The position numbers and the translations under genes are program-made. From Methanomassiliicoccus sp. (lineage in GTDB: Archaea; Thermoplasmatota; Thermoplasmata; Methanomassiliicoccales; UBA472), in contig SPCU01000007.1 of NCBI GenBank assembly GCA_004525545.1, positions 1-33,632 on the forward strand: a stretch of 33,632 bases of DNA, given 5' to 3'. Numbering within the stretch: position 1 is the stretch's first letter; every line of letters starts with the position of its first letter. Positions 1-33,632 of the stretch are shown piece after piece. Below the pieces are notes generated by a model. The model was not told the DNA's origin. It saw only the letters and a program-made list of their open reading frames with translations, and made no database searches.

Positions 1-311
1 AACACAGACGTTCATGGTCCAGGTATCGATCGAACACGAGGATCGATACGATGGTGGCATCCCCCATCAGGCGAATCGAATCGGTGAACAGATCGAGAGA
101 GGAGGCCGGCTGGCGTTGCACCGACCCCGATTTCTTTACCGATTATAATGATTCGCCCATCATCGCGGTTAGCTCAAGATCCCTATGCGAGCAATTATCC
201 GATGAGATAAAAAAAGAATTTTTGGGTCGTTGCACGCGTTCGCCGCACCATCAGGTGTGTCTAGATCTTCAAGCTAACCTTGAAGGTCAGGACGTTTCTT
301 GGTTCGAAAAT

Positions 312-794
312 TCACTTCTTCAGCGAGGCCATGGTCTGCTGCGCGAACTGTCTCGCCTCTTCCTTGCCCGTGACGGTCAACGGCCCCTTCAGTCCGGTGA
401 CGCCTATGTGCAGCACGGCGTTCTGGACGTTGAGACCCTCGCTCTTGGCCAAGTCCCTTAGCTTGGGAGATGCTCCCCTGACGGCCCACTTGCCCATGCT
501 CCTCTCGGCCATGTCCTCAGGTACGCCCATCATGGTGTCGAACATGATGATCGGTTGCTCCTTCCAGCCATGGGTCTTCAAGCCCTTGACGAAGTTCTTG
601 GCCGCAGGGGTCATCTTGAACATACGTGTAGGAGAGCCGAGGAACATGATGTCCCCGTTCAGAGCGGGCTTGGCGTTCTCTCTCAAACTTACCAAGGCGA
701 TCTCGTTCCCATCGGCCTTTATCTGATCAGCGATCGCTTCAGCCACTTGCTTGGTGTTACCGTACACGCTATCATAAACGACAATGCATTTCAT
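312..794 (-). CDS. Flavodoxin family protein
   Basis: N-terminal FMN phosphate loop 'VVYDSVYGNTKQVAEAIA' and typical flavodoxin length (160 aa). Confidence 0.9.
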   Translation of the reverse strand: MKCIVVYDSVYGNTKQVAEAIADQIKADGNEIALVSLRENAKPALNGDIMFLGSPTRMFKMTPAAKNFVKGLKTHGWKEQPIIMFDTMMGVPEDMAERSMGKWAVRGASPKLRDLAKSEGLNVQNAVLHIGVTGLKGPLTVTGKEEARQFAQQTMASLKK

Positions 795-937
795 GGAACG
801 ATCTCATTTATTTCTATACATAGGATTCGATATTGGAATATCTAAATCGTTTCCCGTATGTTTATATCGGTCATCTGAACGAATCGCGATAATAATTCCC
901 CCCCCGACATTAAGGAATATTTCTTACACAAATGCCG

Positions 938-1141
938 TTATGCCATCCATAATTCTTCTGAAACGATTATCTTGTTATCGTCCAGTCTTATTATATCGAC
1001 GAAAATATATTTTCCCTTCGGAACTCCTATCTCCTTCAACTTTTTCTTGACCTCTCTCTTGGAATCCTCATTGTTCTCGCATTCAAGGGTACCTTGATAT
1101 ATTTCTCCAGCCCAATTTAATTTATATTCATATTTGAACAT
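938..1141 (-). CDS. Small hypothetical protein
   Basis: 67-aa ORF with protein-like composition in an otherwise empty interval; no recognised family. Confidence 0.4.
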   Translation of the reverse strand: MFKYEYKLNWAGEIYQGTLECENNEDSKREVKKKLKEIGVPKGKYIFVDIIRLDDNKIIVSEELWMA

Positions 1142-1417
1142 TCGATCAACTCTGTCAACGTAACATCACGAATGGGCTATTTTCAGATTTATTTCATTGC
1201 ATTAGATGTTCCAGGACATCTTCATTTTGGAAGGGTTCGGATCCTACAGTTCTATTCGTGTTGAAACGCTCCTCATTTATCTCCCACTCAACCGAAAATG
1301 CTATTCCGTTGGATGTTTAGTGATCGTCCGGTTGACGTACTATCACCGAAGGCCGGTGGGACATGTATTGGGAACTCTTCATCATCCTTATGTATCGTGC
1401 AGTTTAATTCGATAATC

Positions 1418-2365
1418 ATGCCCGAAATGACCTATTTTCGGTTGGTCCATCGAGCCATCGATCTCTATAATGAAGGTAAATTGGAGGAGGCCCTCCACCT
1501 GATCGAGAAGTTTGGGGATGTGGTAGAAGGCAATAGGGCACAAATACTCAACTTCAAGTGCTGCATCGCCAGCAGATTGGGACGAACGGAAATGGCCATG
1601 AATATCATGCGCGAGGCCATCGTCGGCACTGAATATTGGTATCCTTACGAATATCTGTTGCAGGATAATGATCTGAAGAGCATCCGGGACCAAAAGGAAT
1701 TCACTGACCTGGCCGAGATCTGTAGAGAACGCGAGATCATAGCAAGGAAAGAGGTCCGGGCGGAGTTAAAACTTATAATGCCGCTGGAAAGATCATTTAC
1801 GCAAAGCCCCTGGCTCATAGCACTACACGGAAACGGGGACAGCGTTGCACTAACGGAGAAGAACTGGCATTCATTGTTATTACAAGGTTATTCGCTGGCC
1901 TTCCCGCAATCGTCCCAGATCACATCCCATGAGACGTACACATGGAACGACCTTGAAAAAGGTCTTATGGAGATCAACAGCCATCTAAATGATCTTGAGA
2001 AAGAGCACGACATCACGGGAGGTGGGTGGGTCCTATCCGGATTCTCCGGAGGGGCCAGATTAGCACTTTATTCTGTATTGTACGGAGATCTCCATCCCAA
2101 AGGGCTCATACTCATCGCCCCCTATTTGCCGGAAATAAAAGAATGGGAGGGGATGGTCCGAAATCTTACCCGAAAAGGGTTAAAAATATGCGTTCTCTGC
2201 GGGGATCAGGACTCGATCTCATTCGAAGCCGGAAAGGAAGTTAAAAGGATTCTGGATGAGATAGGTATCCCAACGATGCTACAGGTCGTCGAGGGTCTGG
2301 ATCACGACTTCCCCGATGATTTCGCGCAGCGTTTGTCGGAGATGCTCGAGTTCATCCATAATTGA
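1418..2365 (+). CDS. Alpha/beta hydrolase (esterase-like) with TPR-like N-terminal region
   Basis: Nucleophile elbow 'SGFSGGARLA', 'LIALHGNG', C-terminal 'GLDHDFP'; N-terminal helical repeat 'AIDLYNEGKLEEALHLIEKF'. In-frame ATG at 1418 preferred over 1298. Confidence 0.75.
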   Translation: MPEMTYFRLVHRAIDLYNEGKLEEALHLIEKFGDVVEGNRAQILNFKCCIASRLGRTEMAMNIMREAIVGTEYWYPYEYLLQDNDLKSIRDQKEFTDLAEICREREIIARKEVRAELKLIMPLERSFTQSPWLIALHGNGDSVALTEKNWHSLLLQGYSLAFPQSSQITSHETYTWNDLEKGLMEINSHLNDLEKEHDITGGGWVLSGFSGGARLALYSVLYGDLHPKGLILIAPYLPEIKEWEGMVRNLTRKGLKICVLCGDQDSISFEAGKEVKRILDEIGIPTMLQVVEGLDHDFPDDFAQRLSEMLEFIHN

Positions 2366-2588
2366 TGGATTCCTAATATGCTTCATGGTCAAAGGTCCGA
2401 GTTCTAAACCGTCCTTCATTGATTAATTTATACATTTATTGATAATAATATCGAGATAAATATCGTATTCTGGGGATGTTATCACTCAAAGACTACCTCG
2501 GTACATCCTCTTAAATAGTAGTGACATCATGGCAAGGTTTGTCCTGCATCCGAAAGGGTGTAGGAAAACAACAGTAGGTAGTTTAGTA

Positions 2589-2771
2589 ATGTATGGAAAC
2601 AGAGGTAATTCCGGGGGCTTCCGCCCCAGAAACGATGGGCCGCGCGAAATGAGCGATGTCGTATGCTCCGACTGCGGAGCGAAGACTCAAGTCCCTTTCA
2701 AACCGACTGAGGGCAGGCCTGTATATTGCAGGGACTGCTTCCAGAAGCACAAGCCGAAGGACAGGTTCTAA
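2589..2771 (+). CDS. CxxC-x17-CxxC zinc-ribbon small protein
   Basis: 'CSDCGAKTQVPFKPTEGRPVYCRDC' is exactly CxxC-x17-CxxC; in-frame ATG at 2589 gives MYGNRGNSGGFRPRNDGPREMSDVVCSDCG. ORF track start is 2529. Confidence 0.75.
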   Translation: MYGNRGNSGGFRPRNDGPREMSDVVCSDCGAKTQVPFKPTEGRPVYCRDCFQKHKPKDRF

Positions 2772-2792
2772 GCGTAGATATCAAACCACTTA

Positions 2793-2822
2793 GGGGCGAA
2801 GGCCCCGTTAAATTCCTTCCTG
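2793..2822 (+). terminator. Hairpin followed by T-rich tract
   Basis: GGGGC-GAAG-GCCCC stem at 2793-2806 just after the CxxC gene. Confidence 0.45.
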
Positions 2823-3133
2823 ATATCTCGCAGGACAATATTTTATGGAACGATATGGAGATCAAACTGTGACTCCGTGTCCTTTGATAATTTTCTAATG
2901 TTCGGTCTCTTGATTCCTTTCTCTTATGGTTCCTCTCGTTAACAATGTGAACATATTTTTTAGACGGTCAGTAAAGTGGACCGATGTTCAGGGTAGGTTT
3001 ACATTCTGATTTGGGCGGTTCGAACCTCTCACGTGTTTTTTGTTTCAAGGTTGTACTAAATCCATATTAGTTTATCTCATGTTTTTTATAATATCATTAT
3101 CAATAAAGAGAATAATTAATAAATATATGTTCA

Positions 3134-6100
3134 TTGAATATTAAACAGGTAATATCGAGGGGATCAAACATGGAATGCACTAAGGGATCACTAACATGCG
3201 CATTGATCGCAGCGATTATGTTGATATCCGTCGTTCCGGCGCTCGCACCGGGGGCGGCAGGGGCGGGACCGCTTCCCGCCTGGAGCACTTATACGATCTA
3301 TAGTGTGGATGACGTAGGGAAATATTCCTCCATTGGACTGGATTCCAACGATTTCGTGCACATCAGTTACCACGACTCGACAAACGGCTATCTGATGTAC
3401 ACGACCAATAGGAGCGGCGTCTGGACCAACATCGCTCTGGAGACGGGGGCATACGCCGGGCAGGAAACGTCCCTGGCCGTCGATGCCAATGATCACGTCC
3501 ACATGGCCTATTACAACTACCCGAACAGCAATCTCAAGTACGCCACCAACGAAGGCGGGGGCTGGGTCAAGACCGGCATAGACACCGCCGGGGACGTGGG
3601 GCGGTTCGCCTCCCTAGCCCTTGATTCGATCGGCAACGCTCACATCAGTTATTATGACTCCACGAACGGTGACCTCAAGTACGCCACCAACTCCGGTGGT
3701 AGCTGGGTCGTGTCCGTCGTCGACAGTATCAACGACGTGGGCTGGTACTCCTCCATTGCGGTGGACCATAACGACGTCGTTCACATCGCCTATTACGATA
3801 ACACCAACGGGGACCTGCGCTACGCGACCAATCCAGGCGGCGTTTGGACCACTACGTCCATAGACACCGCAGGGACGGTAGGCGTGTATTCCTCCATTGG
3901 TGTGGATTCCTTGAACAAAGTGCACATCTGCTACTGGGACGCCATGACCGGATTCCTCAAGTACGCCACCAACGAAGAGATCGCTTGGAGCATCGAGCTG
4001 ATCAGCGACACGGCCATCAACGGGATCTATACCGATCTCATCGTGGACGAGAACGATGTAGTGCACATGGTGTTCTACGATTCACTGAACGGGGACATCT
4101 GGTATGCCAATGATGCTTGGGACGGATGGACCCTCGGAGCGGTGGACACCACTGGCAACGTGGGCCGATATCCCTCCTTGGCCATCGATTCCCTGAACAA
4201 CGCCCACGTCACCTACTACGATGTCACCAACATGAACCTGAGATACGCGCACCAGGTATTGGTGGCGCCGACCATCCCCCTGGGGCTCATGGCGGCCGCC
4301 GGGGACGACCAGGTCACCCTGAGCTGGACCGAGCCGACATGGGACGGTGGATCTCCCATCACCGGGTATAAGGTATACCGCGGAAGCGAAAGCGGTGCGG
4401 AGACCTTGCTGACCACCGTCGGCGACGTTAGATGGTACGAGGATACCACGGTGGTCAACGGGGAGACCTACTGGTACTACGTGGTGGCAGTGAACGCCAT
4501 CGGCGAGAGCACCGAGTCCAACGAGGTCTCGGTCATACCAATGGCCTCTCCCGCGCAACCTATGGATCTGCAGATCATCCCTGGCAACGGCCAGGCCATG
4601 CTCACCTGGGACGCGCCCACCGATGATGGCGGTTCAACGGTGCAGTATTATGTCCTGTATCGCGGTCAGATCATTGGCGGGGAGACGCCCCTGTTGGCCG
4701 TCTACGGGTCAACATCCTTCCTGGACGCGGGATTGATCAATGGGGTCACCTACTGGTATTACATCACCGCTGTCAACGCGGTCGGGGAAGGGGCCGCGTC
4801 CAACGAAGTGTCGGCCGTCCCGATGACCCAGGCCTCCTCTCCAACTGACCTGCAGGCGATCGCGGGCTTGGACGACATCGGCCTAAGCTGGTCGCCTCCC
4901 GCATCCACAGGCGGTTCGGTCATAACCAACTACGAGATATATCGGGGTGTGACCAGCGGCAACGAGTCGCCACTGATCACCATGGGCAACGCCACCACCT
5001 ATCTAGACCCAACGGTTGAGTCAGGGGTGAGTTACTACTATTATGTCACCGCGGTGAACGGTGCTGGTGAAAGCGTTGCATCCAATGAAGCGTCGTCGGT
5101 GATCGTGATTCCCCCGTCCTCACCATTGTCCTTGATGGCAATGGCCAGTGACAGATCGGTATCACTGACCTGGTCCGCTCCGTCGCTGGACGGAGGTTCC
5201 GCGGTGACCGGATATGAAGTACATCGCGGTAATGCTAGCGGTGGGGAAACGTATCTGACCACGGTCAGCGGCACGAACTACACCGATACCGGATTGGAAA
5301 ACGGCACGGAGCTCTTCTATGTTGTCAAGGCCGTCAATACTGCGGGTACGGGCTCTGCATCCAATGAGGTATCTGCGATCCCGGCAGCCGTCCCTTCCGC
5401 GCCATATGACCTGCAGGCTTCAGCCGGCCCTTCGAGCATAACCCTCACTTGGACCGCCCCGACGGACGACGGTGGGTCACCCGTCATCGGCTACATGGTC
5501 TACCGCAATGAGGAGTCCGGCGGAGAGGAACTGCTGGCGACCATCGGTGCGGTCACCATATATCAGGATGACACGGCGCAGGTCGGACAGGAATATTGGT
5601 ACTACGTCAGAGCGGTCAACGTCCTGGGCGAGGGGCCCGCCTCCAACGAGGCCACCACCATCATCCTGCTGGTCCCCTCTGCGCCTCTAGGATTACAGGC
5701 GGTCGCCGGAGATACCATGGTGTTCCTGAGCTGGACCTCCCCGTCGGAGGATGGAGGCACGGTCATCACAGGATACGAGATCTTCCGTGGCAACGTCAGC
5801 GGGGAGGAGACTTATCTCACCACCGTCACTAGCACGAACCATACCGACAGCGAGGTGCAGAATGGAGTCACCTACTTCTATTATGTCGTGGCCATGAATT
5901 CCGAAGGGGCTGGGGTGGCTTCCAACGAGATCACCGCCATGCCCATGGCCGTTCCCTCGAACGACTCGGTGCTGATCGCGGTAGCCGGGGACTCCCAGAT
6001 CGAACTGGCCTGGACCGCTCCGTCCGACGAAGGTGGCGTGCCTATCTTAAGTTATGTCATTTACCGTGGAACGGAGGAAGGCAGCGAGGAGTTCCTGGTC

Positions 6101-7219
6101 GGGACAGGGGACGTCCTGAGCTTCATCGACGCTGGGTTGTCCAACGGCCAGACCTACTGGTACTATGTCACCGCGGTCAACCAGGCCGGGGAGGGTCCCG
6201 CTTCCAACGAGATCTCTGCGACCCCGTCAAGCGTGCCTGGCGCACCCCGGTCCATGCAGGCGTTGGCTGGAGCGTCGGTCATCACCCTGACCTGGCTGGC
6301 CCCGGAGAACGACGGGGGCTCCCAGATAACCAACTATCAGGTGTATCGGGGCATGCCAGGGGAGGAGGTTCTACTGAGCACCGTGGGCAGTGTTCTGACC
6401 TATGCCGACTCCGCCGTAGAGGTGGGGCAGGAATACTGGTACTCCGTGGTGGCGGTCAACTCCGCAGGTGCGGGAGCCATGTCCGAAAGTGCCTCGGCGA
6501 TCATATTAGGCACGCCTTCCGCACCGCTCGGCCTGGAGGCCATCAGAGGACAGGACTTCGCGGTCCTGACATGGGAAGCCCCAATGGACGACGGAGGATC
6601 GCCCATCGTACTTTACTCCATCTACCGGGGTACGGAAAGCGGCGGGGAGGAGCTCCTGGTACATGTGGGCGATGTGCTGAGCTTCATGGACATTGAGGTG
6701 TCAGCCGGTTCCACTTACTGGTACTATGTCACCGCCAACAACTCTGCTGGTGAGGGCGAGGTCTCCTCGGAAGCGAGCGTCTCGCTGCAGTCGGTCGCCT
6801 CCGCCCCGAGCGACCTGGTCGCCGTGCCTGGCGATGGGATTGTCCTGCTGAACTGGACCACCCCGTCCGACGATGGCGGCGTTCCGATAACCGGCTACAA
6901 GGTGTTCCGGGTGAACGAGAGCGGCGAAGCGGTTCTGGTGGCCACCGTAACCAGCGCAGGTTACATGGACGAGGGATTGATCAATGGGGAGGCTTACGCG
7001 TACTTTGTGGTTGCGACCGACGCCATCGGCGACGGCGCTCCCTCCGAACCGGTCATCACCACCCCACAAGCCCCCGAGGAGGATCAGTTCGATTGGGTCC
7101 TATGGCTGCACATAATCCTTCTGATCGTCGCGCTGGTCCTTCTGACCTACTACTATGTGAAGCGCAAGAAGGAGGAGGACGAGGGATCGGAGAAGGAGGG
7201 AGGGGAGAAGGTCCAATAA
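3134..7219 (+). CDS. Secreted/surface-anchored protein: 7 propeller-like repeats, 10 fibronectin type III domains, C-terminal TM anchor
   Basis: Signal-like N-terminus 'ALIAAIMLISVVPALAPGAAGA'; seven ~47-aa repeats 'YSSIAVDxNDxVHIxYYDxxNGxLxYAT'; ten ~94-aa repeats 'PSAPxxLxAxAGxxxxxLxWTxPxxDGG...YWYYVxAVNxxGEGxxSNE'; C-terminal 'WVLWLHIILLIVALVLLTYYYVKRKKEEDE'. Confidence 0.93.
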   Translation: MNIKQVISRGSNMECTKGSLTCALIAAIMLISVVPALAPGAAGAGPLPAWSTYTIYSVDDVGKYSSIGLDSNDFVHISYHDSTNGYLMYTTNRSGVWTNIALETGAYAGQETSLAVDANDHVHMAYYNYPNSNLKYATNEGGGWVKTGIDTAGDVGRFASLALDSIGNAHISYYDSTNGDLKYATNSGGSWVVSVVDSINDVGWYSSIAVDHNDVVHIAYYDNTNGDLRYATNPGGVWTTTSIDTAGTVGVYSSIGVDSLNKVHICYWDAMTGFLKYATNEEIAWSIELISDTAINGIYTDLIVDENDVVHMVFYDSLNGDIWYANDAWDGWTLGAVDTTGNVGRYPSLAIDSLNNAHVTYYDVTNMNLRYAHQVLVAPTIPLGLMAAAGDDQVTLSWTEPTWDGGSPITGYKVYRGSESGAETLLTTVGDVRWYEDTTVVNGETYWYYVVAVNAIGESTESNEVSVIPMASPAQPMDLQIIPGNGQAMLTWDAPTDDGGSTVQYYVLYRGQIIGGETPLLAVYGSTSFLDAGLINGVTYWYYITAVNAVGEGAASNEVSAVPMTQASSPTDLQAIAGLDDIGLSWSPPASTGGSVITNYEIYRGVTSGNESPLITMGNATTYLDPTVESGVSYYYYVTAVNGAGESVASNEASSVIVIPPSSPLSLMAMASDRSVSLTWSAPSLDGGSAVTGYEVHRGNASGGETYLTTVSGTNYTDTGLENGTELFYVVKAVNTAGTGSASNEVSAIPAAVPSAPYDLQASAGPSSITLTWTAPTDDGGSPVIGYMVYRNEESGGEELLATIGAVTIYQDDTAQVGQEYWYYVRAVNVLGEGPASNEATTIILLVPSAPLGLQAVAGDTMVFLSWTSPSEDGGTVITGYEIFRGNVSGEETYLTTVTSTNHTDSEVQNGVTYFYYVVAMNSEGAGVASNEITAMPMAVPSNDSVLIAVAGDSQIELAWTAPSDEGGVPILSYVIYRGTEEGSEEFLVGTGDVLSFIDAGLSNGQTYWYYVTAVNQAGEGPASNEISATPSSVPGAPRSMQALAGASVITLTWLAPENDGGSQITNYQVYRGMPGEEVLLSTVGSVLTYADSAVEVGQEYWYSVVAVNSAGAGAMSESASAIILGTPSAPLGLEAIRGQDFAVLTWEAPMDDGGSPIVLYSIYRGTESGGEELLVHVGDVLSFMDIEVSAGSTYWYYVTANNSAGEGEVSSEASVSLQSVASAPSDLVAVPGDGIVLLNWTTPSDDGGVPITGYKVFRVNESGEAVLVATVTSAGYMDEGLINGEAYAYFVVATDAIGDGAPSEPVITTPQAPEEDQFDWVLWLHIILLIVALVLLTYYYVKRKKEEDEGSEKEGGEKVQ

Positions 7220-7317
7220 TCGATCAGGTGCGAACGGGGGTCCCTTACCGATGGCCCCCCTTTTCCAACCCCTTTTCATTTTACCTTTTTATCACGGAAC
7301 AGGTGCCATATTTCAAT

Positions 7318-8589
7318 TTAACATAATTGATCACGCTCGAAGAAGACCGGTCTCTCCTTGATCGTCCACCATGTCTGCAACATGATCCCCCATCCAATAA
7401 GACTGAGGACCATGCCGAGCGCCCATACCCACGGGCCGTCGAACAAGGGGGCCATCCCGTTCCCGGTAACGGTGACGGAAAGGAACAGGGGCACTATCAT
7501 GGCGAAAAGCCGCAGCATGACCTTCCGGTCCTCCAACCCCCACATCATCAGCAGGGCGGCGGGCATGACGAAGTACACGAGCAGGATCTTTGGATAGAAA
7601 AGGAAGAACACCATCATCACCAGCGTTGCCCCCTGCCAGAGCGAAAGCTTTGTTTTGTAAGCGAGAAGGGTGGCGCCCCCCACTCCTGATAAGGTAAAGG
7701 CCACCCCGGCCCAGCCTGGAAGTCCCAATCCCAGTGCGTTCAGGTAATGCCAGGGACTGATAGATGAACCACCGGTCGGGGAGTCCGGGTTTCCCAGGAG
7801 GTAATAGCTGAAGGAAGGCAGTTGGTCTGGGAACAGTATCACCAAAGGCAGCAGGATCAGCATTGCCAGTCCTGCAAAGCCGATCAAGATGGCCACACGG
7901 TTCCTCCGGTCCGAATGAAGGAACATCCAGGGGACCAGCAGTACATTGAACATCTTGGTGAGGACGCCTACCAAGGAGGTGACGCCAGATGACCATCCCC
8001 TCTCCAGGTGCAGCAGGACCAGCGGCAGCAGGAAAAGGAAAGTGGTGACCGCTTCGTCCTGAACGCCGATACCGAACTCCATCAGACTGAGCGGATATGC
8101 CAAGTACGCCATGCCGGCCATCATGGCCATCCGCTCGTCATGTCGGCGTAATCCCAGATACAGCGTCAGTGATGTCAATATCGAGAAGACGGCGAAGTAT
8201 AGCTGATAAGCAAGCGCCGAGCCTCCAACAAGCTGAGGCAGAACGAAAATGTACATGATGAGCGGCGGTGATTCCGAGTAGAAATCAACGTACGGTATCT
8301 TACCGTCGAGAATGGACTCCGCCCGTAAGCGGTAGAAGTCCAGGTCGGTAGGCTCACTGAGCACGTTGCCGAAGAACGGTCGTAATACCAGTGCATCAAG
8401 GGCTATGGTCATGCCGTAGAGCAGACATCCGATCAGGATGAGCGCCATGATCCGATGTCGCAGGTCCCCGGTCATGGTCCAATCGACCAATCCTCTGACC
8501 TTCGCCATACCGGCATCGACGAGAGTGCCGGAGGTCATATCAGTGTCTCCGAACGACTCAGCTCTTTCACCATGTCCTTCCCCGCTCAA
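7318..8589 (-). CDS. Polytopic membrane protein, GT-C/DUF2029-type glycosyltransferase-like
   Basis: Many hydrophobic segments; 'DLDFYRLRAESILDGKIPYVDFYSESPPLIMYIF' resembles GT-C mannosyltransferase first loops. Confidence 0.7.
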   Translation of the reverse strand: MSGEGHGERAESFGDTDMTSGTLVDAGMAKVRGLVDWTMTGDLRHRIMALILIGCLLYGMTIALDALVLRPFFGNVLSEPTDLDFYRLRAESILDGKIPYVDFYSESPPLIMYIFVLPQLVGGSALAYQLYFAVFSILTSLTLYLGLRRHDERMAMMAGMAYLAYPLSLMEFGIGVQDEAVTTFLFLLPLVLLHLERGWSSGVTSLVGVLTKMFNVLLVPWMFLHSDRRNRVAILIGFAGLAMLILLPLVILFPDQLPSFSYYLLGNPDSPTGGSSISPWHYLNALGLGLPGWAGVAFTLSGVGGATLLAYKTKLSLWQGATLVMMVFFLFYPKILLVYFVMPAALLMMWGLEDRKVMLRLFAMIVPLFLSVTVTGNGMAPLFDGPWVWALGMVLSLIGWGIMLQTWWTIKERPVFFERDQLC

Positions 8590-8695
8590 TGAATTACCGC
8601 CTACATGAGATTTTCAAATATATGATATAACGGCCAGACGGGATTGTTCATACTTATCGTTCACCCACTTTCAACGATCTTGCTCGATATGGTAA

Positions 8696-8723
8696 ATACA
8701 CCCGTGTCGCTAGGGGGTGTATG
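8696..8723 (+). promoter_or_regulatory. RNA hairpin burying RBS and start codon of a small ORF
   Basis: ATACACCC (8696-8703) and GGGTGTAT (8715-8722), perfect 8-bp stem; the 3' arm includes GGGGGTG and the AT of ATG(8721). Confidence 0.45.
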
Positions 8724-8873
8724 AACCAGAACACCTACGAAGGCAGTACAGCGGTCCGATCTCAGGACGGCAGGGCGAGCGGTCCTTGCCGATCATACGC
8801 TCCGATGCCTTTCGGTATGCAGGTGAAAAGCCCCATGGACCGCAGGAAGCGGCCTATTAGAAAATTGAAATAA
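8721..8873 (+). CDS. Putative 50-aa basic microprotein
   Basis: ATG..TAA translates MNQNTYEGSTAVRSQDGRASGPCRSYAPMPFGMQVKSPMDRRKRPIRKLK; RBS-like GGGGGTG just upstream; not in supplied ORF track. Confidence 0.35.
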   Translation: MNQNTYEGSTAVRSQDGRASGPCRSYAPMPFGMQVKSPMDRRKRPIRKLK

Positions 8874-8991
8874 ACATTTTCCAGGTTTTGATCGCTGCCC
8901 GTGCGGTGGTAGAACGGGTCATCACACTTCCTTGCTAGGGCTCTCATAAGAGTGGTGGGAAATTAATATCGAGAAAATCGTTTATGGGAAC

Positions 8992-9339
8992 ATGACCCGA
9001 TTCTGGATGGACCAACCTCCGCTGTTCGTTCATCGATTGGCTCGCGGGGAGTCCTTCGAAGGGCCACGGTTCGCCACCGTGGACGAGGGGGACGAGATTA
9101 CTGTGGTATCGTCAAAGGCCGGGGAGGGAGCGGCCGGACCTTACGTGTGCATCACCATGGGCCCTTTCGATCTGGGTCTCATAGGATTACTGGCAAGGGC
9201 GTCGGCCGCCCTGATGGAGGAAAAGGTCCCTATTTTCGTTCTCTCCACTTACCGACACGATCACATACTGGTCCCGCTGGAGATGACGAGCAATGCCGTT
9301 AAAGCGTTGACCGATGCCGGCTTTTCAATAAGGAAATGA
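8992..9339 (+). CDS. ACT-domain protein (CASTOR/ACT_7-like)
   Basis: 'YVCITMGPFDLGLIGLLARASAALMEEKVPIFVLSTYRHDHILVP' ACT-like pattern. Confidence 0.75.
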   Translation: MTRFWMDQPPLFVHRLARGESFEGPRFATVDEGDEITVVSSKAGEGAAGPYVCITMGPFDLGLIGLLARASAALMEEKVPIFVLSTYRHDHILVPLEMTSNAVKALTDAGFSIRK

Positions 9340-9382
9340 GACAAGGAATATTTACCGACATTCGATTATAGGTATCTATACG

Positions 9383-10753
9383 ATGTTCATCAAAAGGGTC
9401 AGATCCGAGGGATTGGCACACATCTCCTACTTCCTGGAGTCGAACGGGGAGGCGGCGGTCATCGACCCCCGCCGGGACGTGGACGAATACCTGGATATAT
9501 CGCGTTCGAGAGGGGCCAGGATCGTCCTGGTTCTGGAGACCCACCGCAACGAGGATTACGTCTCCGGGGCATTGGAGCTGGCCAACGCCACGGGCGCTAG
9601 CATATACCACGGGGGACAGCTGGAGTTCGGTTACGGCAATCCGTTGAATGACGGGCAGGTTTTCGTTCTGGGTGATCTGAAGATCACAGCCCTGCACACT
9701 CCGGGGCATACGTACGAAAGTCATAGCTACTTGGTGGCGGACAAACGCGGACCGTTCATGCTGTTCTCTGGTGACACCTTGCTCTCCGGGGACGTGGGGC
9801 GCACCGACCTGGCCGGTCCAGAACACGTTAGGGAACTGACCGAGATGTTGTATGAGACACTGCAGCGCCGTGTCCTGCCCCTGGGGAAGGAGATGATCGT
9901 GCTTCCTGCCCACGGCGCCGGCTCGGTCTGCGGGCACGCCATCAGCGACAGGGAGACGACCACCATCGGTCTGGAAATAAGGGACAATCGGGCACTGGCC
10001 CTTTCGCGCATGGACTTTATCATGGGCAAGATGGCCGAGGTAATGGAGAAACCGCCCTACTTCGAACGGATGGAGGCACTTAACCTTCAAGGCCCCATCA
10101 TCCTGGGACCGTTGCCGATACCTCCATCGATGAGGCCCAAGCAGGTACAGGAGTCTCAGGGAGAGGGCTCATTGGTCCTGGACCTGAGGGAACCGCACAG
10201 CTACGCCGCGGCGCACATCCCTCGCTCGCTGAACGTGTGGCTTGAAGGACTTGCCGTTTACGGCGGGTACGTAATACCATACGGTCGCCCACTGGTCCTA
10301 GTGGCCGAGAGCCCAGAGCATGTTCGCACCGCAGTCAGATATCTTGTTCGTTTGGGTTACGAGGATGTCATCGGACAACTGCGGCATGGTATGGAGGCAT
10401 GGATCAAGGGGGGACATCCGCTCTCGTCCCTACCCGCCTACTCGGTACAGGGGATCAGGGCAAAACAGTTGACCGGGGTAGATATGCTGCTTGTGGACCT
10501 CCGGGACCGGAGGGAGTTGGAGGACGGAGTGATCCCCGGGGCCAAGGTCCTGAATCTCGGAGAATTGCTCAAGCGATCTTCAGAACTGCCGGCGGATCGG
10601 GAGCTGGTTCTGTTCTGCGGCTCCGGCTACCGGGGCGGCATCGCCGCCAGCCTCCTAAGGAACAGCGGGATAAAGAACGTCAGTATCATGCTGGGCGGCT
10701 TCCAGGCCTGGAAGAGGAACGATTTCCCGGTGGAAAAGTTCAAGAACGAATGA
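9383..10753 (+). CDS. MBL-fold / tandem rhodanese protein (persulfide dioxygenase-like)
   Basis: N-terminal MBL 'VLETHRNEDYVSG...HTPGHTYESHSYL...FSGDTLLSGDVGRTDL...LPAHGAGS'; two rhodanese-like domains, the second with 'LFCGSGYRG'. Confidence 0.88.
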   Translation: MFIKRVRSEGLAHISYFLESNGEAAVIDPRRDVDEYLDISRSRGARIVLVLETHRNEDYVSGALELANATGASIYHGGQLEFGYGNPLNDGQVFVLGDLKITALHTPGHTYESHSYLVADKRGPFMLFSGDTLLSGDVGRTDLAGPEHVRELTEMLYETLQRRVLPLGKEMIVLPAHGAGSVCGHAISDRETTTIGLEIRDNRALALSRMDFIMGKMAEVMEKPPYFERMEALNLQGPIILGPLPIPPSMRPKQVQESQGEGSLVLDLREPHSYAAAHIPRSLNVWLEGLAVYGGYVIPYGRPLVLVAESPEHVRTAVRYLVRLGYEDVIGQLRHGMEAWIKGGHPLSSLPAYSVQGIRAKQLTGVDMLLVDLRDRRELEDGVIPGAKVLNLGELLKRSSELPADRELVLFCGSGYRGGIAASLLRNSGIKNVSIMLGGFQAWKRNDFPVEKFKNE

Positions 10754-11123
10754 ACTTGAGATAGGCGATGCCATCCAATCGGAACATCTGGTCCAGCAAT
10801 ACGTTGATATCCGAGGCTTCGCCACTGAGCACCATCATGTTCATGCACTTGTCGTTGCCCAGGTGGTTGTGCACATGGGTCTTGATCAGCGGGTGATTGT
10901 CATGATATATATCGTGTATGGGACCAGAGGCGCAGGCGTCGTTGACCAAGATCAGCACGCCATCCACCAGCCCGGCCATCGAACGCCTCTCGTTGCTCTC
11001 TGCCATGAGGGTGCGCATGGCCGCCCGGACGGCCTCCGAACGGCCGGTGAACCCCAGCTCCTTCTGCAAGGTTTCGAGGTCCTCCACGTTCTTATCGGTC
11101 AGGGATACGCTGATGATCGGCAT
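10740..11123 (-). CDS. NikR-like ribbon-helix-helix metalloregulator
   Basis: 'MPIISVSLTDKNVEDLETLQKELGFTGRSEAVRAAMRTLM' RHH; C-terminal 'THVHNHLGNDKCMNMMVLSG' matches the NikR His/Cys metal site. ATG at 11123 preferred over 11147. Confidence 0.85.
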   Translation of the reverse strand: MPIISVSLTDKNVEDLETLQKELGFTGRSEAVRAAMRTLMAESNERRSMAGLVDGVLILVNDACASGPIHDIYHDNHPLIKTHVHNHLGNDKCMNMMVLSGEASDINVLLDQMFRLDGIAYLKFIRS

Positions 11124-11271
11124 TTCGAATGGAAATGTTATTAACAACTATATAAGTTTATGAATATTCCTTAATAATGTAAAATAGGGTCGGTCTCCGC
11201 TCATGTTCGTAATGCCAGTTAGGTGAGCGATAATCCATATTTTAGCAATATAGAGTTCGGTCCATGCAATA

Positions 11272-11288
11272 AATTTAATAATTAAATT
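11272..11288. promoter_or_regulatory. AT-rich palindrome in the regulator/transporter intergenic region
   Basis: AATTTAAT-A-ATTAAATT, perfect 8+1+8 inverted repeat upstream of the transporter operon. Confidence 0.4.
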
Positions 11289-11319
11289 AGAAAATGCTAT
11301 TAAGTAGCTCGATATAACA

Positions 11320-12255
11320 ATGTTGGGAACAATGAACCGGAAGCAGCTCATTTTGGTGATCGTAGCAGTGATAGTGGCGGTCCTGCTCATCGTAGCGTCC
11401 GCACTGCTGAAGGGAACGTCCGGGGAAGACGACCGCGTTCAGGTAGTGGCCACCTTTTATCCACTAGCCTATATGGCCGAGAGCATAGGTGGGGAGAGGG
11501 TGACGGTCGCGTCCCTGGTCCCCTACAATTCTGAACTGCATTCCTGGCAACCGACACCTCAGGACCTCATCAAGGCCGATAAGGCCGACATAATTCTCTA
11601 TAACGGCGGACCTGCCGATGCCTGGCTGGTCACAGATGTTCTGCCTTCCATAGGCAGCGATAACAAGTTATTGGTAAACACCACGATAGGAGTGGTGTTC
11701 ATTCATGGGGGCGATGAAGACGACGGAGGGGTCGATCCGCACACCTGGTCAAGCCCGAACCAAGCTCGCATACAGGCGCAGAACGTTTTCAATGCATTGA
11801 GCGAGGCCGATCCCGAGGGCGTTGCTTACTTCGAGCAGAGGTTCACCGCTCTGGATCAAACGCTGGCACAACTTCACGATCAATACCTGCTTCTCGCTGA
11901 AAGCACCGTCTCAGCAATTATCGTCTCCCACGCCGCCTTCGGCTATGTGGCCCACGACTATGGATTTGAACAGCATGGCGTCATCGGCCTAAGCGCGGAC
12001 GAGGAACCCTCGGCCAACGCCATCGCCCAGTTGGTGGACCTCATGCAGGACCAAAGCATCTACACCGTCTACGTGGACCCTGTGTACAACCAGGATTACG
12101 TTTCCATTCTCAATACGGAGCTGGAGTCCAGGACCGGACACGAGGTCCTTGTGCTGGACCTCTTCCTTATGCTGGGACCGTACGAGGACGTGGATTACTT
12201 GGGGCAACTGTCGCAGAACCTGATCAATCTCAAGACCGGGCTAGGAGTGGCCTGA
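11320..12255 (+). CDS. Metal ABC transporter substrate-binding protein (ZnuA/TroA-like)
   Basis: 'YPLAYMAESIGGERVTVASLVP', 'HSWQPTPQDLIKADKADIILYNG', 'DPHTWSSP', 'SHAAFGYVAHDYGFEQHGVIGLSADEEPSA'. Confidence 0.9.
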   Translation: MLGTMNRKQLILVIVAVIVAVLLIVASALLKGTSGEDDRVQVVATFYPLAYMAESIGGERVTVASLVPYNSELHSWQPTPQDLIKADKADIILYNGGPADAWLVTDVLPSIGSDNKLLVNTTIGVVFIHGGDEDDGGVDPHTWSSPNQARIQAQNVFNALSEADPEGVAYFEQRFTALDQTLAQLHDQYLLLAESTVSAIIVSHAAFGYVAHDYGFEQHGVIGLSADEEPSANAIAQLVDLMQDQSIYTVYVDPVYNQDYVSILNTELESRTGHEVLVLDLFLMLGPYEDVDYLGQLSQNLINLKTGLGVA

Positions 12256-12256
12256 G

Positions 12257-13045
12257 ATGCCGGTCACGGGTCCTATAATAGATGTGCAGGACCTAACGGT
12301 CAAACGGGGTACTTCTGAGGCCATATCCAATGCCTCCTTCATCATTAACAAGGGCGATTACGTCGGCATCGTCGGTCCTAACGGCGGTGGCAAGACATCT
12401 TTGGTGCTTGCCCTGCTCGGACTTCTGCCCAAGGAATCCGGCAGCATCAAAATCATGGGGCAGGACATAGGGTCCTTTCATCAATGGGACAAGGTCGGGT
12501 ACGTCTCCCAATTTGCCATCAACTTCGATTCCCAATTTCCATTGACCGTCCGGGAGCTGGTGGGGCTGGGGAGGATCAACCGGAGTAACATGGGGCGATT
12601 CCGCAACAAGGATGACTGGAAGGCGGTCAATGAGGCCTTGGACATCATGAGCATTTCCGATCTGGCGAACAAACGGATTGGCCGGCTGTCCGGGGGGCAG
12701 CGGCAGAGGGCCTTCGTGGCCAAATCACTGGTCAGCGAACCGGAGCTTCTGGTCTTGGACGAGCCGGTGACCGGTTTCGATCCCATCACCCAGGAGAAGT
12801 TCTTCATGCAATTGAGCAACCTGAACCATAAGAAAGGGCTCACCATTCTCATCGTGTCCCACGACCTGGCGGCGGTGTTCTGCCGCATGTCCAGGGTGCT
12901 TTGTGTCAACAAGGAGGTGCATGGCAGCGAGATATCAGAAGGAAAGGTCCCGGACGATGTGCTGAAGAAAGGATACGGCGAGCACTTCCACTTCGCCTTC
13001 CATCAGCATCAGTGCCAAGGGGTGTTCATCGATGAGCAGCTTTAG
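12257..13045 (+). CDS. Metal ABC transporter ATP-binding protein (ZnuC-like)
   Basis: Walker A 'GPNGGGKTS', signature 'RLSGGQRQR', Walker B 'LLVLDEP'. Confidence 0.95.
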   Translation: MPVTGPIIDVQDLTVKRGTSEAISNASFIINKGDYVGIVGPNGGGKTSLVLALLGLLPKESGSIKIMGQDIGSFHQWDKVGYVSQFAINFDSQFPLTVRELVGLGRINRSNMGRFRNKDDWKAVNEALDIMSISDLANKRIGRLSGGQRQRAFVAKSLVSEPELLVLDEPVTGFDPITQEKFFMQLSNLNHKKGLTILIVSHDLAAVFCRMSRVLCVNKEVHGSEISEGKVPDDVLKKGYGEHFHFAFHQHQCQGVFIDEQL

Positions 13046-13856
13046 TCTCTTCGACCTTCCTTCCCTTTTCCAATACCAGTTCTTCGTACTGGCGTTGATC
13101 GGCGGGGTTCTGGCTGCAGTGGTGTCCTCCTGGATCGGTCTGTTCCTCATACTCAGGAAGGAGTCGATGTTGGTGGATGGTGTGGCCCACACCGCATTCG
13201 GCGGAGTGGCCCTCGGCCTGTTCCTAGGCATCGAACCCATGCTGGGCGCCCTGGCGGTCTCAACGGTGGCGGTCTACGCCATCACATACATGAGGCGTAG
13301 AGGTATGGCCCAATCCGATTCGGCCATCGCCGTCATGTTGTCCGTGGGCTTCTCTTTGGGCATCATAATCATTTCCATGGCCAACGGTTTCAATGTGGAA
13401 CTTTTCAGCTACCTGTTCGGTTCCATACTCACCCTCGACTCCAATGACGTACTGGTACTGGTCGTCCTGGCGTTGAGCATCATCGGTTTCATGGTGTTCT
13501 TCTACAAGGAGATGCTGGCGGTGACCTTCGACGAGGACGGTGCCAAGCTCCAGGGCATTCCCGTACAAGGACTAACGATGACCTTCAACCTGCTTGTGGC
13601 GGTGACCATAGCCCTCAGCATAAAGGTCATAGGCATCATATTGGTGGTGGCGCTGATGGTGCTCCCTGGGTTGACCGCCCTGCAACTGCACCGCTCTTTC
13701 AAGAGCACGCTGATCGCCTCCACGGTCTTCGGCATATTCGCGTCTACGATAGGTATCATGCTATCCGCCCTGTTCAACGTAGCCACAAGCGGGGTCATCG
13801 TCTTCACCGCTGCCGGTGTGTTCCTGTTCGTGGCAGCATATCAACGGATAGCCTGA
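13032..13856 (+). CDS. Metal ABC transporter permease (ZnuB-like)
   Basis: 'SWIGLFLILRKESMLVDGVAHTAFGGVALGLFLG' typical of the ABC-3 permease family; overlaps znuC. Confidence 0.93.
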   Translation: MSSFSLFDLPSLFQYQFFVLALIGGVLAAVVSSWIGLFLILRKESMLVDGVAHTAFGGVALGLFLGIEPMLGALAVSTVAVYAITYMRRRGMAQSDSAIAVMLSVGFSLGIIIISMANGFNVELFSYLFGSILTLDSNDVLVLVVLALSIIGFMVFFYKEMLAVTFDEDGAKLQGIPVQGLTMTFNLLVAVTIALSIKVIGIILVVALMVLPGLTALQLHRSFKSTLIASTVFGIFASTIGIMLSALFNVATSGVIVFTAAGVFLFVAAYQRIA

Positions 13857-13986
13857 GGCCATATGTGGAATCAGAACGGTATAAATCAGATAGGTGATTG
13901 AATAAAAATTGCGCATTTATTGTAAATTATTTTAATTTATAACCACATTTTTGCAATATATTTGTATTTATTACTATTTTCAGTAC

Positions 13987-14034
13987 CGTTAATGTAACGT
14001 TGTTGCGTAGGCCATCAACAATCATTATATACGG
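13987..14034 (+). promoter_or_regulatory. Putative promoter region with inverted repeat and TATA box
   Basis: CGTTA-ATG-TAACG inverted repeat (13987-13999) and TATA-like ATTATATACGG (14024-14034) upstream of ATG 14064. Confidence 0.4.
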
Positions 14035-14063
14035 TCAATTACTGTTAGTGGACGGGGATTTCA

Positions 14064-15194
14064 ATGGGATACGAAGAAATATTTCCACCCGTAGATAGCA
14101 AGTGGCATGGAAATGCCGCAAAGCGATTTGCAAGCCCCTTTGTGGATAACCCACATGACCGCATAGACGTGGACCCGATTATCTTGTCCAACGCCGCTGT
14201 GTCATGTGGCTATACTATAAGGGACTTCTATGAAAAGCCTGAGTTGGGTATACACTGCGTCGGCTATATCTCTCAACTATTTGACCTGCTACCAGTTACA
14301 CACTGGTTCTTTTCGTTACCGTGGGTCACTGAATTGGGTCTGAAGCTGGTCTACAAGGAGACCTTGCCGCCGATTCCTACCGGACCGATATATTCGGACC
14401 CGGAAGACATCGACAAGATGATCGTACCCAGCAAGGAAGAGCTGATAAACAAGACAGGGACTCATGCGACTGTACCTCTGTTCTACAAGATCTATGACTA
14501 CGTGGCGAAGAACCTTCCCATGACCTTGGTGCCGATCTCATATGGTTTCGACCTAGTGGGCGCGGCAGCTGAGATGGTGGGTGTGGAGAACTTCATCATG
14601 TGGACCTTCACCGAGCCGGAAGCAGCTAACAAGCTGGTTCGGAAGTACACCGACACCGCCGTAAATGGCGCTGAGGCGTTGGCCGACAAGTACGGTATGG
14701 CGATGTTGATCGTCGGGTCCGTGCTGGCCAACAACGATATCTTCAGCGACGAAACGGTCGAAGAGTACTCTGTGAAGAACATGTACTACTATGTGGACCA
14801 GTGCTTCAAGAGGGGCGCCGGACCTCAGGTGTTCTATCACCTGTGCGGTAACCATGAGACCGACTACAAGCTGTTCAAGGACGGCCTGATGTGGTCCCCG
14901 TTCACCGTGATACACGCTGGTTACCAGGGCAGGAACCCGTTCCCGTCCGGTCTGCTGAAGGAGACCTTCGCGGACAAGGCGACCTGTATGGGCTCGGTAG
15001 ATACCAAGCTTATGATCGACCCCAACCCGAACAAGGTCTACAACCAGGCAAAGGAGCAGTTGCTCGCTGGCCGTGACTCTAAGAAGGGTTACATCCTGGG
15101 TACCGCCTGTGAGACCCCTCCGTACACCCTACCGGGACAAATGTTGGCCTTGGTCAAGGCGGCTAGGGACTTCGGTACCTACGGAACCTGGTGA
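14064..15194 (+). CDS. Uroporphyrinogen decarboxylase (URO-D) superfamily protein, MtaA/MtbA/CmuA-like
   Basis: 'VFYHLCGNHETDYKLFKD' HxCGN plus C-terminal 'ILGTACETPPYTLPGQMLALVKAARDFG' match the His-x-Cys...Cys zinc-site layout of MtaA/CmuA-type methyltransferases. Confidence 0.85.
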   Translation: MGYEEIFPPVDSKWHGNAAKRFASPFVDNPHDRIDVDPIILSNAAVSCGYTIRDFYEKPELGIHCVGYISQLFDLLPVTHWFFSLPWVTELGLKLVYKETLPPIPTGPIYSDPEDIDKMIVPSKEELINKTGTHATVPLFYKIYDYVAKNLPMTLVPISYGFDLVGAAAEMVGVENFIMWTFTEPEAANKLVRKYTDTAVNGAEALADKYGMAMLIVGSVLANNDIFSDETVEEYSVKNMYYYVDQCFKRGAGPQVFYHLCGNHETDYKLFKDGLMWSPFTVIHAGYQGRNPFPSGLLKETFADKATCMGSVDTKLMIDPNPNKVYNQAKEQLLAGRDSKKGYILGTACETPPYTLPGQMLALVKAARDFGTYGTW

Positions 15195-15204
15195 GGTGAA
15201 AAAA

Positions 15205-15654
15205 ATGCAAGTAACTATACCAGACAACGTTAAGGAACTGATTGCGAAGAGGGGCCTGAAGGAGTCCGACGTCTTGGATGTCGTGAACACCGCTGCCCAG
15301 ACCAACCACTACCTGAAGAAGGGAACTGATGGTCTGGCCAAGAAGGTCATCGGTGACCTCACCGTGTACGCTTTGTGCGACCTTTCTGGCCAAGGCACTG
15401 CCGTGGTCAAGAGCGCCTACGCTCACAAGATGAAGCTGGGCAAGATCGTCAACGTCATGGGCGAGAGCGAGTGGAAGTCCGTCGACAAGGGACACGCCAT
15501 AGCAACCGGCCACGTAGAGATCGAGTACATGACCGTCAAGAGGAACGGTCCCGCTCTGGTCTGCCCGGCCTGCAACGAGGCATGGGTCGAGGAATACCTC
15601 GCCACCAAGACCTTGGCTGCCGCAGAAGGTCTCTTCGAAGCGAAGCGCGCTTAA
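15205..15654 (+). CDS. Small CxxC protein, DVU_1557-family-like C-terminus
   Basis: C-terminal 'GHVEIEYMTVKRNGPALVCPACNEAWVEEYLATKTLAAAEGLFEAK'; strong RBS (GAGGTGA) 10 nt after the upstream stop. Confidence 0.65.
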   Translation: MQVTIPDNVKELIAKRGLKESDVLDVVNTAAQTNHYLKKGTDGLAKKVIGDLTVYALCDLSGQGTAVVKSAYAHKMKLGKIVNVMGESEWKSVDKGHAIATGHVEIEYMTVKRNGPALVCPACNEAWVEEYLATKTLAAAEGLFEAKRA

Positions 15655-15664
15655 AACATTTTCA

Positions 15665-15698
15665 GGCCGCTAAACGCGGCCTTTCCTTTTCATTTTTT
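15665..15698 (+). terminator. Hairpin plus T-rich terminator
   Basis: GGCCGC-TAAAC-GCGGCC then TTTCCTTTTCATTTTTTT. Confidence 0.8.
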
Positions 15699-15783
15699 TC
15701 CAATGTGCGCGAGCGCCGTCCATTACTTGGCAAAAGTAGAATAGTGCCGCATGCCATTCACGTAAATTATTCCGGTGAACAAT

Positions 15784-17151
15784 ATGAGCGATATCATTGG
15801 TCACACTAACAGTCTCTGCCCCAAATGCCTGAAGACCGTCCCTGCCACCAAGGTCGCGGAGGACGACAAGGTATACCTGCTGAAGGAATGCCCAGAGCAC
15901 GGCACGGAGAAGGTGCTTATCTGGAGGGGCGTGGCAGATTACGAGGACATGAAGAGGTACGCGGCGGTGCAGTCAAAGCCCCTGCGTTTGGCCGTCAAGG
16001 AGGACAACAATTGCCCGCAGATATGCGGACTGTGCCCCGACCATGTTCAACATACCTGCCTGGTGGTCATGGAGATCACCAATGGCTGCAATCTGAAGTG
16101 TCCAGTGTGCTTTGCCAGTGCCAATGAGCGATACAAGTTCAGCCCTTCTATCGAGATCATAAAGGGCATGTACCAGACAATGCTGGACTATGTGAATCAC
16201 CCCATTTGCGTGCAGATCAGCGGCGGTGAGCCGACCATTCGTGATGATCTGCCGGAGATCGTCCGCATGGGCAAGGCCATGGGCATTGATCACATCGAGG
16301 TCAACACCAACGGCATACGATTCGCCGAGGACATCGAGTTCCTGCAGACGATCAAAGAGGCTGGTGTCGACTCGCTTTACTTCTCGTTCGACGGATTGCA
16401 TGGTGACATATACAAACAGACCTGCGGCCGTGACATATTAGCTCAGAAGCTCAAGTGCATCGAGAACTGCGAGAAGGTGGGCATGGGCGTCACCTTGGTG
16501 TGTGTGGTCTCTCCCAACATCAATCTGGACCGGGTCGGCGAGGTCATCAACTTCGCCAAATCCAAGGTCCCGACCATCAAGGGGGTGCACTTCCAACCGA
16601 TATCGTACTTCGGCCGCTTCCCCATCTCTCCCAAGGACGAGGACCGGGTCACCATACCCGATCTGTTGAAGGCCATTGAAGAACAGACCAACGGTGAGCT
16701 CATGGTGGACAGTTTCATTCCCACGTCCTGCTCCAACATCCACTGTGATGCCAAGTCGATGTCGGTGGTCATGGAGGACGGTTCGCTCTTCCCCCTTACC
16801 AGCAGGGCATTAGGTCCTCCTAAGGAGACCAATGCCATCGCCACCAAGACCAGGACGGAGATCTCCGATCTGTGGCGCTTCATCGAAGATTCGCTGAAGG
16901 TCGAGGACGAGGGTGAGGAGGTCAACGAGTGGGGGTCCTTCGTCGACCGGGCCAAGACCAATTATCTGACGGTGAGCACCATGGCCTTCCAGGATGCTTG
17001 GACGTCAGAGACGGAGCGTTTCCGCAACTGTTGCATTCACACTGTGACACCAGATGGAAAGCTGATACCGTTCTGCCTGTTCAATATCAACTCGCAGGAA
17101 GGCAAGACCCTTTACCGTCATGAGATGTGGTCAAAGTACAGTGAAAAGTAA
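15784..17151 (+). CDS. Radical SAM protein with N-terminal rubredoxin-like module (Tes/MJ0619/TrsS-like)
   Basis: 'LCPKCLKTVPA...LLKECPEHG', 'CPQICGLCPDHVQHTC', radical SAM CX3CX2C 'CNLKCPVC', 'ISGGEPTIRDDLPEIV', C-terminal 'CCIHTVTPDGKLIPFC'. ATG 15784 preferred. Confidence 0.92.
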   Translation: MSDIIGHTNSLCPKCLKTVPATKVAEDDKVYLLKECPEHGTEKVLIWRGVADYEDMKRYAAVQSKPLRLAVKEDNNCPQICGLCPDHVQHTCLVVMEITNGCNLKCPVCFASANERYKFSPSIEIIKGMYQTMLDYVNHPICVQISGGEPTIRDDLPEIVRMGKAMGIDHIEVNTNGIRFAEDIEFLQTIKEAGVDSLYFSFDGLHGDIYKQTCGRDILAQKLKCIENCEKVGMGVTLVCVVSPNINLDRVGEVINFAKSKVPTIKGVHFQPISYFGRFPISPKDEDRVTIPDLLKAIEEQTNGELMVDSFIPTSCSNIHCDAKSMSVVMEDGSLFPLTSRALGPPKETNAIATKTRTEISDLWRFIEDSLKVEDEGEEVNEWGSFVDRAKTNYLTVSTMAFQDAWTSETERFRNCCIHTVTPDGKLIPFCLFNINSQEGKTLYRHEMWSKYSEK

Positions 17152-17156
17152 GAAAC

Positions 17157-17185
17157 GGGGGCAAGCCCCCAAAATATTTTTTTTA
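17157..17185. terminator. Hairpin plus T-run between convergent genes
   Basis: GGGGG-CAAG-CCCCC followed by AAAATATTTTTTTT. Confidence 0.7.
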
Positions 17186-17187
17186 AA

Positions 17188-17505
17188 TTATCTGGAGTTT
17201 CTCTTGCCGAACTGATTGTAATAGTTCCCCAAGATATTGTTCATGTAACTGGCCAGGTACTTTTCACCGTACTTGTTCTTGGTGATGACCTGGTTGATGG
17301 GGAACTCGGTGTCGCAATGCGGGCATCGTGCATATTTACAGTTCTGACTGGCAAAACGGCAGCCGCGGCAGGCGATGGCCCGGGACTGCATGAGGCTGAA
17401 TAGCTTTCCGCAGTTAGGGCAATCGAACCGCCTGGTGGTGTTCATCAGTTCAGGGGTCACTCCAGCCCTTTCCAGCTCCGGTGTCAGCGGCATGTTCTTC
17501 CTCAT
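17188..17505 (-). CDS. Multi-cysteine zinc-ribbon protein
   Basis: 'FDCPNCGKLFSLMQSRAIACRGCRFASQNCKYARCPHCDTEFPI', seven Cys in paired knuckles. Confidence 0.75.
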   Translation of the reverse strand: MRKNMPLTPELERAGVTPELMNTTRRFDCPNCGKLFSLMQSRAIACRGCRFASQNCKYARCPHCDTEFPINQVITKNKYGEKYLASYMNNILGNYYNQFGKRNSR

Positions 17506-17569
17506 CCCGCGTAACCACGCTCTTAATATATTTCTTTTCCCCCGTTTACGTTTCTATAAGACTTTATCG

Positions 17570-18343
17570 CTACTCCAGTTCCTTTCCATGTGCCTCCATC
17601 TCTGGAGGAAATATTACCGACCAGTGTAGGAATGGGCGGAAAGGGTGGGAGGAAAATGAATCGGTGGCCTTCATACCCGCCAACAACCTATCGATGATCT
17701 TTGGGGAAATGGCCATGACCAGCTGGTCATCTGGTACAAGTCCCCACATCCGGTCCCCCACGCAAGGTATGTCCATTACCATATCCTCACCCGCAATGAC
17801 CTTGGCGATTGCGGAGCAGACCGAGGATTGACCGGCGATGGTTCCTCGCAGCACCCGCCCTTCCGCGTATTCGTACCCCAGCAGCACCTTCAAGGCCTGC
17901 CCCGGGGTCATATAGGCGACCACCGCATCTGGCTCCACTGGTATCAGGTCCAGAGGGCCCATTAGAAGGGCGTTGTACCTATGCCCTTCGTTGCCCAACA
18001 TGAATATCTCGTCCTGCAGGGCCTTTGCCGCCTCATCATCCTTGGTGAAAGTTCTATTCAGCTCTCCTTTGACCAATCTCTCCGGTGTCTGGCTCATTCC
18101 TAGACAGGCCAGGCCCCATCGGCACTTCAAACTCTGGGTGGTGGATACGCATACACCATCCTCTCGATAATGTCGAGCCAGGGCCGCCATGTGGCAGGTG
18201 GCCGTCGAACGCAGGTTGCGCCCCCCCTGAACCGCCAAGGCATCGGAGGCCTTCTCGAACAGCTTGACCCCAATGGGATAGGTCCCTAGGTTCAATAGTG
18301 AACGGAACTCTCTGGCCTGTCTCGCCCGCTCCACATCTGGCAT
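17570..18343 (-). CDS. DUF169 family protein
   Basis: 'LLNLGTYPIGVKLFE', 'CHMAALARHY', 'KCRWGLACLGM', 'VEPDAVVAYMTPGQALKVLLGYEY', 'SVCSAIAKVIAGEDMVMDIPCVGDRMWGLVPDDQLVMAIS' match the DUF169 pattern. Confidence 0.85.
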   Translation of the reverse strand: MPDVERARQAREFRSLLNLGTYPIGVKLFEKASDALAVQGGRNLRSTATCHMAALARHYREDGVCVSTTQSLKCRWGLACLGMSQTPERLVKGELNRTFTKDDEAAKALQDEIFMLGNEGHRYNALLMGPLDLIPVEPDAVVAYMTPGQALKVLLGYEYAEGRVLRGTIAGQSSVCSAIAKVIAGEDMVMDIPCVGDRMWGLVPDDQLVMAISPKIIDRLLAGMKATDSFSSHPFRPFLHWSVIFPPEMEAHGKELE

Positions 18344-18409
18344 GACCCACTGATGTCCTTTTTAATTTAATAGCCCTGCGGTTTGAAACAAATATATGCT
18401 CATTAGAGT

Positions 18410-19873
18410 ATGTGGACGAAGATGAGCATCAAGAGCCGCATCACCATCGCTTACGCCCGTACCAAGCTCTCCTCTCGGAAAGTGGCCGAAGGCGTTGAGA
18501 ACCCCTTGCACGACTGGGTTGAGCTGAAGGTGCGAAACACCTTCAAGCAGGACCCGGAATTCAGAAAGGCATTGGGCAGAAGTTCCTTGGACGAGATAGA
18601 TCGGAAGGTCTTCGAAGAATACCAGCTGTATCGATTCCGCAAGCAGTTGGCATATGTGATGCAGAACAGCTACTACTATCAGAAGAAGTACGGTGAGGCC
18701 GGTGTGGTCCCCGAGGCGATCAGGACAATGGATGACCTGAACAAGGTGCCATTGACCGAACCGGACGATCTGGCCGAGGAACCCTTCCTTTTCCTCTGCC
18801 AATCACAAAGTAAGATAGCTCGCACCTTCTCGACATCTGGAACGTCCGGAAAGAACAAGCGCCTGTTCTACACCCGCGACGATCTTCTGAACATCATCGA
18901 CTCCATTGCCGCAGCCCTGCGTTCCGCCGGGCTTCTAAGCAACGAGACCCTCCATATCATGTTCCCGGCGGTGGTGGCCTGGGACCCCAGCCTGATGCTT
19001 GAGGGGGCTTGCAAGGTGGCCGGCCTAAAATCGGTGGTATGTTCCGAGGTGGACGTTGATGAGCAGATGAGGGTCATGAAGGAGAATCAGGCCCGGGTGA
19101 TAATCGGTCTCACATCCTTCATTTATCGAATCACGATCCTGGCCCGGGAGAAGTACGACCTCCGTTCTTTGGGCGTCAAGGCCATCATCTGCTCATCCGA
19201 GCCGCTCTCCGAGGCCGTGCGCCGGGAGATGGAAGGGGCCTGGGGGTGCAAATGCCTAAGCCAGTATGGCATGACAGAGATGGGATTGGCCACCACGATC
19301 GAGTGTCAAGAACAAGCAGGATTGCACATCAATGAGGCCGATTTCATGGTGGAGGTCATTGACCCAGACACCGGGAAGCGCCTTCCACCGGGCAAGGAGG
19401 GAGAATTGGTATGGACCTCTCTGAGCTTCCAAGGCTCACCTCTTTTGCGTTACCGTTCCTACGATATATCGCATTACATCGAACCGCCCTGCAAATGCGG
19501 TCACTCCACCGTAGGCAAGATCGGCAAACCCAAGGGGCGTCGGGACTCAGCGACGAAGATCGGTCTGGGAAAGCATATTTTCCCGGTGCTGTTCGATGAA
19601 GCCATAATGAATGTCCGCGGGGTGCTCAACTACCAGCTGGTGCTCGATAAGCCCTCCTTCAGGGACCGTCTTCATTTCACAGTGGAGTTCAACGGGGACA
19701 TAGAGCAAGGTAAGGTGAATGTGCTGGAGGCCATTCTGGCATTGGAGGAGATCAAGAGCGGCCTGGACAATGACCTACTAGATCCCATTGAGGTGGAGAT
19801 GAAGGAGGTCTCCAATGATTTCACCCCCAAGATGAAGCCCATTGTTGACAAGAGACGTAGGTATGATAGTTAG
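18410..19873 (+). CDS. Phenylacetate-CoA ligase (PaaK)-like adenylate-forming enzyme, DVU_1553-like
   Basis: P-loop 'TFSTSGTSGKNKRLFYTRDDL', 'QYGMTEMG', 'PGKEGELVWTSL', 'LLRYRSYDIS'. Confidence 0.88.
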   Translation: MWTKMSIKSRITIAYARTKLSSRKVAEGVENPLHDWVELKVRNTFKQDPEFRKALGRSSLDEIDRKVFEEYQLYRFRKQLAYVMQNSYYYQKKYGEAGVVPEAIRTMDDLNKVPLTEPDDLAEEPFLFLCQSQSKIARTFSTSGTSGKNKRLFYTRDDLLNIIDSIAAALRSAGLLSNETLHIMFPAVVAWDPSLMLEGACKVAGLKSVVCSEVDVDEQMRVMKENQARVIIGLTSFIYRITILAREKYDLRSLGVKAIICSSEPLSEAVRREMEGAWGCKCLSQYGMTEMGLATTIECQEQAGLHINEADFMVEVIDPDTGKRLPPGKEGELVWTSLSFQGSPLLRYRSYDISHYIEPPCKCGHSTVGKIGKPKGRRDSATKIGLGKHIFPVLFDEAIMNVRGVLNYQLVLDKPSFRDRLHFTVEFNGDIEQGKVNVLEAILALEEIKSGLDNDLLDPIEVEMKEVSNDFTPKMKPIVDKRRRYDS

Positions 19874-19976
19874 ATCGCATCTGGGCAATGATCGTTCTCA
19901 AATAATGATCATAAGGTCGGTTTGAAATCTCCTGAAAAACAGATATACTCTTCGAGAGAATAGAATATAGATTACT

Positions 19977-20120
19977 ATGGCCGAAGAAAAGAAAGGCAAG
20001 GTAGAGGAGACCGCCGAAAAGAGCGGCGAGGTTGTTGGAAAGGGGCTGAAGAAAGGCTGGGGAGCAGTCAAGGATGTTGGAAAAGGGGTCAAGAAAGGGA
20101 TGGGTGGAGAAGAAAAGTAA
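19977..20120 (+). CDS. Putative 47-aa Lys/Glu/Gly-rich microprotein
   Basis: ATG..TAA translates MAEEKKGKVEETAEKSGEVVGKGLKKGWGAVKDVGKGVKKGMGGEEK; followed by a hairpin terminator; below the ORF track length cutoff. Confidence 0.65.
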   Translation: MAEEKKGKVEETAEKSGEVVGKGLKKGWGAVKDVGKGVKKGMGGEEK

Positions 20121-20151
20121 CCGAACGATATTACGTCTGGCAATGATTTTT

Positions 20152-20178
20152 GAGGGATCCGCACCCTCTTCATTTTTT
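20152..20178 (+). terminator. Hairpin plus T-run terminator
   Basis: GAGGG-ATCCGCA-CCCTC then TTCATTTTTT. Confidence 0.65.
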
Positions 20179-20298
20179 AATGGTACGGTAAAGTAATAAC
20201 AAATGGTCATATTGATCGGCACCCGTTCAAAAAGGTCCATCTACCGGAGGCCCTTTGCATGACAAGGATTATCTAGGTTTCCTGGAATCGGCCTGGTG

Positions 20299-20889
20299 AT
20301 GAATGTAGGGGTCATTTCCGTTCAGGGCGCTGTTCCCGAGCACCTCCTAATGTCCCAGTTAGCATTGGATGAGCTGGGGAAAAAAGGACAGGCCATCGCC
20401 GTAAGGCGATTGGACGAGCTCAGGTCGGTCGATTGTCTGATCATCCCCGGCGGCGAGAGCACGACCATCTCGAAACTGTTGCGTAAGTTCCAGCTTTTCG
20501 ATGAAATAGTCGACATGGGTCGGAACGGCACGCCTATCATGGGCACCTGTGCCGGCTGCGTTCTGCTGGCCAAGAAGGGAGGTGAGCAGGCGGAAAAGAC
20601 CGGGACCGAACTTCTTTCACTGATGGATATGGCGGTGGACCGCAACGCCTTCGGCCGGCAACGGGAATCGTTCGAGGCATCGCTGACGGTAAACGGATTA
20701 GAATCTCCCTTCCCTGGAATTTTCATACGTGCCCCGTTGATCACCAAGGTCTGGGGTGACTGCCAGGTGCTTTCCCGACATCAAGGCGAGGCGGTCATGG
20801 CTCGGCAAGACAATCTGCTAGCTCTATCATTCCATCCCGAGCTGACCACGGACCCCCGAATGCACCAGCTACTTTTCTCGTTAGTATAA
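20299..20889 (+). CDS. pdxT: Pyridoxal 5'-phosphate synthase glutaminase subunit
   Basis: 'VGVISVQGAVPEH', 'IPGGESTTISKLLRKF', 'GTCAGCVLLAK', 'LALSFHPELTTD'. Confidence 0.95.
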   Translation: MNVGVISVQGAVPEHLLMSQLALDELGKKGQAIAVRRLDELRSVDCLIIPGGESTTISKLLRKFQLFDEIVDMGRNGTPIMGTCAGCVLLAKKGGEQAEKTGTELLSLMDMAVDRNAFGRQRESFEASLTVNGLESPFPGIFIRAPLITKVWGDCQVLSRHQGEAVMARQDNLLALSFHPELTTDPRMHQLLFSLV

Positions 20890-20894
20890 AATCT

Positions 20895-21635
20895 TCAGGC
20901 GATCCCCTTAGCCGCGTGGATCAGTTTTTTAAGGTCCTCGCCCAGCTCACCGTTCTCCACCACAGTTCCGGTGACCACGATATCCGCTCCGGCCAGGCGC
21001 ACCCGCTCAGCCGTTTTGGCATCACGAATGCCGCCACCGATCAACAGTGGGACGGAAATGGACTTCTTCACCGCGGTGATCATTTCCGAGGGCACCGGTT
21101 CTGGAGCGCCGCTACCAGCTTCCAGGTAGACAAGCTCCATGCCCAAGTACTCTGCAGCCAGGGCGAAGGCCGCGGCGGTCTTGAGGTCGTTCCTAGGAAT
21201 GAGCTTGGCCATTCCAACCTCTCCAACCTTCATTCCCGGTTCTATGATGATATACCCCATGGACAACGTCGGGACGCCCAGCTTCTTGATGATGGGGGCG
21301 CCTTTCACCTGCTCCCCTATGACGTGGTTCACGTTGAGGCTGTTAAGCATGCTCATGAAATACATGGCGTCGGCGTGTTTAGAAAGAGCGTGAGCTCCGG
21401 AGGGAAAATAGATCACCGGCAGCGAAACCTTCTTCTTGATGGCAAGTATCGTGGCGTCCAGGTTCTCACTGGTCACGTCGGTGGAGCCTCCGACCATGAT
21501 AGCATCTGTGCCCATCCCCGCAACAATGGCGGCCATCTCAGCGGCGCGCTCCGGGCTTTGCTTCGCCGGGTCCAGCAAGGTCATGTGCATGGTACCCTTC
21601 TTCACCTTCTCTATGATGTATTCCTTAACGTTCAC
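20895..21635 (-). CDS. Geranylgeranylglyceryl phosphate synthase
   Basis: 'MTLLDPAKQSPE', 'IMVGGSTDVT', 'YFPSGAHALSKHADA', 'YLEAGSGAPEPV', 'LLIGGGIRDAKTAERVRLAGADIVVTGTVVE'. Confidence 0.95.
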   Translation of the reverse strand: MNVKEYIIEKVKKGTMHMTLLDPAKQSPERAAEMAAIVAGMGTDAIMVGGSTDVTSENLDATILAIKKKVSLPVIYFPSGAHALSKHADAMYFMSMLNSLNVNHVIGEQVKGAPIIKKLGVPTLSMGYIIIEPGMKVGEVGMAKLIPRNDLKTAAAFALAAEYLGMELVYLEAGSGAPEPVPSEMITAVKKSISVPLLIGGGIRDAKTAERVRLAGADIVVTGTVVENGELGEDLKKLIHAAKGIA

Positions 21636-22447
21636 AGTAATCCCCCTACTAGGAAGGCAAGCAGGGCCAACAGCATGCCGTATTTAGCCATCTTCTGTCC
21701 TTTGGTCGGGTTTCGAAAATGAACTATGGAGCAATATATAAACGTTGCATCGGCGAACAATACCCCGCCTAGGTACCAGATGCCGAAAATACCGTCCAAA
21801 TATGGCAATGGGCTCAGGCCTACGGCGATCAGGAAGGATGCACTGGCCAGATACCCAGCGTTCCTCGCCCCTATCTTCTTGGGAAGTGTCAACCGGTCGA
21901 AGTCCCCTTCCATGTCCTCGATGTCCTTGATGATCTCCCTGCCCAGAATGGCCAGGAATGCCAGCAAGGCGATTATGTAGGTGCGCTCCATCATACCGAC
22001 GATGGCCCCGCCTAGCAGGAACAGCATCCCCGTCAGCAAAGCGATCTCCAAGTTACCGGTAAGGGCGTCCTTTTTCAGTCGCACCTCATACGTGAGCATG
22101 AGCATGATTGCCAGGGCCACAATGATCGTGGATTCCAAGTTCAAAGCCAATGATGCAAAGAAAGAGATGAGGAAGCAGGCGATGGAAATATTAAGCACCT
22201 GTTTCGGGGTCATCCTTCCAGAGGGGAGCGGCCGTTCCGGGTGAGCAAGTTTATCCACATCGCGATCGGTGTAATCGTTCAGGGAATTACCACCGGCTAT
22301 GAATGCGAATACCGCCAGCGAGGCCCAGGCGATGGGCATCCAATGTTCCAGTATTCCCGTTCCGGTAGCTATGAGCACCCCTATTAGCAGTCCGAGCACT
22401 CCCATAACGGCGTTGCCGGTCCGGAAGAGCTGAAATAGTGGAATCAC
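21632..22447 (-). CDS. UbiA-type prenyltransferase, likely digeranylgeranylglyceryl phosphate synthase
   Basis: 'GGNSLNDYTDRDVDKLAHPERPLPSGRM' and 'REIIKDIEDMEGDFDRLTLPKKIGARNA'; GTG start at 22447 inferred; 4-nt overlap with GGGPS gene. Confidence 0.9.
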   Translation of the reverse strand: MIPLFQLFRTGNAVMGVLGLLIGVLIATGTGILEHWMPIAWASLAVFAFIAGGNSLNDYTDRDVDKLAHPERPLPSGRMTPKQVLNISIACFLISFFASLALNLESTIIVALAIMLMLTYEVRLKKDALTGNLEIALLTGMLFLLGGAIVGMMERTYIIALLAFLAILGREIIKDIEDMEGDFDRLTLPKKIGARNAGYLASASFLIAVGLSPLPYLDGIFGIWYLGGVLFADATFIYCSIVHFRNPTKGQKMAKYGMLLALLAFLVGGLL

Positions 22448-22568
22448 AGGCGAACATCGACATATCTCTAATAAAGATTTAGCGGGGGTCCAGGCACTAA
22501 TTCCATTAAATTGACCCAGTCTTTTAGCAACAAAATATAGTAATAATCCTTCTTGAAATAGGGCTTCC

Positions 22569-24029
22569 ATGGCTTCCCCCGAACCAGCGGCCGAAGTGGA
22601 ATCGATCAAAGCCGCCGTTTCCAAGTATTTCTCGATCTATGATGTAAAGGTCAGTTACGAAGCCCTATCATTCTACATCTCTCCGGACCTGAAGATGCTG
22701 GAGAAGAACTTCAACAAGCTACGTTCGGAGTTCAAGGAAAAACGCTTGATCCCGGTGCTCAAGTACCAGGGCGGAGAGTACACCATCAATGTGGTCAAAC
22801 GGCCTGAACAAAGGACCCGCGGTCTCTGGGTCAATGGTACTTTATTGGTCATTACACTAATCACCACAATCTTCGCCGGGGCTGTTCTATGGGCAAGTTA
22901 CGACGGCAACAATGATCTGATGCGTTTGGACAACTTCCTTTTGGGGGGACTGTTCTTTGCCGTGCCCCTTATGGCCATTCTCGGAACGCACGAGGTGTGC
23001 CATTACCTTGCGGCCAAGAGGCATGGCGTGGCCGCATCGTTGCCGTTCTTCATTCCCTCGATACCACCGCTTGGTACATTCGGGGCGTTCATATCCATGA
23101 GGGACCCCATTCCAGACCGTCGTTCACTAGTGGACATCGGCATCGCCGGTCCATTGGGAGGTCTGGTAGTCACTATCCCGGTGACGCTTATAGGATTGTG
23201 GTTGACCTCGCTCGGAGACCCCTCCAGCGGCATTGTGGGAGATGAAGGCGCGATCGCCATAATGATACAACCGCTATACGCCCTGCTCGCTCTTTTCATC
23301 CCTCTGGCAGAGAACGTTCCCCTGCATCCCACGGCCTTCGCCGCCTGGGTGGGTTTCTTGGTAACTGCGATCAACCTGTTGCCGGCCGGACAGCTGGACG
23401 GTGGGCACGTAGCACGCGGTCTGTTAGGTGACAAGTCCAAGTACCTGAGCTATGCCACAGTGGTCATGCTCCTTGTTCTGGGGCTGTTCTACACCGGTTG
23501 GCTGATCTTCGCTCTGCTCATCGTATTCCTGGGACTCAAGCACCCCGCCCCCTTGAACGACGTGTCCAAGCTGGACGGTAAAAGGAAGGCCTTAGGCGCC
23601 CTGACATTGGCGATATTGCTGATCACCTTCTCCCCCATCCCCTTGATGGAGATCACTCCCGACCACTCTTTCACCATAGATGTTCCCGGAGGGAACGAGA
23701 CCACCATTATAGCAGGTTCCTCGACCTACTTCATAATGTACATCAACAACACTGGCAACACCAACCTCAATATTACTATGGACGTCATGCAGGTGCCCAA
23801 CGATTGGAGCGCCTCGTTGTATCTGCAAGGTCATTCAGGGGACAATTCCACAGATCTGCTTGAGATTGTTATTCCATACGATAACGGTACGGTGGTCGTA
23901 TTGAAGGTCACAATTCCCATGGACGAAGATAACATTTCCCGTGAGCTATTGGTGGAGACCGTATCCCTGACAGCACAAGGGGCGACCTATCTGACGGATG
24001 AGCAGACCTTCATCATAATGGTCGAGTGA
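22569..24029 (+). CDS. Site-2 protease (M50)-like membrane metalloprotease with C-terminal extracellular domain
   Basis: HExxH motif 'LGTHEVCHYLAAKRHG', 'NLLPAGQLDGGHVARGLLG', several TM segments, C-terminal beta-rich domain. Confidence 0.88.
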   Translation: MASPEPAAEVESIKAAVSKYFSIYDVKVSYEALSFYISPDLKMLEKNFNKLRSEFKEKRLIPVLKYQGGEYTINVVKRPEQRTRGLWVNGTLLVITLITTIFAGAVLWASYDGNNDLMRLDNFLLGGLFFAVPLMAILGTHEVCHYLAAKRHGVAASLPFFIPSIPPLGTFGAFISMRDPIPDRRSLVDIGIAGPLGGLVVTIPVTLIGLWLTSLGDPSSGIVGDEGAIAIMIQPLYALLALFIPLAENVPLHPTAFAAWVGFLVTAINLLPAGQLDGGHVARGLLGDKSKYLSYATVVMLLVLGLFYTGWLIFALLIVFLGLKHPAPLNDVSKLDGKRKALGALTLAILLITFSPIPLMEITPDHSFTIDVPGGNETTIIAGSSTYFIMYINNTGNTNLNITMDVMQVPNDWSASLYLQGHSGDNSTDLLEIVIPYDNGTVVVLKVTIPMDEDNISRELLVETVSLTAQGATYLTDEQTFIIMVE

Positions 24030-25014
24030 ACAGGTGGTAATATCTTGTCAGGGAGCGGTGTACCCGCTGCCTGTGAACTTGCATCAGTTCCAACCCTTCC
24101 GCGGCGATCTCTCGGGGGAGCACCAAGCCTAACCGGCCCCCGGGAACCAATGACTCGGTCATGGCATTAAGCCCCCTTTCGTAGAGACCATTTATATCCT
24201 CTTTATTTGTGCTTGCCGCTCGACCATAGGGGGGATCGGTGGCAACGGCGTTCACGTCTCCAAATTTTTGGTGGATGTCGCCGATGTCGGAGACCTCCAC
24301 CACCGCTCCGCTAACACCAAAATGTTCCAGATTGCGTCGGCAACCATCCACCATCAAAGGGTCAATGTCCGAGCCTATCGCCTTCATTCCCAGGAGGGCG
24401 GCTTCCAGAACGATCCCGCCCGTCCCACAAAAAGGATCAAGTAAGGTCTCTCCCCGGCGCACTCCTGTAAGGTTCACCAAAGCCCGAGCGTAACGGGGAT
24501 GCAGGGATATCGGGGAGAAGTAAGGGCGCTCTGCCACCTTGCGCCGGTCAAACTGCTTACGATCGATCTCGAACTGACCTAGGAAAAAATGTACCCGATC
24601 GGAAAGCAGAACCCTTAAGTTAAGATCAGGCGAGGTCAGATCGATAGGATGTTCTTTGGAGAGCGCGTGCCCGAGCTTTTTTACCAGTTCGAAGGTGTCC
24701 ACCTCAGGGTACTGCCCTTCTACTTTTTTTATCCGGATGCACAGGCTGCCGCGGGGCAGGGGAAGGTCAACCGCGGTCTTCTCCAACCGTTCCAATGACG
24801 AGCTTCCCAGGTATCGACCTAAACGGTGGGTCAACGCCAATCGGTCGGAGACCGCTTGTAAATGGTCAGGTTGACACTCGACCAACAGAAAACCAGGCCC
24901 CGAACCCATTTGACAGAAATCAGGCGATTCCGCTCCCAGACAGGCCAAGGCCTCGGCCTGGGGCAGTGTAGGATGTTCACCCGAAAGCTCAAACAGGACC
25001 GGTTGCCGGGGCAT
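24013..25014 (-). CDS. tRNA (guanine-N2)-methyltransferase, THUMP/Trm-G10 type
   Basis: 'LLDPFCGTGGIVLEAALLGMKAIGSDID' and 'VATDPPYGRAAS'; overlaps the convergent protease gene by 17 nt. Confidence 0.88.
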   Translation of the reverse strand: MPRQPVLFELSGEHPTLPQAEALACLGAESPDFCQMGSGPGFLLVECQPDHLQAVSDRLALTHRLGRYLGSSSLERLEKTAVDLPLPRGSLCIRIKKVEGQYPEVDTFELVKKLGHALSKEHPIDLTSPDLNLRVLLSDRVHFFLGQFEIDRKQFDRRKVAERPYFSPISLHPRYARALVNLTGVRRGETLLDPFCGTGGIVLEAALLGMKAIGSDIDPLMVDGCRRNLEHFGVSGAVVEVSDIGDIHQKFGDVNAVATDPPYGRAASTNKEDINGLYERGLNAMTESLVPGGRLGLVLPREIAAEGLELMQVHRQRVHRSLTRYYHLFTRPL

Positions 25015-25023
25015 GTTAGCCGA

Positions 25024-25965
25024 TCAGTCCCTGACGCCTTCCTCGGTCACGTTGAAGACCACTTCGGCCTCGGGACGGTCGGGAGAGTCTATCAATCGGG
25101 CGATGCGCCGAGATCCCTTGCTCTTCCTCAGGTACAACCGATAGGTGGAGGCGTGACCAACGATATGTCCTCCTACTGGCCTGGTCGGGTCCCCAAAGAA
25201 CGCGTCAGGTTTGGAGGAGACCTGGTTGGTGACGGCAATGACAGCATTGTTGACCTCAGCGAAGCTCAGCAGCTCGTGCATGTGCTTGTTCAACAGTCCC
25301 TGCCTCTCAGCCAGAGTCCCCCTCCCTACGAACTCGGCTCGGAAGTGGGCGGTAAGCGAGTCTACGATCATCAGACGTATGGGATACATCTTGCAAATAT
25401 CCGCTGCCTTCTCCACTAGAAGCATCTGGTGGGAGGAATTGTAAGCGCGGGCCACGTGAATACGCTTCAGCACCACTTCGGGATCAAGATCCAGGGCGTT
25501 GGCCATCTGAACGATCCTTTCCGGACGGAAGGTGTTCTCAGTATCGATTATGACCACGTCTCCGTCCAACCCCCCCTTTTCTACGGGCAATGTGGCGTTG
25601 ACCGCCAATTGGAAGCATATCTGGGTCTTACCACTGCCGAACTCACCGTAAAACTCTACAATGGACTGGGATTCCAGACCTTTACCTAGCAGTTCGTCGA
25701 ATGCTTTGGAGCTGGTGCTCAAACGGCTAAGATTTCGCCGCCGCTCTAAAATCACGTCCCCCGGCTCGAAACCACCGACATCGGCGGCCCTCTTGGCAGC
25801 GTCAATGATCTTCAAGGCGGTGGCCTCTCCGATATCGCAGGCATCGGCCAAGGTCTTGGGCGATTCTACTGCTATGGTCATCAGATTGGTATATCCCGCT
25901 TCTCTCAGTTTATCGGCAGTTGCAGGTCCTACTCCAGGCAACTCTTCAATGTTGACGCTAGCCAT
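25024..25965 (-). CDS. radA: DNA repair and recombination protein RadA
   Basis: HhH '[17 protein letters not shown]', Walker A 'GEFGSGKTQ', '[14 protein letters not shown]', '[24 protein letters not shown]'. Confidence 0.97.
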
Positions 25966-26136
25966 GACTACACCTATCCTTCCTTATCCCCGAGTATATT
26001 AAAAAGGTGTTTGGGAGATGGTCGAAAGTGTTCCGACCAAAAGCAAGATGGTCACCTATCCTTTAATGGTTAGTTATTACAATTCAGCTTCTCCCTTATC
26101 AAAAGGATTTATTACTGAGTTACGATAAGGGGAATC

Positions 26137-26799
26137 ATGGCCCAGAAGAAAAAAAAGGAGCCAGAGATCAAAGAGGAGTATACCTTCATAGCTCCTGACT
26201 TCAACGAGAGAGAATTCTTGGAGAAAGACCTGTCTGGAACCAAGGCCGTGCTGTTCAGTGCAGTTTTCGCTATCCTATTCGGTGTAGTGGCATACTTGAC
26301 CACCGGAATCGGCTGGGCATTGGGTTTGATGTTGATAATCGTAGGCGCTTTTACCCTGAGGTATTTATTCAAGGTATTACCAATTAACATCAGTACGGTA
26401 GAAAACAAGACCTGGATCGGAAACGGTGTGATGTTCTTCTTCCTTGCATTGGGCATCTGGATAATTTTACTGAACCCTCCGTTCGGTGACGCCATCGATC
26501 CGCAACTCAATGACCTTCAAATATGGGCGGGGGACAGTCAGCTGACCAACTTCAACAGCGTGCCCTTGAACACATCGGTGACCTTCAACATCACCGCAAT
26601 GGACAACGGCAACCTGAACTCGGTGCAGTTCAAATTGTTAGGTGATACACCGCAGACTTGGAATATGACCATTGGAGAAGATGGTCGTTGGGAACATACG
26701 ACGATCTTTTCTCAAGCGGCCACCTACAACTTCATGATCACCGCCACGGACGATGCTGGCAACTTTGAAACACTTCAGCGCAGCATATTGGTGGTCTAA
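26137..26799 (+). CDS. Membrane protein with two TM segments and extracellular Ig-like domain
   Basis: Hydrophobic segments 'AVLFSAVFAILFGVVAYL' and 'GVMFFFLALGIWIILL'; C-terminal 'YNFMITATDDAGN' Ig-like pattern. Confidence 0.75.
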   Translation: MAQKKKKEPEIKEEYTFIAPDFNEREFLEKDLSGTKAVLFSAVFAILFGVVAYLTTGIGWALGLMLIIVGAFTLRYLFKVLPINISTVENKTWIGNGVMFFFLALGIWIILLNPPFGDAIDPQLNDLQIWAGDSQLTNFNSVPLNTSVTFNITAMDNGNLNSVQFKLLGDTPQTWNMTIGEDGRWEHTTIFSQAATYNFMITATDDAGNFETLQRSILVV

Positions 26800-28124
26800 A
26801 CCCTCCAATTCTCTCTTTTATCTATTATTTTTGACAACACCGGAAGGTTCCCTGTCCGATACACCTTCGGCCCAGAGCAGCAGCGCATGCCGTCCAAGGA
26901 TCGGAAGTCGTTGCCTAGGGCAGCATCACTGCCCTTTTGTTCGATCAAGGCAGCGGGATCACAGAACTCCCGTTGAACGTAAACAACCCATCGCCCCTCG
27001 CTCAAGAACGGTTGGCTCAATCCATTCTCGCGCCATTTGGCCAAAAACTCATCGGCATTGGCGGTCCAGGCCGGGGGGCCTTGGTGCAGTCGTCCGACTG
27101 GTAATGCATCCCTTTCCAGCTCGAAGGCAACGCGCACGTCCTTCCCCGCTGCATACGAATGGTCCATGACCTTGAACTCGTAGGCTTCCAGGAGCTTTCG
27201 TAGGCCCAGGGCGCTACGTTGAAGCTGTGGGAAGAGGTTGTCATCAACCAGGTCGGGGCGGTTCAGCACTACCACTAGGGGATGGGTCCCTCGCGCCGTG
27301 AAGGTCCTTTCGACCTCGGGCATAGGCCACGGCTCTCTTTCCCGGGGAAAGAAGAAGCGAACGTCCGGAGAGGCGTAATATTCTCGGCAGGCGTGAATGA
27401 ACAAGCAGAAGCTATCTAACGAAAGGGCCGAAGACACATTGCGTTTCGCATCCACCGGGTCGGCAAAGGTCAATGGGCTGTTCCCCCCGCCGTTGGCTGC
27501 CCCATCGACGTCCAAGATCAGACCTGGACGCCAATCCAATGCAGCCTTTACCACTCCAGAAAAGTCTTTGAATGTCAAAATGAGCAATTCGGAAAGATAT
27601 CCCGAGAAACCATGGACCCGGGCTTCCGCGCCATAAACACCCACGCCTTTCATGAATTTTTTCAATAAGCGTACCTGATCACGCTGTCCTTCGATAAGTC
27701 GCTCCAGGACATAATGGGTGTGGAACGGTGTGCGGTCCACCGCCGAGCGTAGCTGTCCGGCATCGGCAACCTTGTAGCAAGGGACCAGGTCCACTTCGAA
27801 CCCCTGGAAGGTCCCATGGGTGTACGGGTGCTCCGCGTATCGTCTCTCCCCTCCCAGTACTTCTTGTCCAATACGCAGGCCTAAGCGCTCTAGCTCCCTA
27901 CGCTCAACGTCCACGGGGAACTGTATGAAGATATCGATGTCCGGGGTTCCGACAAAAGTTCCCTTAGCCACTGAACCTACTAGAATGATCTCCAATGGCG
28001 ATCCCGTTCGGGATATGGATACCTCTGTTAGTCGAACCAGTTCACTGATCGCCTTATCCAATCTTTCTTCGACCTCTGTGCTTGGTCTAAGCTGGCGTAT
28101 CAGTTCTTCTTCCAAGGACATCAT
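26796..28124 (-). CDS. cca: Archaeal CCA-adding tRNA nucleotidyltransferase (class I)
   Basis: 'IEIILVGSVAKGTFVGTPDIDIFIQFP' catalytic motif; 'VHGFSGYLSELLIL'. Confidence 0.95.
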   Translation of the reverse strand: MMSLEEELIRQLRPSTEVEERLDKAISELVRLTEVSISRTGSPLEIILVGSVAKGTFVGTPDIDIFIQFPVDVERRELERLGLRIGQEVLGGERRYAEHPYTHGTFQGFEVDLVPCYKVADAGQLRSAVDRTPFHTHYVLERLIEGQRDQVRLLKKFMKGVGVYGAEARVHGFSGYLSELLILTFKDFSGVVKAALDWRPGLILDVDGAANGGGNSPLTFADPVDAKRNVSSALSLDSFCLFIHACREYYASPDVRFFFPREREPWPMPEVERTFTARGTHPLVVVLNRPDLVDDNLFPQLQRSALGLRKLLEAYEFKVMDHSYAAGKDVRVAFELERDALPVGRLHQGPPAWTANADEFLAKWRENGLSQPFLSEGRWVVYVQREFCDPAALIEQKGSDAALGNDFRSLDGMRCCSGPKVYRTGNLPVLSKIIDKRENWRV

Positions 28125-28158
28125 TTGGGCATAGTAGGAATGGATTATCTTTTTTGGG

Positions 28159-28247
28159 ATAGAAATAGCGCAGCGGGTCGGTTTGGTGGGGATTCGGAAT
28201 TAAAAAGGGTACAAGCCACCGACCCATTGCGCTGCAAACTATTCTAT
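28159..28247. repeat. Imperfect long inverted repeat / candidate structured RNA
   Basis: Nested pairs ATAGAA/TTCTAT, GCGC/GCGC, GGGTCGGT/ACCGACCC between cca and the MBL gene. Confidence 0.45.
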
Positions 28248-28291
28248 GTAAGCACTACTATAAGAAGATTACCAAAAAGTGATCAAATCTA

Positions 28292-29122
28292 TCAATTTCT
28301 TCTTACTCGTATGATCTTACCCAGCTGTACCGTCATCAGGTCTTCTGCAGCTAATGTTCGGACTCCCGTCTCCTTCTCTATTATAGCCGCCTGCTTTTCC
28401 GCCCCGGCATGAATGATCTTAGCGCCGAAGTGGTTCAATATGGCCATTTCAGGCCTTATTTCCTTCACCATCTCCAGGGCGTCCTCGGTGCAAAGATGGT
28501 TCGGTATACGAGCCCCCCACGGTCTAGTAAGTGGCAGGATCAGTATGCGGCTCCCTTCCTGGTGTTTTAGCACCTGATGGTCAAGCTCGGTATCGCTTAC
28601 GTATGAGACCAGTCCTTCTCTGGTCTCCATGGCGAAACCAACGCCTGTGGGATCGCTATGCTTGGTGGGAGTGAACCGGATGCGCATGTCGTTCAATTTC
28701 ACTTCACCTCCAACCTCGGCCATCTCGATGCGGTTAAGTAGAGATCGGTGATATTTGGACACCGCCGGCCCGTGAAGTTGATGACCTTCTAGGACCGAAC
28801 GGCTGGCCAATAGTGTCCCCCGCTTTTTTAGCCCGCCACGGGACATGCCCTCGATCATCACTTCAGCGTCGGTGTAGTGGTCAGGGTGACAATGGGATAT
28901 GAGGACGGCTTCCGTTCTGGCCGGATCGAGCTTCATACGATGCATCTGGTGAGCCGCTGATGGACCAGGATCGATGTGCATGTTCAGATCGTCCATGACA
29001 TAAAGACCTCCGGTGGCCCTTATCTGGTATATGGTCGAGAATCGTCCACCGCCAGTGCCTAGGAAGATCAATTTTGTCGCGGTCCCACCCCTGTTACATC
29101 TACAATAACAATGAAACTCCAC
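28292..29122 (-). CDS. MBL-fold metallohydrolase
   Basis: 'LIFLGTGGGRF', 'LISHCHPDHYTDAEV' (HxHxDH), 'VSYVSDTEL', 'LNHFGAKI'. Confidence 0.88.
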   Translation of the reverse strand: MEFHCYCRCNRGGTATKLIFLGTGGGRFSTIYQIRATGGLYVMDDLNMHIDPGPSAAHQMHRMKLDPARTEAVLISHCHPDHYTDAEVMIEGMSRGGLKKRGTLLASRSVLEGHQLHGPAVSKYHRSLLNRIEMAEVGGEVKLNDMRIRFTPTKHSDPTGVGFAMETREGLVSYVSDTELDHQVLKHQEGSRILILPLTRPWGARIPNHLCTEDALEMVKEIRPEMAILNHFGAKIIHAGAEKQAAIIEKETGVRTLAAEDLMTVQLGKIIRVRRN

Positions 29123-29195
29123 ATACGGTCATGGGCCATCAATCTTGCCCTTCCCCTGCATATAATTATTATCGGGAGATGATGTTTCACAGTCG

Positions 29196-30488
29196 ATGGT
29201 CAACAGTGTTCTAATCAAGAATGGGGTCATCGTCACCCAGGACCCCAAGCGGCGTGTGTTCCAGGGAGACGTGATGGTCGAAGGAGGCCTCATCACCGAG
29301 GTGGGGGTCGTAAAGGGGGGAGCTGACCAGATAATAGACGCCGATGGGGCGCCGGTACTTCCAGGCCTGATAAACACCCACGCCCATGTTGCCATGACGG
29401 TCATGAAAGGGTTGGCCGACGACCTGCCGTTCCCCAAATTTCTAGAGCGGGTGTTCGCCATCGATTCCGACCGTCAGCAGCAGGACCTTCTTGCCGGATC
29501 ACGCTTGGGCTGCTTGGAGATGCTGTTGGGCGGGACCACCACATTCGTTGATCTTTACTATTCCCAGGATATTGTGGCCAAGGCGGTCAAGGAGGTCGGG
29601 ATGAGAGGGGTGCTATGCTGGGCAGTGCTTGACCAGGAGTTTACCACCCAACAGGGGCTGCCACTGGATAACTGCAAGCGCTTTCATGACCAGTTCGCAG
29701 AAGATGATAACATCATCCCCGGAGTAGGACTGCAAGGCGTCTATGTGTGCTCGGAGGAGACCTTCATGAGGTCCAGGGAGTTCTCCGATCTCACTGGTGC
29801 CCTTATGACCTTCCATCTGTCCGAAACGAGGAAGGAGGTCTACGATCACAAGGCTAAGACCGGGATGCGGCCGGCCGATTGGTTGGGATCGATCGGTTTC
29901 CTAAACGAACGATGCCTGGCCGCCCACGCCGCCTGGCTGACCATCAACGAGGTACGGACGCTCGGCCGCGCCCACGCATCCATATCCACCTGTCCAGTGT
30001 CCAACATGAAGCTGGCGACGGGCGGGGTGGCCCCAATTCCGGAGATGCTCCATGAAGGGGTGAACGTGACATTGGGGACGGACGGGTCCACCACCAACAA
30101 CTCCTTGGACATGTTCGGTGAGATGAAGACACTGTCGTTGCTACAGAAGTCCAGCCGCTGGGACCCAACAATCGTTACCGCTCAGCAGGCGCTTGACTTT
30201 TGTACCGTCAACGCCGCTCGGTCATTAGGTATGGAGGCGGAGATCGGTTCGATCGAAGTGGGAAAGAGGGCGGATCTGGTCATCATGGACCCCCGGTCCC
30301 CCGGGCTGAGGCCGCTGAGCCTGGATAATGCGGTGTCAAACTTGGTCTTCGCCGGTACTCGTGGCGATGTAATGACCGTTCTATGCGGCGGTAAGATCGT
30401 GGTGAAGGACCGGCGGTCATTGACAATGGACGTGGAGGAGGTCATCAAGGATGGACAAAAGGCCATGGGCCAGCTGTCGAAACGGTGA
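29196..30488 (+). CDS. Amidohydrolase: SAH / 5'-methylthioadenosine / 5'-deoxyadenosine deaminase family
   Basis: 'GLINTHAHVAMTVMKGLADDLPFPKFLE', 'AAHAAWLT', 'STCPVSNMKLATGGVAPIPEMLHEGVNVTLGTDGSTTNNSLDMFGEMK'. Confidence 0.92.
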   Translation: MVNSVLIKNGVIVTQDPKRRVFQGDVMVEGGLITEVGVVKGGADQIIDADGAPVLPGLINTHAHVAMTVMKGLADDLPFPKFLERVFAIDSDRQQQDLLAGSRLGCLEMLLGGTTTFVDLYYSQDIVAKAVKEVGMRGVLCWAVLDQEFTTQQGLPLDNCKRFHDQFAEDDNIIPGVGLQGVYVCSEETFMRSREFSDLTGALMTFHLSETRKEVYDHKAKTGMRPADWLGSIGFLNERCLAAHAAWLTINEVRTLGRAHASISTCPVSNMKLATGGVAPIPEMLHEGVNVTLGTDGSTTNNSLDMFGEMKTLSLLQKSSRWDPTIVTAQQALDFCTVNAARSLGMEAEIGSIEVGKRADLVIMDPRSPGLRPLSLDNAVSNLVFAGTRGDVMTVLCGGKIVVKDRRSLTMDVEEVIKDGQKAMGQLSKR

Positions 30489-30500
30489 TGGGGGGAAAAG

Positions 30501-30612
30501 TGGTCCCGACTCCCGGATTTGAACCGGGCACCTGCTGATATCGGCGGCTGAGGACCGGCATGCCGGGATCCCACTACAGTCAGCCGCTCTAGCCAGACTG
30601 AGCTAAGTCGGG
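30501..30612 (-). tRNA. tRNA-Tyr(GTA) with 34-nt intron and encoded CCA
   Basis: Acceptor CCCGACT/AGTCGGG with C1-G72, D arm GCTC..GAGC, anticodon stem GCTGA/TCAGC, loop CTGTAG^A, T arm CCCGGTTCAAATCCGGG, discriminator A then CCA; intron 30540-30573. Confidence 0.9.
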
Positions 30613-30742
30613 TTTCAGGCTCCATATTACAGATACCGTATTTATCAATTATTGTATGCGCTTAACATCAAAGATGACGAAAACAATCATCTGGTCATTA
30701 TTATTGGTCACTAAATTGTAAAAAAGCATTATATATGGATTA

Positions 30743-30783
30743 TGACATTGTATTGTCAGACAAAAGAGGTCTAACCGACCTCT
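30743..30783 (+). promoter_or_regulatory. Two inverted repeats in the leader of the RHH gene
   Basis: TGACA-N6-TGTCA (30743-30758) and AGAGGTC-TAACC-GACCTCT (30765-30783), downstream of TATA-like ATTATATATGG. Confidence 0.5.
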
Positions 30784-30799
30784 ATGTCAGGAAGTAACG

Positions 30800-31039
30800 A
30801 TGGAAGAAGGCGACCTGGAGAAGGTCACACTGAGAATACCTTCAAGGCATATCCGAGCCCTGGATTTCCTTGTACAGGTAGACGATTTCCCCTCCAGATC
30901 AGAAGCCATAAGGGCGGCCATCAGGGACTTCATCTACGCCCGCCTAGAACTGGTCACCGACAAGCTCCAAAAGATGGAGGAGGCCGAGAAGGTGATGGCG
31001 GAGATGGAAGCCTACGAAGAGCGGTATTTGAGGAAATAG
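30800..31039 (+). CDS. Ribbon-helix-helix (CopG-type) transcriptional regulator
   Basis: 'EKVTLRIPSRHIRALDFLVQVDDFPSRSEAIRAAIRDFI'. Confidence 0.88.
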   Translation: MEEGDLEKVTLRIPSRHIRALDFLVQVDDFPSRSEAIRAAIRDFIYARLELVTDKLQKMEEAEKVMAEMEAYEERYLRK

Positions 31040-31076
31040 CCTGTTAGGAAGGGATGGGATGCACCTAGTCAGGCCC

Positions 31077-31115
31077 GAGGTTCCCCCCAGAAACCTCCCC
31101 TCTTATCTTTTTTTT
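31077..31115. terminator. Hairpin plus T-run between convergent genes
   Basis: GAGGTT/AACCTC followed by CTTATCTTTTTTTTT. Confidence 0.55.
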
Positions 31116-31136
31116 TAAATTAAAACGTGTTGGAGT

Positions 31137-31895
31137 TTAACCGATATATCCCAAGTCCTCACGCTTGGGCGGTTCGGCGATCTCAGCTTCCTTCAATTTA
31201 TTGGCGATGAGATCAATCTGCTCGGCCTTGTCGGTCAGGGCGGTCAAGTCAATTTCGATGTTGAGTAAGGACATGAGCACCTTAAGCACCGCCTCGGCAC
31301 CCTTGGGGTCCACGAAGTAACCAGAGGTCTCGCCCATCAGGCAGACCGCCTCTATCCCGGCTATCTTTCCCAGCCCAAGCATCAGGCCTGATGCTCCCAC
31401 GATCCCGCTGCCCGGCTCCCCCTTGGAGAAGATCACGCCGTGCTTGGTCATCTCCTCTGCCAGTTCGATATCTGTGACGGCGCCTAGGACACGGGGCTTT
31501 TCGACCATCTTACCCACACCATATCCGCCCAGCGTATAGATCCGACTGACCCCCAGGTCCTTGGCGGTCTCTATCGCATGGTGGGAGAGCTCATACTGGC
31601 CATCCGGTGTCATGCCTTGGTAATCGCCGGTCATTATTATTATGTCCGGCCGATCTCCTTCTCCTCTATAGTAATGCAGTTCGTTGTTGACCAATCGGAT
31701 GACCCCGTCATCGTCCAGCAACACCTGTGGCGGGAAGTGCTTGGAGAATATATCGGCGAACTTGGTAGCTTTTACCTGCTCCACCAAATGTTCGGCTGCG
31801 AGCTTGCCTACGTTGCCCACACCTGGCAGTCCCTCGATCAATATGGGGGCATTCAGCTCGGGACGCTCATGCATGACAATTATAACGCTATCCAT
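31137..31895 (-). CDS. PAC2 family protein (proteasome assembly chaperone-like)
   Basis: 'ILIEGLPGVGNVGKLAAEHLV', 'DIIIMTGDYQ', 'TLGGYGVGK', 'GIVGASGLMLGL'. Start trimmed to ATG 31895 because upstream codons overlap nop10. Confidence 0.88.
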   Translation of the reverse strand: MDSVIIVMHERPELNAPILIEGLPGVGNVGKLAAEHLVEQVKATKFADIFSKHFPPQVLLDDDGVIRLVNNELHYYRGEGDRPDIIIMTGDYQGMTPDGQYELSHHAIETAKDLGVSRIYTLGGYGVGKMVEKPRVLGAVTDIELAEEMTKHGVIFSKGEPGSGIVGASGLMLGLGKIAGIEAVCLMGETSGYFVDPKGAEAVLKVLMSLLNIEIDLTALTDKAEQIDLIANKLKEAEIAEPPKREDLGYIG

Positions 31896-31905
31896 CTCAA
31901 TCACC

Positions 31906-32061
31906 CTATACTTGGCGAGCCTTCCGACGATACTCTCCATATCTATCATCAGGAGAGAACCGGGGAGGGATCGGCGTGGAGGTTTTCGAACCACATCTGG
32001 GGCAAATGTCCTTGAGTGTATATCCAAGGCACTTGTCGCATTTTCTGAGTGTGGTCTTCAT
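31906..32061 (-). CDS. nop10: H/ACA RNP component Nop10
   Basis: Translates [51 protein letters not shown]; missed by the ORF track (51 aa). Confidence 0.95.
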
Positions 32062-32127
32062 TGTCCTATCCCTTTCAAATTCCGATAAGACGTATCTATT
32101 GATAAAATTATTATTGAAGGGACGCCG

Positions 32128-32910
32128 TCACTTGTTCTCCCTATGGAACGAACCATCCCCACCTGATTCCTTTATTTCGGAAATGACCAGGTTAGTGACT
32201 ACCTTCATAGCCTCTTCCGCTGTCTTGTAGTCGGGGGCCGTCATGACCAATCTGTATCGTGGTGCACCGACATACTGGATCTCCAATTCCTCTTCTGCTG
32301 CTTCATGCCCCTTTTTCAAGGCGGCCTTGATGAGGTCCACACCGTCGGGGGCGGGAGAACGGAGTTCCAAAATACCTGAGATCTGCACAAAGGGTGGCGT
32401 GACGTTCTCCTTGGCCACTTCTATGAATGCAGTTGTCCAGTCGCCGGAGAGTTCCATCTCTTCCATGGCGTTGTCATCGATGGCACAGCTCTCGAACGCG
32501 CCGTAGAGCGTTTCGAACTTGTCCACCAGATCGTAACCGAACTCTTCCCAGCATTGGTCCATTGTCTTTTCCAGACGGGTTGCTACTATCTCTAACAACT
32601 TTTCCGCCTTGGTCTCGTTCTTCCATTGCTGAACTTTTTCCCGCCGCTGGTGTTCGTTCACCGACTTCAGCGAGAGATCAATGTGTCCCTTTGAGGAATC
32701 TACACCGAGAACTTTACATACGACCTTCTGGCCCTCACGAACATAGTCGCGTATGTACTTGACCCAGCCGGTGGCCACATCACGTACATGTATGAAACCT
32801 TCCTTTTCGCCGTACTCGTCGAGCGTTACGAACGCTCCGAAGTTCTTGACGCTCTGAACGGTGCAGACCACGAGTTCCCCTTCTTCAGGGAACCCGCTGA
32901 CCCTCGCCAT
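32128..32910 (-). CDS. Translation initiation factor aIF2 subunit alpha
   Basis: S1 domain 'GELVVCTVQSVKNFGAFVTLDEYGEKEGFIHVRDVATGWVKYIRDYVREGQKVVCKVL' and downstream aIF2-alpha sequence. Confidence 0.96.
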   Translation of the reverse strand: MARVSGFPEEGELVVCTVQSVKNFGAFVTLDEYGEKEGFIHVRDVATGWVKYIRDYVREGQKVVCKVLGVDSSKGHIDLSLKSVNEHQRREKVQQWKNETKAEKLLEIVATRLEKTMDQCWEEFGYDLVDKFETLYGAFESCAIDDNAMEEMELSGDWTTAFIEVAKENVTPPFVQISGILELRSPAPDGVDLIKAALKKGHEAAEEELEIQYVGAPRYRLVMTAPDYKTAEEAMKVVTNLVISEIKESGGDGSFHRENK

Positions 32911-33083
32911 TAGTCGACCACCTCAAGCAGCTCCCCTTTAATCTCTCCCTCGCCTCCTCGGGACTTGATCAAGGTAGAGCCGCACACTGCGCAGGCCACG
33001 TTCATGGCCGGCTTCTTGTATGTGATCTGCTCATTTCCGCAATCTTGACATTTGACTTTTATGAACTTACCGGTGGTTGGCAT
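32910..33083 (-). CDS. rps27e: Ribosomal protein eS27 (S27e)
   Basis: 'FIKVKCQDCGNEQITYKKPAMNVACAVCGSTLIKSRGGEGEI'; ATG 33083. Confidence 0.95.
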   Translation of the reverse strand: MPTTGKFIKVKCQDCGNEQITYKKPAMNVACAVCGSTLIKSRGGEGEIKGELLEVVD

Positions 33084-33088
33084 TAGCG

Positions 33089-33361
33089 TCACTCCGTCAG
33101 CTCGAATTTCTTGGCCCGGAAGCATCTCTTCTGATGTGCCTTTTTGCACTTCTTACAGCGGTATCTCAGAGATATTCTCTTAGTTGGCTTCTCACGGCCC
33201 TCAGGCTTTGGCCTGGGGAAACCGCCATAACCGGCGGTAGCCCTACGGAACCTTCTCTGACCCCACTTCATCTCGCTGGCCTTTCTCTTCTTAACTCTCT
33301 CGACCTCGTGGTCGGTATGAGTCTTGCAGGATGGACAGTAAGTCTTGATGGACCTAGGCAT
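33089..33361 (-). CDS. rpl44e: Ribosomal protein eL42 (L44e)
   Basis: '[47 protein letters not shown]...[23 protein letters not shown]'; ATG 33361. Confidence 0.96.
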
Positions 33362-33632
33362 CTTCATTATATTCATCCCTTTGGAGCAAAATTGCCTAAA
33401 TACTCATTCTATATTTAAACCCTTAGCATAAAGAAAACTGTGCTCGAATATGCTGGTTAAGAATCACTGACATTAAGACTTTTGCTATTTCCACAATCGT
33501 CAATTGCTGAACGCATTTACATGATCTGTATTAATTATCGTCTAAATTCACCATTCCAGCAAAAATGATTCAAATAATAGTATATTATATATAATTATAA
33601 AAAAAGAGAGAGGACCGGGATAGAAAACGCTC

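Follow-up and report, generated by a model that had tools for sequence, protein, structure and literature searches.

The closest characterised relative of the radical SAM protein TrsS is tetraether synthase (Tes; GDGT-MAS, MJ0619), for which the roles of the metal ligands, including the labile Met439, have been described (PMC9433317). With loose thresholds (E under 1e-50, more than 20% identity), Zeng et al. 2022 (PMC8941075) collected 456 bacterial 'Tes homologs', which they put forward as candidates for membrane-lipid enzymes. As the Tes model also gives high scores to TrsS proteins, some of these homologs may be TrsS, for which our data show no tie to lipids. The bacterial TrsS neighbourhood DVU_1551-DVU_1557 is represented in NCBIfam by NF045645, NF045646 and NF045663-NF045669. 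A literature search for DVU1551-1558, DUF169 or URO-D with radical SAM in Methanomassiliicoccales found no functional paper, and TrsS was found in a list of selenoproteins only. The bacterial pieces are thus already modelled, and no publication of an archaeal variant with a URO-D protein was found.

We analysed a window of 33,632 nucleotides from Methanomassiliicoccus sp. (contig SPCU01000007.1), for which a block of six genes and a 47-aa ORF between a metal transporter and pdxT had been proposed. All seven ORFs were recovered at their positions (Table 1), flanked by a metal ABC transporter (PF01297, PF00950) and pdxT (TIGR03800). Orthologues back the starts at 15205 and 15784; the trsS ORF is also open from a GTG at 15775. 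The zinc-ribbon and DUF169 genes lie antisense to the remainder of the block and the PaaK-like gene forms its own unit, which counts against a single module. The metal ABC transporter is lineage-restricted in Methanomassiliicoccales and was left out of the module described below.

Table 1. Features of the TrsS locus in the window
Feature	Position	Strand	Model match or other evidence
URO-D superfamily protein, MtaA/CmuA-like, 376 aa; predicted Zn-dependent methyl/thiol transferase	14064..15194	+	PF01208, 88.7 bits
149-aa two-domain protein	15205..15654	+	PF24292 (DUF7479), 40.4 bits; DVU_1557, 28.5 bits (cut-off 60)
TrsS, Tes-like radical SAM protein, four predicted metallocofactors	15784..17151	+	NF045646, 529.7 bits
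Zinc-ribbon-like protein, 105 aa; strongly associated accessory	17188..17505	-	MJ0042 below cut-off, sole match
DUF169 protein; weakly associated accessory	17570..18343	-	PF02596, 122.6 bits
PaaK/DVU_1553-like adenylate-forming ligase; core member	18410..19873	+	NF045666 (DVU_1553), 265.9 bits (cut-off 300)
47-aa ORF, lysine/glycine-rich; outside the conserved module	19977..20120	+	similar ORFs in same genus only

Searches with curated models placed the window's TrsS above the cut-off of its own family (NF045646; 490 bits) and below that of Tes (NF045702; 383.3 bits, cut-off 450). TrsS copies of Methanosarcinaceae scored 464-493 bits on NF045646, mostly slightly under the cut-off. Phylogenetic analysis separated TrsS (89 rows) from Tes (7 rows) with SH-aLRT support of 98 on either side; the TrsS branch included 60 bacterial sequences, most of them with the same core partners. 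Structural alignment with GDGT-MAS (7tol) gave TM scores of 0.83/0.77 at 34% identity. Comparison of 66 sequences revealed invariant residues C15, C18, C39 and H42 (counterparts of the rubredoxin iron ligands of Tes), C80, C84, C87 and H90 (the ligand set of [4Fe-4S]N), C105, C109 and C112 (ligands of the radical SAM cluster), C324, C419 and C434 (assigned to the C-terminal [4Fe-4S] cluster by alignment) and M403, the counterpart of Met439. These conserved ligands do not by themselves fix the reaction of TrsS, which could be a desaturation, methylation or epimerisation instead of a bond coupling.

The URO-D protein matched the MtaA-family models below their cut-offs (TIGR01463: 46.1 bits, cut-off 235.4; MtaA: 34.4 bits, cut-off 400). 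Alignment with the MtaA structure 4ay7 showed the His-x-Cys motif and the distal Cys in place, and the putative zinc ligands H259, C261 and C349 were present in every orthologue and paralogue aligned. The genes around a paralogue of this protein look like genes of C1 metabolism. Corrinoid proteins, confirmed with Pfam in loci L110, L047 and L175, neighbour TrsS at a minority of loci only. ORFs related to corrinoid proteins were also seen near TrsS in L172, L173, L176 and L177.

The N-terminal domain of the 149-aa protein resembles the tail of the bacterial 'diclust' flavoprotein (NF045663, positions 679-757) and its C-terminal domain is DVU_1557-like (NF045645). The two domains are fused in archaea and encoded by separate ORFs in bacteria (86 and 60 aa in L100 and L106). 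An AlphaFold model of the fused protein (pLDDT 93.9) displayed a BrnT-like N-terminal domain (3u97), and a fold search with it gave no match under E 0.001. The protein had been labelled a small CxxC protein; this label does not hold across the family, as one of two CxxC motifs is retained in the window and both are gone in the orthologues of L054, L057 and L071. Alignment of the PaaK-like ligase with the PaaK structure 4r1l showed that the phosphate-binding loop and a YGMTE-type motif are kept.

Analysis of gene neighbourhoods revealed that the genes are not scattered in related genomes and that their linkage goes far beyond chance. The URO-D protein, the 149-aa protein, TrsS, the zinc ribbon and PaaK are found together in all 25 well-flanked loci of Methanomassiliicoccales. 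All 16 well-flanked loci of Methanosarcinaceae contain URO-D, the small protein, TrsS and PaaK as a tight run on one strand, with spacings of mostly 23-71 bp and flanks wholly unlike those in Methanomassiliicoccales. PaaK is linked to TrsS in bacteria as well as in archaea: in the main bacterial set the small protein lies near TrsS in 31/31 loci and PaaK in 30/31. Among 44 good Methanomassiliicoccales genomes, joint presence and absence with TrsS gave Fisher p values of 1e-9 for PaaK and 7e-11 for the small protein, both uncorrected for kinship. Distances of TrsS and PaaK were congruent in Mantel tests (r 0.90 overall, 0.88 in archaea, 0.75 in bacteria; 0 of 999 shuffles). The doubt about functional linkage that the original prediction had left is answered by a gene order kept in two groups of archaea, by joint presence and absence and by these congruent distances. 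The URO-D protein, the 149-aa protein, TrsS and PaaK are a conserved four-gene cassette. As it is also found in remote archaea and, its partner genes partly exchanged, in many anaerobic bacteria, it probably represents a genuine and uncharacterised biochemical pathway.

The other members of the proposed block are less firmly attached. The zinc ribbon lies near TrsS in 6 of the 16 Methanosarcinaceae loci and in L087, in addition to the Methanomassiliicoccales loci mentioned above. DUF169, found in 22/25 and 0/16 well-flanked loci of the two groups respectively, is missing from four TrsS-positive genomes (G014, G022, G026, G043); it is an often lost accessory of Methanomassiliicoccales, with one further locus labelled Nitrososphaerales. 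Relatives of the 47-aa ORF were restricted to the same genus (L060, L065, L066, L069), which places it outside the module.

We tentatively favour, at somewhat less than even confidence, one functional module of the URO-D protein, the 149-aa protein, TrsS and PaaK as the archaeal form of the bacterial TrsS system; the zinc ribbon and DUF169 would be accessory to this module. From the observed linkage, cofactor ligands, zinc ligands and gene fusion we infer its catalytic steps and substrate as follows. The PaaK-like enzyme would adenylate the carboxylate of a small substrate, probably on the way to a CoA or another thioester. TrsS would take a hydrogen from an unactivated carbon by means of the SAM-derived radical and may hold this carbon on a sulfur of the C-terminal [4Fe-4S] cluster, as tetraether synthase does, until a C-C or C-S bond is formed. 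The 149-aa protein may serve for docking or as a carrier. The URO-D protein, through its zinc site, would transfer a methyl (alkyl) group onto a thiol or off it, probably together with a corrinoid protein; in bacteria a SAM methyltransferase of the DVU_1556 family would stand in for it. Archaea and bacteria would both use the product, a small modified metabolite or cofactor and not an archaeal tetraether. The retained catalytic residues are compatible with the earlier proposal of acyl activation, radical chemistry and methyl or thiol handling on one substrate; its suggestion of a lipid substrate has become unlikely as far as tetraethers are concerned. We read TrsS as an enzyme of Tes-type radical chemistry on a small metabolite common to archaea and bacteria, its reaction being linked with methyl/thiol transfer and with the activation of a carboxylate. 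It is conceivable, and we put it forward with caution, that the end product is a small cofactor or metabolite new to science. An acyl-type substrate would undergo radical coupling at one of its unactivated carbons, methanogens and anaerobic bacteria would share the pathway, and methylation would fall to URO-D in archaea and to the SAM methyltransferase in bacteria.

A catabolic or salvage pathway is a rather doubtful alternative. TrsS would here produce an aldehyde by rearranging or coupling a substrate. This aldehyde would be converted to an acid by an aldehyde oxidoreductase (AOR) in bacteria or by an aldehyde dehydrogenase in some archaea, and the acid to its CoA ester by the PaaK-like ligase. 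A molybdenum AOR of the Desulfovibrio gigas Mop type is indeed present in 27 of the 31 well-flanked main-group bacterial loci; however, the AOR-linked loci all fall into one derived clade, basal bacteria have no AOR nearby, and a search of the window's own genome and ten other archaeal TrsS genomes gave no match for a MoCoBD_1 protein. Aldehyde dehydrogenases lie near TrsS in L087, L089, L091, L165, L166, L175 and L177, but none was identified adjoining the Methanomassiliicoccales module. A sigma-54 regulator adjoining one bacterial locus and a MEDS sensor adjoining PaaK in L046 would fit such a pathway; other Methanomassiliicoccaceae have large ORFs similar to this sensor.

Maturation of a specific metalloenzyme or cofactor is unlikely. 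The bacterial TrsS set would prepare the AOR together with XdhC-type and MocA-like partners, and archaea would have another client. An XdhC-family maturation factor and the DVU_1551 NTP transferase do adjoin bacterial TrsS, but XdhC and MocA alone explain ordinary molybdenum cofactor handling. The D. gigas AOR carries ordinary molybdopterin cytosine dinucleotide. The bacterial AOR matches this enzyme of solved structure (1sij, 1vlb), and the tree puts the TrsS loci that lack AOR in basal positions. AOR maturation is disfavoured as the core role, since only a single derived bacterial clade shows the link to AOR.

A membrane-lipid enzyme, modifying for example the backbone or chains of archaeal tetraethers, appears improbable. 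A tetraether or butanetriol role was considered because of the kinship with Tes and the known Methanomassiliicoccus lipids; butane/pentanetriol lipids are known from M. luminyensis. Unusual tetraethers have been reported from this species (cited in PMC10673518). A UbiA gene and, judged by eye, a probable GGGP-synthase gene lie nearby in Methanomassiliicoccales, but outside this order no lipid gene was seen to recur beside TrsS. TrsS occurs in bacteria and in Methanosarcinaceae, and for 9 of 15 TrsS-positive genomes of the latter a search at E<=1e-60 returned no Tes; a tetraether substrate is therefore unlikely and this role is disfavoured.

That adjacency reflects only gene-order conservation in a young archaeal order is hardly credible. 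In its favour, pdxT, which PaaK tracks, and its neighbours also stay beside PaaK in many Methanomassiliicoccales, but the core is contiguous amid entirely different flanks in Methanosarcinaceae, TrsS, PaaK and the small protein occur together in bacteria, and the rearranged loci L047, L083 and L085 keep the set intact; mere synteny may apply to DUF169.

Compared with known systems, the preferred four-gene module resembles several of them in part. The window's ligase shares the adenylate-forming fold and motifs with PaaK and coenzyme F390 synthetase but scores under both cut-offs, and likewise under that of DVU_1553, its nearest curated model. The URO-D protein shares fold family and zinc ligands (His-x-Cys...Cys) with the methylcobamide:thiol methyltransferases MtaA, MtbA and CmuA, yet lies far under their family cut-offs. 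As predicted, the locus represents an archaeal version of the TrsS/DVU_1557/DVU_1553 neighbourhood with an MtaA-type URO-D protein: it contains a TrsS orthologue, a diclust tail domain, a DVU_1557-like domain and a DVU_1553-like ligase, although DVU_1557 and DVU_1553 are best matches below cut-off. In contrast to bacteria, no AOR, XdhC, NTP transferase, C-GCAxxG-C-C protein, DVU_1556 methyltransferase or full diclust flavoprotein lies nearby; URO-D, zinc ribbon and DUF169 are found instead and the small protein is fused. The SAM methyltransferase of bacteria and the URO-D of archaea are mutually exclusive near TrsS. The archaeal form narrows the common core to three or four proteins, and its function is therefore easier to test. 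TrsS shares with Tes (7tol/7tom) every metallocofactor ligand as well as the labile Met, but differs as a separate clade under the Tes cut-off, by an extra invariant C95 and by a Cys/Sec/Met position five residues ahead of a cluster ligand; Cys319 of the window stands where L123 has an in-frame TGA and other sequences vary (C, M, A, G). TrsS also lacks about 20 + 40 Tes residues in the linker that joins the radical SAM domain to the C-terminal cluster. To judge from PMC9433317 and PMC11186832, the lipid-binding cap probably belongs to this linker, and its shortening would weigh against a lipid role. Tes-type radical enzymes join unreactive carbons, and TrsS, as their widespread sister family with fixed partners, is a direct target for new anaerobic chemistry.

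Six genes and a 47-aa open reading frame (ORF) lie where the original prediction had put them, and profile searches assigned their families. The window is contig 4 of an archaeal MAG (1.6 Mb, 98% complete) of the order Methanomassiliicoccales, whose genome encodes methyl-coenzyme M reductase; a search with its radical SAM gene gave MAGs of this order as the closest named relatives. The NCBI curated models identified the radical SAM protein as TrsS (529.7 bits; cut-off 490) and ruled out tetraether synthase (Tes, GDGT-MAS; 383.3 bits; cut-off 450). The best curated matches of its partner proteins were the DVU_1557 and DVU_1553 models, both below cut-off, and the URO-D protein weakly matched MtaA/CmuA models. 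Elsewhere in the window, a protein of 1361 aa that contains nine fibronectin type III repeats is probably exposed at the surface.

Coordinates of features in the window and in compared loci
Locus	Position	Strand	Feature
Window	3134-7219		Fibronectin type III repeat protein
Window	14064-15194	+	URO-D protein
Window	15205-15654	+	Small protein (149 aa)
Window	15784-17151	+	TrsS
Window	17188-17505	-	Zinc ribbon
Window	17570-18343	-	DUF169
Window	18410-19873	+	PaaK-like ligase
Window	19977-20120	+	47-aa ORF
L046	10714-13884		MEDS-PAS sensor
L091	1160-3087		HgdB/HgdC-type genes
L128	3711-6131		HgdB/HgdC-type genes
L123	9914-11296		Bacterial TrsS with in-frame TGA
G000:C142 (L003)	7917-8387		Radical SAM match with in-frame TGA

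The comparison covered neighbourhoods of at most 19 kb in 35 related genomes, 80 named loci from a genome-contig search and 13 further Methanosarcinaceae loci; a locus counted as well flanked if TrsS had 5 kb or more of sequence on either side, and partners were counted within 7 kb. URO-D, the small protein and the PaaK-like gene accompanied TrsS in all 25 well-flanked Methanomassiliicoccales and all 16 well-flanked Methanosarcinaceae loci; the corresponding counts were 25/25 and 6/16 for the zinc ribbon and 22/25 and 0/16 for DUF169. The four core genes of Methanosarcinaceae lie on the same strand and in the same order between unrelated genes, with gaps of mostly 23-71 bp (six loci measured), and in Methanomassiliicoccaceae the PaaK-like gene stands a few kb from the rest. 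The set was kept together despite rearrangement in L047, L083 and L085. The gene block is confirmed, and the case is stronger for the functional linkage that the original prediction had left unproven: URO-D, the small protein, TrsS and the PaaK-like ligase almost certainly share one process.

The gap in locus L046 holds a large MEDS-PAS sensor (PF14417) directly upstream of the PaaK-like gene, which suggests regulation by a methyl-compound signal. Large ORFs resembling it occupy the same gap in L040, L048 and L052, the domain scan covering L046 only. Locus L087, on a contig labelled Nitrososphaerales, carries the whole set with DUF169 and zinc ribbon in a genome lacking methyl-coenzyme M reductase; since no other genome among 200 sampled from its class had TrsS, transfer or misbinning is possible.

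Among 44 good-quality Methanomassiliicoccales genomes, TrsS was detected in 28, the small protein in the same 28 and in G037, and the PaaK-like gene in G037 and all but one of the 28. In G037 one contig carries URO-D with the small protein and a second carries PaaK with DUF169, so its missing TrsS is probably an assembly gap. Co-occurrence with TrsS gave Fisher p values, kinship ignored, of 1e-9 (PaaK), 7e-11 (small protein) and 2e-7 (DUF169). Absences fall mostly in one family (f2), which also has presences (G022, G054), and two (G029, G031) in another. Sequence distances of TrsS and PaaK correlated strongly, in part through common ancestry.

Residues 1-78 of the small protein match the final 80 residues of the bacterial flavoprotein diclust, and residues 90-147 match DVU_1557. 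L100 and L106, bacterial loci without a nearby aldehyde oxidoreductase (AOR), encode the two pieces one after the other in separate ORFs of about 86 and 60 aa; the archaeal protein would therefore have arisen by fusion, or the bacterial pieces by splitting. Its label as a CxxC protein did not hold, the motifs being lost singly or both in Methanomassiliicoccales, and the protein is unlikely to have a catalytic disulfide or to require a zinc site. Invariant residues are G17, Y55, Y72, H74, W90, Y108, R113, P116, E141 and K147, and a docking or carrier role would suit the protein better. In a confident structure model (pLDDT 93.9) the N-domain matched a BrnT-like fold (3u97; probability 0.99, TM 0.65 by target, E 0.098), a predicted likeness that we read as one of fold only.

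The predicted TrsS structure matched GDGT-MAS (7tol; TM 0.83/0.77). In that enzyme the metallocofactor ligands are described, the substrate carbon bonds to a sulfur of one cluster, and the C-terminal cluster with its labile Met439 adjoins the lipid pocket (PMC9433317). None of the corresponding residues varies across 66 TrsS sequences, and M403, the equivalent of Met439, is among them. TrsS differs from Tes by an additional invariant C95 and by about 20 + 40 residues fewer in the linker that leads into the C-terminal cluster domain, a shortening that, judged from the alignment, would remove much of the lipid cap described for Tes (PMC9433317, PMC11186832). A second Tes-family match (E<=1e-60) was absent from 9 of 15 TrsS-positive Methanosarcinaceae genomes, and for both reasons a tetraether substrate is unlikely. 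A 446-aa Methanosarcinaceae protein of the Tes family (L181), whose branch is very long, possibly represents another family (compare MA_1114 in PMC8941075). Five residues ahead of the presumed cluster ligand C324, Methanomassiliicoccales and many bacteria have Cys, and Methanosarcinaceae Met; at this position the bacterial TrsS of L123 has an in-frame TGA, a selenocysteine candidate. For the single in-frame TGA of a radical SAM match in the window's genome (L003), frameshift, pseudogene and selenocysteine are all candidates.

In the URO-D protein, H259, C261 and C349 are kept and align with the MtaA zinc site, suggesting counterparts of its ligands. A second URO-D paralogue in the window's genus (L154, L155, L156) lies near genes that by eye look like MetF/MetV, a methyltetrahydrofolate methyltransferase and a RACo-like activator; it may belong to a methyl branch that would be unusual in Methanomassiliicoccales. 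Five Methanosarcinaceae loci, L047 and L110 have corrinoid proteins close to TrsS, accompanied in L110 by a RACo-type activator. The PaaK-like ligase aligns with PaaK across the adenylation motifs; F390 synthetase is also related, so the group adenylated need not be a simple acid. The proposed mechanism, which would combine acyl activation, radical chemistry and methyl or thiol handling, is plausible but unproven, and we favour it tentatively.

An NCBIfam scan of the Acetobacterium TrsS locus revealed a molybdopterin aldehyde oxidoreductase, diclust, DVU_1557, DVU_1556 methyltransferase, DVU_1555 C-GCAxxG-C-C protein, TrsS, DVU_1553 ligase, XdhC-type factor, DVU_1551 NTP transferase and CobC-like phosphatase. 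The oxidoreductase of bacterial loci matches D. gigas AOR (1sij, 1vlb); a MoCoBD_1 protein was found in 0 of 11 archaeal TrsS genomes searched. At the thresholds used, bacterial loci have DVU_1556 without URO-D and archaeal loci URO-D without DVU_1556, as would be expected if a non-homologous enzyme had taken over a methylation step. In a TrsS tree built with a quick method, archaeal sequences formed a single clade (support 96), as did the main bacterial group of 52 sequences including every AOR-linked locus (support 99). The AOR-less L100, L106, L110, L123, L128 and tandem-TrsS loci branched outside the latter, which suggests that the AOR link is derived and that the older core consisted of the small protein, TrsS and the ligase. 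Four Firmicutes loci (L105, L112, L142, L153) carry two TrsS paralogues in tandem without AOR, the PaaK-like gene following or enclosed by the pair where the contig allows. HgdB-type protein (PF06050) and BcrA/HgdC-type activator (PF01869) genes lie beside the TrsS loci L091 and L128 (one archaeon, one bacterium). Convergent with the Methanosarcinaceae TrsS genes is an aldehyde dehydrogenase and short-chain dehydrogenase block (L089, L091, L165, L166, L175, L177), with DUF5714 in most of these loci (Pfam-confirmed in L168). NCBI annotation already recognises the TrsS system as an uncharacterised kind, and no functional paper on it was found in the literature searched, where the archaeal URO-D variant and the small-protein fusion also appear undescribed.
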